Positions 1-64,000 of a stretch of DNA of 64,000 bases are shown piece after piece. Position numbers and translations under genes: made by a program. The stretch is from Pseudoglutamicibacter albus (GTDB lineage: Bacteria > Actinomycetota > Actinomycetes > Actinomycetales > Micrococcaceae), in contig NZ_JAKRCW010000003.1 of the NCBI RefSeq assembly GCF_022346425.1, positions 1-64,000 on the forward strand, in the 5' to 3' direction. Under the pieces are notes generated by a model. That model searched no databases. It had not been told where the DNA came from and was given only the letters and a program-made list of their open reading frames with translations. Position 1 is the stretch's first letter. Every line of letters starts with the position of its first letter.

Positions 1-31
1 CTTCGATACGTGTCGACATTGAGACCACACC

Positions 32-50
32 CTTGTTCATACTTGTTCAG
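32..50. repeat. Paired CTTGTTCA motifs upstream of the ABC-F gene
   Basis: Two direct copies, CTTGTTCAT (32-40) and CTTGTTCAG (42-50), lie 10 bp apart. A third copy is inverted at 164-172 (ATGAACAAG), overlapping the upstream ORF. They could be operator half-sites for a regulator encoded to the left of the window, but the third copy may simply be the ATG-AAC-AAG codons. Function unknown. Confidence 0.35.
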
Positions 51-58
51 CGTAGGAG

Positions 59-125
59 TACGCGCTCAAAGTATGTGAGGCACGACTGTAGCTACGCGAT
101 CAATATATGTAAGGTACGCCGTAGC
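59..125. repeat. Imperfect ~34-bp tandem repeat upstream of the ABC-F promoter
   Basis: Positions 59-92 and 93-125 are head-to-tail copies, each starting TACGCG and ending GTAGC, with shared TCAA, TATGT, AGG and ACG blocks. They match at roughly four fifths of positions, with one single-base gap. The second copy ends about 25 bp before the -10 box at 150-155, where an activator or repressor would bind. No known operator was recognised. Confidence 0.6.
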
Positions 126-149
126 CAAGACTCCCGCCCAACGGGTGTG

Positions 150-155
150 TATAAT
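150..155 (+). promoter_or_regulatory. Candidate -10 box for the ABC-F transcript
   Basis: A perfect TATAAT lies 8 nt before the ATG of the three-codon upstream ORF at 164, so the transcript may begin at or very near that ATG. There is no good -35 at 17 bp (127-132 reads AAGACT), which fits dependence on an activator bound to the adjacent tandem repeat. Confidence 0.55.
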
Positions 156-163
156 TCATAACC

Positions 164-175
164 ATGAACAAGTGA
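164..175 (+). other. Candidate three-codon upstream ORF (Met-Asn-Lys-stop)
   Basis: The sequence ATG AAC AAG TGA begins 8 nt after a consensus -10 box and has no Shine-Dalgarno, so it would be read as a leaderless mini-ORF. Its last codon and stop overlap the arm at 171-180 that is complementary to the ABC-F ribosome binding site. Short leader ORFs are a known control element of antibiotic-resistance ABC-F and erm genes. Translation is inferred from position only. Confidence 0.45.
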
Positions 176-260
176 TCTCCCCCCGCTTCTAACGGCAGCA
201 GTCGGCACGCTATAGGTGCCCATTGTGTTGCTAGAGCCCAGCAATGCTCAGGAGATCACT
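171..260 (+). promoter_or_regulatory. Candidate translational attenuator of the ABC-F gene
   Basis: AGTGATCTCC at 171-180 is the exact reverse complement of GGAGATCACT at 251-260, which contains the GGAG of the Shine-Dalgarno and runs up to the ATG at 261. The 70 nt between can form smaller hairpins: GGCAC/GTGCC at 204-208/216-220 and TTGCT/AGCAA at 228-232/240-244. Pairing of the outer arms would hide the ribosome binding site. A ribosome stalled on the upstream ORF would cover the 5' arm and release it. The pairing is seen; the mechanism is inferred. Confidence 0.55.
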
Positions 261-1877
261 ATGCCTTCCATCAAGCTCGACCATATTTCTTTCGCATACG
301 GTTCACACCAGGTACTAGATGAGGTGTCACTCAACGTTGGTGATGGTGAGCGAGCCTTCCTTGTGGGACCCAATGGCTGTGGCAAAACCACGCTCTTGAA
401 CGTCGCCTCGGGGCTACTTAAACCAGACAGCGGTCGTATCACCTCCCGGGTTGTTGGCGCACCGATTCCAGAACCGGAACGCTTCAACGGTACTGTAGCG
501 GAGTATTTTGCGACCGCGTTGGCACCGTTGCATGAACTGTCTCGACGCTTCGAAGAAACCACTGCATCGCTAGCTACTGGCGACACCGGCGCCGAGCGCG
601 AATATGACCAGCTTTTGGCAGCGATGTCCGCACACGATGTCTGGTCACTCGAAGCACGCCTAGATGAAACACTTGAAGCCCTAGGTCTAGGGGCGCTTTC
701 TGGTTCTTCGGAGCGTCTGCTCACGAGTCTCTCCCCTGGCCAGCGTGCACGCCTTCACTTAGCTGCGCTGCTCACGCTACAACCAGACGTGCTGATACTC
801 GATGAACCGACAAACCACCTGGACCGTGAAGCGATCGACTTCCTCACCGCGATGGTCACCAAGTGGCCCGGCCCTGTGCTTGTAAGCAGTCACGACCGTC
901 TGTTCATTGAGAACGTTGCGACTGTCATCTACGACATGGACATCACGGTTTGGCAAGAGGTCGCTAGAGCCGAAGGCCACGAACTTACTGGCGGGCTGTT
1001 CCGTAATGCTGGCAACTACTCGCAGTATCTCGACGCGAAAGAAAAAGCACGGCAATCACATCGTCAGATTCATGCCGAGCAACAAGCGCATAAACATCAG
1101 ATACGCGAGCACCGCAACGAGAGCATGACGATCGCGCGCGGCGGGGTACGCCTCAAGACCGCGACGGGTAAGGCAAAGAAGTTCTTCGCCGACCGCGCAG
1201 CCGCGACATCCGTCAAACGCACACGCAACGATGACGTCAAGCTAGAACGACTAGAAGAGCGGGAAGTCCGTAAGCCGCGCGACTATCAACTCGAACTCAG
1301 CATCCCAACTCCAGAGCCATACGAAGGCCTAGCTCTCAGCATTCGGCACGCTGCTGTCGAGCACCGGCTGGCACCGTGCGACCTCGACCTAGCTGCCGGT
1401 GAACATCTACTTGTTACTGGCGATAACGGCGCCGGGAAGTCGACACTGCTGCAGTGGATCGCCACCGCTCAGCCGCCACAGGGCGTCATCTCGTCAGGGA
1501 TCATAACCCGCGAGGAGCCTGTGACCATGGTTCCGCAACGACTTCCAATGGAAAACGACCCCGGATTCACCGTTGGTATTTGGCACAACGGTGTGGGTCA
1601 GCTCGGTAAGGGCGTCATCCACCCAGCAATGTGGTCTACACCAATCCCGGAGCTATCGGACGGAAACCAACGCAGAGCGCAAATAGCTGTTGGCATATCA
1701 GCCCACCCGTCAACACTGATCGTGGATGAGCCAACCAACTATCTGGATCTCGACACCATCGAGTCGTTGGAACGAGCCTTACGCGACTGGCCGGGAACAC
1801 TGATCATAGCGAGCCACGATCGGTGGCTGATAGAGCATTGGCAGGGCCGCCATCTCCACCAGCAGTCATGCAGGTAA
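261..1877 (+). CDS. ABC-F family ATPase, possible antibiotic ribosome-protection protein
   Basis: Soluble twin-cassette ATPase without membrane segments, 538 aa. ABC-F proteins bind the ribosomal E site and either tune translation or dislodge antibiotics. Cassette 1 has Walker A GPNGCGKTT (36-44), signature LSPGQ (157-161) and LILDEPTNHLD. A long charged linker (about 255-340) separates it from cassette 2, with Walker A GDNGAGKST (387-395) and Walker B LIVDEPTNYLD. The second signature is LSDGNQ (465-470) instead of LSGGQ, an unusual change. The ATG at 261 is chosen because AGGAG (250-254) lies 6 nt upstream; an in-frame GTG at 216 has no such site. The size and inducible-looking leader suggest a resistance subtype (macrolide, lincosamide, streptogramin or pleuromutilin), but drug specificity cannot be read from sequence. 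Confidence 0.85.
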   Translation: MPSIKLDHISFAYGSHQVLDEVSLNVGDGERAFLVGPNGCGKTTLLNVASGLLKPDSGRITSRVVGAPIPEPERFNGTVAEYFATALAPLHELSRRFEETTASLATGDTGAEREYDQLLAAMSAHDVWSLEARLDETLEALGLGALSGSSERLLTSLSPGQRARLHLAALLTLQPDVLILDEPTNHLDREAIDFLTAMVTKWPGPVLVSSHDRLFIENVATVIYDMDITVWQEVARAEGHELTGGLFRNAGNYSQYLDAKEKARQSHRQIHAEQQAHKHQIREHRNESMTIARGGVRLKTATGKAKKFFADRAAATSVKRTRNDDVKLERLEEREVRKPRDYQLELSIPTPEPYEGLALSIRHAAVEHRLAPCDLDLAAGEHLLVTGDNGAGKSTLLQWIATAQPPQGVISSGIITREEPVTMVPQRLPMENDPGFTVGIWHNGVGQLGKGVIHPAMWSTPIPELSDGNQRRAQIAVGISAHPSTLIVDEPTNYLDLDTIESLERALRDWPGTLIIASHDRWLIEHWQGRHLHQQSCR

Positions 1878-1882
1878 AAGCT

Positions 1883-2803
1883 CTACTGGCGCCTGAGATC
1901 AAGCCTGATCGGGAAAGCCTCAGGCCTATAGAACGTACCGCTAAAGACCACTACCTCATCTCCGGCGAACTGGTGCCGCACAACTTGTAGAAGCGCTGCA
2001 CCGGAACTCAGATTCAACATTCGCTCCTGCATCAATGTGGCTGTGACAGCCTCGATCTGTTCGAGTGAACGATTCAACGACACGCCGCACCGCTCATCCA
2101 GATGCTTCTCTATCCGAGCGCTGGGAGGCCCTTCTAAGAGGCCCGGAGTGCGCCGCAACGCAACGTACATCTCTTCAACCGCGACAGGTGCGCTATCGGC
2201 GCTGTGCAGCCGCTGCAGGTACAGGATCTCCTCACCCCGCTCAAGACGAAGTTCCCGCGCTAGCAGATTCGTGGCCTTCACAACCTCGTGACGGATCAAG
2301 CGAACGCTCGGCGTGCGGTGCCGTAAACGCATCTCCTCAGCGAAGGTGCGTAGCCCATACGTGGGCGGCGTGGAGGTTGGCCGGGCTGAACGTGTCCCCC
2401 TGCCCGGCTGAACACGAACATAACCTTCCCTGGCTAGTGATTCGACAGCATTCCTCAGCGTCGTGCGGGATACCTCTAAAGCCTCAGCTAGGGGCCTCTC
2501 CCCCGGTAAACGCGTTCCTGGCGGTATCTGCAGCAGAACGCCACGCAAAGCCTCTGTGAGGCCGTCTGAACGTTTATAGGATTCCCTGCTGCGTTGCCCC
2601 CGGGAGGCTGGCCCTTGCGCTCCCATCGGGTGATGTTTCCAAGCGTCTACGAGTGCTTGCAGGATGAGATCCGTGTTGGTGACGGCCTGCTCTGTGGGAG
2701 TTGCCAACGGTTTTGAGGATGCCGGTAGTTCCTGTGTTGGCGGTGGTTCTTGCGTTGCCGGATTGTCGTGAGTGCTCTCGGTGGTAACTGACGGATTCTT
2801 CAT
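1883..2803 (-). CDS. GntR/HutC-family transcriptional regulator with UTRA domain
   Basis: Predicted DNA-binding repressor, 306 aa. Residues 1-75 are a low-complexity Pro/Thr/Gln-rich extension not typical of the family. The winged helix covers about 78-140, with the characteristic LPGERPLAEALEVSRTTLRNA region, and a UTRA ligand-binding domain follows (about 150-300). HutC-type members usually sense sugars, amino acids or similar small metabolites; the ligand here is unknown. It converges on the ABC-F gene with only 5 bp between them, so the two need not be functionally linked. The ATG at 2803 has only a weak AGGA-like site. Met60 is an alternative start that would remove most of the extension and keep the DNA-binding domain. 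Confidence 0.85.
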   Translation of the reverse strand: MKNPSVTTESTHDNPATQEPPPTQELPASSKPLATPTEQAVTNTDLILQALVDAWKHHPMGAQGPASRGQRSRESYKRSDGLTEALRGVLLQIPPGTRLPGERPLAEALEVSRTTLRNAVESLAREGYVRVQPGRGTRSARPTSTPPTYGLRTFAEEMRLRHRTPSVRLIRHEVVKATNLLARELRLERGEEILYLQRLHSADSAPVAVEEMYVALRRTPGLLEGPPSARIEKHLDERCGVSLNRSLEQIEAVTATLMQERMLNLSSGAALLQVVRHQFAGDEVVVFSGTFYRPEAFPIRLDLRRQ

Positions 2804-2903
2804 GGAACGTCCTGCCGCGGAAGGTCTGACACGTGAAGATGAGAAACGACGAGGGCTTACGTTTCAACTATATCGGCAACAGGATACTTTCGATCGTTAA
2901 ATG

Positions 2904-2945
2904 TTTGAAGGGGCTTCCGCACCACGGTGCGGAAGCCCCTTCAAA
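2904..2945 (-). terminator. Terminator after the ctaC-ctaD-ctaF operon
   Basis: Perfect inverted repeat: a 19-bp stem (2904-2922 with 2927-2945) closed by a 4-nt loop, containing the GAAGGGGCTTCCGCAC arm. It lies 17 bp beyond the ctaF stop. The following minus-strand sequence is only modestly T-rich. The same stem could stop transcripts in either direction. Confidence 0.8.
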
Positions 2946-2961
2946 CTATGTCAGCTGGAAT

Positions 2962-3363
2962 TTAGTGGCGGTAGGAGCCTCGGTTGAGTTCGAACGCCCA
3001 ACCGAGGACGCCGACTGCTACAGCACCTAGGCCGAGGTAGAAGACCCACCAGCCGATGGCCAGGCCTGCGAAGCCGATAGCTACACCAACACCGAGCATC
3101 AGCGGCCACCAGGACCACGGAGTGAACTGACCGTAGATGCCAGCGCGCTCAGCGATCTCACCCTCAGTGTCATCCTCCGGCAGGTTGTCGGACAGCTTAG
3201 CATGCTTGTTGAAGTAGTAGCCGATCATGCCGGTCATCAGACCAAGCAATACCAGTGCTGGGAAACCTACCCATTCCTCGAAGCTCGTCATGAAACCGTA
3301 AACGATTCCAATCGGAATGAAGAACAGAACACCAGCTAAGAAAAAGTAACCACTAGTTTTCAT
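2962..3363 (-). CDS. ctaF: Cytochrome c oxidase subunit 4 (actinobacterial type)
   Basis: Small integral membrane subunit of the aa3-type oxidase, 133 aa. Four hydrophobic helices are visible: two near residues 5-25 and 32-50, then a polar loop, then two near 80-100 and 103-122. This four-helix subunit is specific to actinobacterial bcc-aa3 supercomplexes. It is the last gene of ctaC-ctaD-ctaF, 7 bp after ctaD, and is followed by the strong terminator at 2904-2945. Subunit III (ctaE) and the qcr bcc genes are not in the window. Confidence 0.9.
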   Translation of the reverse strand: MKTSGYFFLAGVLFFIPIGIVYGFMTSFEEWVGFPALVLLGLMTGMIGYYFNKHAKLSDNLPEDDTEGEIAERAGIYGQFTPWSWWPLMLGVGVAIGFAGLAIGWWVFYLGLGAVAVGVLGWAFELNRGSYRH

Positions 3364-3370
3364 AACTTAA

Positions 3371-5092
<1,722 letters not shown>

Positions 5093-5098
5093 GAGTCA

Positions 5099-5998
5099 TC
5101 ACTTCCCTTCTCGGCTTGGCTCTTCTTCGCCAGTCAGACGATGGTAGGAAGGATCGTTAGTCGGAGTAACCTCAAGACGGTTGTACTCCTCCTTCAAGCT
5201 ACCCTTCTCCATCTTCGCGAGCTGGTTCTTGAATTCTTCCTCGGAGACAACCTTGACCTGGAAGATCATCTCGGAGTGGTATTCACCGCAAAGCTCAGCA
5301 CACTTACCTGCGTAGGTGCCTTCCTTCTGCGGGGTGAGCCACATGTGGTTCTGCTTACCTGGGATCATGTCCATCTTCTGAAGGAATGCAGGAATCCAGA
5401 ACGAGTGGATCACGTCACGCGAGTTCAACTTGAAGTGAACCGGAACGTTAACTGGGAGGTAGAGCGTCGGGAGCTTGGACTCGTCAACGACCTTGCCCGG
5501 CTCGTGCACCTGGGTCGTAACCTCGTAGCGCTGATCGCCTTCGTAGTCGTAGTTGAAGTCCCAAGCCCACTGCTTGCCGTAGACGTTAACGGTCAGCGGA
5601 GAGTCAACTGGGGTGTCAACCTTCTGCTGCGTGCGGTGGGTAAAAGTAAAGAAGGTCATGATAATGGCGATCGGGACCGCCGTGTAGAAGACCTCGAGTG
5701 GCAGCGAGTAGCTCAGCTGCTTTGGATAACCGGTATCGCCCTTGCGGCGGCGGTAGGCAACGATGCACCACAGAGCCAAGCCCCAGGTAATCAAACCGAT
5801 TACCAACGAGGCGATCCAGGAGTGATTCCACAGCTCCGCGAGTGAGCGAGTGTGGTTGGTCGTGTCCAGATCTTCCAGGGGCAGGAAGCCATTCTTGGAC
5901 ACGGGGGTGCATCCCGCGAGGGCTAGTGCCCCAACGGCAAGGATCCCGCCGAAGACCTTGGTCTTGACGCGACCGCTGGTCCGAACTTGCGAACTCAC
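5099..5998 (-). CDS. ctaC: Cytochrome c oxidase subunit II (lipoprotein)
   Basis: Carries the CuA centre that accepts electrons and passes them to subunit I. The GTG at 5998 gives 299 aa, a lipoprotein signal with lipobox LAGC (Cys30), two membrane helices and an extracytoplasmic cupredoxin domain with the CuA motif CAELCGEYHSEM. A GGAAGG-type site lies 6-8 nt upstream. The frame is open back to a GTG at 6070, also with a good site (AAGGAG, 5 nt). That start would add 24 residues and give an unusually long n-region, so 5998 is preferred. First gene of ctaC-ctaD-ctaF. Confidence 0.9.
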   Translation of the reverse strand: MSSQVRTSGRVKTKVFGGILAVGALALAGCTPVSKNGFLPLEDLDTTNHTRSLAELWNHSWIASLVIGLITWGLALWCIVAYRRRKGDTGYPKQLSYSLPLEVFYTAVPIAIIMTFFTFTHRTQQKVDTPVDSPLTVNVYGKQWAWDFNYDYEGDQRYEVTTQVHEPGKVVDESKLPTLYLPVNVPVHFKLNSRDVIHSFWIPAFLQKMDMIPGKQNHMWLTPQKEGTYAGKCAELCGEYHSEMIFQVKVVSEEEFKNQLAKMEKGSLKEEYNRLEVTPTNDPSYHRLTGEEEPSREGK

Positions 5999-6071
5999 AG
6001 ACGGCCCTTCCTCTTGAGTGTATGCGGATGACGTGATGGTAAGCGGCGGCCGGTGGAGAAACTGGCACACC

Positions 6072-6089
6072 TACTCTCCTTAGAGAGTA
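6072..6089 (-). other. Small hairpin in the ctaC leader
   Basis: TACTCTC (6072-6078) and GAGAGTA (6083-6089) form a perfect 7-bp stem with a 4-nt loop. The structure includes an AAGGAG ribosome binding site for the alternative ctaC GTG at 6070. It could modulate translation or be incidental. Confidence 0.4.
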
Positions 6090-6142
6090 CCGTTCTTTGC
6101 GCTCTGACGCACAGTTGGCGCGCCGAATGCACTTAATGTTGG

Positions 6143-6493
6143 TCAGTGGAACGAGTCGCCGCAGGCGCATGAACCCGCAGCGTTCGGGTTATCAATCGTG
6201 AAGCCGACCTTCTCGATGGAATCCTCGAAATCTACGGTCGATCCCGCAAGATACGGAGCCGACATCTGATCCACGATCAGCTCGACACCATCGAAATCAC
6301 GGATGGCGTCGCCGTCGAGGACACGCTCGTCGAAGTACAGCTGGTAGATCAGACCCGAACAACCACCGGGTTGTACAGCGACCCGTAGTCGAAGATCATC
6401 GCGGCCTTCCTGCTGAAGCAGTTCACGAACCTTAGTGGCAGCACCATCAGTCAAAGTGACTTCATGGCTTGCAGTCTCTGCAGCTGTTGTCAT
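6143..6493 (-). CDS. erpA: A-type iron-sulfur cluster insertion protein
   Basis: HesB/IscA/ErpA-family carrier that delivers Fe-S clusters to apo-proteins, 116 aa. The three cluster-ligating cysteines are visible: Cys45 in GGCSG, and Cys109 and Cys111 in the C-terminal SCACGDSFH. GGAGG lies 6 nt before the ATG. It lies upstream of ctaC on the same strand, separated by about 145 bp from the preferred ctaC start. In actinobacteria this gene commonly neighbours the cta genes, which fits a role in supplying respiratory enzymes. Confidence 0.9.
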   Translation of the reverse strand: MTTAAETASHEVTLTDGAATKVRELLQQEGRDDLRLRVAVQPGGCSGLIYQLYFDERVLDGDAIRDFDGVELIVDQMSAPYLAGSTVDFEDSIEKVGFTIDNPNAAGSCACGDSFH

Positions 6494-6616
6494 GAGAAAC
6501 CTCCATACCCAGCACGCCGGATATCCAGCATGCTGTGTGCCTTGTTGCGGTCATCGAAGGCGATATTTCTATTGCCATCGAAAACCTTGTTTTGTCTCTA
6601 GTGTAGTCCCAGGACC

Positions 6617-8032
6617 TTAGCTGTTGGCCGCTTCAGTGGCCAGATGCGTAAGCAATAGAGCTTCCGAAAGTGTTGCCTTGAAGAAGTCTTCAATATGTAG
6701 CGATTCGTTGGCCGAATGTGCTCGGGTATCCGGGTCTTCAATACCGGTGACGAGAATCTCGGCGTCTGGGAAGACCGCCTGGAGGTCGCCGATGAATGGG
6801 ATCGAGCCTCCAAGCCCCATTTCCACTGGCTTGACGTTCCATGCTTGCTCAAGGGCCCACATCTTCGCCTGAGCAGCCGGCGAGGAGGTATCGGTCGCGA
6901 AGGACGGGCCAACCTCCGTGGTCTTATAGCTAATCTCGGCACCGAAGATGTCTTGGTTGGCAAAGTGCTCTTCCATAGCTTTCGCCGCCAACGCCGGGTC
7001 CTGGCCCGGTGCTAGACGCACTGAAACTTTGCCCCGCACCATCGGGATGATCGTGTTGGAGGACAGCGACACGTTGGTGATGTCCATACCGATGAGCGAA
7101 ATGGCTGGCTTGCGCCACAAACGATCCGCGATCGAACCGGTGCCTGCCAAACGTAAGCCCTCAACTACGTTGGCATCGGCTCGGAAATCAGCCTCGTCAT
7201 AGTCGATCTCGGCAGTCGAGGCGACGGCCAGCCCCTCAACTGCCACGTCACCGTTCTCGTCGTGGAGGGTTGCGACCAAGCGTGCCGCGATCGTCGGGGC
7301 GTCCAGAACGGGGCCCCCAAAGACACCTGAGTGAACAGCGTGCTCAAGTGCCCGAACCTCGAACTCTCCTGCCGTGAGGCCACGTAGCGACGTGGTCAAG
7401 GCAGGCTGGCCGACCTTCCAGTTGCTCGAATCAGCAACGATGATGACCTCAGCTGCCAGCGCATCGCGATTCTCTTGCAGGAAGTTAGCGAACGATGGCG
7501 AACCGACTTCCTCTTCACCTTCGATGAAATACGTCAAGCCAAGCCCGGTCGCGGCAGCTACCTGGTCGATAGCGCGTAGCGCTCCAACGTGGACCATGAT
7601 GCCTGCTTTATCGTCGGCCGTGCCGCGGCCATACAGGCGCCCATTGACCTCAGTGGCTTTCCACGGGTCCGTGTTCCATAGCTCCACGTCCCCGGTGGGC
7701 TGCACGTCGTGGTGGGCATACATGAGCACGGTAGGCATACCGTCTGCTGCTTCGCGACGCGCGATGATAGCCGGGCGGCCCTGCGCCCCATCAGGGCGAG
7801 CAGCGGAGAGAACACGGACGTCTTCGAGACCAGCTGAGCGGAACAGCTCAGCCACCGCTTCCGCGGAATCGATCACCGGCTGCGGGTCAAGATCATCCCA
7901 CGCGACCGAAGGGATCTCAACGAGTGCGCTCAGCTCTTTGATGAGCTGTTCACGTTGGCCATCAACTGCTGAACGAAGCTGATCGACCACATCAGGTGAG
8001 ACAACGGAAAGGGGTTCGTTTGTTTCAGTCAT
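6617..8032 (-). CDS. M20-family metallodipeptidase
   Basis: Cytoplasmic di-zinc peptidase of the DapE/ArgE/carnosinase superfamily, 471 aa from the ATG at 8032. Metal-site motifs are present: MYAHHDVQPTGD (His and Asp), GRGTADDKAG (bridging Asp), IEGEEEVGSPS (general-base Glu and ligand) and AVHSGVFGG in the lid/dimerisation region. Actinobacterial members are usually annotated as dipeptidases; the substrate is unknown. The frame extends to a TTG at 8095, but that would leave only 20 bp to the divergent gene at 8116 and no room for a promoter, so the ATG is preferred. Confidence 0.85.
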   Translation of the reverse strand: MTETNEPLSVVSPDVVDQLRSAVDGQREQLIKELSALVEIPSVAWDDLDPQPVIDSAEAVAELFRSAGLEDVRVLSAARPDGAQGRPAIIARREAADGMPTVLMYAHHDVQPTGDVELWNTDPWKATEVNGRLYGRGTADDKAGIMVHVGALRAIDQVAAATGLGLTYFIEGEEEVGSPSFANFLQENRDALAAEVIIVADSSNWKVGQPALTTSLRGLTAGEFEVRALEHAVHSGVFGGPVLDAPTIAARLVATLHDENGDVAVEGLAVASTAEIDYDEADFRADANVVEGLRLAGTGSIADRLWRKPAISLIGMDITNVSLSSNTIIPMVRGKVSVRLAPGQDPALAAKAMEEHFANQDIFGAEISYKTTEVGPSFATDTSSPAAQAKMWALEQAWNVKPVEMGLGGSIPFIGDLQAVFPDAEILVTGIEDPDTRAHSANESLHIEDFFKATLSEALLLTHLATEAANS

Positions 8033-8102
8033 AGACCCAACACTAATACGGTCACCAAGGCCAATAACACGTCGCGTGTTCGGTAATTGAGCCAAAGGCC
8101 GA

Positions 8103-8108
8103 TAGGAT
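8103..8108 (+). promoter_or_regulatory. -10 box for the DUF3043 gene, probably leaderless
   Basis: TAGGAT lies 7 nt before the GTG start at 8116, with no Shine-Dalgarno between. The transcript would start at or next to the start codon. The -35 region is weak. Confidence 0.5.
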
Positions 8109-8115
8109 TGGGGCC

Positions 8116-8727
8116 GTGTTTGGTCGTAAAAAGAATGAACGGGCGGGCAAAGCTCAAACGAATGCCCCCGAGCCTGTAGTGGAAGAAGACAAGGGCCGCT
8201 CCCCTAGCGCTAAGAAGGGCCCCACCCCTTCACGCCGTGAACAGGAAGCAAAGAACCGCCGCCCTTTGGTAGGTGGCTCCCCTGCTGTTGCGAAGCAGCG
8301 TCAGCGTGAGCGCCGCGCCGCTGAGGCCGCGCGTATCCGTGAAGGGATGCGTACCGGGGATGAACGCTACCTGCTCGCCCGCGACAAGGGGCCACAGCGC
8401 CGCTACGCCCGTGAATTCATCGACGCCCGAACATCCATCGGTGAGACCCTGCTCATCGTTGTGGTGCTCTTCCTGGTCACTTCGCTTCTAATGTCCTCGA
8501 TCCTGCCTCCCGAGGCGCAGGCGAACATGGTCTTCATCATGTGGATCTACCTGTTCATCGTGATTGTGGATGGCATCTGGGCAAGCCGCCAGCTCAAGAA
8601 GCGTTTGTTGTTGAAATTCGGTGAGGTCGAGAAGGGAACGATGTGGTACGCATTCATGCGTGCGCTGCAGTTCCGCCCGATGCGCCAACCAAAACCACAG
8701 AATAAGCGCGGCGAATACACTGAGTGA
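8116..8727 (+). CDS. DUF3043 membrane protein
   Basis: 203-aa protein of the actinobacterial DUF3043 family, of unknown function. The N-terminal half (about 1-110) is strongly charged and Lys/Arg/Pro-rich, with MFGRKKNERAGKA at the start. Two hydrophobic segments follow (about 113-133 and 137-157), then a basic C-terminal tail. Topology is probably both ends in the cytoplasm. The start is a GTG that appears leaderless. It diverges from the M20 peptidase and converges on pyrD, with a strong terminator between. Confidence 0.8.
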   Translation: MFGRKKNERAGKAQTNAPEPVVEEDKGRSPSAKKGPTPSRREQEAKNRRPLVGGSPAVAKQRQRERRAAEAARIREGMRTGDERYLLARDKGPQRRYAREFIDARTSIGETLLIVVVLFLVTSLLMSSILPPEAQANMVFIMWIYLFIVIVDGIWASRQLKKRLLLKFGEVEKGTMWYAFMRALQFRPMRQPKPQNKRGEYTE

Positions 8728-8770
8728 TAATCCGCCGGTGCTAGCACCGCGGTCTAATGCTCAATACACA

Positions 8771-8803
8771 ACGGTTCGGGACCCTGACAGGGTCCCGAAC
8801 CGT
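8771..8803 (+). terminator. Terminator between the DUF3043 gene and pyrD
   Basis: Perfect 15-bp stem (ACGGTTCGGGACCCT at 8771-8785 with 8789-8803) and a 3-nt loop, followed on the plus strand by GTTT. It sits between convergent genes and can serve both. Confidence 0.85.
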
Positions 8804-8844
8804 GTTTAAGGGAAGCTACCGTGCAGTAAGTGAGGCGTTGGCCG

Positions 8845-9921
8845 CTAAGCAGCCTTGCGTTTATAGGCTTTCTTGAGTGCACGGTTGATGCGGTGGACCC
8901 AGAACGGACCTTCATACAAGAAAGCGGTATAGCCCTGGACTAGATCAGCGCCTGCTTCGATGCGTTCAATCACGTCCTCGCCGGTAGTGACACCGCCAAC
9001 GGAGATGATCGCGATCTCTTCTGGGAGTGCCTCACGCAGTATCTCTAGCACCTCGATCGAGCGTTCTCGCAGAGGCTGGCCCGACAAACCGCCAGCACCC
9101 AGGGCAACGACCTCATTCGTCGGTGTTGAAAGTGGCTCCCGCTTGATCGTGGTGTTGGTAGCAATCACCGCATCGAGCCCCACATCTTGAGCCAAACGGG
9201 CAACATCGCGGACATCCTCATCAGCAAGATCCGGGGCGATCTTCACCGCCAACGGAACACGGCGGTCGGTAACCGCCGCATCGGCTTCCTCGCGAACGGC
9301 CGCTAGCAGCGGACGTAACGCCTCAATATCCTGCAGCATCCGCAAGCCCGGTGTGTTCGGCGAAGAAACGTTCACGACCATGTAATCCGCGTACGGCGCC
9401 AGAGTGCGGGCCGAAAGCCGGTAATCATCAACAGCGTTCTCAAGCTCAACCACTTTGGTTTTACCGATGTTCACGCCGATGATCGGGCGGATACCGGCGC
9501 GGCGGTTCAAAACCTCCCGCGTGCGGGCCAAACGTGGAGCGATCGCTGCAGCACCCTCGTTATTGAAACCCATCCGGTTGATAATCGCCTTGTCCTCAAC
9601 CAGACGGAACAAGCGAGGCTGAGGGTTTCCATCCTGAGCCTGCCCTGTGACCGTACCCACCTCGATGTGGCCGAACCCCAGGTTAGTCAGCGCAGTGGTT
9701 CCCTCGCCGTGCTTATCGAAACCGGCCGCTAGCCCGAAAGCTGAAGGGAAGGTCAAGCCCATTGCCCGCACGGGAGTCGACGGGCGCGTCAAGCGACGCA
9801 AAACCGCGCCAAGGCCGCATTTTTCGACCAAGCGGATCATCGAAAAACCGAGGTGGTGAGCTTTCTCCGCATCCATGCGAGAAAACGCAAGCTTAAAAAA
9901 CGTAGGGTAAAAACGCATCAA
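8845..9921 (-). CDS. pyrD: Dihydroorotate dehydrogenase, class 2 (quinone-dependent)
   Basis: Oxidises dihydroorotate to orotate, the fourth step of UMP synthesis, passing electrons to membrane quinone. At 358 aa with an N-terminal amphipathic extension (residues 1-40, FYPTFFKLAFSRMDAEKAHH), it is the membrane-associated class 2 form. FMN and substrate motifs include AAGFDKHGEG, MGFNNEG, NVSSPNTPGLR, NTTIKR and SVGGV. It lies apart from the pyr operon at 47-56 kb, as is usual in actinobacteria, and is not next to other pyrimidine genes. Confidence 0.95.
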   Translation of the reverse strand: MMRFYPTFFKLAFSRMDAEKAHHLGFSMIRLVEKCGLGAVLRRLTRPSTPVRAMGLTFPSAFGLAAGFDKHGEGTTALTNLGFGHIEVGTVTGQAQDGNPQPRLFRLVEDKAIINRMGFNNEGAAAIAPRLARTREVLNRRAGIRPIIGVNIGKTKVVELENAVDDYRLSARTLAPYADYMVVNVSSPNTPGLRMLQDIEALRPLLAAVREEADAAVTDRRVPLAVKIAPDLADEDVRDVARLAQDVGLDAVIATNTTIKREPLSTPTNEVVALGAGGLSGQPLRERSIEVLEILREALPEEIAIISVGGVTTGEDVIERIEAGADLVQGYTAFLYEGPFWVHRINRALKKAYKRKAA

Positions 9922-9977
9922 GCAACTTCCTGATCAGTACAACGTTCCAGACCAATACAGTGCCCATAGTGCATGGG

Positions 9978-10835
9978 CTAAACCTCGCCGTTTATAGCAG
10001 GGGACGAACCAGGCTGGGAACCTAACGACACCGGCTTATTCACCGCGCCACCGAAACGGCGATCCCGCGAAACATACTGGCCCAACGCGTCCCAGAACAC
10101 TTCACGGCTCATATCCGGCCACAACGTATCCAAGAAAACCAGTTCCGCATACGCCGACTGCCATAGAAGAAAATTCGAAATCCGGTGCTCGCCCGAGGTG
10201 CGCAAAAACAGATCCACATCAGGAAGATCCGGCTGATACATCCGTGCGTTCAACGCTTTCTCAGTGACACCCCGCTCAGACAGCGCACCGGAGGCAACAG
10301 CGGAGGCGATCTCGCGCACGGCACGCATGATCTCCGAACGGCCGCCGTAATTGACGCACATCACCAGGTCCATGACGGTGTTATTCCGCGTCATCTGTTC
10401 GGCAGTCTCCAACTCAGAGATGACTGACTTCCACAACCGACCACGCTCACCAGACCAACGAACACGTACACCCCACTCGTTCAACGTGTCACGCTGGCGC
10501 CGCAAAACATCGCGTGAGAAACCCATCAAGAAGCGGACCTCGTCCGGGCTACGCTTCCAGTTCTCCGTGGAGAACGCATACACCGAAACATGCTTAATGT
10601 CAGCCTCGATGGCTCCTGCGACAACATCGAGTAGCGCCTGCTCCCCCGCCCGGTGCCCTTCGGTACGGGGAAGGCCCCGCTGATTCGCCCATCGCCCATT
10701 GCCATCCATCACGATGCCAACATGGTGAGGCAACAAAGACCTCTTATAGTCCGGCATGAAGCGGACAGCCCCTTGGCCTGGTGCTGGAACTGAAGCGGAA
10801 ACATCAGCCACTATGAGCGCAAACCTCCGATTCAA
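9978..10835 (-). CDS. uppS: Isoprenyl transferase (polyprenyl diphosphate synthase)
   Basis: cis-Prenyltransferase that extends allylic diphosphates with isopentenyl diphosphate to make the lipid carrier for peptidoglycan. Signature motifs are [14 protein letters not shown] (catalytic Asp), [16 protein letters not shown] and [15 protein letters not shown]. The frame begins at a TTG (10835) that overlaps the recO stop, giving 285 aa with a non-conserved N-terminus. A GTG at 10811 and an ATG at 10757 are alternatives; none has a clear ribosome binding site. Coupled to recO, as in many actinobacteria. Confidence 0.93.
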
Positions 10836-11596
10836 ACATCCTGCGCGCGATCAAGCACACTCAACGACCTAACTGAGCGTTCGAGGTGCCACTGCACATA
10901 TTGTGTCACGATCTCACCGGCCTGCCGCATCGTCACGTGATCAGCGCGCTGAACCCGCGCCCACTCCCCCGTGTTCAAAGCATCCAACAGATCCATAACT
11001 TCCGGCGTTGGGCTACGGGAACCCGCAGGCCGACAGTCGGGGCATACAGCGCCACCCAGCGGGACGTTGAGGCTACGATGCGGACCTGGCGCGCCGCATC
11101 GGACACATTCAGCGAACGAGGCCGCCCAGCCGGCAACCGCAAGAGAACGTAAAACGTACGAATCAAGCACAGCGAAAGGGTGCTGCTGCCGCGTGGCTAA
11201 AGCATTCAATGCACCGTAGAGCAACGTGAACTGGACATGCGTGGAATCGGCGTCATCACGAGTGAGCTTCTCAGCAACTTCAACCATGACCGCGGCGCAA
11301 CTATAGAGGACATAGTCCGCACTCAACGTAGCGCCATACGGCTCCACGATCTGCGCCTGGATTACGGTATCCAGGTTCCTGCCTTGAACAAGCTGCACAT
11401 CGATCACCATGCCCGGCTCCAAAACCGCACCGAACCGGGACGAGGTCCGGCGTACACCCTTCGCGACCGCCCGCACCTGCCCGTGCGATTGCGTCAGCAA
11501 CACCACGATCCGGTCCGCTTCAGCGAGCTTATAGTGGCGCAACACGATAGCGCGGTCCTTATAAGAACGCGCAGAGAAAGTTGAACCACGGGCCAT
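10832..11596 (-). CDS. recO: DNA repair protein RecO
   Basis: Recombination mediator that helps RecA load on SSB-coated DNA and anneals strands in RecFOR repair; 254 aa. It has the N-terminal OB fold ([21 protein letters not shown]), a helical middle, and a zinc site with paired cysteines in CVRCGAP and CPDC. It overlaps uppS by 4 nt and is followed by the terminator-separated leuA upstream, so recO probably has its own promoter in 11597-11630. Confidence 0.95.
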
Positions 11597-11630
11597 GCTT
11601 ACAGCCTATAGACCTATGCCGTAGACAGAC

Positions 11631-11668
11631 GTGGGTGGGGCGTGCGTTGATGCGCTCGCCCCACCCAC
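11631..11668 (-). terminator. leuA terminator
   Basis: A 12-bp perfect stem (GTGGGTGGGGCG at 11631-11642 with 11657-11668) and a 14-nt loop, 33 bp past the leuA stop. It separates leuA from the downstream recO-uppS unit. Confidence 0.75.
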
Positions 11669-11701
11669 AACAATGCCTGCTACCGGAATCGGTGCGAGGG
11701 T

Positions 11702-13465
<1,764 letters not shown>

Positions 13466-13493
13466 TTAGCTCCTGTAGACGACGAATGTGCGA

Positions 13494-13617
13494 CGGCCGA
13501 GCGCGAAAAACTCCGCAACAAAAGACTCCGCGACGAGACTCGGCCGAAACGTTTACCTTCAACCTGCCGTTGGCGCGGGGGTAAGTAAGGCTTTAGAACT
13601 GTGGCATCTCGTCGCGG
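13494..13617 (-). promoter_or_regulatory. leuA attenuator: two competing long-range stems
   Basis: Read on the minus strand, four segments can be named. A (13607-13617, CCGCGACGAGA) lies in the leader peptide just after its Leu codons. B is 13539-13546 (CGGCCGAG), C is 13528-13538 (TCTCGTCGCGG), and D is 13494-13501 (CTCGGCCG). A pairs with C over 11 bp and B with D over 8 bp, both perfectly. B lies inside the A-C loop, so the two stems are either exclusive or form a pseudoknot. There is no U-tract after D, so the output could be translational rather than transcriptional. Confidence 0.65.
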
Positions 13618-13649
13618 CAAGCAAGAAGAAGCATGCGCACCGTGATCAT
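13593..13649 (-). CDS. leuL: leuA leader peptide with a triple Leu codon run
   Basis: An 18-codon ORF reading MITVRMLLLACRDEMPQF. Residues 7-9 are three consecutive CTT leucine codons, a rare Leu codon in this GC-rich genome. A -10-like TAGCTT (13656-13661) ends 6 nt before the ATG and there is no Shine-Dalgarno, so the peptide is probably translated from a leaderless mRNA. Ribosome stalling at the Leu codons would cover the attenuator arm that starts two codons later. Leucine-rich leader peptides upstream of leuA are known in actinobacteria. Confidence 0.7.
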   Translation of the reverse strand: MITVRMLLLACRDEMPQF

Positions 13650-13655
13650 GGTTAA

Positions 13656-13661
13656 AAGCTA
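13656..13661 (-). promoter_or_regulatory. -10 box of the leuA leader transcript
   Basis: TAGCTT on the minus strand, 6 nt before the leader-peptide ATG at 13649. No convincing -35 was found at 17-18 bp. Confidence 0.4.
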
Positions 13662-13724
13662 ACACCCGGGCCGGGGCGCTTGTGCATTCATGACGCAACT
13701 GTGGACTTACGCCTCAGCCGAGCG

Positions 13725-14654
13725 TTAGAAACCGAAACGGTCGAGGTGGCGAGCATTGCGCTGCCAATCTTTAGCGACCTTGACGCGGATATCGAGGTAG
13801 ACCTTAGTTCCGAGCATCGCCTCGATGGATCGTCGGGCACGCTGCCCAACATCCCGTAGCCGCGAACCGCGCTTACCGATCACGATCGCCTTCTGCGAAT
13901 CACGCTCAACATATAAGGTTGCGTAGATATCGGTGAGTGGATTGTCTTCCGGGCGGTCCTCACGCGGCGCCATCTCTTCGATGGTGACCGTGAGCGAATG
14001 CGGAAGCTCTTCCCGGACACCCTCGAGTGCGGCTTCGCGGATGAACTCGGAGACGAGTTTGAGTTCAGGCTGATCAGTCACGTCCCCATCGGGATACAGC
14101 GGCGGCGAGACAGGCATGTGTTCAGCCATAACGTCTTCGAGGGTTGCCAGTTGTTCACCCTTGAGTGCAGAAACCGGAACGATCGCTCTAAACCCGCCAG
14201 GCAAGAGTTCATCCCCCATCGCCTGGACTTCTAGAAGGTGGTTAGCCACGCGGGCTTTATCCACTGTGTCAGTCTTGGTGACGATCGCGATCACCGGTGT
14301 GCGTTTAACTTTGGCGAGCTGTTCAACGATGAAACGGTCCCCCGGCCCTACCGCCTGATTTGCGGGTGTGCAGAAACCTATGACATCGACTTCCCGCAAC
14401 GTGTTCTCAACCAAGTCATTGAGCCGATGCCCCAGCAAAGTCCGTGGGCGGTGAATACCAGGGGTATCGACCAAGATGAGCTGATAGTTCTCGCGGTGAA
14501 CAACCCCACGGATCGTGTGCCGGGTTGTTTGCGGCTTATTCGAGGTGATCGCGATCTTTTGGCCCACCAGAGCGTTCGTCAGAGTGGACTTCCCTGCGTT
14601 AGGGCGCCCGACAAGGGAAATGAAACCAGCTCGGAAATCATGTGCTGGAGGCAT
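13725..14654 (-). CDS. era: GTPase Era
   Basis: Essential 30S-maturation GTPase that binds the 3' end of 16S rRNA; 309 aa. G-domain motifs are GRPNAGKS (16-23), DTPG and TKTD (the NKxD position). A C-terminal KH domain carries KAIVIGKRGSRLRDVG. The start ATG overlaps the stop of the CorC-like gene by one base. It belongs to the ybeY-CorC-era block of ribosome-maturation genes. Confidence 0.97.
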   Translation of the reverse strand: MPPAHDFRAGFISLVGRPNAGKSTLTNALVGQKIAITSNKPQTTRHTIRGVVHRENYQLILVDTPGIHRPRTLLGHRLNDLVENTLREVDVIGFCTPANQAVGPGDRFIVEQLAKVKRTPVIAIVTKTDTVDKARVANHLLEVQAMGDELLPGGFRAIVPVSALKGEQLATLEDVMAEHMPVSPPLYPDGDVTDQPELKLVSEFIREAALEGVREELPHSLTVTIEEMAPREDRPEDNPLTDIYATLYVERDSQKAIVIGKRGSRLRDVGQRARRSIEAMLGTKVYLDIRVKVAKDWQRNARHLDRFGF

Positions 14655-16132
14655 TAGTCCTGCTCACTTTCACGTCTCATCGAAGCCCGCTGAGCATTAC
14701 CAGCGGACCCATCTTCTTCACTTAGTGTGTCACGGTCCGATACGCGCCTATCTGTTGAGCCAGCGTCCGCGCCATCCGCGCGAGTGCCGTCCTCGCCCGA
14801 TTGATCGCCTCGCAACCGCTCATAGCGTTGCATGGTCGTGGCGCCAGCATTAGATTCACTTTCGCCATCATCTTCTGCTTCATTGTCAACAGGTGGATCA
14901 AGTTCCGTGACGATAATCTTGCCCGGACGGTTGCGGCGACCCTCGAGGGTTCTGACCTCCATGCGTAGCCCATCGATCTCAGCGACGGAACCGACGATCG
15001 GGACCTTGCCGATGAGCTTACCCATCAACCCGGCAACCGTATCGACGTCTTCATCGCGAAGTTCGCGGTCGAAAAGTTCGCCTAGGTGTTCGATCTGGAA
15101 GCCGGCATCGACCTCATAGCTTCCGTCTTCGCGCTGCGTGTAGTCAGGTGTATCCGAATCGTATTCGTCATCGATCTCGCCCACGAGCTCTTCAAGAAGA
15201 TCCTCAAGCGTGATCAGCCCCGCGGTGCCACCGTATTCATCCACAACAATCGCGAAGTGCGTGGATTCGCGCTGGAACTCTTGCAACAGCTCATTGACGT
15301 GCTTGGAATCAGGTACAAAACGGGCACGCCGAGCGACCTCGAGCACGTTGGTTGCATTCAGCTCATCCGAATAGAGGTTCCCGATCACGTCTTTGAGGTG
15401 AACGACGCCGCGAACATCGTCGCTGTCTTCACCGATCACCGGAACACGGGAGCAACCGGAACGCATGAACAGCCTGATCGCGTCTTCTGCCGAGGAATCA
15501 GCCGAAATCGTGACCATGTCTGTGCGCGGAACCATGAGGCTACGGACTAGCGTGTCATCGAGTTCAAAAACAGAGTGAATCAGTTCGGCTTCTGCATCAT
15601 CGATCTGTTGGGTTTCCGATGCGCGCTCCAGCATGTCACGGAAATGTTCCTCCGTGAGGAAAGTCGCGCCAGGGCGGGCACCCTTAGGGGTAGCCATCGC
15701 AACCAGCCACGAAGAAGCCGGGCCAAGCAGCCAGGTCAAGAACCGAACGATCCACGCCGTATAAAGTACTGTCTTTGCGGCATGGCGCTGCCCATACTGA
15801 CGCGATGCGAAACCAACCACAAGAATGGACAGAACCGCAGTCACTAATGCTGCAAGCCCAGCCGCCACCAGCGGGTGTGCGAACACGAAGAAGAACGCGC
15901 ATGCCAACGCGATGCCGGCCAAAGATTCGGTCCAGACTCTCCAGAACCGGATCGCATACGTGTGTTGGGTCGGTTTCGCGAGGATCTTGGGTAGAAGTTT
16001 GCGGCGTGGATGTTCCGTGAGCTCTTCAGCTGCTTGGCGGGACAACGCAAGGAAAGCGGCCTCCGCGGTGCTCAAGAGCCACGCCAGAGCGAAGAAAACA
16101 CCGGCCGCGAGAAATAAGACAACGGTAGTCAT
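14654..16132 (-). CDS. CNNM/CBS-domain membrane protein (CorC/hemolysin family)
   Basis: 492-aa membrane protein. An N-terminal CNNM (DUF21) domain has about four hydrophobic segments (1-22, 60-82, 86-106, 127-148). A CBS pair follows, with MVPRTDMVTISADSSAEDAI at its start, then a CorC/HlyC transporter-associated domain (YEVDAGFQIEHLGELF). The tail from about 415 is acidic and disordered. Relatives are proposed Mg/Co efflux factors. It sits 3 bp after ybeY and overlaps era, a conserved order. Confidence 0.88.
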   Translation of the reverse strand: MTTVVLFLAAGVFFALAWLLSTAEAAFLALSRQAAEELTEHPRRKLLPKILAKPTQHTYAIRFWRVWTESLAGIALACAFFFVFAHPLVAAGLAALVTAVLSILVVGFASRQYGQRHAAKTVLYTAWIVRFLTWLLGPASSWLVAMATPKGARPGATFLTEEHFRDMLERASETQQIDDAEAELIHSVFELDDTLVRSLMVPRTDMVTISADSSAEDAIRLFMRSGCSRVPVIGEDSDDVRGVVHLKDVIGNLYSDELNATNVLEVARRARFVPDSKHVNELLQEFQRESTHFAIVVDEYGGTAGLITLEDLLEELVGEIDDEYDSDTPDYTQREDGSYEVDAGFQIEHLGELFDRELRDEDVDTVAGLMGKLIGKVPIVGSVAEIDGLRMEVRTLEGRRNRPGKIIVTELDPPVDNEAEDDGESESNAGATTMQRYERLRGDQSGEDGTRADGADAGSTDRRVSDRDTLSEEDGSAGNAQRASMRRESEQD

Positions 16133-16135
16133 GAG

Positions 16136-16612
16136 TTAGTTAGTTTCAGTTTCTTGAGGTGCTTCGCGGTTCAAAAACTTCGCAAGCAATTCCCGCTGCA
16201 GACCGAACATTTCAGCTTTAGCATCAGGCTCATCGTGATCGAAACCGAGCAGATGCAGGAATCCGTGGGTCAGCAACAGACAGATCTCATCTTGGGTCGA
16301 GTGCCCTTGGGCTTCCGCTTGTTTAGCTGCTACGGTCGGGCTGATTACGATATCGCCCATGACACCCGGTGGGCTCGGATGCTGAACGGTACCTGGCCGC
16401 AACTCGTCCATGGGAAAGCTCATAACATCGGTTGTATCGGCCAGATCCAGCCAATCGATGTGCAGCTGTTCCATCGCTTCGTCATCGATGAGGGTCACGC
16501 CCAGCTCGGCATCCGGGTGGATATAGAGCTCATCCATGAGGAAAGTGGCCAGGGTTCCGAGCTGTTCGAGATCGCACTCGTGTTCGGTCTCGTTATGGAT
16601 CTCGACGCTCAT
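16136..16612 (-). CDS. ybeY: rRNA maturation endoribonuclease YbeY
   Basis: Zinc-dependent single-strand RNase for 16S rRNA 3'-end processing and ribosome quality control; 158 aa. The metal motif H3xH5xH is seen as HGFLHLLGFDH. ATGA overlap of 4 nt with phoH indicates translational coupling. A complete family-length protein. Confidence 0.95.
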   Translation of the reverse strand: MSVEIHNETEHECDLEQLGTLATFLMDELYIHPDAELGVTLIDDEAMEQLHIDWLDLADTTDVMSFPMDELRPGTVQHPSPPGVMGDIVISPTVAAKQAEAQGHSTQDEICLLLTHGFLHLLGFDHDEPDAKAEMFGLQRELLAKFLNREAPQETETN

Positions 16613-17769
16613 GCTGACTCAGAGTCTCCTGCGGATGAGGATGCGGATGCGGACTGTGCTGCTGGTGCTTTACGGCGCTCGGCACCACTGCTTCGAGGCT
16701 CTCGTGCACGCTTGAGCTTGCCGGTGCTGAGACGCTGGTGGTCTTCGTCCCAACGCTGATATGCATCCACAATCTTGCCCACGAGGCGGTGGCGCACAAC
16801 GTCTTCGGCTGAAAGCTCACAGATAGCGATGTCATCGATCCCATCGAGGATGTCCAACACAATCCCGAGCCCGGATGTTTTGCCACCCGGAAGGTCGATC
16901 TGCGTGATGTCGCCGGTGACGACCATGTGCGAACGGAAACCAAGCCGAGTCAGAAACATCTTCATTTGCTCAGCGGTCGTGTTCTGCGCTTCATCGAGGA
17001 TCACGAACGCGTTGTTCAACGTGCGCCCACGCATGTAAGCCAACGGAGCGACCTCGATGGTTCCGGCAGCGATCAACCTCGGAATCGATTCGTGCTCAAC
17101 CATGTCATGCAACGCGTCATAGAGCGGCCTGAGGTACGGATCGATCTTGTCAGAGAGCGTGCCGGGCAGAAAGCCGAGGTTCTCGCCGGCTTCGACTGCG
17201 GGACGGGTCAGAATAATGCGGTCAACCTCGCCCGACTGCAAGGCAGCAACCGCCCGCGCCATCGCCAAATACGTTTTACCTGTACCGGCTGGACCCACAC
17301 CAAACGTAATCGTGTGGGCGTCCATCGCCTCGACGTAGGCCGCCTGATTATTCGTCTTAGGTCGGATGCTCTTGCCTCTGTGGCGCAGAATCTCGCCAGT
17401 CACCGCAGGGTCGGGGTTGGCTGCCGCGAGCTGACGTTCTGCCATGATCCAGCGCTCAACCAACGTGGCTGTGACGGCGTTGCCACCAGCCGCCGCGGCG
17501 CGAGCTTGCTCCACGACGCGCCGAACAGCCTTAACATCAGCGAGCGGTCCACTCAATTCGAGTGAATCGCCGCGGGGAGCCAACGTGACTTCTGGCCACA
17601 CCCCGCTGACAATCCGCAAAAGCGTATCGGCCGGACCAAGACTGGCGACCATTGCCTGATCGGATTCGAAATCGATGCGGGCGTGTGCGATGCCAGGGTC
17701 CCCAGCAACACCATGATGAGAGGGTTTGGCTGAGCTGTTCTTTGCTGTGAAGGGCACGTGCGTGCTCAT
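16609..17769 (-). CDS. phoH: PhoH-like ATPase
   Basis: Cytoplasmic P-loop ATPase, 386 aa, usually paired with ybeY and thought to act in RNA metabolism. It has an N-terminal KH-like region, Walker A GPAGTGKT (159-166), Walker B VILDEAQN and the downstream VVTGDITQIDLP. The Ser/Ala-rich C-terminus is probably disordered. The frame extends to a TTG at 17811 (400 aa). The ATG at 17769 is preferred, though GAGG abuts it too closely to be a normal ribosome binding site, so the start is uncertain. Confidence 0.92.
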   Translation of the reverse strand: MSTHVPFTAKNSSAKPSHHGVAGDPGIAHARIDFESDQAMVASLGPADTLLRIVSGVWPEVTLAPRGDSLELSGPLADVKAVRRVVEQARAAAAGGNAVTATLVERWIMAERQLAAANPDPAVTGEILRHRGKSIRPKTNNQAAYVEAMDAHTITFGVGPAGTGKTYLAMARAVAALQSGEVDRIILTRPAVEAGENLGFLPGTLSDKIDPYLRPLYDALHDMVEHESIPRLIAAGTIEVAPLAYMRGRTLNNAFVILDEAQNTTAEQMKMFLTRLGFRSHMVVTGDITQIDLPGGKTSGLGIVLDILDGIDDIAICELSAEDVVRHRLVGKIVDAYQRWDEDHQRLSTGKLKRAREPRSSGAERRKAPAAQSASASSSAGDSESA

Positions 17770-17867
17770 CCTCGCTTCGGTAGATATGAAGTTCGGCAGA
17801 ATTCCGGTCAACCGGGATCTATCTTCAGTCTAAGACGCGCTGCCTGCGTTCTCTAGGAACACATCAC

Positions 17868-18665
17868 CTAGGTCTTATCGCCAAGAATATGGCGGGTCAG
17901 CACCGCGCCCACCGCGCCCGCTGTGGAAGCACGCAGAATATTACCCCCCAATGAAACCAAAACCGCGCCGGCATGAGTGAGCGCCTCGACTTCCGCTGGA
18001 GAGATTCCGCCTTCAGGACCCACCGCGAGCATCACATCCACATCCCATTCCGGTGGCGGAGTGGATGATGAATGTTGACGAGGAAAGCTGCTGGCCCTGG
18101 TGGCCAGAACATCGACAAGATGCTGTGTGGCCTCCTCGTGACACACGGCAACGAGCACGCCGCGCTCGCTGGCCTGAGCAACCGCATCGACGAGCTGCTT
18201 AGTGGTGACCATCGGACCTATTGCTGGCTGATCAGCTCGGCGTGACTGCTTAGTGGCACGCACAGCCGTATCGACCCACTTCTGGTGTGCCTTCTGAGCA
18301 CGCTCCCCACGCCAACGGACAATCGAGCGATCAGCCTGCCAAGGGATGAAGGCCGCTACACCAATTTCGACACAGGTTTCAACGGCCTGTAAGTCACGAT
18401 CGTTTTTCGAAAGCGCCTGAATCAGGCCAACCCTCACCTCGGGTCCTGCCTGGCGGACCTCGTCGACAAGAACGCTTACGACCGCAGGATCCACGCGAGT
18501 CAGCGTCACGATCGCTGCCCGGCCGCAACCATCCACAACCTGGACGGACTCCCCCGGTTCAAACCGCATGACACGCACGTGATGAGCCTCAGAGGCGCAT
18601 AGTTGATACGTACCGCCTGGCTGCCAATGGGCCGCCGCGGGATCCATGAACGACTTCAGCGACAC
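17868..18665 (-). CDS. rsmE: 16S rRNA (uracil-1498-N3)-methyltransferase
   Basis: SPOUT-fold methyltransferase that modifies U1498 of 16S rRNA using S-adenosylmethionine; 265 aa. It has an N-terminal PUA-like domain, then the knot region with LAVGPEGGISPAEVEAL and SLGGNILRASTA. It directly follows dnaJ (3 bp), the standard hrcA-dnaJ-rsmE order. Confidence 0.95.
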   Translation of the reverse strand: MSLKSFMDPAAAHWQPGGTYQLCASEAHHVRVMRFEPGESVQVVDGCGRAAIVTLTRVDPAVVSVLVDEVRQAGPEVRVGLIQALSKNDRDLQAVETCVEIGVAAFIPWQADRSIVRWRGERAQKAHQKWVDTAVRATKQSRRADQPAIGPMVTTKQLVDAVAQASERGVLVAVCHEEATQHLVDVLATRASSFPRQHSSSTPPPEWDVDVMLAVGPEGGISPAEVEALTHAGAVLVSLGGNILRASTAGAVGAVLTRHILGDKT

Positions 18666-18668
18666 CGG

Positions 18669-19796
18669 TCAGCCCAGGAACTTTTCGCGCAGACGACTCA
18701 TGAAACCACGTTGGGCGAGCTTGCCGCGTGTGAACTGCTCGTCTCGGGCTTGGGCAAGTTGCTCGAGAAGATCACGCTGCTGCTCATCAAGATTCTTAGG
18801 GGTCTCAACGTTGACCGTGACTCGCAGATCCCCACGGCGCCCGCCACGCAGAGACGGCACACCCAAACCAGCCAAGGTCAATGTCTCACCCGACTGGGTC
18901 CCGGGTTGAATATCAAGCTCTTGGTCACCATCGAACGTCTCTAGCGTGACCTCGGTGCCGAGCGCCGCCTGAGTCATCGGGACCGACAGGACCGCGTGAA
19001 GGTCGTTGCCGACGCGCTCGAAGGTCGCGTGGTTACGGACACTGATCTCAAGGTATAGGTCACCGTTCGGGCCGCCACCCGGACCAGCCTCGCCCTCGCC
19101 TTGCAGCTGAATCCGCGTACCCGAGTCGACACCCGCAGGGATCTTAATCGTCTTCTCGGTCTTCTCACGAACGCGACCTTCACCGTTGCATTCGGGGCAC
19201 GGCTTGACCAGACGGCTACCGAAACCAGAACATGCAGGGCACTCGGAGAGAGTCATGACGTCTCCGAGCATCGAGCGGACCGGACGCTGAATATGCCCGG
19301 AGCCGTGGCATGTTTCACACGTGACTGGCTCGGTGTTGCCTTCGGTGCAGGAGCCGTGGCACAACGAACACACCACAGCAGTGGAAACCGTGATGGTCAC
19401 CTCTTTACCTTGAACCGCATCGACAAGATCGATCGGAACCCGCACTAGACCGTCACGGCCCGGCTGAGTCCGTGACTTTGGTTGAGGGCGGCCACCCCCA
19501 CCGCCGCCTCCGAAGAACGCATCGAAAATATCCCCGAAGCCACCGAATCCGCTGAATCCGCCGCCACCGAAACCACCGGATGCGCCGTTCTCATCGCCTG
19601 TGCGATCGTAATTGCGGCGCTTATCAGGATCAGAGAGCACCTCATAAGCGTGAGTGACCGCTTTGAACTTCTCGTGCGTGTCCTCACCCGGGTTCAAGTC
19701 AGGGTGGAGCTGACGGGCAAGCTTGCGGTAGGCGCGCTTGATTTCCTCTTCCGAAGCGTCCTGGGATACCCCCAGGGTTTCGTAGTGGTTAGCCAT
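18669..19796 (-). CDS. dnaJ: Chaperone DnaJ (HrcA-linked copy)
   Basis: Hsp40 co-chaperone that stimulates DnaK ATPase; 375 aa. The J domain has the HPD motif at residues 31-33, followed by a Gly/Phe-rich stretch (about 72-100). Four zinc-finger repeats are present ([32 protein letters not shown]) before the substrate-binding domains. It lies 90 bp after hrcA and is presumably controlled with it by the CIRCE operator. Actinobacteria often carry a second dnaJ next to dnaK; none is in this window. Confidence 0.96.
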
Positions 19797-19886
19797 GACG
19801 TAAATAAGTCGCTTTCCTTGGCTGGTCTAGTTGTCTAGTCGTTTGAGTGGGCTAGCTGAATGAGTCGTATATGAATCTTTGTGCCT

Positions 19887-20960
19887 CTAGATGGACAGGA
19901 TGCGGCTGAGGTAACGCGCGATCGCTCGTACTGCGCCCATCGAACCTGAATAGTCCATCCGGGTAGGGCCGAGTACCCCGAGCATCGCGGAACCATTAGC
20001 TCCATAACTGCTGGCCACAACTGAGGTGTCCGTGAGTTCCGCGTGGGTGTTCTCGCTTCCGATACGGACCACAACCTGGTCGTCGTCTGCTTCCATCTCT
20101 GAAAGCAGACGCAACAAGACAACTTGCTCTTCAAGGGTTTCCAATAAACCTGTCAGATCTTTACGGAAGTCCTGTTGCGAACGGGCAAGATTCGCCGTGC
20201 CAGAAAGCACTACCCTATCGACCTGGTGCGCTGTCAACGCGGACGCGATCGCTCGGGCCACGGTGTGGGCGAAGTCCAGAAGCTGCCGCGGCAGGTTGAA
20301 CCCAGTTGGGTCACCAGGTGGCGGTGAAGACACCGAAGTCAACACGCCGGTTACAGCGTGTAATGGTTTCCCGACGATGTGCTCGGCAATCTGATCGCGC
20401 ACTAAAGCGACGTCCACATCAGAGACCTCGTGCGGTGCTGGCACCATGCGTTGGGTCACATCGCCGTTGCTAGCGATCACAACGACCAGAACCTGGCCTG
20501 GCCCCATCGTGAGGATCTCAACGTGCCGGATCCGCGTGTTAGAAACCTTCGGGATCTGGATGACCGCAACCTGCTGGGTCAATGCGGACAGCGCGCGTGC
20601 CGTGCGCGCAAGAACGTCGTCGAGTTCCTCCGCGCCTTCAAGTAGCTGGTGGATCGCGCGACGTTCGGCCGCCGAAAGCGGCTTGATGTCCTCGATACGG
20701 TCAACGAAATAGCGGTAGCCCTGCTCAGTCGGGATACGGCCGGCCGAGGTATGGGGTGCTTCGATGAGTCCCTGCTCCTCCAAGACCGCCATGTCGTTAC
20801 GAATCGTGGCTGCCGAGACTCCAAGGTTATGCCGTTCAACGAGTGCGGCAGAACCGACCGGTTCGCGTGAGTTCACGTAATCGTCAACCACTGCGCGCAG
20901 CACATGCAAGCGGCGCGCGGTTGCACGGCTCACCGGCTTATCGCTGTCTGGGCGGACCAC
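19887..20960 (-). CDS. hrcA: Heat-inducible transcription repressor HrcA
   Basis: Repressor of class I heat-shock genes; binds CIRCE, with activity tuned by GroEL. It is 357 aa with an N-terminal winged helix (YVNSREPVGSAALVERHNLG, SAATIRNDMAVLEEQGLI) and a GAF-like core. GTG start with AGGAGGA 6 nt upstream. A CIRCE operator and a perfect TATAAT lie about 100-130 bp upstream, so hrcA and dnaJ are autoregulated. Confidence 0.97.
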   Translation of the reverse strand: MVRPDSDKPVSRATARRLHVLRAVVDDYVNSREPVGSAALVERHNLGVSAATIRNDMAVLEEQGLIEAPHTSAGRIPTEQGYRYFVDRIEDIKPLSAAERRAIHQLLEGAEELDDVLARTARALSALTQQVAVIQIPKVSNTRIRHVEILTMGPGQVLVVVIASNGDVTQRMVPAPHEVSDVDVALVRDQIAEHIVGKPLHAVTGVLTSVSSPPPGDPTGFNLPRQLLDFAHTVARAIASALTAHQVDRVVLSGTANLARSQQDFRKDLTGLLETLEEQVVLLRLLSEMEADDDQVVVRIGSENTHAELTDTSVVASSYGANGSAMLGVLGPTRMDYSGSMGAVRAIARYLSRILSI

Positions 20961-21057
20961 CTGAACTCCTCCTGCCTCATCCGGAAACTACGTGCCAACT
21001 ACCTGCCAGAGCCTCAGGAACCTTACAACTCTTCAGGAAACCCCTTCACGTTCCACT

Positions 21058-21084
21058 CTGGCACTCTAATGGCCTGAGTGCCAA
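21058..21084. promoter_or_regulatory. CIRCE operator of hrcA-dnaJ
   Basis: CTGGCACTC (21058-21066), a 9-nt spacer, then GAGTGCCAA (21076-21084). This matches the CIRCE consensus TTAGCACTC-N9-GAGTGCTAA except for the outer bases, as is common in actinobacteria. It begins right after the minus-strand -10 box, covering the transcription start. Confidence 0.92.
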
Positions 21085-21089
21085 TTATA
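21084..21089 (-). promoter_or_regulatory. -10 box of the hrcA promoter
   Basis: TATAAT on the minus strand, abutting the CIRCE element, so bound HrcA would block initiation. The -35 is poor. Confidence 0.7.
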
Positions 21090-21248
21090 TCGGTTGCCGT
21101 CCCGCTGTGGGCCCTACCGGATCGGGTTGCCACCCCGCCGCACCGTGCAGGCAAAGGTCCCCTGCGGATGCGCTAGGGCGTCGTAGGCTGTAAAAGAGTA
21201 GAACCGGCAGAGCCGCCCACCTCGGAATGTATCTAAAGGAGCCCAGTT

Positions 21249-22100
21249 ATGGATTGGAGTCAATGGGGCCCCGGCTCGATCTCTCAATCTGCCCGCAAAG
21301 CACCGCGCAAGGTCGCAGCGCAGGTAGGGCTCGTGCTTGAAGACGTTCAAAGCGGTTTCGTTGGCGAGGTGATCCGGACCGAACGCTCCGGTGGCGTCCG
21401 GGTTCTCGAGTTGGAAGACGGGCGTGGGGCTCGCCGTTCGTTCCCTGCCGGTTTCGGGTTCTGGATCGACGGTGAACCCGTCGAAATCGTTGAGCCTGCC
21501 TCGATAGCGGAAGCTGAACCGGTCACGAAAATCTCGGCATCTGGCTCGGTGTATGTCGAAGGTGCCCGGGCCAAGACAGCCCGCGCGGCACGTATTTGGG
21601 TCGAAGGCATCCACGATGCCGCACTCATTGAAAAAGTGTGGGGCCACGATCTGCGTGTCGAAGGCATCGTCGTGGAACCGATGCACGGCGCCGATGACCT
21701 CGCAAGCCTCGTCGAAGAGTTCGCCCCCACGCAGCAGCGCAGACTCGCGATACTACTGGACCACCTCGTCGAAGGCTCAAAAGAAACCCGTATCGCCGCC
21801 GAAGCGATGCGTGTTCCGGGAGCCCGCGAACACGTCCTGATCGTCGGGCATCCATTCGTGGACGTGTGGGAAGCAGTCAAACCTGAGAAAGTGGGGCTCA
21901 GAACGTGGCCGCAGATCCCCCGCGGCCAAGACTGGAAACGCGGAATGCTGCGGCATCTAGGGTGGCCTGCTGAAACTGATGCCGACGTGGGGGCAGGTTT
22001 CTCCCGCATCCTCGAATCCGTCTCCAGCTACGCTGACCTGCGGCCTGAGCTGCTGGGCAAAGTTGAACACATGATCGACTTCGTCTCAGTTGAGGACTAA
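21249..22100 (+). CDS. DUF3097 family protein
   Basis: 283-aa soluble protein of the actinobacterial DUF3097 family. AAGGAG lies a few bases before the ATG. Features include RGARRSFPAGFGFWIDGEPV near the middle and a TOPRIM-like central region: ARIWVEGIHDAALIEKVWGH, with conserved Glu, then LAILLDHLVEG with Asp. This suggests a metal-dependent nuclease-like fold, but no function is established. It diverges from hrcA. Confidence 0.85.
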   Translation: MDWSQWGPGSISQSARKAPRKVAAQVGLVLEDVQSGFVGEVIRTERSGGVRVLELEDGRGARRSFPAGFGFWIDGEPVEIVEPASIAEAEPVTKISASGSVYVEGARAKTARAARIWVEGIHDAALIEKVWGHDLRVEGIVVEPMHGADDLASLVEEFAPTQQRRLAILLDHLVEGSKETRIAAEAMRVPGAREHVLIVGHPFVDVWEAVKPEKVGLRTWPQIPRGQDWKRGMLRHLGWPAETDADVGAGFSRILESVSSYADLRPELLGKVEHMIDFVSVED

Positions 22101-22197
22101 GAGGTTCCGGCTGATAGGACTGTTCAAGAAGAACTGAGGACAGACAACTTCACAGTCAGCGAACGTGAAAAGCGACACAGCTGAGTGTTGTCCAGAA

Positions 22198-22248
22198 GTA
22201 GTAGCCCATGTACTACTACAGTCTGATGAGGCTGTAGTAGCTGATGAG
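22198..22248 (+). repeat. Overlapping GTAGTAG hairpins and CTGATGAG repeat
   Basis: GTAGTAG (22198-22204) can pair with CTACTAC (22213-22219). Alternatively CTACTACAG (22213-22221) pairs with CTGTAGTAG (22232-22240). The shared central arm makes these exclusive. CTGATGAG occurs in the second loop (22223-22230) and again at 22241-22248. All lie 40-90 bp before the DUF4870 gene, in the promoter or leader position. Confidence 0.6.
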
Positions 22249-22287
22249 TAATATAGTCGACAACTGTTTTCTAGAGAGGAACAAAGC

Positions 22288-22689
22288 GTGACGAACCCGA
22301 CACCTGGGCGCCCTCAGCAGCCTCGGGATAAAGAGACGTCGACTGACTCGCTGCCCCTTGCCCCGAGCGAGGACAGGCGCTGGGCCACAGTCTCACATTT
22401 CGGGGCGATCGCTGGGTTCATTCCCGCGATGATCATCCACTACCTGTTCAAGGATCGCGGGCCGTTCACCGCCCAAGAATCACGTGAAGCCGTGAACTTC
22501 ACGCTCCCGCTCACAGCCTTGATGTTCGTCCTGATGCTACTGGCGATATTCATTCCAGGTATCGGTTCGATCTTCTCCGTAGCACTTGTTGTGGTGTGGC
22601 TGTATATGACGTTCTCCGGAATCGTCGCCGGCATCGAAGTCAACAAAGGCCGCCCTTACCTGTACCGCTTCAATATGCGCTTGTTCTAA
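22288..22689 (+). CDS. DUF4870 (Tic20-like) membrane protein
   Basis: 133-aa integral membrane protein of unknown function. A polar, Pro-rich N-terminus (1-30) precedes hydrophobic segments near 37-55, 72-92 and 95-115; the last two nearly run together. WATVSHFGAIAGF and EAVNFTLPLT are typical family motifs. GTG start with AGAGAGGA 7-8 nt upstream. Its upstream region holds the unusual overlapping inverted repeats at 22198-22248. Confidence 0.85.
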   Translation: MTNPTPGRPQQPRDKETSTDSLPLAPSEDRRWATVSHFGAIAGFIPAMIIHYLFKDRGPFTAQESREAVNFTLPLTALMFVLMLLAIFIPGIGSIFSVALVVVWLYMTFSGIVAGIEVNKGRPYLYRFNMRLF

Positions 22690-22698
22690 TTCTCGCCG

Positions 22699-23952
22699 CT
22701 AATTCTCGATCAGTTCGAGCACTAGACCGTCAGCGAGCAAACGCCCTTTCAACGTCAAGATAAACCGATCACCATCTTCGGGTGTGGGCTTTTCGTTGCC
22801 AGCACCATCAACGATGTGACCTAAGCCGCGCGCCACGAACCCGGGTAGGCGCCCGCGCTCACTGAGCGAAAGCATCGAAACAGGAAGCCCGCTGGCCAAG
22901 CGAATCGAGAGCATAATGTTCTCAAGATGGCGAGCATCAGCCGAAGGAACTTCCCGCGCCAACGCCGGCGAGACGCCCGCGTCGATGCGTTGCTGATACG
23001 CCGAAGGATGCTTCACATTCCACCAACGGATACCCCCGATGTGCGAATGTGCGCCCGGCCCAATCCCCCACCAATCCTGATTACGCCAATACGCAACGTT
23101 ATGGCGAGCCTGATGTTGCTCAGAGCGCGCCCAGTTGGAGACTTCATACCAACTGAAACCAGCATCGGCGAGTACCGCATCAGCCAGCTCATACTTCTCG
23201 GCGTGATCGTCCTCATCGACCATCGGGACCTCGCCACGGCGCATCTGTGCAGCCAGCTTGGTGCCAGGCTCAACAATGAGCGAATACGCCGAAACATGAT
23301 CCGGCTCCAACGCTAAAGCCGCATCCATGGAAGCCTGCCAATCAGCGATGGACTCCCCCGGCGTCCCATAGATCAAGTCAACAGATACATCCAAGCCAGC
23401 ATCGCGCGCCCACTGCACCGCCTGCGGTACACGCTCCGGGCTGTGAGTTCGATCCAGGGTAGACAGAACGTGCGGCACCGCCGACTGCATCCCGAACGAA
23501 ACCCGGGTAAAACCACCGGCCCTCAGTTCAGCGAGCGATTCAGGCGTGACCGAGTCCGGGTTCGCCTCCGTGGTGACCTCCGCATCGGGTGCGACACCAT
23601 ACAGTGAACGCGCACGCTCAAGGATCATGACCAGGTCCCCTGCTGGCAACAAGGTCGGAGTGCCGCCGCCGAAAAAGACCGTTGACAGCTCGCGAGGCAC
23701 AGCACCAGCGCGACGTAAAACCTCGGCAGAAAAATCCACCTCACGCGCCGCAGCGAGCGCGTACGTGTCTTGGCTTGCGCCATGACCTAACTCAGTAGCC
23801 GTATAGGTATTGAAATCGCAGTAGCCGCAACGGACCGCGCAAAACGGGATATGGACGTAGAAGCTCAAAGAACGCTCATGCGCATCCGCGACCGACTCGC
23901 GCGTGAGAGCTCCATCGGCTGGGGCGGGATCCCCCTCCGGCAGCTGCGCCAT
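22699..23952 (-). CDS. hemW: Radical SAM heme chaperone HemW
   Basis: Radical-SAM protein formerly called oxygen-independent coproporphyrinogen oxidase-like; binds haem and transfers it to respiratory enzymes. It is 417 aa with the [4Fe-4S] motif CAVRCGYC near residue 38, GGGTPTLL and a C-terminal HemN domain. It overlaps the lepA stop by one base, the usual lepA-hemW pairing. Confidence 0.95.
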   Translation of the reverse strand: MAQLPEGDPAPADGALTRESVADAHERSLSFYVHIPFCAVRCGYCDFNTYTATELGHGASQDTYALAAAREVDFSAEVLRRAGAVPRELSTVFFGGGTPTLLPAGDLVMILERARSLYGVAPDAEVTTEANPDSVTPESLAELRAGGFTRVSFGMQSAVPHVLSTLDRTHSPERVPQAVQWARDAGLDVSVDLIYGTPGESIADWQASMDAALALEPDHVSAYSLIVEPGTKLAAQMRRGEVPMVDEDDHAEKYELADAVLADAGFSWYEVSNWARSEQHQARHNVAYWRNQDWWGIGPGAHSHIGGIRWWNVKHPSAYQQRIDAGVSPALAREVPSADARHLENIMLSIRLASGLPVSMLSLSERGRLPGFVARGLGHIVDGAGNEKPTPEDGDRFILTLKGRLLADGLVLELIEN

Positions 23953-25802
23953 TACTTCTTCTTGCCCCCGTTATCGTCCGAGGACAACGCGGCAATGAAG
24001 GCCTCTTGCGGGACCTCAACGCGCCCCACCATCTTCATGCGCTTCTTACCTTCCTTCTGCTTCTCAAGCAGCTTGCGCTTACGGCTAATGTCACCGCCGT
24101 AACACTTGGCAAGAACGTCCTTACGGATAGCGCGAATATTCTCACGCGCAATAATGCGGGAACCGATCGCTGCCTGGATCGGTACCTCGAACTGCTGACG
24201 AGGAATCAACTCACGCAACCGAGAAGTCATCATCACGCCATACGAGTACGCGTTGTCCTTGTGGGTGATCGCGGAGAAAGCGTCCACGCGCTCACCCTGC
24301 AACAGGATATCGACCTTTACCAGATCCGCTTCCTGCGCGCCATCAGCCTGCCAGTTCAGTGACGCATAACCGCGGGTGCGGGACTTGAGGTGGTCGAAGA
24401 AATCGAACACGATCTCAGCCAGCGGCAAGCGGTAACGCATCTCCACGCGTTCCTCGGACAAATAGTCCATGCCCATCATGTTGCCGCGGCGGCTCTGACA
24501 CAGCTCCATGACCGCGCCGATGAACTCAGCCGGGGTAATCACGGTCGCTGAAACCATCGGCTCGGTGATCGATTTCAGCTTCCCATCCGGGAACTCAGAC
24601 GGGTTTGTCACGTGAACATGCGAGCCATCCTCAGTCACGACGTCGTACTCAACGTTGGGGGCTGTGGAAATGAGGTCAAGGTTGAACTCGCGTTCAAGTC
24701 GCTCGCGAATGATCTCAAGGTGCAACAGGCCGAGGAAACCAACGCGGAAACCGAAGCCCAACGCAGCGGAGGTCTCCGGTTCGTACACGAGCGCGGCGTC
24801 GTTGAGACGCAACTTATCCAACGCATCACGCAACACCGGGAAATCCGAGCCATCGATCGGGAACAATCCTGAGAAAACCATCGGCTGAGGCTCGTCATAG
24901 CCCGCCAAATGCTCGGATGCGGGGTTCGTGAAGTTCGTGACCGTGTCACCGACCTTCGACTGGCGGACATCCTTAACACCCGTGATGAGGTAGCCCACCT
25001 CACCAGCTGCCAGGCCATCAGTCGGAATAGGGCCTGGCGAAGAAACACCGATCTCCAACAGCTCATAGCTCACGCCAGAAGACATCATCTTGACCTTCTC
25101 GCGCGGCTTGAGCCGGCCATCGACAACACGGACGTAGGTGACCACGCCACGGTAGACGTCATACACAGAGTCAAAAATCATGGCGCGGGCCGGCGCGTCA
25201 AGCGTGCCTTCAGGAGCCGGAACATCGCGGACGATCTTCTCCAACAATGCCTCGACACCCTCACCGGTTTTACCCGAAACCCGCAAGACATCATCCGGTT
25301 CACAACCGATCAGGTTCGCAAGCTCTACAGCAAAGAAATCAGGTTGGGCATTCGGAAGGTCGATCTTGTTCAGAACTGGGATGATCGTGAGCTCATGCTC
25401 CATCGCCAGATACAGGTTCGCTAGCGTCTGCGCCTCGATGCCTTGGGCAGCATCAACCAAAAGAATGGCGCCCTCGCACGCGGCCAATGAACGCGAAACC
25501 TCATACGTGAAGTCCACGTGACCCGGCGTGTCGATCATGTTCAGAGCGAATGTCTTACCATCCAGTTCCCACGGCATACGCACTGCCTGCGACTTGATGG
25601 TGATGCCGCGCTCACGCTCAATATCCATGTTGTCCAGGTACTGGGCGCGCATTTCGCGAGGTTCAACAACACCAGTCGCCTGCAACATACGGTCAGCCAG
25701 CGTCGACTTACCGTGGTCGATATGGGCGATGATGCAAAAATTCCGAATGACGTCCATAGGAGTCTTCGAAGGGACCTGCGGCGTAACGGCCTGAGGGGAC
25801 AC
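23952..25802 (-). CDS. lepA: Elongation factor 4 (back-translocase)
   Basis: Ribosome-bound translational GTPase that rescues or remodels stalled ribosomes; 616 aa. G1 AHIDHGKST (26-34), [20 protein letters not shown] and the LepA-specific C-terminal domain are all visible. The preceding 190 bp on the minus strand presumably hold its promoter. First gene of lepA-hemW. Confidence 0.97.
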
Positions 25803-25939
25803 GGAGAGGGCCTCACTTCACACTGCGAAACTCGAACTCCCTTAGTATCTCATGAGCTTCAGTAGCATCTCTAAGGCCTAGAGCCTGAGACGAAGCTAGC
25901 TCACGATGCACGCCTCGGCTGCAAGGGGCTACCGGAGCC

Positions 25940-25961
25940 GTTGAGTATCAGTTGAGTATCA
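25940..25961 (+). repeat. Tandem 11-bp repeat upstream of the MazF-like gene
   Basis: GTTGAGTATCA occurs twice head to tail (25940-25950, 25951-25961), 19 bp before the -10 box at 25980. An 11-bp step is one helical turn, so both copies face the same side and could be regulator half-sites. Confidence 0.6.
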
Positions 25962-25979
25962 AGAGGGCGGCTGTGGACA

Positions 25980-25985
25980 TAAAAT
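25980..25985 (+). promoter_or_regulatory. -10 box for the MazF-like gene, probably leaderless
   Basis: TAAAAT ends 7 nt before the ATG at 25993 and no Shine-Dalgarno is present. This favours the ATG at 25993 over the in-frame GTG at 25987. Confidence 0.5.
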
Positions 25986-25992
25986 AGTGGGC

Positions 25993-26625
25993 ATGTCTTC
26001 CCAAGGCCGATTCTTCACCCAGCTTCTACGCGTGGCGCGCCCGCTCATCAAACGTTTCCTCTCATCCCAAAGCGGTGACCAAACATCAACGCGTGGTCCG
26101 CGTCCGTCATCCTCCCCGCGTCCTTCCCGTTCGCACCAGCAGCAGAGTTCGAAACAGCCTCAGCGTTCGCAACAGCCTCAGCGCCAGTCGAGCTCGAGCC
26201 GCAACGCCTCTGCTCGTAAGGCACCCGTTACTGCAGGGGCGTATCCGGGCGACTATACGGGCCGTCTCACCGCGGTCTATGATCCGCATCCCGATGGCAA
26301 TCCTGACCCGGGCGAGGTCGTGTGGGCCTGGGTCCCGTATGAAGAGGACCACAGTCATGGCAAGGACCGGCCCGTTCTGCTTGCCGGTTGGGATGGTCCG
26401 TGGATGCTCGGTTTCATGCTGACCTCGAAAGACCACGATGACCGCCGCGATCACGCCGAGTTCGTCGACATTGGCTCAGGCGCGTGGGATAAAGAACGCA
26501 GACCAAGCGAAGCGCGGATCTCACGGGTGATCCGCATCAACCCTGACTCGGTCCGTCGTGTTGGCGCGATTCTCGATAAAAGCCGCTTTGACCTGGTGAT
26601 CAGCGAGTACAACCGCCACCATTAA
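25993..26625 (+). CDS. PemK/MazF-like protein with basic low-complexity N-terminus
   Basis: 210 aa. Residues 1-85 are rich in Ser, Gln, Arg and Pro and probably disordered. The C-terminal half resembles the PemK/MazF fold: PGDYTGRLTAVYDPHPDG, GEVVWAWVPYEEDHSHGKDRPVLLAG (described here in two parts of the same region), then WMLGFMLTSKDHDD and a terminal helix. MazF enzymes cleave mRNA, but no antitoxin ORF is adjacent. The lepA/rpsT position looks like a stable chromosomal locus, so a housekeeping or RNA-binding role is possible. Function unproven. Confidence 0.7.
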   Translation: MSSQGRFFTQLLRVARPLIKRFLSSQSGDQTSTRGPRPSSSPRPSRSHQQQSSKQPQRSQQPQRQSSSSRNASARKAPVTAGAYPGDYTGRLTAVYDPHPDGNPDPGEVVWAWVPYEEDHSHGKDRPVLLAGWDGPWMLGFMLTSKDHDDRRDHAEFVDIGSGAWDKERRPSEARISRVIRINPDSVRRVGAILDKSRFDLVISEYNRHH

Positions 26626-26634
26626 AAGGGCGCG

Positions 26635-26656
26635 TCACTGGAGAGTCACTGGAGAG
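26635..26656 (+). repeat. Tandem 11-bp repeat after the MazF-like gene
   Basis: TCACTGGAGAG is repeated head to tail (26635-26645, 26646-26656), 10 bp past the MazF-like stop. Its unit length equals that of the different repeat before the gene. Possibly replication slippage. Confidence 0.55.
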
Positions 26657-26747
26657 GGGTAGGTCCGATCCCCAAGCCACGGTTCAAGCGTAGGCGAACG
26701 TGGGCCACTGTGGTGTGGCTCATGCGGCATGAACAGTCAATGAATGT

Positions 26748-26753
26748 TAGGAT
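26748..26753 (+). promoter_or_regulatory. Candidate -10 box of rpsT
   Basis: TAGGAT within GTTAGGATGG, about 125 bp before the rpsT start. This implies a leader of roughly 120 nt. The -35 is poor. Confidence 0.4.
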
Positions 26754-26789
26754 GGTCGCTAGTGTGTCCGCGCGTGGTCGACGGGCACT

Positions 26790-26837
26790 CGTAGCTACCG
26801 GACCCAGTTCCCCACTCTCTCAGTCGTGGTAGCTACG
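26790..26837 (+). other. rpsT leader hairpin
   Basis: CGTAGCTACC (26790-26799) and GGTAGCTACG (26828-26837) are perfect complements with a 28-nt loop, ending 41 nt before the rpsT GTG. S20 autoregulates its translation in other bacteria, and this could be an S20-binding or structural leader element. Confidence 0.55.
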
Positions 26838-26878
26838 GAACCCTCAGACCCAATTCATCTTCAACACGAAGGAACAAC

Positions 26879-27139
26879 GTGGCGAACATCAAGTCGCAGA
26901 AGAAGCGCATCATTACCAACGAGAAGGCGCGCCAGCGCAATCAGGCGGTCAAGTCTGAACTGCGCACTTTCGAGAAGAAGGTCCGCGCTGCAGTTGAGGC
27001 CGGCGATAAGGACGCCGCCATCCCAGCTCTTCAGGCTGCAAGCCGCAAGCTCGACAAGGCAGCAACCAAGAAGGTTATTCACAAGAACCAGGCTGCAAAC
27101 CGTAAGTCGAAGCTCGCTCAGGCCGTCAACGGTCTCTAA
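26879..27139 (+). CDS. rpsT: 30S ribosomal protein S20
   Basis: Primary 16S rRNA-binding protein of the small subunit; 86 aa, Lys/Arg-rich and helical, beginning [23 protein letters not shown] start with AAGGA about 6 nt upstream. Monocistronic: it has its own promoter and structured leader, and a strong terminator at 27181-27214. Confidence 0.97.
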
Positions 27140-27157
27140 GCGATCAACCTTGAGTAA

Positions 27158-27173
27158 CCGGTGAGAACACCGG
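27158..27173 (+). other. Small hairpin after rpsT
   Basis: CCGGTG-AGAA-CACCGG: a 6-bp stem with a 4-nt loop, between the rpsT stop and the main terminator. Probably stabilises the 3' end or aids termination. Confidence 0.5.
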
Positions 27174-27180
27174 ATACGTG

Positions 27181-27214
27181 ACCAGGGGCCCATCCACTCG
27201 GATGGGCCCCTGGT
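27181..27214 (+). terminator. rpsT terminator
   Basis: Perfect 15-bp GC-rich stem (ACCAGGGGCCCATCC at 27181-27195 with 27200-27214), loop ACTC, then TTGTGTTG. It can also stop holA readthrough from the other strand. Confidence 0.88.
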
Positions 27215-27283
27215 TTGTGTTGCGGGCGAAAATGCTCGGTATTCACTAGCCCGGCTGCACTCCCTTCACCTGGGTGGCGAGGT

Positions 27284-28318
27284 TTAGGAAGCGCGCGGCC
27301 CGGCCGCCGCCATCCGAGAGATAGCAATAACGTAGCGTTCCAACGCATACTCGGGGTTGCGTGAAGCGCCTTTGAGCATGTGGTCTGTTGTAGCGATCAA
27401 CTGAACGGCTTTGGCGATATTGAAAGCAGAGAACCGCCTCGCCGAAGCCTGCGCTTGCTTGACCATCCACGGCGCCATCTTAAGTTCGGATGCCAACTGT
27501 CCTGCGGGTGCGGAGCTGCCGGCTACCTTCGCGATCTGCCGGACCTTACCGCCAATCGCGCCAAGCAGCGGAACAGGGTCAAGCCCGCTAGCTAACGCAT
27601 AACGCAAGAGACTGACCGCTTCGGCTCCCCTACCTGCCACAGCGGCATCGGCCACCGCAAAGCCTGTGGTCTCTAACCGGCCACCAAAATACGTGGTGAC
27701 CGCATCCACGGTAATGGGTCCGTCGATATCGGAAGCCAACTGGGACACGGCGGCTCCCAGTTCGGCTACATCGCTACCTACCGAATCCACTAAAGCTCTC
27801 ACCGCTTCAGGGTCCACCTTGCGGCGCAGACTCTTGAACTCCCCCAGCACGAAGTCTTGACGTTCTTGGTCCTTTTTAAGAGGGGAAACATCGATCACGC
27901 TAGCGCGTTTCTTCAACACGTTGACTAGCGTTTTGCCGCGTTGCCCACCACTGTGATGCAACACGAGGACAGCGTCCTCCTGCGGCGCTTCAATATAGCT
28001 GAGCAAATCCTTCTGGAGGGCCTCGTTCATCTTCTCCAGGCCGTGGATTTCAATCAGCGGAGAACCGCCAAACAGTGACGGACTCGAAGCGAGAATGAGC
28101 TGGGAAGGTTCGTAGGACTCACCGTCGATCCGGGTCACCTCGATGGACGGGTCCGCAGCCCGGGCCTTGGAACGGACGACTTCAAAAGCGCGTGCGGCTT
28201 GATAATCATCGGCACCGTCAAGAAACACCAACGGGGCCGGTTCAGCTGACCGGAAGTTAGGGCCACGCTGCCCTCCAGCGGACCTGGTGGCTCGCTTCGA
28301 GCGGGCAGGTGGTGTCAT
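27284..28318 (-). CDS. holA: DNA polymerase III subunit delta
   Basis: Clamp-loader subunit that opens the beta clamp; 344 aa. After a basic N-terminus it shows PLVFLDGADDYQAARAFEVV, an AAA+-like fold (LIEIHGLEKMNEALQKDLL) and the C-terminal collar domain. It follows comEC by 46 bp, the standard comEA-comEC-holA order. Confidence 0.93.
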   Translation of the reverse strand: MTPPARSKRATRSAGGQRGPNFRSAEPAPLVFLDGADDYQAARAFEVVRSKARAADPSIEVTRIDGESYEPSQLILASSPSLFGGSPLIEIHGLEKMNEALQKDLLSYIEAPQEDAVLVLHHSGGQRGKTLVNVLKKRASVIDVSPLKKDQERQDFVLGEFKSLRRKVDPEAVRALVDSVGSDVAELGAAVSQLASDIDGPITVDAVTTYFGGRLETTGFAVADAAVAGRGAEAVSLLRYALASGLDPVPLLGAIGGKVRQIAKVAGSSAPAGQLASELKMAPWMVKQAQASARRFSAFNIAKAVQLIATTDHMLKGASRNPEYALERYVIAISRMAAAGPRAS

Positions 28319-28364
28319 CGTGTCTCCTCAACGGAATAGAGCAACGCTAAAGCGCAGATTCTAC

Positions 28365-31046
28365 CTATCGAATGCTACCTGCTGGGGAGCGCTCGTGAAG
28401 CACCTGCGCGCCCACACGGTTATCAGCTTCTTCCGTTCCTGAGACAGGCCTGACGATAATGGTGCCTTCCTGATCAGTTCTATGAACGCTCACATTCGCC
28501 CGATACAGCGCCTCAAGAATGACTTGGCGGGGATGGCCGTAATCGTTATCAGCGCCTACACCGATCAGCGCGAGGTCAGGCTGAAACTCTTCAATGAGCT
28601 CAGTTCCACCCGTAGCCGAACCATGGTGGGCCACCTTCAGAACACGCAGGTCACCGGTAGATCGTTCCAACTTATGCGATCGCAACATCAGCTGAGCTTG
28701 CTCGGACTCCAGATCACCCGTGTTGATCAATTCGACCCCCAAACCATCACCGTGAATCATGCGGGCACGCGTCACGACAGATGCACCATTCTCACTGCTG
28801 GCCTGCTGCGGTGCCCACAGCACATCGACGCTCCACGGACCGCACGTCATCTGCTCCCCTTCCAGCGCTCGCCGGGCCTGCTCGACGGGAGGACGCCTCT
28901 TAGCTGTCCCATAGATGACCTCCCCACTGAGTTCTCGCGTGTTGAGAGCGCCGTCAAGCCCGCCTACGTGGTCAAGGTCCAGGTGGGTTATCACCACGCC
29001 GCAGAGTTTGGTGATGCCGGCTCGGCTCAAGCAGGCATCGATGTGTGTTGGGTCTGGCCCTGCATCGATCAGTAGCGCGTTGTTCTCATCCCCTATCACC
29101 GCGAGCGCATCGCCTTGCCCGACATCGCAAAACAGGATGTCCCCAGCCTGAGCGCGGCTCAGGGCTGGGTCAGGTGCTCGGATGAAGCTCGCCAGAACAA
29201 ACACGAAAGAAACGATGACCGAAGCCGAGAGAAGGATCGCAGCAGGGCGCTGCCCAAACTTGGGTGGGCCTTGTTTAAACCCTCGCTGGCTGTGGCCAAC
29301 CCCGGGTTGACGGTGCCCTGTATATGGTGATGGGGCCGCTGCGATCGTGGACGCTGAGCGGCGCGCCTGGAGGCCAAGACGCACATGCGAAAGCCACGCC
29401 CGAAGGACATCGGGCCGCGCGCGTTGCGCAAGAACCAGCAGTGTTGCGGGCAGAACCCAACACGTTATGGCCGCAAGCAAGAAACCCCACGGCATTTCCG
29501 GCCAGTGATGCATGGGTGCGTGTTCGGCTGAGAACCCTGCCAGCATTGTGATGACGTGTGCCGGCAGCCCCACACATGCAGCTAATGGCCAGCCCCACGG
29601 CCAGGGAATCCAGCCGAGCAACATGACGCTTGGAGCCGCGAGCCCAACGAGTGCGGCAGCGGGACTCGCTAGAACGTTGATAGGGACGACCCACAAGGAT
29701 TGAGCAGGGTCCATCGCCACGAGGACCGGTGTGCATGCGATGGTTGCGGCAGCTGAGACGGCTGTGACTTCGGCGAAGAGCCGTGGAAACTTGAGGCCTT
29801 GCAACAGTTGCGCAAGTGGATGGGATCCGATCAAGATCCCGAATGTCGCTAGGACGGAGAGCTGGAACGCGGGTGCAACCAGCATCCAGGGGTCTAGTAG
29901 TAGAAGCACTGTTGCTGCCAGAGCTAGCAGAGCGATTGCGGCGGCTGGTCTGCCAACAGTGACTGCGAAGGCGCCCACCGCGCCCATGATGCATGCTCGA
30001 AGGACCGATGGATCAGGACCCACGATGTGCGCGAAGGTGATGATCACCGCAAGGATCACCGCATAGCGGGCTATGCCTCGTAGCCGCACAAGCCGACACA
30101 GTGAGGTCACGATGAGGACCATCGCCGCAACGTTCGCCCCGGATACCGCGGTGAGATGACTCAGCCCAGATACGACCATGGATGCAGACTGCTCTACCGA
30201 CTGGCTGGAGCGATCCCCCACAATCAGGCCTGGGATGAGTGCGCCGGCTTCGCCTCCCCACCGTTGCCCTAGCTTCTGCAGATTCGCTCTGACCCACGCG
30301 CTAAACCCCGCGGGAGCGGACGCCTCATCCACCGGAGGCGAGAGTACAGCCACGGACACGGGTTCGGATGCACGTTCACGGTGAGCCTTCACACGTATCC
30401 ATGCCGTCCACTGTGTACCCACCGCTGCGTTCTCGGGAATCTGCGAGCTCGGCGTAAAGATCACGGCCTCGAATCTCGGCGTATTGTGGCGGGGCTTGCT
30501 TTCCTCTTTGAGGCTCAGGCCAGCCTGAACTAACGGCGTTACAGAAACATGCGTCAGCATTGATGGCCCAATATCCCGCGGGGCCTCGGTGACTTCGAGT
30601 CGGGCCTGTAACGGGGCATCCGATATGAACGCTTGCGCGTTCAGCCGGCCTTGAGCATCGAGTGCGCAGGATGAGAAAGTTGCGCTCAGCATAATCAACG
30701 CCAGGATCGCATGAGAAAGTGCATGTGAGCCCCGAAAGCTAGGGTGCCGCGGGCGCTGTTGCCTGCGATGGCTATGCGCCGAATGTGTTCTCCTGCGCAG
30801 CATAAAGAAGAGCCCACCTGCCAGCACCGCACACGTTAGGGCGGCTACCCAAGCGAATCCGGGTGGGAAGCCGTGCACCGTATAGACCCAGCACACCGCA
30901 ACGCATGCGGCAGTACCGGATAAAAGCGCTGGCGCTAACGGCTGGAGAGATCGTTGAGGGTGTGGCCCCGGTGGGTCAAGAGAGGTTGAGGATACGGCGG
31001 CGCGTTCGACATAGCCGCCTAATCGGGCAGGTGGTTCGCTAGTCAT
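28365..31046 (-). CDS. comEC: ComEC/Rec2 DNA-uptake channel protein
   Basis: Polytopic membrane protein proposed to pass single-stranded DNA into the cytoplasm during transformation; 893 aa. It has N-terminal helices and a soluble loop, then the Competence domain (GLIVGDRSSQS, LSHLTAVSGANVA) with many helices. The C-terminal metallo-beta-lactamase domain has VITHLDLDHVGGL and KVAHHGSATGG. It overlaps comEA by 8 nt. All domains appear intact. Confidence 0.93.
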   Translation of the reverse strand: MTSEPPARLGGYVERAAVSSTSLDPPGPHPQRSLQPLAPALLSGTAACVAVCWVYTVHGFPPGFAWVAALTCAVLAGGLFFMLRRRTHSAHSHRRQQRPRHPSFRGSHALSHAILALIMLSATFSSCALDAQGRLNAQAFISDAPLQARLEVTEAPRDIGPSMLTHVSVTPLVQAGLSLKEESKPRHNTPRFEAVIFTPSSQIPENAAVGTQWTAWIRVKAHRERASEPVSVAVLSPPVDEASAPAGFSAWVRANLQKLGQRWGGEAGALIPGLIVGDRSSQSVEQSASMVVSGLSHLTAVSGANVAAMVLIVTSLCRLVRLRGIARYAVILAVIITFAHIVGPDPSVLRACIMGAVGAFAVTVGRPAAAIALLALAATVLLLLDPWMLVAPAFQLSVLATFGILIGSHPLAQLLQGLKFPRLFAEVTAVSAAATIACTPVLVAMDPAQSLWVVPINVLASPAAALVGLAAPSVMLLGWIPWPWGWPLAACVGLPAHVITMLAGFSAEHAPMHHWPEMPWGFLLAAITCWVLPATLLVLAQRARPDVLRAWLSHVRLGLQARRSASTIAAAPSPYTGHRQPGVGHSQRGFKQGPPKFGQRPAAILLSASVIVSFVFVLASFIRAPDPALSRAQAGDILFCDVGQGDALAVIGDENNALLIDAGPDPTHIDACLSRAGITKLCGVVITHLDLDHVGGLDGALNTRELSGEVIYGTAKRRPPVEQARRALEGEQMTCGPWSVDVLWAPQQASSENGASVVTRARMIHGDGLGVELINTGDLESEQAQLMLRSHKLERSTGDLRVLKVAHHGSATGGTELIEEFQPDLALIGVGADNDYGHPRQVILEALYRANVSVHRTDQEGTIIVRPVSGTEEADNRVGAQVLHERSPAGSIR

Positions 31047-31866
31047 AGGAGACCATCGGCTCGATCTTGCTCAAGATCGCTGGCCCGATACCGGAGACCG
31101 CATCAAGATCTGCTGGTCCACGGAACGGTCCGTGTTGAGCCTTGAAGTCGAGGATTCTTTGGGCGAGCGCTGGCCCAACGCCTGGCAGTTGTTGAAGCTC
31201 TTCAGAGCTGGCCGAATTGATGCGCACAATGATTTTCCCGCCGGCGCCTGGTCCGGAGGAGCCCCCGCCGGTGTTGAGCCGGCCGGTCTTGCCGCTACCG
31301 TCACTCCCGCCACCGCCGCTAACAGGCCCGTTGCTGGCGTGTTCACCTTTGCGTGGCACCCGAATCTGTTCGCCATCGTTGACCGGTGCCGCCAAGTTGA
31401 TGCCGGCTTGATCGGCCGCCCGGGTCATCCCACCCGCCTGCTTGATTGCGTCTGCAGTGATTGCACCTTGATCTAGTTCATAGAGGCCAGGCTTCTTCAC
31501 TGCACCCACAACATGGACCCGCAGAAGCCCGCCAGCGGCCTGTTGAGCTGGCCCCTGTTTGGGGGCGTGGTCAGGACTATCTGTACTACCCGGCCCGGAA
31601 CTGGCGTCTCTAGGTGTCGAGCGAGAATCAGCTTCAGGCTGTGCAGGTGCTTGCCCGTTGGCTGCGACCACGCCGGCTGATGTGAGCGCACCGTTGTTGG
31701 CAATGAATAGGCGGTAGCCAAGCACAGCCAGCAGAACACACAGAGCGAGTGCGAGCGCGCCGATCCCCCACCGTCCAAGGAGTGGGCGGCGAGGTGGTTC
31801 GTCTAGCCATGCGTAATCGTCATAGGAATCTGTCTCATTCGGTTGGCGTAGATGTTGCGGGCTCAT
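31039..31866 (-). CDS. comEA: ComEA-type DNA-binding protein
   Basis: Membrane-anchored DNA receptor for natural transformation, 275 aa. One membrane helix (about 33-56) is followed by a polar linker, an SLBB domain (VHVVGAVKKPGLYELDQGAI), a Gly-rich spacer (about 180-210) and tandem helix-hairpin-helix motifs (LPGVGPALAQRI, VSGIGPAILSKI). A GAGGG site precedes the ATG. Coupled to comEC. Confidence 0.92.
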   Translation of the reverse strand: MSPQHLRQPNETDSYDDYAWLDEPPRRPLLGRWGIGALALALCVLLAVLGYRLFIANNGALTSAGVVAANGQAPAQPEADSRSTPRDASSGPGSTDSPDHAPKQGPAQQAAGGLLRVHVVGAVKKPGLYELDQGAITADAIKQAGGMTRAADQAGINLAAPVNDGEQIRVPRKGEHASNGPVSGGGGSDGSGKTGRLNTGGGSSGPGAGGKIIVRINSASSEELQQLPGVGPALAQRILDFKAQHGPFRGPADLDAVSGIGPAILSKIEPMVSYD

Positions 31867-32063
31867 GCCCTCAGGCTAAGAAGAATCACAAGCCCGATGC
31901 GGCGGCTGTGGATGAGGCCCCGGTGCCACTAGCGCTGGGGATAGTGGATCGGCCGCCAACAGTAAGAGTGCTAACAGCAAACCTCAAGCCCAGGGCTCTA
32001 GGGCAGGACTTGTCGGCAAGGACTTGACCCCTGAACTCCAGGTGAGGCGTTCAGCGCAGTGCC

Positions 32064-33068
32064 TCAGTTGTCCAGATTCTGGTTCCCTGGGTTGGATTCG
32101 TGCACAACTCGGTGCACTACTAAGCCGATTGCGCCTGGCCCACAGTGGGCGGCCAGAACCGATGGCAGTGGCGAAATTGTCACGGGCCATGACGTATGGG
32201 GCTCAAGCGCGTCGGCGACTTCGATGGCGGCTTCTTCGGCTGCGAAATGCTGAACCGCCACCTGGACATCCCCAGGTGCCGCTCCGGTCGCGTGTTCGAT
32301 CCCGAGCTCAGCGATGCGCGTTAACGCCCGATCGGTGTGGCGTATCCGGTCTAAAACACTGATGCTTCCGGCCGCGTCGAATCGCAGAATCGGCCGGATG
32401 TTCAAGAGATTACCCAAAACGGAAGCCGCTAGGGTGACTCGGCCACCTTTACGCAACGCATCCAATGATGGGACGGTGAGCCAGATATGCGAACCCATGG
32501 CGCGTTCCGCGGCCTCAATGGTGTCGCGGGATGTCATTGCCGCATCGGCGGCCGAGACTACCGCGAGTGCCTGACCGAAGCCGGCGCTGCAGGAATCGAT
32601 CACATCGACCTCAACCGTGCATTGTTCTGCCGCAAGGCGCGCCGAATCGGCTGTATTAGAGAGCCTGCCGGCCATCGTGATCACGATGATCCGCTCCGCA
32701 CCGTTCTCTACCGCATGATCGTAAGCCTCGCGGAATTTCCCTGGTGCGGGCCTGGACGTTGAAACCGACTGGCCAAGCGCAAAACCCATCGCAAGAGCAC
32801 GCTGCAGGTCCGGATCACCATCGTTATACACCTGACCGCCAACGGTCACATGCATCGGCACGACCGAGAGATAACCGCGGTAGCTAGCAACAACCTCTTC
32901 GCTCAAACCTGCCGCGGAATCGGTGATGACCCACGTGCGGGGCCTACGCCCGGAATATGCGCGAGCCAACGCGGCGATGCGGTGGCCCAAACGAGGCTGT
33001 CCTCGCGTAGGATGCCGCTCGGAAGAAAGCGGCAACCTGCGCGTAAAGGATGGCAAACGGTCAGACAT
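32064..33068 (-). CDS. DegV family fatty-acid-binding protein
   Basis: 334 aa. DegV/FakB proteins bind a long-chain fatty acid and, with FakA kinase, feed phospholipid synthesis; no fakA is adjacent. A basic N-terminus (1-45) precedes the DegV domain (WVITDSAAGLSEEVV, VSTSRPAPGKFREAYDHA, DSCSAGFGQA, PSLDALRKGGR). Its ATG overlaps the leuS stop (TAATG). The 197 bp between it and comEA contain one weak GC-rich hairpin (about 31918-31940) and nothing else I can name. Confidence 0.9.
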   Translation of the reverse strand: MSDRLPSFTRRLPLSSERHPTRGQPRLGHRIAALARAYSGRRPRTWVITDSAAGLSEEVVASYRGYLSVVPMHVTVGGQVYNDGDPDLQRALAMGFALGQSVSTSRPAPGKFREAYDHAVENGAERIIVITMAGRLSNTADSARLAAEQCTVEVDVIDSCSAGFGQALAVVSAADAAMTSRDTIEAAERAMGSHIWLTVPSLDALRKGGRVTLAASVLGNLLNIRPILRFDAAGSISVLDRIRHTDRALTRIAELGIEHATGAAPGDVQVAVQHFAAEEAAIEVADALEPHTSWPVTISPLPSVLAAHCGPGAIGLVVHRVVHESNPGNQNLDN

Positions 33069-35557
33069 TAAACGACAATCGAAACCAATTTAGGGGCGCG
33101 GACAATGATCTTGCGGATCTGCTGGTCCCCCAAGAACCGCTGAACGTCCGGGTTCGCCAACGCCCGGGTCTGTAGATCCTCTTCAGAGATGTCCACCGGG
33201 ACCTCGAGTTTGCCGCGGACTTTACCCTTGACCTGAACCACGGCGGTGATGGTCTCTTCCTTGAGCAGGGATTCATCCACCGCTGGGTACGGCACGCGGG
33301 CAATCGGCTGGCTATGGCCGAGCATGTGCCACATGTCCTCAGCGGTGTATGGGGAGACGAGGCTCAGAAGCAATGCGATGACCTCAGCTGCCTCGCGCAC
33401 AGCCGGATCCGCTGGGCCAGCACCGGAATCGATGGCCTTACGGGTTGCGTTGGTGAGCTCCATCGCGTGAGCCACAACAACATTGAACTTCCCGTTCTCA
33501 AGGTTCTCGAGCGATTCGGCGAGGATCTTGTGCGTTACCGAACGCAGGTCTTGATCTCCACCAGCCGGGTCCGTTCCTGCCGCGCTGCTCACGTCTTGGG
33601 CAATACGCCAGGCACGTGCCAGGAACTTGGTAGCACCCGATGGCGAAACATTCGCCCAGTCGACATCGTCTTCGGGAGGGGATGCAAAAACCATGGTCAA
33701 ACGGACGGCATCCACACCGAACTGATCGAGCTGTTCGCCCAGGTTCACGCCGTTGCCGAGCGACTTGGACATCGCCTTGCCCTGGTTCAAAACCTGGCCC
33801 TGGTTCAGCAACGCCGTGAACGGCTCGCTGAAATCGAGGTAGCCGAAGCTCTGTAGCGCCTTGGTGATGAAGCGTGAATACAGCAAGTGCAGGATCGCAT
33901 GCTCAACACCGCCGACGTATTGATCAACCGGCAACCAGCGCTTGACGGCCTCGGCGTCGAAAGCCGCCTGGTCATTCTGCGGTGAGGCAAAACGCAAGTA
34001 GTACCACGAGGAGTCCACGAACGTATCCATCGTGTCGGTATCGCGCAGAGCCGGACCACTGCATTCAGGACAGGTCACGTTGACCCAGTCTTCGGCCCCA
34101 GCAAGCGGCGAACGGCCCTTGAGCGCAAGCTGTTCACCGCGAAGATCCTCTGGCAGGCGCACCGGCAGTTCGTCTTCGGGGACCGGGACCTCACCGCATG
34201 ATGCGCAGTGGATGATCGGGATCGGTGCACCCCAGAAACGTTGGCGGGAAACGAGCCAGTCACGCAAACGGTAGGTGATGGCCTCATGCCCGGTACCGGC
34301 CTTCTCGACGATGTCGATGGCTTGAGCTATCGCATCTTGCTTGCTCAGCCCATCGAGCGGGCCGGAGTTGATGAGGGTGCCGTCGCCAACGGTGGCGACA
34401 CCGCTGACGGCTGGGTCTTCCTCCCCCGTATCGACAACGGTGCGCACTGGCAAATCGAAGGCGAGCGCGAATTCGAGGTCGCGTTGATCGTGGGCCGGCA
34501 CGGCCATGATCGCCCCGGTTCCATAGTCAGCCAGCACGTAATCGGAGGCCCACACCGGTACAGACGCGCCGGATACCGGGTTGGTTGCGTAGCGGCCCAG
34601 GAAGACACCGGTCTTTTTGCGCTCTGTTGATTGGCGTTCGATGTCGGAGGCGGCTTTGACTGATTCCCGATACTCTTCGAACGCTGCACGGTGTTCGTCT
34701 GTGACCAGTTGGTCTGCTAGGTCGGCGTCCACGGCAACGACCATGAACGTTGAGCCGTAGAGGGTGTCGGGGCGGGTTGTGAACACTTCGATGGTGTGTT
34801 CGTCTTTACCGGCGTTGGCTTCGATCACGAAGTTCACGTTGGCGCCGTGGGACCGGCCGATCCAGTTGCGCTGCATCGCAAGCACACGCTCGGGCCACTT
34901 CCCTTCCAGCGCGGGCATCTCGTCGAGCAAACGGTCAGCGAAATCGGTGATCTTGAAGTACCACTGGTTCAGCGACTTCTTAGTGACTGGGGTTTTGCAT
35001 CGCTCGCATGCGCCATCGACTACCTGCTCGTTGGCGAGCACGGTCTGGTCTTTAGGGCACCAGTTGACTGGCGAGTTCTTCCGATAGGCCAACCCGTGCT
35101 TGAACAGCTCGAGGAATAGCCACTGGGTCCAGCGGTAATACTCCGGGTCGGAGGTGTGAAGGCGTGAGTTCCAGTCTGCGGAAATCGCATACCGTTTGAA
35201 CGATTCCGCCTGGGTGTCGATGTTCTTATATGTCCATTCGGCCGGATGCTGATCGTTTTTGATCGCGGCGTTCTCAGCTGGCAGGCCGAAAGAGTCCCAA
35301 CCGATCGGGTGGAAGACGTCGTAGCCTTGGTGTAGCCAGTGGCGTGCTACGACGTCACCGATGGCGAAGGCCTCAGCGTGACCCATGTGAAGGTCCCCCG
35401 ACGGGTAAGGGAACATGTCGAGGACGTATTTACGTTCGCGGGAGCCGTCATCCGTTGGTGTGAAAACGTTGTTTTCTTCCCAATAACCCGCCCAGCGCTT
35501 CTCGATGGCGTGCGCATCGTAGGTGGCGTTCTCTTGTGGCGTAGGGGCCTGAGCCAA
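33068..35557 (-). CDS. leuS: Leucyl-tRNA synthetase
   Basis: Class I aminoacyl-tRNA synthetase charging tRNA-Leu. The HIGH motif is [14 protein letters not shown], followed by a full CP1 editing domain, a zinc-ribbon-like cysteine set (CERCKTPV), and [11 protein letters not shown] as the KMSKS loop. The TTG at 35557 (829 aa) is chosen because AGAGGAA lies 7 nt upstream; the frame continues to another TTG at 35599 (843 aa) with no site. No T-box or other leader RNA was found. Its product supplies the Leu-tRNA sensed by the leuA leader. Confidence 0.95.
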
Positions 35558-35691
35558 CTGGTATTCCTCTTCTGTGTGGGTCAGCTTGTGCGTAGACAAC
35601 TCGTGCGCGTGTGGCAGGAGTCAAAGCAGGTCCCTATTCTACGTGTCAAACGGGTTTCTGCATGTTTAGTGCACGTCACATAACGGCTGTA

Positions 35692-37224
35692 TCAGGTTCC
35701 TGAATCGGCTTGGACGTCTTCATCAACCCAGTCGAAGCTGCGGTGGACGGCTTTGCGCCAGATGCGTTTCTTCCGCTCGACTCTTTGTTGGTCCTTGGAA
35801 CGGCTGAAGGTGCGCTCCAATTGCCAGTTCTCCTCGATTTCGTCCAGTGAATTCCAGACGCCAACGGCGAGCCCGGCGGCGTAAGCGGCACCGAGTGCCG
35901 TGGTTTCGGTGACGGCCGGCCGTAGAACATCGACACCGAGCAGGTCGGCTTGGAACTGCATCAGGACGTTATTGGTGACCATGCCGCCGTCCACTCGCAG
36001 TTCGGTGAGTTTGCCGTCAACGTCTTCTTCGGCGGCGTCGAAAACGTCAGCGGTTTGGAAGGCTGTCGCTTCCAGTACGGCGCGTGCGATGTGTTCGCGG
36101 GTCACGTACCGGGTGAGCCCAGTCATGACACCGCGGGCTTCGGGCTGCCACCACGGAGCGTAGAGTCCGGAGAAGGCCGGGACGATGTAGCAGCCGCCGG
36201 AGTCTTCAACTTCGCTCGCTAGCTCTTCGATCTGTGGGGCGTGTTCGAACATCTTGAGGTTGTCGCGTAGCCATTGAACCAGCGAGCCTGCTACTGCGAT
36301 GGAACCTTCCAAGGCGTAGACGGGTTCTTGACCGTCGAGCTGATAGGCGATCGTTGTCAAGAGGCCTTTGGTGCTGCGCGCCGGTGTGGTTCCGGTGTTG
36401 TACATAACGAAGCAGCCGGTTCCGTAAGTGTTTTTGGCTTGGCCTGGTTTGAACGCTGCTTGTCCGAAGAGGGCTGCTTGTTGGTCACCGAGGATTCCTG
36501 CGATGGGAAGGCCTGCCCCGGGGTTGTCGCTACTGATGTGCCCGATGTGCCCGGATGATGTCACGATGCGGGGCAGCATCGCTTCAGGGATGTTGAAGTC
36601 GTTGAGGATGCTGGGTTCCCATGCTTGTTTGCGTAGGTTCATGAGCATGGTTCGGGACGCGTTGGTCACGTCGGTCACGTGCAGGCCTCCGTCTGGGCCG
36701 CCTGTGAGATTCCAGATGACCCAGGTGTCCATGGTTCCTGCAAGGAGTTCCCCGGCTTCTGCGCGTTTCTGCAGTTGCGGGTCTGTATCGAGGATCCAGC
36801 GCAGCTTGGTTGCGGAGAAGTATGTTGCTAGCGGCAGGCCTGTGACTTCGCGGTAGCGGTCGAGCCCACCGTCTTCTTCCATCTCATCGACGATGCGTTG
36901 GGTGCGTGCATCTTGCCACACGATGGCTGGGGTTACGGGCTCGCCGGTTGCGGCGTCCCATACAAGGATGGTTTCGCGTTGATTCGTGATGCCGATTCCC
37001 TGGACGGCGCTGGCCCTCTCCCCGAGGGTATCCAACAGTTCGGCTAATACGGCTGTGACATTGTCCCGGATTTCGGTCGCATCATGTTCGACCCAGCCTG
37101 GCAGGGGGAAGTGCTGTTGATGTTCACGTTGGGCCACTGCTTGCTGCTGACCGCGTTCATCGAAGGCGATAGCCCGGGAGGATGTGGTGCCTTGATCGAT
37201 CGCCACAATAAGTTTTTGTGTCAT
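35692..37224 (-). CDS. glpK: Glycerol kinase
   Basis: FGGY-family kinase making sn-glycerol-3-phosphate; 510 aa. Motifs: AIDQGTTSSRAIAFD (phosphate loop), GITNQRET, IVWQDART, and KNTYGTGCFVMYNTG with a downstream adenosine motif. No membrane facilitator glpF is adjacent. An operator-like sequence overlaps codons 2-7, and an array of similar sites lies upstream, so it may be controlled by the divergent NrtR-type regulator. Confidence 0.97.
   Translation of the reverse strand: MTQKLIVAIDQGTTSSRAIAFDERGQQQAVAQREHQQHFPLPGWVEHDATEIRDNVTAVLAELLDTLGERASAVQGIGITNQRETILVWDAATGEPVTPAIVWQDARTQRIVDEMEEDGGLDRYREVTGLPLATYFSATKLRWILDTDPQLQKRAEAGELLAGTMDTWVIWNLTGGPDGGLHVTDVTNASRTMLMNLRKQAWEPSILNDFNIPEAMLPRIVTSSGHIGHISSDNPGAGLPIAGILGDQQAALFGQAAFKPGQAKNTYGTGCFVMYNTGTTPARSTKGLLTTIAYQLDGQEPVYALEGSIAVAGSLVQWLRDNLKMFEHAPQIEELASEVEDSGGCYIVPAFSGLYAPWWQPEARGVMTGLTRYVTREHIARAVLEATAFQTADVFDAAEEDVDGKLTELRVDGGMVTNNVLMQFQADLLGVDVLRPAVTETTALGAAYAAGLAVGVWNSLDEIEENWQLERTFSRSKDQQRVERKKRIWRKAVHRSFDWVDEDVQADSGT
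37203..37220. promoter_or_regulatory. Operator-like site overlapping the glpK start
   Basis: CCACAATAAGTTTTTGTG matches the array consensus TGACAATAAGTAATTGTC at 13 of 18 positions, including the ACAATAAGT core and TTGT arm. It lies in glpK codons 2-7 and is not in 22-bp phase with the array. The protein sequence constrains these bases, so chance is possible. Confidence 0.4.
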
Positions 37225-37342
37225 GAAGCCCTCGATGATGTGCGTGGGTTGTTAAGAGTCTCAAAGCATCGTAGCGAGCGCGCGAGGTGAGCGCGACGTC
37301 AGGCATGCTTCGAGGCAAGGTGAAACCTGCCTATTGCGGCAG

Positions 37343-37514
37343 TGACAATAAGTAATTGTCCGGGTGACATTTGCTTAGTGTCGCCGCGACAACAACTTAT
37401 TGTGTATCTGACCGGAACTAATTGTATAGGTGGCAATAACTAATTGTGCGAGTGACACTAAGTACCTGCTGTGGCGGCAATATGTAATTGTTTGCATGAC
37501 AATATGTAGGTAGA
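37343..37514. repeat. Eight tandem 22-bp operator-like units
   Basis: Eight 18-bp units begin at 37343, 37365, 37387, 37409, 37431, 37453, 37475 and 37497, exactly 22 bp apart with variable 4-bp spacers. The consensus is TGACAATAA(G/C)TAATTGTN; G2, C4 and T11 are invariant. The first unit is the best palindrome (GACAAT-N5-ATTGTC). A degenerate ninth may start at 37321. The array fills the glpK/NrtR intergenic region and overlaps the NrtR promoter. Likely operators of that regulator. Confidence 0.85.
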
Positions 37515-37516
37515 GT
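37488..37516 (+). promoter_or_regulatory. Promoter of the NrtR-type gene, leaderless
   Basis: -35 TTGTTT (37488-37493), 17-bp spacer, -10 TAGAGT (37511-37516), then 7 nt to the ATG at 37524. Units 7 and 8 of the array overlap the -35 and fill the spacer, so a bound regulator would repress its own gene. Confidence 0.6.
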
Positions 37517-37523
37517 TGCTTGC

Positions 37524-38321
37524 ATGCACTCCTGGGCTAATGTCACTGAACGCCGTAACCTCCAGCCCGAACTGGCGGTTTCGGTGATCGTTTTCGCTTT
37601 CTTCAAGAAGCCGGCAGACTCCAGCAACACCGATAGTTCTCAGCTCAAAAACCACTCTGAAGCACTGCCCTATCGCATTCAGATTCCGCTCATAGAACGG
37701 GTACGTGAGCCCTTCTGCGGCCGCTACGCGATCCCCGGGGCACCGGTTCAAGCTGCGCTTTCCCTCGATGATTCTGCAGCGGAGATCTTCACCCGCGTCA
37801 CCGGTTTGAACGGTTATCAGCCGCAACAGCTACACACGTTCGGCGGCCTGTATCGCGCCGCTTGCCAGCGCCGCACCTCTGGGCAAGATGGGCTCTCACC
37901 CGACATCTCAGAGGATTCCCTGCACGTGGGCAGCTTGCGGGTGGTCACGGTTGCATACTGGTCCATGGTGCGCCTGGATGACGTTGATGCCGCGTATCAA
38001 GTCGCTGAAGCGGACCCACGGCTGAGCTGGTGGGACATCGATGACTTGCCGCCTCTGGCCTTCGATCACGGCCACATCATCGCTCAAGCCCGGCAAGCCT
38101 TGCGCGAAATCGAATTGGACGAGCTCGCTCACGCGAGCCTGCCATCGAAGTTCATCCTCGCTGACTTACGTGAACTCGTCGAAACCATCCAAGGGCAACA
38201 GCTGGACCCTGGGAACTTTCAACGCAGCATCAAAAACCAGCCTCGGATCAAAGCCACCTCAGAATTCCTGGAGGGCACCAAACACAGGCCGCCGAGGCTT
38301 TACACGCTTGAGTCACCCTAA
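37524..38321 (+). CDS. NrtR-type (Nudix-related) transcriptional regulator
   Basis: 265 aa. An N-terminal Nudix-like domain (about 15-150) lacks catalysis: where REUXEEXGU is expected it has AAEIFTRVTGL, so it would bind rather than hydrolyse its ligand. The C-terminal winged helix (about 195-255: FILADLRELVETIQG, DPGNFQRSI, RLYTLES) is typical of NrtR. Known NrtR proteins control NAD metabolism (ADP-ribose ligand) or sugar use. No nad gene is nearby; it sits between glpK and glpD, divergent from an eight-site array that covers its own promoter. Autoregulation is very likely; glycerol control is inferred. Confidence 0.82.
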   Translation: MHSWANVTERRNLQPELAVSVIVFAFFKKPADSSNTDSSQLKNHSEALPYRIQIPLIERVREPFCGRYAIPGAPVQAALSLDDSAAEIFTRVTGLNGYQPQQLHTFGGLYRAACQRRTSGQDGLSPDISEDSLHVGSLRVVTVAYWSMVRLDDVDAAYQVAEADPRLSWWDIDDLPPLAFDHGHIIAQARQALREIELDELAHASLPSKFILADLRELVETIQGQQLDPGNFQRSIKNQPRIKATSEFLEGTKHRPPRLYTLESP

Positions 38322-38376
38322 GCGGGGACCCTGCCGGTCACGCTCGTGCCAGTTCGGCGGTGAAGCCAAAGGGGCC

Positions 38377-40275
38377 TCACGCCCGCGCCGTACTGGCCTC
38401 CAAGATCTCCTCGATCTCACGCACGAGTGCATCTTCCCCCACATCGCCTTGAGCCGCAGTATCTTTACCGGCTTCAACGCTGAGGGCTGTGTCCTGTCTC
38501 ACGATCCCATTGAAACGCAGGTTCGTGCGGCGCCTGAGGATGTCTTCGGCGTTCGTGGCGTGTTCGCGCTCCGCCATCCACGCGACCTCGCCTCTCAGCA
38601 ACTCCCGCGTGTGCGCAAGAGGGTGTGCAGCGTCGGGATCTGTTCCTGAGTCGATGAGGTGTGCGATGAAGTTCGCGACCTCGTTCGCATACGAACCGTA
38701 GCGCTTAACGAGAGCGCGGGCGTAGGTGGCGCCAACCACTGCTTCGCAGTCCTTGGTGGGGTCGTCACCGCGGATCATCCCTTTGATGTCGCGACCGCGC
38801 GTGGTTCTGATGCGGTCGCGGTCAAGCTGATCCAGAGCCTGATCGGTGAGCTGCTCCCCGACCGCACGGAACGTAGTGAGCTTTCCACCCACAAGGCACA
38901 ACAGTGGGATCTCGATGCTCTTTACCCGGCCGTTGCGGGTCCCTCGCATGCTGTGGCTCAGGTGCACGATGTGGTGGTCACGCGTGATGGCGCCTGTCGC
39001 GTTAGCGTTTGATCGCGGTAGCGGCCGCACCCCAGCGAAAGTGTGAACCACGTGCTCGTCACTGATCGGGATCGTCGGGAACATATCCTGGACAAGCTCA
39101 AGCAGATATTCGTATTCCTCATCGGAGCATTCGGGTACTTCCCCGGGGTCCGCGGGTAAGTCAGTTGTTCCGACGAGTACGCGTTCGCCCAGCGGGCAGA
39201 TCAACACGATGCGGCCGTCTTGATGTTCAAAGAAAATCTCGCCGCCGCGGCATGCTTCAAGTAGTTGAGGGTGATCCAGAACCAAGTGTGCACCTTTGGT
39301 TCCACCCATGAACGAGGTTTCATGCCCCAAAGCACGGTTAGTGAGGTCAACCCAGTTACCGGTGGCGTTGATAATGACGCGGGGTCGAACCTGGATGTGT
39401 TGGCCAGTGAGCTGGTCAGTCAACGTGATCGCATCGGATGCATCGATAGTGCTTGCCGTGGTGCCGGTCAAAGCCAGCTGATTTGCGATGCGGGCCCCGT
39501 GATCTTCGGCCTCACTCAGCAGATCGATAATGAGACGCTCAGGGCTATCGACCTGAGCGTCTTGATACTGCGCGACAAAGCGAGTATCCGGGCGCAGGTC
39601 AGGGAACGCGCGCCGTACAGCTTGACGCCCCAGCAAGAAGGAATGCCGTTTAAGGCCTGCCGCTTTCCTACTCGCACGGGAGTATGTGTCATAGAGCACA
39701 AGCCCGGCCTTGATCATCAACGCCCCGCGTTCAGCCGGGACGCCGCGATAGTCCTTGAAGAGAAAACGTAGCGGAGCATTTAAAAGACCCGTGAGGGTTG
39801 TACGCAAAGGAATGAACGTGGGCAACGGGCGCACCCGATGCCCGGCATGACGCAAAAGACGGTTACGTTCCTGGACCGACTCCTTCACTAGCCGGAACTC
39901 GCCATACTCCAAGTAACGGATACCGCCGTGAATCATATGGCTGGATGCGCCGCTTGCCCCGTATGCGAAATCATGAGCTTCCGCGAGCACAACGTCGATG
40001 CCCTGCAACGCCAACTCACGCGCCGCTGCCGCGCCGTTGATACCGCCACCAAGGATCAAAACATCGGTTTCCGGACGCTGCGCGATCCGCTGGACCGAGG
40101 CCCGCACCGGCGCTGTCCCCGCCGCATGCCTACCCCTTGCTAGATTCAATGGTGGAGCAAGCGAGGATGATGGATCTACCGGAGCAGAGCCGAGCCCAGA
40201 TGAAGTAAGTGGAGCGGAGCAGGCTGGAGCAGAGCCGGCTGGATCAGTATCGGCGTGGTGGTCCTTGGAATGCAT
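38377..40275 (-). CDS. glpD: Glycerol-3-phosphate dehydrogenase (FAD-dependent)
   Basis: Membrane-associated flavoprotein oxidising glycerol-3-phosphate to DHAP; the step after GlpK. The FAD motif is DVLILGGGINGAAAARELA, followed by HMIHGGIRYLEYGEFRLV and a C-terminal DAO domain. The N-terminus before the FAD fold is about 65-90 residues of low-complexity Ala/Ser/Pro sequence, longer than usual, and contains a duplicated 12-mer (GGAGCAGAGCCG on the plus strand at 40181 and 40226, 15 codons apart). Starts at 40275, 40284 or 40353 are possible; none has a strong ribosome binding site. Confidence 0.92.
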   Translation of the reverse strand: MHSKDHHADTDPAGSAPACSAPLTSSGLGSAPVDPSSSLAPPLNLARGRHAAGTAPVRASVQRIAQRPETDVLILGGGINGAAAARELALQGIDVVLAEAHDFAYGASGASSHMIHGGIRYLEYGEFRLVKESVQERNRLLRHAGHRVRPLPTFIPLRTTLTGLLNAPLRFLFKDYRGVPAERGALMIKAGLVLYDTYSRASRKAAGLKRHSFLLGRQAVRRAFPDLRPDTRFVAQYQDAQVDSPERLIIDLLSEAEDHGARIANQLALTGTTASTIDASDAITLTDQLTGQHIQVRPRVIINATGNWVDLTNRALGHETSFMGGTKGAHLVLDHPQLLEACRGGEIFFEHQDGRIVLICPLGERVLVGTTDLPADPGEVPECSDEEYEYLLELVQDMFPTIPISDEHVVHTFAGVRPLPRSNANATGAITRDHHIVHLSHSMRGTRNGRVKSIEIPLLCLVGGKLTTFRAVGEQLTDQALDQLDRDRIRTTRGRDIKGMIRGDDPTKDCEAVVGATYARALVKRYGSYANEVANFIAHLIDSGTDPDAAHPLAHTRELLRGEVAWMAEREHATNAEDILRRRTNLRFNGIVRQDTALSVEAGKDTAAQGDVGEDALVREIEEILEASTARA

Positions 40276-40354
40276 ACCGACCATCTTGCCCGGATGAACT
40301 TCAGGCAACAAGCGCAACCTCAGACGAAAACCGCAATAACACCTACTGGACACA

Positions 40355-40360
40355 TAAGGT
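40355..40360 (+). promoter_or_regulatory. -10 box for the alpha/beta hydrolase, probably leaderless
   Basis: TAAGGT ends 6 nt before the GTG at 40367, with no Shine-Dalgarno between. Confidence 0.45.
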
Positions 40361-40366
40361 TAAAAC

Positions 40367-41332
40367 GTGAGTAAACCCAGCATCACCAAACACCCATACC
40401 CCGACTCTCTCGCGCTCGCCGCAAGCCCTTTAGACGATGACCGGGACTCGCTGTATTTCGACCTCACGGTATGCGGTTCACGCATGCGCACGTGGGTGTA
40501 TCCAGCGCAGCAGAATGCATCAGGTGAACAAGGCGCTGCGGGATCTCGTGTGGTGCTTGCGATCCATGGTTTCCGCGGGGACCATCACGGCCTACGTCGC
40601 CTCATCAACGCAATGCCTGAGCACACCTGGATTGTCCCGGATCTACCCGGCTACGGGGTCTCTAGCGCGTTTGATACCCAACAGGCACGCCACAGCGCTA
40701 TAGGCTTTCACGAAGTCATCGACGCCCTCATCGATGCCCTCGAGTTGGATGATGATACGGTCCTGCTCGGCCACTCGTTCGGCTCGGTCGTCGCCTCGAC
40801 CTATATGGCCGCCAATCCGGGGCGTTTCGGGCAGCTCATCCTGATCAACCCGATCTCCGAGCCACCGCTGGCAGGCCGCCACATCGTGTTGACCCAGGCA
40901 ACCCGCTTGCTTTATGAGCTCGGGACCCGGGTTCCAGCGCGCTGGCGCACCGCGGTATTGAGCTCCCCTGCACTCGTTGACGGGGCGAGCCTCACCATGA
41001 CCACAAGCCGTGATCAGGCCACGAGGGAGTATGTCAGGCATCAGCATCGGGCATATATGAGCGGCTTCGCAAGCCCCGAAGTGCTACTGGAAACCTATGA
41101 ATCCTCGGTGCACAGCACGGTGCTCGATGCCGCCGCCGAGGTCGATGCGCCGACACTGCTGATCGCAGGGGCCGGGGATCCGCTCGGCACGGTGGCAAGC
41201 CAGACAGCGCTCGAAGCACTGTTTCCCAACGCGCGGCTCGTGATGATTCCGCAGGTGGGTCACCTGATTCACTATGAAACCCCACGTGCCGCGGCAAGAG
41301 CGATACGCGCGTGGCTCGGCAGGCCCGAATAG
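40367..41332 (+). CDS. Alpha/beta-fold hydrolase
   Basis: 321-aa cytoplasmic hydrolase of unknown substrate. The fold starts with VVLAIHGFRGDHHGLRRL (oxyanion region). The nucleophile elbow is GHSFGS, and the triad is completed by Asp in AGAGDPLG and His in QVGHLIHYE. GTG start, apparently leaderless. It diverges from glpD and converges on priA (6 bp). Lipase, esterase or epoxide-hydrolase-like activity are all possible. Confidence 0.85.
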   Translation: MSKPSITKHPYPDSLALAASPLDDDRDSLYFDLTVCGSRMRTWVYPAQQNASGEQGAAGSRVVLAIHGFRGDHHGLRRLINAMPEHTWIVPDLPGYGVSSAFDTQQARHSAIGFHEVIDALIDALELDDDTVLLGHSFGSVVASTYMAANPGRFGQLILINPISEPPLAGRHIVLTQATRLLYELGTRVPARWRTAVLSSPALVDGASLTMTTSRDQATREYVRHQHRAYMSGFASPEVLLETYESSVHSTVLDAAAEVDAPTLLIAGAGDPLGTVASQTALEALFPNARLVMIPQVGHLIHYETPRAAARAIRAWLGRPE

Positions 41333-41338
41333 GTGAGG

Positions 41339-43513
41339 CTAGAGCTCGGTTGGGTCGTCGACCCGGACCGTGACTTTGGGGTCGCGCCGCAGCGACCCTA
41401 GTGCCTTACGTCGCCGTAGCGCGTGCGTTACGGTGGGTCCGGCCGCGTAGTCGAAGAACAACAGCCACCGTTGCTCGGCAGAATCCGTAACGCCGCCTTC
41501 GGAGCTGCCCTGTACCGGCGTTGGCCCTACAGCGCGCACTCCATCCACGGCCTGAATGTCGAGGCAGAACTGCTGCGCGGCCTCACGCGGCCCAGACAAC
41601 GACGCCGTGCGCACAGCCGGAGGCAAACCCACCTCAGCCCGCTCCGCGAGCTCCCGGGCAGCCAGCCCAGCCGGATCCCACCGGACTAAAGCCCTACCCT
41701 GAGGCGAAGGGTGGCCCGTTAGAACAACCTGGCCGCCTGCCTCGCGCCCACGCACCAAAGCTGCAGCAGCAAACCACCGATGCGCCACGTCCTCCCCCGA
41801 ACGCAACCCACCGGAGGCAAGCATCGCATCGGCATCCAAGAGCAACGCGGCCGCATAGCCACCATCCACGAGAGGCTCAGCACCCGGTGTTGCGATCACC
41901 AACTGAGGCTTAGCATCCACGTGATGGAGCGCATCCGCACCAGTCGCACGCACCACAGGTACTCCCGGGAATGCCCGACCGAACTCCTCAACCGTTCGCT
42001 GTGCCCCAACATGGCCTGCACGCAAACTCCGGCCACCACACTCCTCACACGCGAAAGCGCGCTCGATCAAGCCGCACCAGCCACACGTCGGCGCAGGATC
42101 ATTCGCTCCCAAAAACTGCAGCGGGCCCTGACACTGCCGGCAGCGGGCAGGCATTCTGCAGCGCTGACACCGCAACAAGGGAATGAACCCGGTGCGTGCC
42201 ACCTGAACCAGAACAGGCCCGGACTCAAGCCCGGCACGGGCAACCTCAAAAGCTAAACGAGGGAGCCTGACCGAATGGAAAATAGGGTCCCGTTCCGACT
42301 CATAACTATCCGAGGTCGCCCTGACCCACGGGGTACGGTCCCGCAACACAGGACGAGCGGCACCTAATGGTTTGGCCCAACCGGTCTCAACAAGCCGCTG
42401 CGCTTCAGAGCTACGAGCAAAGGACGCGAAGACAGCCGCACAACCGCTGTGTTGAGCACGCAACAAAAGGACCTCGCGGGCATGATGATACGGGGCGCGC
42501 TGCTCAACATGGGATTGATCATGGTCATCCCACATAGCAACCAAACCCAGGTTCCACACCGGAGCGAAAGCCGCAGACCGCGTACCCACAGCAATCCTCC
42601 TCTGCCCCGTCACCACCTCAAGAAAGGACCGGTAGCGAGCGCTCGGGCCGTCCTCAGCCGATAACCTCGCATAAGCATCCGCACCCACCACAGCATCCAG
42701 CGCACGCGTCACAGCATCAAGATCTCGGGCATCCGGAACCACCAGAACACTGCCTCGACCCGAAGCCAGCGTTGCCGCCGCAGCTGTTGCCAAGCGCACC
42801 GCCCAGCCCTCGATGTGATGCGGTGTATCACTCGACTGGTTGTGTAGGGCAGCATCCGCCGTGGTCTGCGCCGTGGCTTCCGCCGTTGCTTCCCCTGGGG
42901 TGACCGCTACAACAGCCCGGGGAGCCTCACCTGCCAACAACTCAGTGAGCAACCACGCCTCAGGGTCCTCTGCCTCCCACGCCTTAGCCCACCGAGCAGT
43001 ATCAGGGCAAGCGAGCGGAAGCTCAACCGGGCCATCCCAAGGCTCCTTCTCTATCCTGGCAATACGAGGAACCACAGCAGACTTCGCAACATCGGCCACC
43101 GTACCGGCATACCGGTCAGCGACCGCCTCACACAGCGAACGCACCTCAGAAGAGAAAACAGGTAGCGGTGAGAAAACCGTCGTGAGCGGCCTAGGGGTGA
43201 CCTCAGGATCACACTGGGCAACCCGCTCCACGATATAACCGTTAACCCTGCGCCCACCGAAAACCACACGCACACGCGCACCGGCAACCGCATCGGAATC
43301 CTGCTCCTTCAGCACCGCATAATCGAATAAGCGGTCAAGATGCGGAACCGGGGTATCCACCAGAACCCGAGCATACGGGAGATGCTCAGCGTACTGATCA
43401 GCGCCAATACGAGGCTTCTTCTGAGAGGGCTTCTTCGGCTTCGCGTCTGTGACACCAGCCGGAGTACGGAACTGGGAGGCGTCGAACAAAACGCCGTCTG
43501 GCGATTCAGTCAA
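41339..43513 (-). CDS. priA: Primosomal protein PriA, ATPase-deficient actinobacterial form
   Basis: Replication-restart protein, 724 aa. The 3'BD and winged-helix N-terminus (ARVLVDTPVPHLDRLFDYAV) and the zinc module (CQRCRMPARCRQC, CGWC, CEEC) are present. Walker A GxGKT is absent and the DEAH box reads DDHD, so helicase activity is unlikely. Actinobacterial PriA proteins are known to lack helicase motifs. TTG start with GGGAGG 4 nt upstream. It is 36 bp downstream of metK. Confidence 0.9.
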   Translation of the reverse strand: MTESPDGVLFDASQFRTPAGVTDAKPKKPSQKKPRIGADQYAEHLPYARVLVDTPVPHLDRLFDYAVLKEQDSDAVAGARVRVVFGGRRVNGYIVERVAQCDPEVTPRPLTTVFSPLPVFSSEVRSLCEAVADRYAGTVADVAKSAVVPRIARIEKEPWDGPVELPLACPDTARWAKAWEAEDPEAWLLTELLAGEAPRAVVAVTPGEATAEATAQTTADAALHNQSSDTPHHIEGWAVRLATAAAATLASGRGSVLVVPDARDLDAVTRALDAVVGADAYARLSAEDGPSARYRSFLEVVTGQRRIAVGTRSAAFAPVWNLGLVAMWDDHDQSHVEQRAPYHHAREVLLLRAQHSGCAAVFASFARSSEAQRLVETGWAKPLGAARPVLRDRTPWVRATSDSYESERDPIFHSVRLPRLAFEVARAGLESGPVLVQVARTGFIPLLRCQRCRMPARCRQCQGPLQFLGANDPAPTCGWCGLIERAFACEECGGRSLRAGHVGAQRTVEEFGRAFPGVPVVRATGADALHHVDAKPQLVIATPGAEPLVDGGYAAALLLDADAMLASGGLRSGEDVAHRWFAAAALVRGREAGGQVVLTGHPSPQGRALVRWDPAGLAARELAERAEVGLPPAVRTASLSGPREAAQQFCLDIQAVDGVRAVGPTPVQGSSEGGVTDSAEQRWLLFFDYAAGPTVTHALRRRKALGSLRRDPKVTVRVDDPTEL

Positions 43514-43549
43514 CAGGCCTCCCAGCTCAACACGATCTAGATGAGGGAA

Positions 43550-44752
43550 TCAGAGGTTGAAATACGACTTGAGCGCATCAACCCGGTCCAGGTTCTCCCA
43601 CGTGAAATCAGGGTCCGGGCGACCGAAATGGCCGTGCGCGGCCGTCTTCCGATAGATCGGACGCTTCAAGTTGAGGTCCTCGATGATACCGAGTGGACGC
43701 AGATCGAAAACCTCACGGATCGCGCTAGCGATCTTGACCGGATCCTCCTGGGAGGTACCGAACGTTTCAACATAGAGACCAACCGGGGCGGCCTGCCCAA
43801 TCGCATACGCAACCTGAATCTCAGCTCGATCAGCCAAGCCAGCCGCAACAACATTCTTAGCTACCCAACGTGCAGCATAAGCCGCCGAACGGTCAACCTT
43901 CGATGGGTCCTTACCAGAGAACGCGCCACCACCATGGCGAGCGAAACCGCCATAGGTGTCAACGATGATCTTGCGGCCAGTCAGACCCGCATCGCCCACC
44001 GGGCCACCGATGATGAACTTACCCGAAGGGTTCAACAGAACCTCGGCATTGGATGAATCCAACGATTCGGTCGCAAGAACCGGCTTGACCACAAAATCAT
44101 GCAGATCAGACTGAACCGAAACCAAGTCATAGTCCTCGGCATGCTGGCTTGAGACCACCACAGACTCAATAGAGACAGGCTTGTCCCCGTCATAGCCGAT
44201 CGTGACCTGCGTTTTACCGTCTGGGCGAAGGCCCGGCAACACCCCGTCGCGGCGCACACGCGTCAACTGCTGCGAGAGCCGATGCGCCAAATGGATCGGG
44301 GTCGGCATGAAAGAATCATTCTCGTTGGTCGCATAACCGAACATGATGCCCTGATCACCAGCGCCCTGAGCATCACGTGGATCTTTGGCTTTGCCAAGCC
44401 GTTCTTCAAGAGACGAGAACACGCCAGAAGCGATCTCTTGGGACTGCTGCCCAATAGAGATATTCACCCCGCAGCGGGCACCATCAAAACCGTTCGCGGA
44501 GGAGTCATAACCCAAATCCAGGATCGTGTCGCGCACAAGTTGGGGGATCTCAACGTAGGCGTCAGTCGTGACCTCACCGGCAACCTGAACCAACCCCGTG
44601 GTCGTCAAAGTCTCAACAGCAACACGAGACCCAGGGTCTTTATCCAAGAGCGCATCCAGGATCGCATCGGAAATCTGGTCACAGATCTTGTCCGGGTGAC
44701 CTTCCGTCACGGATTCCGAGGTGAAAAGCCGCAAACTATCAGAAGTAAACAT
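43550..44752 (-). CDS. metK: S-adenosylmethionine synthase
   Basis: Makes S-adenosylmethionine from ATP and methionine; 400 aa. Motifs: [28 protein letters not shown] and the phosphate loop [16 protein letters not shown]. The C-terminus ends [18 protein letters not shown]. No SAM riboswitch is visible in the 44-bp gap after coaBC. Conserved gmk-rpoZ-coaBC-metK-priA order. Confidence 0.97.
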
Positions 44753-44796
44753 AACAATTATCGATTCTTTAGTGCTTCAGCGATCTACCCAGGACT

Positions 44797-46089
44797 TTAG
44801 CGCGCCAAGCGCTCTACAATCGCATCCACGATAAATTCAGAAACATAACGTTTCGAGCCGGAAATCTCACCGGCGTCCTCGCCGTCGGCGGCAAGCACGG
44901 CGACCGTATTGTTTGGTGTGCCGAACCCACGCGTTTCCGAGACCTCGTTCACGACGAGAAGATCCGCACCCTTGCGTTGAAGTTTGGCTCTGCCGTATTC
45001 CAGAACGCTTGCGTTCTCATCGCCGGTCTCCGCGGCGAAACCAACGATGAGGCGCGGCAGGACGTCCGCATCCTCGGAAGCGCTGGGTTCCTGACCACCC
45101 TGCTCCGGCACGCGCCGGTCCTTAGCCCGTGAGCGCCGGTCCTCCACCAGCCCTTTCAGGATGTCCGGATTGCGGACCAGCTCGATCACGGGCGCGGAAT
45201 CGTCTTCCGGGTTCTTCTTGATCTTGCTGCCCACATATTCTTTAGGCCTGAAGTCAGCTACTGCAGCAGCCATGACAACGATGTGAACCTCGCTAGCAGA
45301 TGCACGCATCGCTTGTTCCAGCTCGGCTGCCGTGGTCACAGAGGTGACCTCTACCCCATCGGGTGCCGGAACTTCGATGTTAGCTGCGACGAGCTCGACC
45401 TCGGCGCCGGCATCGCGCAAAGCCTCCGCCACGGCGACCCCTTGACGGCCGGTAGAACGGTTGCCGAGGAAACGCACCGGATCCAACGGTTCACGCGTGC
45501 CACCTGCGCTCACAAGCGCCCGGACGCCCGCAAGAGGTGCCTCGCCGGCGTGTGGGGTGGCGCTATCGAGCAACGCGAGTGCCTCTTGCGCGATGACCGG
45601 GATTTCTTCGAGACGGCCCGGCCCGGAGTCTTTGCCCGTGAGCCGGCCTACCGCTGGGTCAGGCACGGCAATACCGCGGCTCCGCAGAGTCGATACGTTC
45701 GCTTGCGTTGCGGGGTTAAGCCACATTTCCGTGTGCATGGCCGGGGCCATGTACACCGGTGATGTTGTGGTCAGGATGGTGGCAGTCAGCAGGTCATCGG
45801 CGCGACCTGCAGCCACACGGGCTAGAAGGTCTGCGGTGGCAGGCGCTACCACCACGAGGTCAGCTTCTTGGCCTAGGCGTACGTGGTTGACCGCATCGAC
45901 GGCTTCAAACACTGAGGTCCTCACCGGATTGTGAGACAACGCTTCCCAGGTTGCGGCACCAACAAAGTTCAGGGCGGACTCGGTTGGGATCACATCAACG
46001 TGATGACCGGCCTCGGTGAACTCACGCACCAAGCCCGGGACTTTATATGCGGCGATACCACCGCCAACGCCTACGACAATCCGAGCCAT
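44797..46089 (-). CDS. coaBC: Bifunctional phosphopantothenoylcysteine decarboxylase/synthetase
   Basis: Two steps of coenzyme A synthesis in one 430-aa protein. The N-terminal CoaC flavoprotein has VGGGIAAYKVPGLV and the substrate-clamp PAMHTEMW. The C-terminal CoaB ligase has SAGGTREPLDPVRFLGNRSTG. A 30-residue charged insertion (about 325-350) within CoaB is Arg/Glu-rich and probably a loop. It follows rpoZ by 56 bp. Confidence 0.95.
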   Translation of the reverse strand: MARIVVGVGGGIAAYKVPGLVREFTEAGHHVDVIPTESALNFVGAATWEALSHNPVRTSVFEAVDAVNHVRLGQEADLVVVAPATADLLARVAAGRADDLLTATILTTTSPVYMAPAMHTEMWLNPATQANVSTLRSRGIAVPDPAVGRLTGKDSGPGRLEEIPVIAQEALALLDSATPHAGEAPLAGVRALVSAGGTREPLDPVRFLGNRSTGRQGVAVAEALRDAGAEVELVAANIEVPAPDGVEVTSVTTAAELEQAMRASASEVHIVVMAAAVADFRPKEYVGSKIKKNPEDDSAPVIELVRNPDILKGLVEDRRSRAKDRRVPEQGGQEPSASEDADVLPRLIVGFAAETGDENASVLEYGRAKLQRKGADLLVVNEVSETRGFGTPNNTVAVLAADGEDAGEISGSKRYVSEFIVDAIVERLAR

Positions 46090-46145
46090 ACCAATCCCCT
46101 ATCTCGCTCAACCGGTACGCTATCTACGCCACTGAGCGCAGGGCT

Positions 46146-46418
46146 TTATTCAGCGGCTTGCTGCGACTCGTTGAGAGGCTTCACATCCAGGAGGCCGTCG
46201 TTGTATTCGCGCAACGCGATCGAAAGCGGTTTCTCGTTCGGCTGGGTATCAACCAGCGGGCCAACGTATTCGAACAGTCCCTCGTGCAGCTGCGAGTAGT
46301 ATGCGTTGATCTGGCGGGCACGCTTGGCGGCATTGATCACCAGCGCGTACTTGGAATCAACGTGGGTCAGCAGTTCATCGATCGAAGGGTCGGTGATACC
46401 TGGCAGTTCTTCAGACAC
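46146..46418 (-). CDS. rpoZ: RNA polymerase omega subunit
   Basis: Small subunit that helps assemble beta-prime; 90 aa. The core [20 protein letters not shown] is diagnostic. GTG start with AAGGAG 5-6 nt upstream. It lies 129 bp after gmk, a longer gap than usual for this block, with a palindrome (46439-46455) in the leader and AT-rich TAGAAT/TATAGT stretches that may be a promoter. Confidence 0.95.
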
Positions 46419-46438
46419 AAAGGCTCCTTGAATTGATA

Positions 46439-46455
46439 TTGACAGGCCTTGTCAA
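46439..46455. promoter_or_regulatory. Palindrome in the rpoZ leader
   Basis: TTGACA-N5-TGTCAA, perfect 6-bp arms, about 10 bp before the rpoZ ribosome binding site. It could be an operator or an mRNA hairpin. Nearby GCACC-GTGA-GGTGC (46477-46490) is a second small hairpin. Confidence 0.45.
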
Positions 46456-46547
46456 CAGCGCCGTCTCTTCTCGAGAGCACCGTGAGGTGCAAACTATAAT
46501 TCTACAACCTTGCGGCCGCGGCTTCAGACTTCGCGGCAACGCAAACG

Positions 46548-47135
46548 TCAATGAGTGGGCTCGATCCCCATGATCTGCACGAGTTCGGCTGCCGCGCGCT
46601 CGACCTCGTCGTTGATGATCGTGTGGTCGAACTCGGCTTCAGCCGCAAGTTCCTTCTTGGCGGTCTCAAGCCGACGGTTCTGTTCTTCTTCGCTTTCTGT
46701 ACCGCGGCCAATCAGCCGTGCGACCAGCTCATCCCAGGATGGAGGGGCCAGGAACACGAAACGCGCTTGAGGCAGGGTTTCGCGGATCTGCCGGGCACCC
46801 TGTAGATCGATTTCCAGAAGAACGTGCTTACCCTTGGCAACAGCAGCATCAACCGATGCCCGCGGGGTACCGTAGGTGTTCTGCCCGTGCACGATCGCGT
46901 ATTCGAGCATCTCGCCGGCATCGATCATGCGGCGGAACTCTTCAGGGGATACAAACTGATAGTGCACCCCATCGATTTCGCCTGGGCGCGGTTGCCGAGT
47001 TGTCGCAGACACCGAAAGCCACACGTCAGGATAGTTTTCCCGGATGAAGGTCGAGACGGTTCCCTTCCCCACCGCGGTCGGTCCAGCCAGCACCGTGACC
47101 CGCGTAGGGTTCGTATGGGTTTCAGCCTGTGCCAT
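46548..47135 (-). CDS. gmk: Guanylate kinase
   Basis: Phosphorylates GMP to GDP; 195 aa. P-loop GPTAVGKG (18-25), SATTRQPRPGEIDGVHY and VLLEIDLQGARQI are typical. The open frame runs back to 47342 across pyrF, but GGAGGA lies 7 nt before the ATG at 47135 (MAQAE) and would abut the ATG at 47141, fixing the start at 47135. It follows pyrF by 49 bp; the actinobacterial integration host factor gene often found just before gmk is not present. Confidence 0.96.
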   Translation of the reverse strand: MAQAETHTNPTRVTVLAGPTAVGKGTVSTFIRENYPDVWLSVSATTRQPRPGEIDGVHYQFVSPEEFRRMIDAGEMLEYAIVHGQNTYGTPRASVDAAVAKGKHVLLEIDLQGARQIRETLPQARFVFLAPPSWDELVARLIGRGTESEEEQNRRLETAKKELAAEAEFDHTIINDEVERAAAELVQIMGIEPTH

Positions 47136-47184
47136 AGACATTCCTCCGTTGCAAGGGAATCGTAGGGCCTTAGCCCCACTGATT

Positions 47185-48063
47185 TTAGTTGATTGCTGTA
47201 GCGAGGTCCTCTTGTGCGGATTCGATCGCGGCTTCCATCGCATATGGTTTGGCCAATGATCGTGACGCCGGAACGACCACTTGGTCCCACACATCCCCGA
47301 GGGCTGCTGCGAGGTCCGATGCGGTGGCACCTTGCGCCCCATAGCCTGGGGTCAGTAGCGGCGGCTTACCGGTAGCGAGGTCGATGCCGAGGTTGCGTGC
47401 CGCATCGCCTGTCGTTGCGCCAACAACGAGGCCAACGTCACCAAGCGCTGGTGCTACTGTCTCGGCCTGCGTCCGAGTCTGAGCCTTGCGCATCCGTTCG
47501 TTGATGTCTGCGACATCGGTAATGACGCGGCGTGCCGCGGAGTCGCTTCCGCCGGCGTGTTGAACGCGTGCGCCTTCCGGATTGGACGTCAACCCAAGCA
47601 CGAATACACCGCCGCCGAATTCGGCGGCCACATCGAAGACCGGGCCGAGGGCCCCCACACCGAGATATGGGGAGACCGTTACGGCATCGGCAACCAATGG
47701 TGAGGAAGGATCCAGCCAGGCTTGGGCATAGCCGGCCATCGTGGAGCCTATGTCGCCACGTTTGGCATCCGCTAGAACAAGGATTCCCCGCTCTTTAGCT
47801 TGCGCTTGGACCTGCTCTAACGCGGCAAGCCCTGCAGAACCGAACCGCTCAAACAGGGCGACCTGCGGTTTGATGATCCCGGCTCGGCTGGCCGCGGCTT
47901 TCACTGCGGCCAAACCGAACTCCAGGGCGCCGTCAGCGGAATCGGCGAGCCCCCAGTCCTTGAGTGTGGAAGGATGCGGGTCGATCCCCACACACAGCTT
48001 GCCGTAGCGCTCAAGGGCGTGAGCTAGCCGGCAACCGAACGGCTCGGTGCTACCCGTTGTCAT
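47185..48063 (-). CDS. pyrF: Orotidine 5'-phosphate decarboxylase
   Basis: Last step of UMP synthesis; 292 aa, the longer type-2 form. The active site is LADAKRGDIGSTMAGYA (Asp-Lys-Asp triad) and a phosphate-binding TPGYGAQG loop near the C-terminus. It starts 3 bp after the carB stop, so it is the end of the pyrR-pyrB-pyrC-carA-carB-pyrF operon. Confidence 0.96.
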   Translation of the reverse strand: MTTGSTEPFGCRLAHALERYGKLCVGIDPHPSTLKDWGLADSADGALEFGLAAVKAAASRAGIIKPQVALFERFGSAGLAALEQVQAQAKERGILVLADAKRGDIGSTMAGYAQAWLDPSSPLVADAVTVSPYLGVGALGPVFDVAAEFGGGVFVLGLTSNPEGARVQHAGGSDSAARRVITDVADINERMRKAQTRTQAETVAPALGDVGLVVGATTGDAARNLGIDLATGKPPLLTPGYGAQGATASDLAAALGDVWDQVVVPASRSLAKPYAMEAAIESAQEDLATAIN

Positions 48064-48066
48064 GGC

Positions 48067-51000
48067 TTAGCCTTCTTTGCCTGCGCGGATCGCGGCGAGA
48101 CGTTCGGCATGCTCTTGCAGGCTTGCAACCTCCCACGGATAGGTCCGTAGTGCCTCGATCGCCATGACAGCTGAGCTGAATTCCGCAACGGTTGTGATGA
48201 TCGGGGTACCTACAGAGGTAGCCGCGGCGCGGATCTCGTAGCCATCGGAGCGGGAATCCCCACCACCGGATGGGGTGTTCATGATCATCGCGATCTCACC
48301 GTCAGTGACGAGGTCGACGATCGAACGCTCATCCCCGGCCTCGTGAACCTTGTTCACAACGGTCGCCTTGATGTCGTTGCGGCGCAACACATCGGCAGTG
48401 CCACCCGTGGAGACGATCTCGAATCCGAGGTCCGCCAAGAGCTTGACCGGCATCACTACAGATCGCTTATCGCGGTTAGCGACCGAGACAAAGACCTTAC
48501 CTTCGGTTGGCAACGGGTTGTTGGCGGCGGCTTGGGACTTCGCGAAAGCGGTATCGAAGTGCTTGTCGATACCCATGACCTCGCCTGTGGACCTCATCTC
48601 CGGGCCGAGAAGAGAGTCGACCGCGCGGCCATCCTCGGTCCGGAAGCGAGCGAACGGTAGGACTGCCTCCTTGACGGCGATCGCTGAGCCCATAGGCAAG
48701 GACGCGCCGTCGCCTTCAGCTGGCAGGATCCCGCCACGCATCGATGCGATGGTTGCGCCCACACCGACGAGTGCGGCGGCTTTAGCGAGCTCAACACCGG
48801 TTGCCTTCGATACGAACGGGACCGTGCGGGATGCCCGTGGGTTCGCTTCGATGACGTAGAGGACATCGGAGGCGAGAGCGAACTGGATGTTGATCAGACC
48901 GCGTACGCCAACGCCTTCGGCGATAGCTCGGGTTGCTGCCGAGACCCGATCGAGGGTCTCTTGCGAAAGCGTGGTTGGCGGCAGGGTGCACGCCGAGTCA
49001 CCGGAGTGGATACCCGCTTCTTCGATGTGCTCCATGACGCCACCGATGAACAGATCGCTACCATCGAAGAGTGCGTCAACGTCGATCTCGATCGCGTCCT
49101 CAAGGAAGCGGTCCACGAGCATCGGATGATCAGCGGTGATCTCGGTCGCGTTCTCAACGTAGGTTGCCAGCTGGGCTTCGTCATAGACGATCTCCATGCC
49201 GCGGCCACCCAGAACGTAGGACGGGCGGACCAGAACCGGGTAACCGATTTCGTCCGCGATTCTCTTGGCCTGATCGAAGGATACGGCGGTTCCGTTCTTC
49301 GGCGCGGTCAGCCCCGCGCGATCAAGCACGCGCTGGAACTCACCGCGGTGCTCGGCAAGATCAATCGCGGTTGGGCTCGTGCCCAGGATCGGAACTCCTG
49401 CGGCTTCGAGTTCTGCGGCGAGCTTGAGCGGGGTCTGCCCGCCGAGCTGAACGTAGACACCCAGAACGCCGCCGGTAGCCTGCTCCGCCTGAATGATTTC
49501 CAAGACGTCTTCAAGCGTGAGCGGTTCGAAGTACAGACGGTTGGAGACGTCGTAGTCGGTTGAGACGGTCTCCGGGTTGCAGTTGATCATGACCGTCTCA
49601 TAGCCGGCATCGCGCAGCGCCATGGTCGCATGGACGCACGAGTAGTCAAACTCGATGCCCTGCCCGATGCGGTTAGGCCCGGAGCCGAGGATGATCACGG
49701 ATGGCTTATCGTGCTGTTCGAGTTCGCATTCCTCATCATATGAGGAGTACAGGTATGGCGTGAACGCCGCGAACTCAGCGGCGCACGTGTCCACGGTTTT
49801 ATACACCGGACGGATGCCGAGTGCTTGCCGGATGCCGCGCACAACGTCTTCACGGCGGTGTGAGAGTTTAGCGATCTGGGCATCGGAGAAACCGTGACGT
49901 TTAGCCAAACGCAGGGTCTCTGGCGCGAGGTCCTGATCAGCTGCGATCTCTTGTGCAACCTCGTTGATCAGTTGCAACTGATCGAGGAACCACGGGTCGA
50001 TAGCGGTAGAGGCGTAGACGCGTTCGATGCTCGCACCACCTAGCAGGGCGCGCTGAACGTTATAGATGCGTTCGGTTGAGCCGCGCTCGGAGCTGGCCAG
50101 CAGCTGAGCGATCTCGGCTTCGTCCGGCTTCTCAAAGCTGAACTCGGCATCTTTCTGCTCAAGCGAACGCATCGCTTTCTGCAGCGCTTCGGTGAAGTTG
50201 CGGCCCAGAGCCATCGCTTCACCGACCGACTTCATGGTAGTGGTCAGTGTGGCATCAGCTGCCGGGAACTTCTCGAACGCGAAGCGCGGAACCTTCACAA
50301 CCACATAGTCAAGAGCCGGTTCGAAGGACGCCGGGGTTTTCTGCGTGATGTCGTTCGGGATCTCATCGAGGGTATAGCCCAGCGAGAGCTTCGCGGCGAT
50401 CTTTGCGATCGGGAAGCCGGTGGCTTTGGACGCCAGGGCCGAGGAACGCGAGACGCGTGGGTTCATTTCGATCACGACCACGCGGCCGGTTGCTGGGTCT
50501 ACTGCGAACTGGATGTTGCAACCACCCGTGTCGACACCGACTTCACGGATCACGTTGATCGAGATGTCACGCAACTTCTGATACTCAACGTCGGTCAGCG
50601 TCATAGCTGGTGCCACGGTGATCGAGTCACCCGTGTGGACACCCACCGGATCGAAGTTTTCGATGGTGCACACAACAACCACGTTGTCGTTCTTATCGCG
50701 CATCATCTCGAACTCGTATTCCTTCCAGCCGAGGATGGACTCCTCGAGGAGCACCTCACTGGTTGGTGAATACTGAAGCCCGGCACCGCAGATGCGGCGT
50801 AGGTCTTCTTCGTTATAGGCCATTCCGGAGCCAAGCCCACCCATCGTGAAGGACGGGCGGACCACGACCGGATAGCCGAGTTCCTCGACGGCCTCGAAGG
50901 CCTGTTCCATGGTGTGAACGATCGCTGAGCGGGCTGATTCGCCGCCGGAGCGTTCCACAACTCCTTTAAACTTCTCGCGGTCTTCACCGAGTTCGATGGC

Positions 51001-51363
51001 TTCGATATTCGCGCCGATCAGCTCGACGTTATATTCAGCGAGCACGCCGGACTTATCGAGTTCGATCGCGGTGTTGAGTGCGGTCTGGCCACCCAGGGTT
51101 GGCAGAAGCGCGTCCGGGCGTTCTTTCTCGATGATCTTGGCGACTACGTTCGGGGTGATCGGTTCGACGTAGGTCGCATCCGCCATCGCAGGGTCGGTCA
51201 TGATGGTCGCCGGGTTCGAGTTCACCAGGATCACACGCACGCCCTCTTCCTTGAGGACGCGTAGCGCTTGGGTTCCTGAGTAGTCGAATTCGGCGGCCTG
51301 GCCGATCACGATCGGGCCTGATCCGATGACAAGGACGGATGAAATGTCAGTGCGCTTTGGCAT
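48067..51363 (-). CDS. carB: Carbamoyl-phosphate synthase large subunit
   Basis: Makes carbamoyl phosphate for pyrimidines and arginine; 1098 aa from the ATG at 51363 ([16 protein letters not shown]). Two homologous ATP-grasp halves are clear ([16 protein letters not shown] and [16 protein letters not shown]), followed by the C-terminal MGS-like allosteric domain from about 950. The frame stays open 98 codons upstream within carA, but AAGGAAGG about 11 nt before 51363 and family length fix this start. Confidence 0.97.
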
Positions 51364-51370
51364 GGAGGTT

Positions 51371-52540
51371 TCAGCCTTCCTTCTGCGAGGTGTGCGCTTG
51401 CATGAGTTCGATGAAACGGTCGAAAAGGTACGAGGAATCGTGCGGGCCCGCACCGGATTCCGGGTGGTATTGCACGGAGAACGCCGGGATATCGAGGCAA
51501 CGGAGACCTTCGACGACCTGGTCGTTGAGACCGATGTGAGAGACCTCGACGCGCCCGAAGCGTGACTCTGGGGCTTCAACAGTGCCCTCGATCGGCACAT
51601 CGATCGCGAAGCCGTGGTTTTGGGAGGTGATCTCGACGCGGCCGGTCGCCTTGTCAAGCACTGGCTGGTTCATGCCGCGGTGGCCAAACGGCAGCTTATA
51701 GGTCGAGAAGCCTAGCGCCCGGCCGAGGATCTGGTTGCCGAAGCAGATCCCGAACAGTGGGATGTTGGCATCGAGCACGTCGCGTACGAACTTCACTTCC
51801 GGGTCAGCCTGGGACGGGTCGCCCGGGCCGTTGGAGATGAAGACACCGTCGAAGTTCTCTGCCTTGATGTCGGCAAAAGTCGATGCGGCAGGCAGAACGC
51901 GCACGCGTACGCCGCGTTCTGCTAGGCGGCGCGGGGTCATGCCTTTGATACCGAGGTCGAGTGCGGCAACGGTCGCTAGCGGTTCGCCTTCCCATCCGTG
52001 TTCAGCAGGATCAACCCAGTAGCTTTCCTTGGTGGTCACGTTCTCGGAGAAGCGTTGGCCTTGCATGCTCGGCTGGTCTTTGACGGTCTTGATGAGTTCC
52101 TCGACCGGCTTGTCTGCGGCTTCGCCGGAGAAGATGCCGGCCTTCATTGCACCGGCAGAGCGGATGTGGCGGGTTACCGCCCGGGTGTCGATCCCGGCGA
52201 TCCCGACGATGCCGTCGCGTTCAAGCTCGTCATCCAGCGTTGTTTCGGAACGCCAGTTGGATGCGATGCGTGACGGTTCGCGGACTGCATAGCCGGCGAC
52301 CCAGATGCGTGCCGATTCGTTATCGGTTGGGTTCGCGCCGGTGTTGCCGATGTGGGGGAAGGTCTGGACGACGATCTGGCCTGCATAGGACGGGTCGGTC
52401 AAGGTTTCCTGATAACCGGTCATGCCTGTGGTGAACACGAGCTCACCGAGGGTTTGGCCACGTTTGCCGTAGGCGTGCCCGCGGAATACGCGGCCGTCTT
52501 CGGTGACAAGTAGTGCCTTGTCGTGATCGGTGTGTGCCAC
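51371..52540 (-). CDS. carA: Carbamoyl-phosphate synthase small subunit
   Basis: Glutaminase subunit supplying ammonia to CarB; 389 aa. The class I amidotransferase triad is visible: Cys in [14 protein letters not shown], and His and Glu in [15 protein letters not shown] start placed directly after the stop of the PH-like membrane gene (TAG-GTG), so it is translationally coupled. Confidence 0.97.
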
Positions 52541-53116
52541 CTATGCCGTCCTTTCTGGGTGCTGCCCGGAAGCGTTGCCCGCGTGCTCTGCCGTGGTGCT
52601 GCCAGTTTCCGGATGCGTCTGAATTTCTGGGGCGAGCTTGTATAAAGCCGCCAAGAGTGTGCTGTGTACGGTGCGGGTTTCGGCGCGGAATCCGGTGTCG
52701 ACGCTGGTTTCGCCAAGTTTATGGCGGATCACGATGATCCCGCCGTCTTCAACGAACTTACCCACCATTCCGCGCACCGTGGTGATGCCTGCGATATTGG
52801 CGGCCGGGATGAAGAAGTTCTCTGCTTCCGTACGGTAGACGGACACGCCGTCATCCCCTATAGAGAGTGCTGCCGCGCATCGCACGCCAAGCTCGTGTGC
52901 CGCGATCCTTTCGAGATGCTGGCCCGCGAAGGTCGTGACAACGTAGGTGCCTTCGCCTTCGGCGCGGGGCTCGGTCAAGCTCGCGGGCAATTGTTCGGGC
53001 GCCTGGATCCCGGACTGGCGTTTCTTTCGGTGTGACCAACCAAGCAACATCAATACGATCGCGATCACACAGATCGCGACGGTCACGATCAAGCCGATGA
53101 ACTCTCCCTGTGTCAT
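52541..53116 (-). CDS. Membrane-anchored PH-like domain protein
   Basis: 191 aa, unknown function. One N-terminal helix (about 6-27) is followed by a basic stretch, then a PH-like beta domain (about 55-155: GTYVVTTFAGQHLERIAAHE, GVSVYRTEAENFFIPAANIA). The tail is Thr/Glu/His-rich. Topology places the domain in the cytoplasm. A similar gene lies between pyrC and carA in many actinobacteria, including mycobacteria. It overlaps pyrC by 4 nt and abuts carA, so it is expressed with the pyrimidine enzymes. Confidence 0.8.
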   Translation of the reverse strand: MTQGEFIGLIVTVAICVIAIVLMLLGWSHRKKRQSGIQAPEQLPASLTEPRAEGEGTYVVTTFAGQHLERIAAHELGVRCAAALSIGDDGVSVYRTEAENFFIPAANIAGITTVRGMVGKFVEDGGIIVIRHKLGETSVDTGFRAETRTVHSTLLAALYKLAPEIQTHPETGSTTAEHAGNASGQHPERTA

Positions 53117-54429
53117 GCGATCACCTTGCGTGGGCTAGCGAGTTCGCCATCAACGACTGTGGCGTGGCCTGCATAGAACGTGTGCATGACCTTGCCTGGC
53201 AACTCTAGGCCTTTATACGGGGAGTTACGGCCCTTGGTGTGGTGTTCCTCAGGGTTCACGACGCGTACCGCGCTCGGATCATACAGCGTCACATTCGCTA
53301 CTGACCCGACTTCCAGGGGCTGGCCGTGGTTAGTGGCCTTGATGAGCTTGGCTGGTGCGGTGGACATGATGCGTGCGACGTCTTCCCACGTGATCATGCC
53401 CGTATCCACGAGCGTCTTCTGCACCACTGGTAGAGCGGTCTCCAAACCGGTCATGCCCATCGCGGCTTCGTTCCAAGCGCACTGCTTGGTCTCCGAGGTG
53501 TGAGGTGCGTGGTCGGTTCCGATCATGTCGATCGTGCCGTCAGCAACAGCCTCACGTAGCGCGAGGGTGTCTTCCTTAGTACGCAGCGGTGGGTTGACCT
53601 TGAACACCGGGTCGTAGCCGCGAACCATCTCTTCAGTGAGCAGTAGGTGGTGCGGGGTTACCTCGGCGGTCACATCGATCCCCTGGGACTTTGCCCAACG
53701 GATGATTTCCACGCTACCTTTAGTTGAGACGTGGCATACGTGCAAACGCGAGTTGACGTGCTGGGTCAGCAACACATCGCGGGCGATGATCGATTCCTCT
53801 GCAACGGCAGGCCAGCCGGTCAGTCCAAGCTCTGAGGAGACGATGCCTTCGTTCATCTGTGCGCCCTCTGTCAGGCGCGGCTCCTGGGCGTGCTGGGCCA
53901 CCACACCGTCGAAAGAGCGGACATATTCAAGAGCCCTGCGCATCAGGACCGGATCAAACACGCACATGCCGTCATCGGAGAACATACGGACCTGGGCGTG
54001 GGAATCAGCCATAGCGCCGAGTTCGGCGAGCCGCTCCCCTGCCAGCCTCTGGGTCACAGCACCGATCGGGCGTACTTCCGCCCACCCGGCTTCTTCACCC
54101 AGCTGGCGTACCGACTCAACAACACCGGCGGTGTCTGCAACCGGCATCGAATTCGCCATCGCATACACCGCAACGAAACCCCCGGCCGCCGCGGCCTGGG
54201 TTCCGGTCTCAACGGTTTCGGCGTCCTCGCGGCCTGGCTCACGCAGGTGGGTGTGAGGGTCAACCAAACCTGGAAGCGCGATGAGCCCTTCAGCATTGAT
54301 GACTTCTGCGTCGGAAGGTGCGGTGATGCTGCCGGCCTCGGCAATATCGCGAATATCCCCTTCGGCCAGCAGGATGTCTGCGGTGTTCCCGTTAGGGAGC
54401 GTGACGGATTGAATCAACGTGGTCGTCAT
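53113..54429 (-). CDS. pyrC: Dihydroorotase
   Basis: Zinc amidohydrolase that cyclises carbamoyl-aspartate; 438 aa, type I. Metal motifs are DPHTHLREPGRE, HVCHVSTKGS and GTDHAPHT. The frame opens upstream into pyrB, but the ATG at 54429 (MTTTLIQSV) lies 2 nt after the pyrB stop and gives family length. The stop overlaps the PH-like gene (ATGA). Confidence 0.96.
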   Translation of the reverse strand: MTTTLIQSVTLPNGNTADILLAEGDIRDIAEAGSITAPSDAEVINAEGLIALPGLVDPHTHLREPGREDAETVETGTQAAAAGGFVAVYAMANSMPVADTAGVVESVRQLGEEAGWAEVRPIGAVTQRLAGERLAELGAMADSHAQVRMFSDDGMCVFDPVLMRRALEYVRSFDGVVAQHAQEPRLTEGAQMNEGIVSSELGLTGWPAVAEESIIARDVLLTQHVNSRLHVCHVSTKGSVEIIRWAKSQGIDVTAEVTPHHLLLTEEMVRGYDPVFKVNPPLRTKEDTLALREAVADGTIDMIGTDHAPHTSETKQCAWNEAAMGMTGLETALPVVQKTLVDTGMITWEDVARIMSTAPAKLIKATNHGQPLEVGSVANVTLYDPSAVRVVNPEEHHTKGRNSPYKGLELPGKVMHTFYAGHATVVDGELASPRKVIA

Positions 54430-54431
54430 GA

Positions 54432-55400
54432 TCAGGCCTTCTGAGTGTCGGTCGAATCTCCAGCCAAAACCAGGTAAAGCACAGCCATTCGGACGGCTAC
54501 ACCTGCGGAGACTTGGTTGAGTACACGGGAATTGGGGGCATCCGCTGCTGCGGAGCTGATTTCCAGGCCTCGGTTCATGGGGCCCGGATGCATCACGATG
54601 GCTCCTTGCTTCATGGACGCGTGACGCGCGGGTGTCAATCCCCAACGGCGTGAATACTCAGATGCCGATGGGAAGAAGGCCCCGTGCATCCGTTCAGCCT
54701 GAACACGTAACATCATCACGGCATCAGGTTCGCTCGCGAGTGCTTCATCAAAGTCGTGGGTCACGCGCACCGGCCAATCACCGACGCTGTGCGGCATCAG
54801 TGTTGGAGGGGCAACCAGTGTGACCTCGGCACCCAAGGTGTTCAGCAGCCACACGTTGGAGCGGGCCACACGCGAGTGCAGAATATCGCCGACGATCACA
54901 ACGCGCGCGCCATCGAGGCCCTGCCCGAGCGAGGGTTCACCCTTCAGGGCTGCACGTTCGCGGCGTAACGTGAATGCGTCCAGAAGCGCCTGTGTTGGGT
55001 GTGCGTGGGTTCCATCGCCTGCGTTGACGATTGCGGCGTCGATCCAGTCGGTTTCAGCGAGGCGGTAAGCCGCACCTGAGGAGCTGTGGCGGATGACGAT
55101 CGCGTCAGCACCGATCGCTTCGAGTGTCTGGGCGGTGTCTTTGAGGGATTCCCCCTTGGAGACGGACGAGCCTTTCGCGCTGAACGTGATCACGTCGGCT
55201 GAAAGCCTTTTCGCGGCAGCTTCGAACGAGATGCGCGTGCGGGTTGAGTCTTCAAAGAAGAGGTTTGCAACAGTCAGGCCGCGCAGGGTTGGGAACTTCT
55301 TGATTTCCTTACCTGTGGAATCCGTCATGGATTCAGCGATATCTAAGATCCGGATCGCTTCTTCACGGCTGAGGTCTTTAGTGTCCAGGAGGTGGCGCAT
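54432..55400 (-). CDS. pyrB: Aspartate carbamoyltransferase
   Basis: Forms carbamoyl-aspartate; 322 aa catalytic chain. The carbamoyl-phosphate motif [19 protein letters not shown] and [12 protein letters not shown] are intact. No pyrI regulatory chain is present, so it works alone or with PyrC. It overlaps pyrR by one base (TGATG). Confidence 0.96.
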
Positions 55401-56020
55401 CAGTTATCGGCCTTCCCCGTTGCAGACTCAGCTTGCGCGGTGTCGTCTGTGTCAGGTTGGGACGCGGCAGGACGTTCGATGATCACACGGTCAGCGCTAT
55501 CGATCTCTGTGAGTTCTACACGCACAGATTCGGTGCGTGAGGTGGGGATGTTTTTGCCTACGTGGTCGGCACGGATCGGAAGTTCACGGTGCCCGCGGTC
55601 CACTAAGACTGCAAGACGCACCGCTTGCGGGCGGCCACAGTCAACGAGCGCATCAAGGGCCGCGCGGATCGTGCGGCCTGAAAAGAGGACGTCATCGACC
55701 AAGACCACGGTTTGGTCATCGACCCCGGTGTCCGGCAAGCGTGTTGGCGCGGGTACGCGCGGAGCGCGGCGGCGGACGTCATCGCGGTGCATCGTGATGT
55801 CAAGCGAGCCGCAGAAAGAAGCGGCTGGACGGTTGATGATGCGCTCAAGTTTCTCAGCGAGCCGTTGCGCCAAAGGGACTCCACGAGAAGGGATCCCCAG
55901 GACCACAAGATCATCTCCGCCGCGGTTTTTCTCAACGATCTCGTGAGCGATCCGCGTGAGGGCGCGATCAATGTCGGATGCATTCATCACTTCAGCGATT
56001 TCAGCTGAGGTGTTACCCAT
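55400..56020 (-). CDS. pyrR: Pyrimidine operon RNA-binding regulator PyrR
   Basis: Uracil phosphoribosyltransferase paralogue that binds pyr mRNA when UMP is high; 206 aa. PRPP-binding loop [18 protein letters not shown] and basic RNA face ([10 protein letters not shown]). AAGGAGGT at 56027-56034 lies 6 nt before the ATG, and a PyrR-type hairpin lies just upstream of it. First gene of the pyr operon. Confidence 0.95.
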
Positions 56021-56026
56021 GCGCCG

Positions 56027-56052
56027 ACCTCCTTCCCCGCCTCACTGGACGG
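56027..56052 (-). promoter_or_regulatory. PyrR-binding RNA hairpin next to the pyrR ribosome binding site
   Basis: On the minus strand CCGTCCAGTGAGGCGG (56037-56052) folds as CCG-U-CC-AGUGA-GG-CGG, resembling the PyrR loop of Bacillus (CCAGAGAGG). It lies 2 nt before AAGGAGGT. PyrR acts by translational repression in mycobacteria, and this layout fits that mode. No terminator/antiterminator pair was found. Confidence 0.75.
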
Positions 56053-56153
56053 TTGTTAAAGGCTGTCTTCTCCGGTTCTCTAATCTACCAGTCGCATCGG
56101 CTAGCGCCGGGCTTCGTTACCCACGCGCACGTGTGATCTCAGTTGCAGTGCCG

Positions 56154-56576
56154 CTAGAGGATCAGTGTGGGCTTGATGCGTTGCAGGCGGCCAAGTAATC
56201 CGTTGACGAAGTCCGGTGACTCCGAGGTGGACATCTCACGCACGAGCCGTACAGCCTCATCGACTGCAACCGCGTCGGGGATCTCGTCGTTATATAGCAA
56301 CTCCCAGAGACCAATCCGCAATGCGGCACGGTCTACTGCGGGCATACGATCCAGCGTCCACCCTTGTGCGTAGGTCGTGAGGACCTCATCGAGTTGGGTC
56401 GTGTGCGTGCTCACTCCACCGACGAGCTCACGAGTGTACGGGTTGACGGCAGCGCCGTCTTCGTCGCGGCGCTGCAACACGTCTGCCGCCTCAATCCCAC
56501 GCTGCTCGGCTTCGAAGAGGATTTCGAGTGCGCGGCGGCGTGCTTTCGAGCGGGTGCTCTCCCCTTGCCTGGTCAC
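56154..56576 (-). CDS. nusB: Transcription antitermination factor NusB
   Basis: All-helical protein that binds boxA RNA with S10 for rRNA antitermination; 140 aa. [16 protein letters not shown] and the C-terminal FVNGLLGRL are typical. GTG start overlapping the efp stop (GTGA). The gap to pyrR is about 130 bp and holds the pyr promoter and PyrR site. Confidence 0.95.
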
Positions 56577-57136
56577 TCTGTAACGCGGCCCAAGTATTCG
56601 CCGGTGCGGGTGTCAACCTTGACCTTGGTGTTCTGCTCGACAAAGAGCGGAACCTGGATCTCGTGACCGGTTTCCAGGGTTGCTGGCTTGGTGCCGGCGT
56701 TGGAACGATCCCCCTGCAGACCTGGCTCGGTGTAGGTGATCTCAAGGATCACCGACGGCGGCATTTCGATGTAGAGGACCTGGCCGTCATTCAGCGCGAT
56801 CTGAACGTTCTGATTCTCCAGCAAGAAGTTGGCGGCGTCCCCCACAGTTTCGCCGGGTACGGTCAGCTGATCGTAGTCTTCCAAATCCATGAAGACGTAG
56901 TCAGCGCCGTCTTGGTAGAGGTACTGGTAGTCGCGGCGGTCAACGGTAGCCATCTCAACTTTGGCGCCAGCGTTGTAGGTCTTATCGACAGTCTTACCGG
57001 AGACGACGTTACGCAACTTGGTGCGCACGAACGCGCCACCTTTACCCGGCTTGACGTGCTGGAACTCGACCACGCTCCACAGTTGGCCGTCAATCCGAAG
57101 AACGCTACCGTTCTTGATGTCATTGCTGGTTGCCAC
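56573..57136 (-). CDS. efp: Elongation factor P
   Basis: tRNA-shaped factor that relieves ribosome stalling at polyproline; 187 aa with three beta-barrel domains. The tip loop [16 protein letters not shown] carries the Lys in PGKGG. Overlaps nusB by 4 nt. The leader (57137-57237) has nothing notable. Confidence 0.97.
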
Positions 57137-57237
57137 GTTGGCTCCTTCAAAATTAGTTACAGCAGTACATGGTGAATTCGTTGCGCAACACTGATCTGGT
57201 CGCGAAACACTCAGGCCTAGTTTACGCTTTCGCCAGC

Positions 57238-59492
<2,255 letters not shown>

Positions 59493-59509
<17 letters not shown>

Positions 59510-60722
59510 CGGCAGATGTGTCAGGATCAGATGCGCGAGCCGAAATGTCATCAGCAGTCTCGCGGTAGTTTTCGATGTTGGCGCGGACCTCTTCAACAGA
59601 GTCGCCACCGAACTTCTCAAGGACCGCGTCAGCAAGAACCAACGCGACCATCGCTTCGGCAACCACACCGGCTGCTGGAACTGCGCACACATCCGAGCGT
59701 TGATGATGCGCTTTGGCAGGCTCGCCGGTAGCCACGTTGATGGTGCTCAGCGCCCGCGGAACCGTGGCGATCGGCTTCATGGCCGCACGCACACGCACCG
59801 GCTCGCCGTTGGTCATGCCGCCTTCAATACCACCAGCGCGATTGCTCAAGCGCACCGCGTGGCCTTCAGCGTCGAGGGAAATCTCGTCGTGGGCCTGGGA
59901 CCCGCGGCGGCGAGCGGTCTCGAAACCATCGCCGACCTCGACACCCTTAATCGCTTGGATCCCCATGAGCGCTCCGGCAAGGCGAGAATCCAGCCGACGA
60001 TCCCAGTGCACGAAAGAACCCAAACCAACCGGGCAACCGGTAGCGATGACCTCAACCACACCACCGAGGGTTTCGCCCTCGGAATGTGCCGCATCGACCT
60101 CAGCGACCATCCGCTGGGAAGTTTCAGGGTCAAAGCACCGCAACGGATCAGCATCAAGTACCTCAACATCGGCTTTGGTAGGCAGCAACGCGTCAGCTGG
60201 GGAGGCGACCTCGCCGATCGCGGTGGTATGCGAAACGAGTTCGATGCCGAGGCTGGCTAAGAACTTCGACGCGACTGCCCCCAAAGCCACGCGTGTGGCT
60301 GTTTCGCGGGCGCTCGCGCGCTCAAGTGCCGGGCGGGCCTCTGCGTAACCGTACTTCTGCATACCGGCTAGATCAGCGTGCCCCGGACGAGGGCGCGTCA
60401 GGGCCGCGTTGCGGGCTTTACCCTCCAGAACCGAAGGATCGACCGGGTCCGGGTTCATGACATCCTGCCACTTGGGCCACTCGGTGTTACCCACCTCGAT
60501 AGCAACAGGCCCACCCATCGTCACGCCATGGCGGACACCGCCCAGCATCGTGACCTCATCTTGCTCGAACTTCATCCGAGCGCCGCGGCCATAACCGAGC
60601 CGCCTGCGAGCCAAGGCCGCCTGAACCTCAGGCGTCGTGATCTCTACACCGGCGGGCAAGCCTTCAAGGATGCCGACCAGCGCTTTACCGTGGGATTCAC
60701 CTGCTGTAAGCCAACGCAACAT
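59493..60722 (-). CDS. aroC: Chorismate synthase
   Basis: FMN-dependent last step of the shikimate pathway; 409 aa. [12 protein letters not shown] is the family start (60722), followed by [11 protein letters not shown] and [15 protein letters not shown]. The C-terminus is acidic. It starts 7 bp after aroE. Confidence 0.97.
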
Positions 60723-60729
60723 TGTGCCA

Positions 60730-61698
60730 TCATCCCACAACCACCGTGTCCGTACCGTCTGGTGTGATGCCCACTACGTCACAAAGCGTTGCCAACGATG
60801 CTTCGCGTGGCTCAAAGCCGATGAATCTGCGGCCCTGTTCAACGGCCTGGTGAACAAGCATCGCGAGACCATGGACCGCTACCCCGCCGCCTTCGCGCCA
60901 CAGCTCGACAAGTGCCGATGGCCAACCGGCATAGGCGACATCCAACAGGTAAGAATCCGGTGAGACAAGGTGGGCTGCTTGTTCGCTCCACTGTTGGATA
61001 GCTGGCGCAGGAAGCGTAGAGATCAAGACAGCTGGTTTCAACAGCGAACTAGTCAGTGATCTCAGCTCACACAGTTCAATGTGCAAGCCATAGGCTGCTA
61101 TCACGCCGGAGAGTTCGTCGCGGGCTTTCTGCGGATCCCTGACTGCTACCACGACCCTGGATGCTCCCCACTCCATGAGGGCAGCGATAGCGGCAACGCT
61201 TGTGCCACCACCGCCTAAAATCGCCGCGGGTTCGTTGCGAAGACGCTCAGGCTCAAAACCTGCTCTCATTAACGCCTGCTTGATGCCATCGACGTCAGTG
61301 TTATCCCCCACCAAGGCGAGTTCGCCATCGGGTGTGTGCCTGACCGTCACGGTGTTCAGCGCACCCGTGAGCTTAACCCGTTCCGATACCGAATCCATGA
61401 ACGGGACCATGGCTTTCTTCATCGGCATCGTCACCGATAACCCCACCCAGCCAGGTTCGCTACGAAGCATCGAAGCTAAGTGTTGGGCATCCTCCGGCTG
61501 GGCCTGGATACGGGAATAATGCAACTCGACGACCTCAGCTGCTACATCGCTCGCTACAGCGTTACGCAGTTTCGCCATCGCGGTATGAAGCTGAGGGGAA
61601 CGCGAATGATCGATAGGGTCACCGATCACAGCAGCCCGGAACACCCCTGCAGGAGCCTCCAATGAACGCTCCAGCGGAACATCAGGCATTGCATTCAT
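60730..61698 (-). CDS. aroE: Shikimate dehydrogenase
   Basis: NADP-dependent reduction of 3-dehydroshikimate; 322 aa. Substrate motif [14 protein letters not shown], then GNNTDVDG-like [13 protein letters not shown] and the NADP loop [14 protein letters not shown]. Two starts, 61698 and 61689, both overlap the mltG end; the shorter has a GGA 8 nt upstream. Either gives a full-length protein. Confidence 0.93.
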
Positions 61699-63307
61699 CC
61701 GGATGATCAGCACACCACTTGCGGTACTCACGCACGTAGCGTTCGTGCTGCTCGAGGTTATCCGAATACTTCGTCTCACCCGTGGTCAGGTTGACCGTAA
61801 CCCAGTAATAGTCGCCGCTCTCATCAGGCTTCGCAGCGCCAGCGATCGCGACAGGGCCAGGGGAACCGATCGGGGTTGGGGGCAAGCCTTGATGGGTGTA
61901 GGTGTTGTACTTGTTCTTCTTGTCTTCCAACTCGGATTGGGTCAAGTGGACCGTAGTTTTATCCAGGCCGTAGGCCACTGTCGAGTCCAGCTGGAGGTAT
62001 CCGCCGGTCTCTCGGTTGTCCTTGTGCAGGCGGTTCTCGATGATCCCTGCAACGTGCGGGTAGTCATCCCGCGGAGCCTCGCCTGCGATGATCGAGGCGA
62101 TCTTGAGCACACGGTACTGCTCAGCCGGGTCCGTCACGCCGTTCTTCTTGAGTTCTTCCTTGGTCTTATCAATCAGGGTCTGAAGGACCTGTTCAGGTTT
62201 AGTCTTCAACGGGAAGCGGTAGTCCCCCGGATGCAGATAACCCTCAATGTTCTTCGCTTCCTCAGGCAGGCCGAAGCGTTCCGGGTCGTTAGCTAGTTCT
62301 TCCAATGTGGCTCTTGGAATATCGGTTCCTTCAGCTATCGCTTGCAAAGCAGCATCCAGGCGCACATTGGCAGGTAGTGCGAAATACGTGACTGCCTCAC
62401 GGTCAGTCAACATCTTGATTGCCGCGTCAGAGGACATCTCTTTACGCAACTTGTATTCGCCAGGCTGGAAGACCGGTGTTGGTGAACTCGCACCCACCTT
62501 CTTCACAAACGTGGATGCGTCCATCACAACGCCACGGTCTTGAAGGTGAGCGGCAATCTGGCGGGTGGTCCACCCCTGCTCGATCGAGACATCAACCTGC
62601 CCCTGACCACTTCCTACATAGTCAGGATCCGGTTTATTCAGCTCGCGATGCAGGAAGAAACCAGCCCCACCGACAACCAAGATCAAAACTAAAACGACCG
62701 CCACGAGGTTGAAGCGGCGGCGTTTACGGCGGCGGCGGCGCTCGGTGAGATCAGCCTCGGATTCAGAGAAGAAATCCTCGGCCGGAAGATAGCCCGCCGG
62801 CACATCGTCGAAATGACGAGCTAACGCGCCCGCGAACCCAACATCTTCAGTGTCGTGTTCAGCAGCTTCAGCATCGGCCTGTGAAAGCCATTCACGCTCA
62901 TCAAAATCAGCGTCAGGTTCTGGCCGGGAAGAAAAAGCAGCATGCGAGCTAGACGCTGCGCCTGCTGGTGCGGCACCCGGAACCACAGCGAGAGTCGAAG
63001 TCCCACCTGGAGCTAAATCGAGCTCGTCATCAACGTGGTTCTCAAAAGAAGGAGTGTCCTGCAGATCGTATTCGTCTGAGAAGTCAGCTTCTAAAGGTTC
63101 GTCCAGGCGGGTATCTAAGGGAGCCACCGGCTCAAGCTGTGCCGCCAAATGCATCTCGATGACCGCATCAGTGACCCGGCAGTGACGCCCCACACCGGTG
63201 AAACGCGAAGCACCATGAGAGCGCGTCGATTCGGCACGGCGGCGCGCTCGACGCGAGGAATAACCCTCTGGTGGTATGTATGTCACTGAGTAATCCTTAC
63301 GTGTCAT
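61682..63307 (-). CDS. mltG: Endolytic peptidoglycan transglycosylase MltG
   Basis: Cleaves nascent peptidoglycan to set strand length; 541 aa. The cytoplasmic tail (1-198) is long, acidic and disordered. One membrane helix (200-219) precedes the LysM-like and YceG catalytic domains (ASIIAGEAPRDDYPHVAGII, LDSTVAYGL, NTYTHQGLPPTPIGSPG). Coupled to aroE. Confidence 0.93.
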   Translation of the reverse strand: MTRKDYSVTYIPPEGYSSRRARRRAESTRSHGASRFTGVGRHCRVTDAVIEMHLAAQLEPVAPLDTRLDEPLEADFSDEYDLQDTPSFENHVDDELDLAPGGTSTLAVVPGAAPAGAASSSHAAFSSRPEPDADFDEREWLSQADAEAAEHDTEDVGFAGALARHFDDVPAGYLPAEDFFSESEADLTERRRRRKRRRFNLVAVVLVLILVVGGAGFFLHRELNKPDPDYVGSGQGQVDVSIEQGWTTRQIAAHLQDRGVVMDASTFVKKVGASSPTPVFQPGEYKLRKEMSSDAAIKMLTDREAVTYFALPANVRLDAALQAIAEGTDIPRATLEELANDPERFGLPEEAKNIEGYLHPGDYRFPLKTKPEQVLQTLIDKTKEELKKNGVTDPAEQYRVLKIASIIAGEAPRDDYPHVAGIIENRLHKDNRETGGYLQLDSTVAYGLDKTTVHLTQSELEDKKNKYNTYTHQGLPPTPIGSPGPVAIAGAAKPDESGDYYWVTVNLTTGETKYSDNLEQHERYVREYRKWCADHPDECNA

Positions 63308-63400
63308 CTGCAGATAACGAAACCATAACGCACAACGAGCTTATCGAAAAGACGAGCAAAAGCCCCAACCAGTGAATTCTTGGAGCTATCTCTCAGACAA

Positions 63401-63928
63401 TCAACCCGTTATAGCCTCGGCGATGGTCTTACCTGCCCAGCTATCGAGCCGTTTCTCTGCATCCAAAGCATTCTCGAGGATCTCAACTGCCGCGGCCTGG
63501 TCAATCACTGACCGTGAGGACTTCACGCTACGGCCTGCCTGATGCAATTGGCGCTGCGCCGAAACCGTGCTGAGCCGTTCGTCAACCAAACGGACACGGA
63601 TCCCATCAAGCATGCGCTCCAAGCCGCGGGCGAACCGTACAGCGTCCTTCGTGGACGGAGTGTGTTCCCCACCCAGATTCACCGGCAACCCAACATAGAC
63701 GCACACCGCCTCATACTCGCGTGCTAGATCAGCGATGAACCGCAAGTCAGTGCGCTGCTTCTTATCGCGTGGCAATGTTGCCACAGGGTTAGCCATGACC
63801 CGGTCAGGATCGCTTTTGGCTACCCCCACGCGAGCTTTGCCGACGTCGACCCCGATGCGGGGGCCACGTTCAACGAAAACGTGGCCCCCGCCCTCGGAAT
63901 CAGCCTCCGGCGCCAAAGAATCAGCCAC
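63401..63928 (-). CDS. ruvX: RuvX/YqgF family RNase H-like nuclease
   Basis: Putative Holliday-junction resolvase or pre-16S rRNA nuclease; 175 aa. RIGVDVGKARVGVAKSD holds the first catalytic Asp, and LVDERLSTVSAQRQLH and SVIDQAAAVEILE complete the RNase H-like motifs. GTG start overlapping the alaS end by 8 nt. Confidence 0.93.
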   Translation of the reverse strand: MADSLAPEADSEGGGHVFVERGPRIGVDVGKARVGVAKSDPDRVMANPVATLPRDKKQRTDLRFIADLAREYEAVCVYVGLPVNLGGEHTPSTKDAVRFARGLERMLDGIRVRLVDERLSTVSAQRQLHQAGRSVKSSRSVIDQAAAVEILENALDAEKRLDSWAGKTIAEAITG

Positions 63929-64000
63929 GCTCAGCTACCTCGCGGCGGATACCTGCCAATGCCTCCGGGACCGCCTCAGCGTTCTGGCCACCGCCCTGAG
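63921..64000 (-). CDS. alaS: Alanyl-tRNA synthetase, C-terminal end (partial)
   Basis: The last 25 or so codons read QGGGQNAEAVPEALAGIRRE and end VAERG. GGG-containing tails (GGG-QGGG) are typical of AlaRS, and alaS-ruvX is a conserved pair. The rest lies beyond the window. Confidence 0.8.
   Translation of the reverse strand, partial: QGGGQNAEAVPEALAGIRREVAERG

Follow-up and report, generated by a model that had tools for sequence, protein, structure and literature searches.

The locus studied here raises the question of why a regulator gene of the NrtR type in Pseudoglutamicibacter albus should be preceded by eight evenly spaced repeats and seated between glpK and a glpD-like gene. The window analyzed is a stretch of 64,000 nucleotides on contig C28 of a 2.22-Mb genome that is 99.94% complete (G000), and among named relatives Pseudoglutamicibacter cumminsii IME1328 (L007), Micrococcaceae, is the nearest. 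On one side, glpK (35692..37224, minus strand; TIGR01311, 712.7 bits) is the divergent neighbor, and it occupies the same place in L007, L011, and L012. On the other side lies a gene for a glpD-like FAD oxidoreductase (38377..40353, minus strand), whose match to NF008899 (E 9.3e-83) is under the curated cut-off. The regulator gene between them (37524..38321, plus strand) codes for a protein of 265 amino acids with an apparently degenerate Nudix-like part and an NrtR winged helix.

The array in front of the regulator gene contains eight units starting at 37343 + 22k with zero drift, exactly as a sequence-only reading of this DNA had described. The G2, C4, and T11 that it named as conserved are identical in all eight units, and so is the T of column 15. 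Self-identity in 176-bp windows reached 0.58 at lag 22 and 0.61 at lag 44, compared with a best value of 0.46 elsewhere in the 64-kb window (lags 10-59). The 17-bp core of the units, with up to 3 mismatches allowed, matched 6 times on both strands of the 2.22-Mb genome, and all of these matches were within the array; unit 1 was matched on both strands, and control matches were 0. By eye, units 6 and 8 lack the right arm, and an extra left half-site, CTATTGC, lies at 37331-37337, just beyond the units as first drawn. Units of the same parity were more alike (2 of 35 partitions as extreme), and the resulting 44-bp signal is marginal.

Mean pairwise identity among the units was 0.655 in columns 1-17 and 0.257 in the spacer columns 18-22 (P = 0.009, permutation of columns), the latter value being at the chance level when compared with the 0.294 expected from spacer base composition. 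This agrees with the earlier claim that the period and the half-sites were kept while the spacers varied. In a star-tree simulation, spacers as divergent as those observed required the units to be separated by at least about 1.5 substitutions per site (P = 0.031 at 1.5, 0.0045 at 1.2, and 0.0005 at 1.0), with the five columns chosen after seeing the data and neutrality assumed. Recent duplication of the units, which the sequence-only reading had also argued against, was rejected on the chance-level spacer identity together with this simulation.

The protein encoded downstream had been called an NrtR-type regulator, and the profile searches confirmed this. NrtR_WHD (PF21906) matched with an E-value of 1.8e-12 and 47.6 bits (cut-off 27), indicating a C-terminal winged helix. 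Among the PDB chains, 5bs6 (AraR) matched at E 5.2e-18 and 3gz5 at E 6.2e-9; 3gz5 and 3gz6 are given as Shewanella NrtR. The AraR chain aligns to residues 52-112 (E 0.0024) and 139-250 of the regulator. A Pfam Nudix match is absent. The alignment with relatives extends over the whole protein, and by eye the Nudix box looks degenerate. The NCBIfam model NF050029, an equivalog for the ADPR-responsive repressor, gave 35 bits against a curated cut-off of 400. The second G of LPGG is conserved in 27 of 27 aligned relatives and is A in this regulator (PGA). The ligand-binding half shows about 16 extra residues (codons 112-138) besides the changed LPGG at codon 73. In addition, Cys65 of the regulator is Arg in the second genome of this species (G087) and in the congeners.

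The upstream regions of NrtR genes in other genera contain the palindrome AGTTATAGTCA-N3-TGACTATAACT. A symmetric matrix was built from 23 such operators (21 of the family, together with L023 and L024 of the order), none of them from this genus; these represent 23 of the 27 loci outside the genus, and L013, L014, L017, and L032 were omitted as they have no site with at least 15 matches. With this matrix, the predicted NrtR operators of the array are 25-mers starting at 37329 + 22k. They are half a period off the units as first drawn, so that their centers fall on the unit boundaries and each of those units consists of the right half of one predicted operator and the left half of the next. The mean score was 10.6 in the operator phase and -14.2 or lower in the other 21 phases. 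The 18-bp units that had been proposed as operators are out of phase, and operators in that phase are ruled out by the matrix scores, the best being -34.6 compared with 5 to 17 for seven canonical sites. The broader proposal, that the array consists of operators of the downstream NrtR, holds in this shifted form, as the matrix predicts operators of the family there. The regulator gene is therefore preceded by its own palindromic operator with the motif of its relatives according to the matrix, the single sites being weak.

The predicted operators differ in strength along the array. Operator 1 (37329..37353, center 37341) has a degenerate left half (CTATTGC) and a score of 5.1, which places it 11th in the window; over the matrix variants described below, its rank is 10-13. 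It is followed by operator 2 (37351..37375, center 37363; score 15.2, rank 1-4), operator 3 (37373..37397, center 37385; score 13.0, rank 1-5), which has 2 mismatches to TTATNGTC-N5-GACNATAA, and operator 4 (37395..37419, center 37407; rank 1-3), whose score of 17.2 is the best of the window. Operator 5 (37417..37441, center 37429) scores 14.0 (rank 4-5) and operator 6 (37439..37463, center 37451) scores 15.6 (rank 2-3), while operator 7 (37461..37485, center 37473) is degenerate, with a score of -7.6 and rank 115-348. Operator 8 (37483..37507, center 37495; score 11.9, rank 6-7) ends 16 bp before the start codon of the regulator. Seven of the eight canonical sites thus score above 5, indicating two or more predicted tandem operators of the same regulator, and the six best matrix sites of the 64-kb window are all in the array and in a single phase. 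The matrix was varied in 12 ways, by imposing or dropping symmetry, by using three pseudocounts, and by taking the operators of the family or the whole set; each time, operators 2-6 took ranks 1-5 and operator 8 took rank 6-7 of the window, and the best eight-tooth 22-bp comb started at 37329.

All eight array operators score below the single one of the congeners (-7.6 to 17.2 compared with 23.9). When a local profile made of 22 of the 23 matrix operators (L024 omitted) and one congener operator was run on the window, it returned operator 3 alone, at an E-value of about 1 (0.8-1); when the filters were switched off, a chance site at 61784 outranked operator 3 in the region 5001-64000. Because the single sites are insignificant in the local profile, the identity of the array rests on the full-length scores and the coherent phase; judged from the sequence, the sites are weak singly and convincing as a phased set. 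At a 22-bp step the 25-bp operators are not separate from each other, since neighbors overlap by 3 bp, the left-end AGT and the right-end ACT coinciding as A-S-T. At the middle base that neighbors share (column 10), 4 units have G and 4 have C, and each suits one neighbor. In most copies the left half-site no longer has the C and A of GTCA. On the right, GAC is complete in 6 of 8 half-sites, and all eight retain its G and C. This asymmetry is not explained by a simple symmetric-dimer model.

In two other species of the genus (G001 and G002), the regulator is found at the same locus beside glpK, with one exact TTATTGTC-N5-GACAATAA each, and the single operator of each congener is CCTTATTGTCTTGCTGACAATAACT. 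The gap between glpK and the regulator is 299 nt here, 144 nt in G002, and 155 nt in G001, where a small insertion nearer glpK accounts for the greater length. The difference from G002, 155, equals 7 x 22 + 1. The last operator ends at the same distance from the start codon in all three species, and operator 1 lies 56 bp from the conserved block upstream of glpK, compared with 54 bp in the congeners (hand count). A putative regulator promoter at 37488..37516 (plus strand; TTGTTT-17 bp-TAGAGT, 7 nt to ATG) overlaps operator 8 by eye; it is weak, with 8 of 12 consensus matches, and was absent from the promoter scan listing. The candidate in the congeners, TTGTCT-17-TACAGT-7-ATG, is overlapped by the single operator and is not strong either. 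The regulator start has no obvious ribosome-binding site by eye, and is a candidate for leaderless translation. As for the glpK side, the block at 37250-37300 (AGTCTCAxAGCATCGTAGCGAGC and around) is well conserved in the three species and may represent the glpK promoter or a further operator. At the glpK start of G001 (L007 near 4845; L012 1300-1350), a short duplication in frame, MTQKLTKTQKL, was seen that is absent in the other two species.

The regulator occurs in all four genus genomes compared and the array in two of them, both of one species. All eight units are also present in the second genome of this species, G087, which over 330 bp differs from G000 by 3 substitutions, two of them inside the array. 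The sequence-only reading had tied its proposal to relatives that keep the regulator also keeping a periodic array, and both congeneric species have the regulator without one.

The ancestry of the locus points to NAD biosynthesis. The gene order in L007 is regulator, NadA, QRPTase (nadC), an aminotransferase-V gene, and then the glpD homologue; in both congeneric species, nadA and nadC come after the regulator. Where the congener has these three genes, the window has a regulator-glpD junction of 55 bp (38322..38376), and this same stretch was unmatched when 37201-40400 of the window was compared with L007 by blastn. Neither nadA nor nadC was found in G000, and nadA was also not found in G087, which is a single-contig, 100% complete genome. 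Among eight relatives tested, nadA is beside nrtR in the six that have it (G001, G002, G008, G017, G018, and G027) and absent in two (G004 and G034). The regulator of G000 has no linked NAD biosynthesis genes, in contrast to G001 and G002. Such linkage is usual in the family and not required, as AraR, a family member, controls arabinose genes (PMC4666351). The regulator sits between glpK and glpD largely because nadA and nadC were lost. The pncB gene is present in G000, and therefore the species probably depends on niacin salvage. A related case was seen in genus g3 (L013, L014; G004, G034), where nrtR occurs without nadA in both genomes and with no recognizable upstream operator; it appears to be another orphan NrtR, with the opposite fate of the operator.

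A profile search of whole genomes identified one operator place, at nrtR, in G001, G002, G018, G023, G027, and G033, and no operator at E <= 5 among the candidates scored in G000 and G087. This search scored 150 of the 195-636 first-look candidates per genome (150 of 286 in G000), so that weak sites elsewhere could escape it and further sites stay possible. The pattern TTATNGTC-N5-GACNATAA with up to 3 mismatches occurred at 24 places in G000, six of them in the array, compared with 20 for the reversed control. The only match outside the array with at most 2 mismatches was G000:C22:191060, which lies inside a 270-codon open frame and was counted as chance. No second target of the regulator was visible in G000 in the profile and pattern searches, which weak sites could escape; no operator was found at the pncB locus (best matrix score -1.3), and no operator-like site in the glpD surroundings was among the best 25 of the window. 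The only recognizable target of the regulator would thus be its own promoter region. In G002, the same 21-bp match was found at C1:1162241, 1162676, and 1163111, with a spacing of exactly 435 bp, which suggests a long tandem repeat.

The number of operators was also counted in 29 loci of relatives, with second matches 6 and 10 bp off (L021, L023) removed as self-overlaps. One operator was found in 23 loci, two in 4, and none in 2. The statement that NrtR regulators usually bind one or two sites agrees with these counts. The loci with two tandem operators, L020, L024, L032, and L035, have steps of 35, 35, 34, and 25 bp, respectively, and belong to four other genera, three of the family and one of another family of the order. 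A 22-bp tandem pattern, which is specific to this spacing and would miss arrays of other spacings, matched 7 of 395 family genomes, with two control matches. Two of the seven are this species with its array, and the other five have one match each, four of which look like an ordinary single operator by eye and one (G081) unrelated. No other array of eight was found in the 29 loci or, with the 22-bp pattern, in the 395 genomes, and no multi-copy NrtR operator array was seen among the literature matches listed, which covered few subscription papers and others in part. The array is real and unusual, and tandem NrtR operators already occur in relatives.

Selection and age were assessed by comparison with the congeners. 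The dN/dS of the regulator was 0.15-0.17 against the congeners and 0.13 between the congeners, that of glpK was 0.05-0.06 against the congeners and 0.12 between them (at dS 0.10), and that of leuS was 0.04. From these ratios, the regulator appears to be under purifying selection. Between G000 and G087, the regulator has 4 replacement codons and 3 silent changes, and all four replacements fall before residue 193; in the covered parts, glpK has 1 replacement and 4 silent changes, and glpD has 3 replacements and 5 silent changes. These small numbers hint that the ligand domain is eroding while the DNA-binding domain is retained, and the within-species replacements in the regulator could reflect relaxed constraint. 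Between species, dS was 0.93-1.2 (leuS, glpK, and the regulator). When the spacer divergence is set against this dS, the array appears to date from around the time of the species split, or from before it if the congeners have contracted theirs, and under the assumptions of the simulation this age favors maintained function over recent slippage.

Taken together, we consider it probable that the locus holds an orphan NrtR that regulates its own gene, and that its one operator gave rise to eight predicted ones, which are weak and overlap. This explanation is built on the motif match, the phase, the copy number, the absence of nadA and nadC, the conservation pattern, and the presence of the array in two genomes; binding, repression, cooperativity, alternate occupancy, and a ligand would be the parts of the loop that we infer from them. 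Dimers of the regulator would bind the weak operators with help from their neighbors or through rebinding. Since adjacent operators, 25 bp long and placed every 22 bp, have their terminal A-S-T in common, dimers may occupy alternate operators, 44 bp apart, or neighboring dimers may instead share contacts at A-S-T. Occupancy of every second operator would fit the slightly greater resemblance of same-parity units. BtAraR is an NrtR-family repressor of arabinose genes whose dimer covers 25 bp (PMC4666351); the 22-bp step is shorter than this, so neighbors would be crowded and full occupancy is not obvious. With 10.5 bp per turn, our own arithmetic gives a rotation of about 34 degrees between neighbors and of about 240 degrees between the two ends of the array, and the earlier suggestion that the dimers lie nearly on one face does not apply to the whole array. 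The bound cluster would shut the regulator promoter that overlaps operator 8. The outcome would be tight negative autoregulation, and the array may also titrate the regulator. MsNrtR is described as an auto-repressor (PMC6800001), and by analogy autorepression would be the default expectation for this regulator.

Several other explanations share part of this evidence. The array might serve as a decoy, setting a threshold by absorbing the regulator, with no cooperativity in binding. This would agree with eight weak sites and with the sole other match of at most 2 mismatches being inside an open reading frame; however, a decoy needs no exact step, whereas the 22-bp step is drift-free in eight units and the array length is identical in two genomes, and we regard such titration as a minority possibility that deserves some weight. 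A little less probable in our judgment is an end-sharing lattice, in which selection would hold the 22-bp packing and dimers would share contacts or alternate, giving a collective switch of a repressor that controls only its own level. The weak operators and the near-unrecognizable operator 7 mean that decay is possible, and the whole locus might be a neutral remnant, namely a regulator left over after loss of the operon with an array that grew by slippage or unequal exchange and is now decaying. The replacement codons within the species, all before residue 193 and more numerous than the silent changes, and the changed second G of LPGG point in the same direction. However, the regulator reading frame is full-length in two genomes, its dN/dS against the congeners is 0.15-0.17, the half-sites were kept while the spacers were randomized, and the copy number is equal in both genomes although the array seems to go back to about the species split, so that a neutral remnant seems unlikely.

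A link to glycerol had been raised earlier. It was given up as the main hypothesis, because the sites that score highest in the window belong to the array, the NAD genes come after the regulator in both congeners, and the window's best 25 sites contain none near glpD. In a stronger form of this idea, the array now controls glpK, and an NAD regulator has been recruited to glycerol metabolism. The divergent position of glpK in three species of the genus and the nearly unchanged distance of operator 1 from the glpK block are consistent with such rewiring. However, even the operator closest to that block is about 56 bp upstream and the block itself is free of operators, the congeners share the glpK arrangement with the NAD genes on the other side, and tblastn found no glpK beside nrtR in other genera (L013-L039, about 1.5 kb of flank each). 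Rewiring is the explanation that we find hardest to credit, and an orphan regulator acting on its own promoter through multiplied operators remains our preferred one.

The array can be compared with several known systems. PHO boxes, the sites of PhoB-type regulators, are likewise arranged in tandem with a period near 22 bp. Unlike the array, they are direct repeats, on which response regulators of the OmpR type bind head to tail. HspR belongs to a different protein family from NrtR. At its own promoter in H. pylori, HspR is autoregulatory, and cooperative loading of three dimers over about 70 bp has been proposed; it has one nucleating motif, in contrast to the regular array here (PMC6102357). 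BtAraR shares the family fold and tandem semi-palindromic operators with this regulator. However, a gap of 3 bp separates its two 21-bp sites (of 42 nt in two species), and its ligand is L-arabinose (PMC4666351), whereas there are eight sites here with a 22-bp step and overlapping ends. The NrtR regulators of nad operons, namely MsNrtR (PMC6800001) and the relatives examined here, have in common with this one the winged helix, the upstream palindromic operator, and the expected autoregulation; their impaired Nudix-like domain is probably matched here as well. They differ in having one operator, or two in 4 of 29 loci, where there are eight here, and in the adjoining nadA of the six tested relatives that have the gene, where there is no nadA or nadC here.

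These results indicate that a regulator gene was kept while its operon vanished and its operator multiplied. They also correct an easy annotation error, as the glpK and glpD neighbors suggest glycerol control while the ancestry points to NAD. Sister species with one and eight operators at a shared locus, equally far from the start codon, provide a natural comparison, which makes a general question testable, namely whether tandem weak sites lead to cooperative switching, to titration, or to nothing. If the end-sharing lattice were true, this repressor would be a regulatory loop that outlived its pathway.
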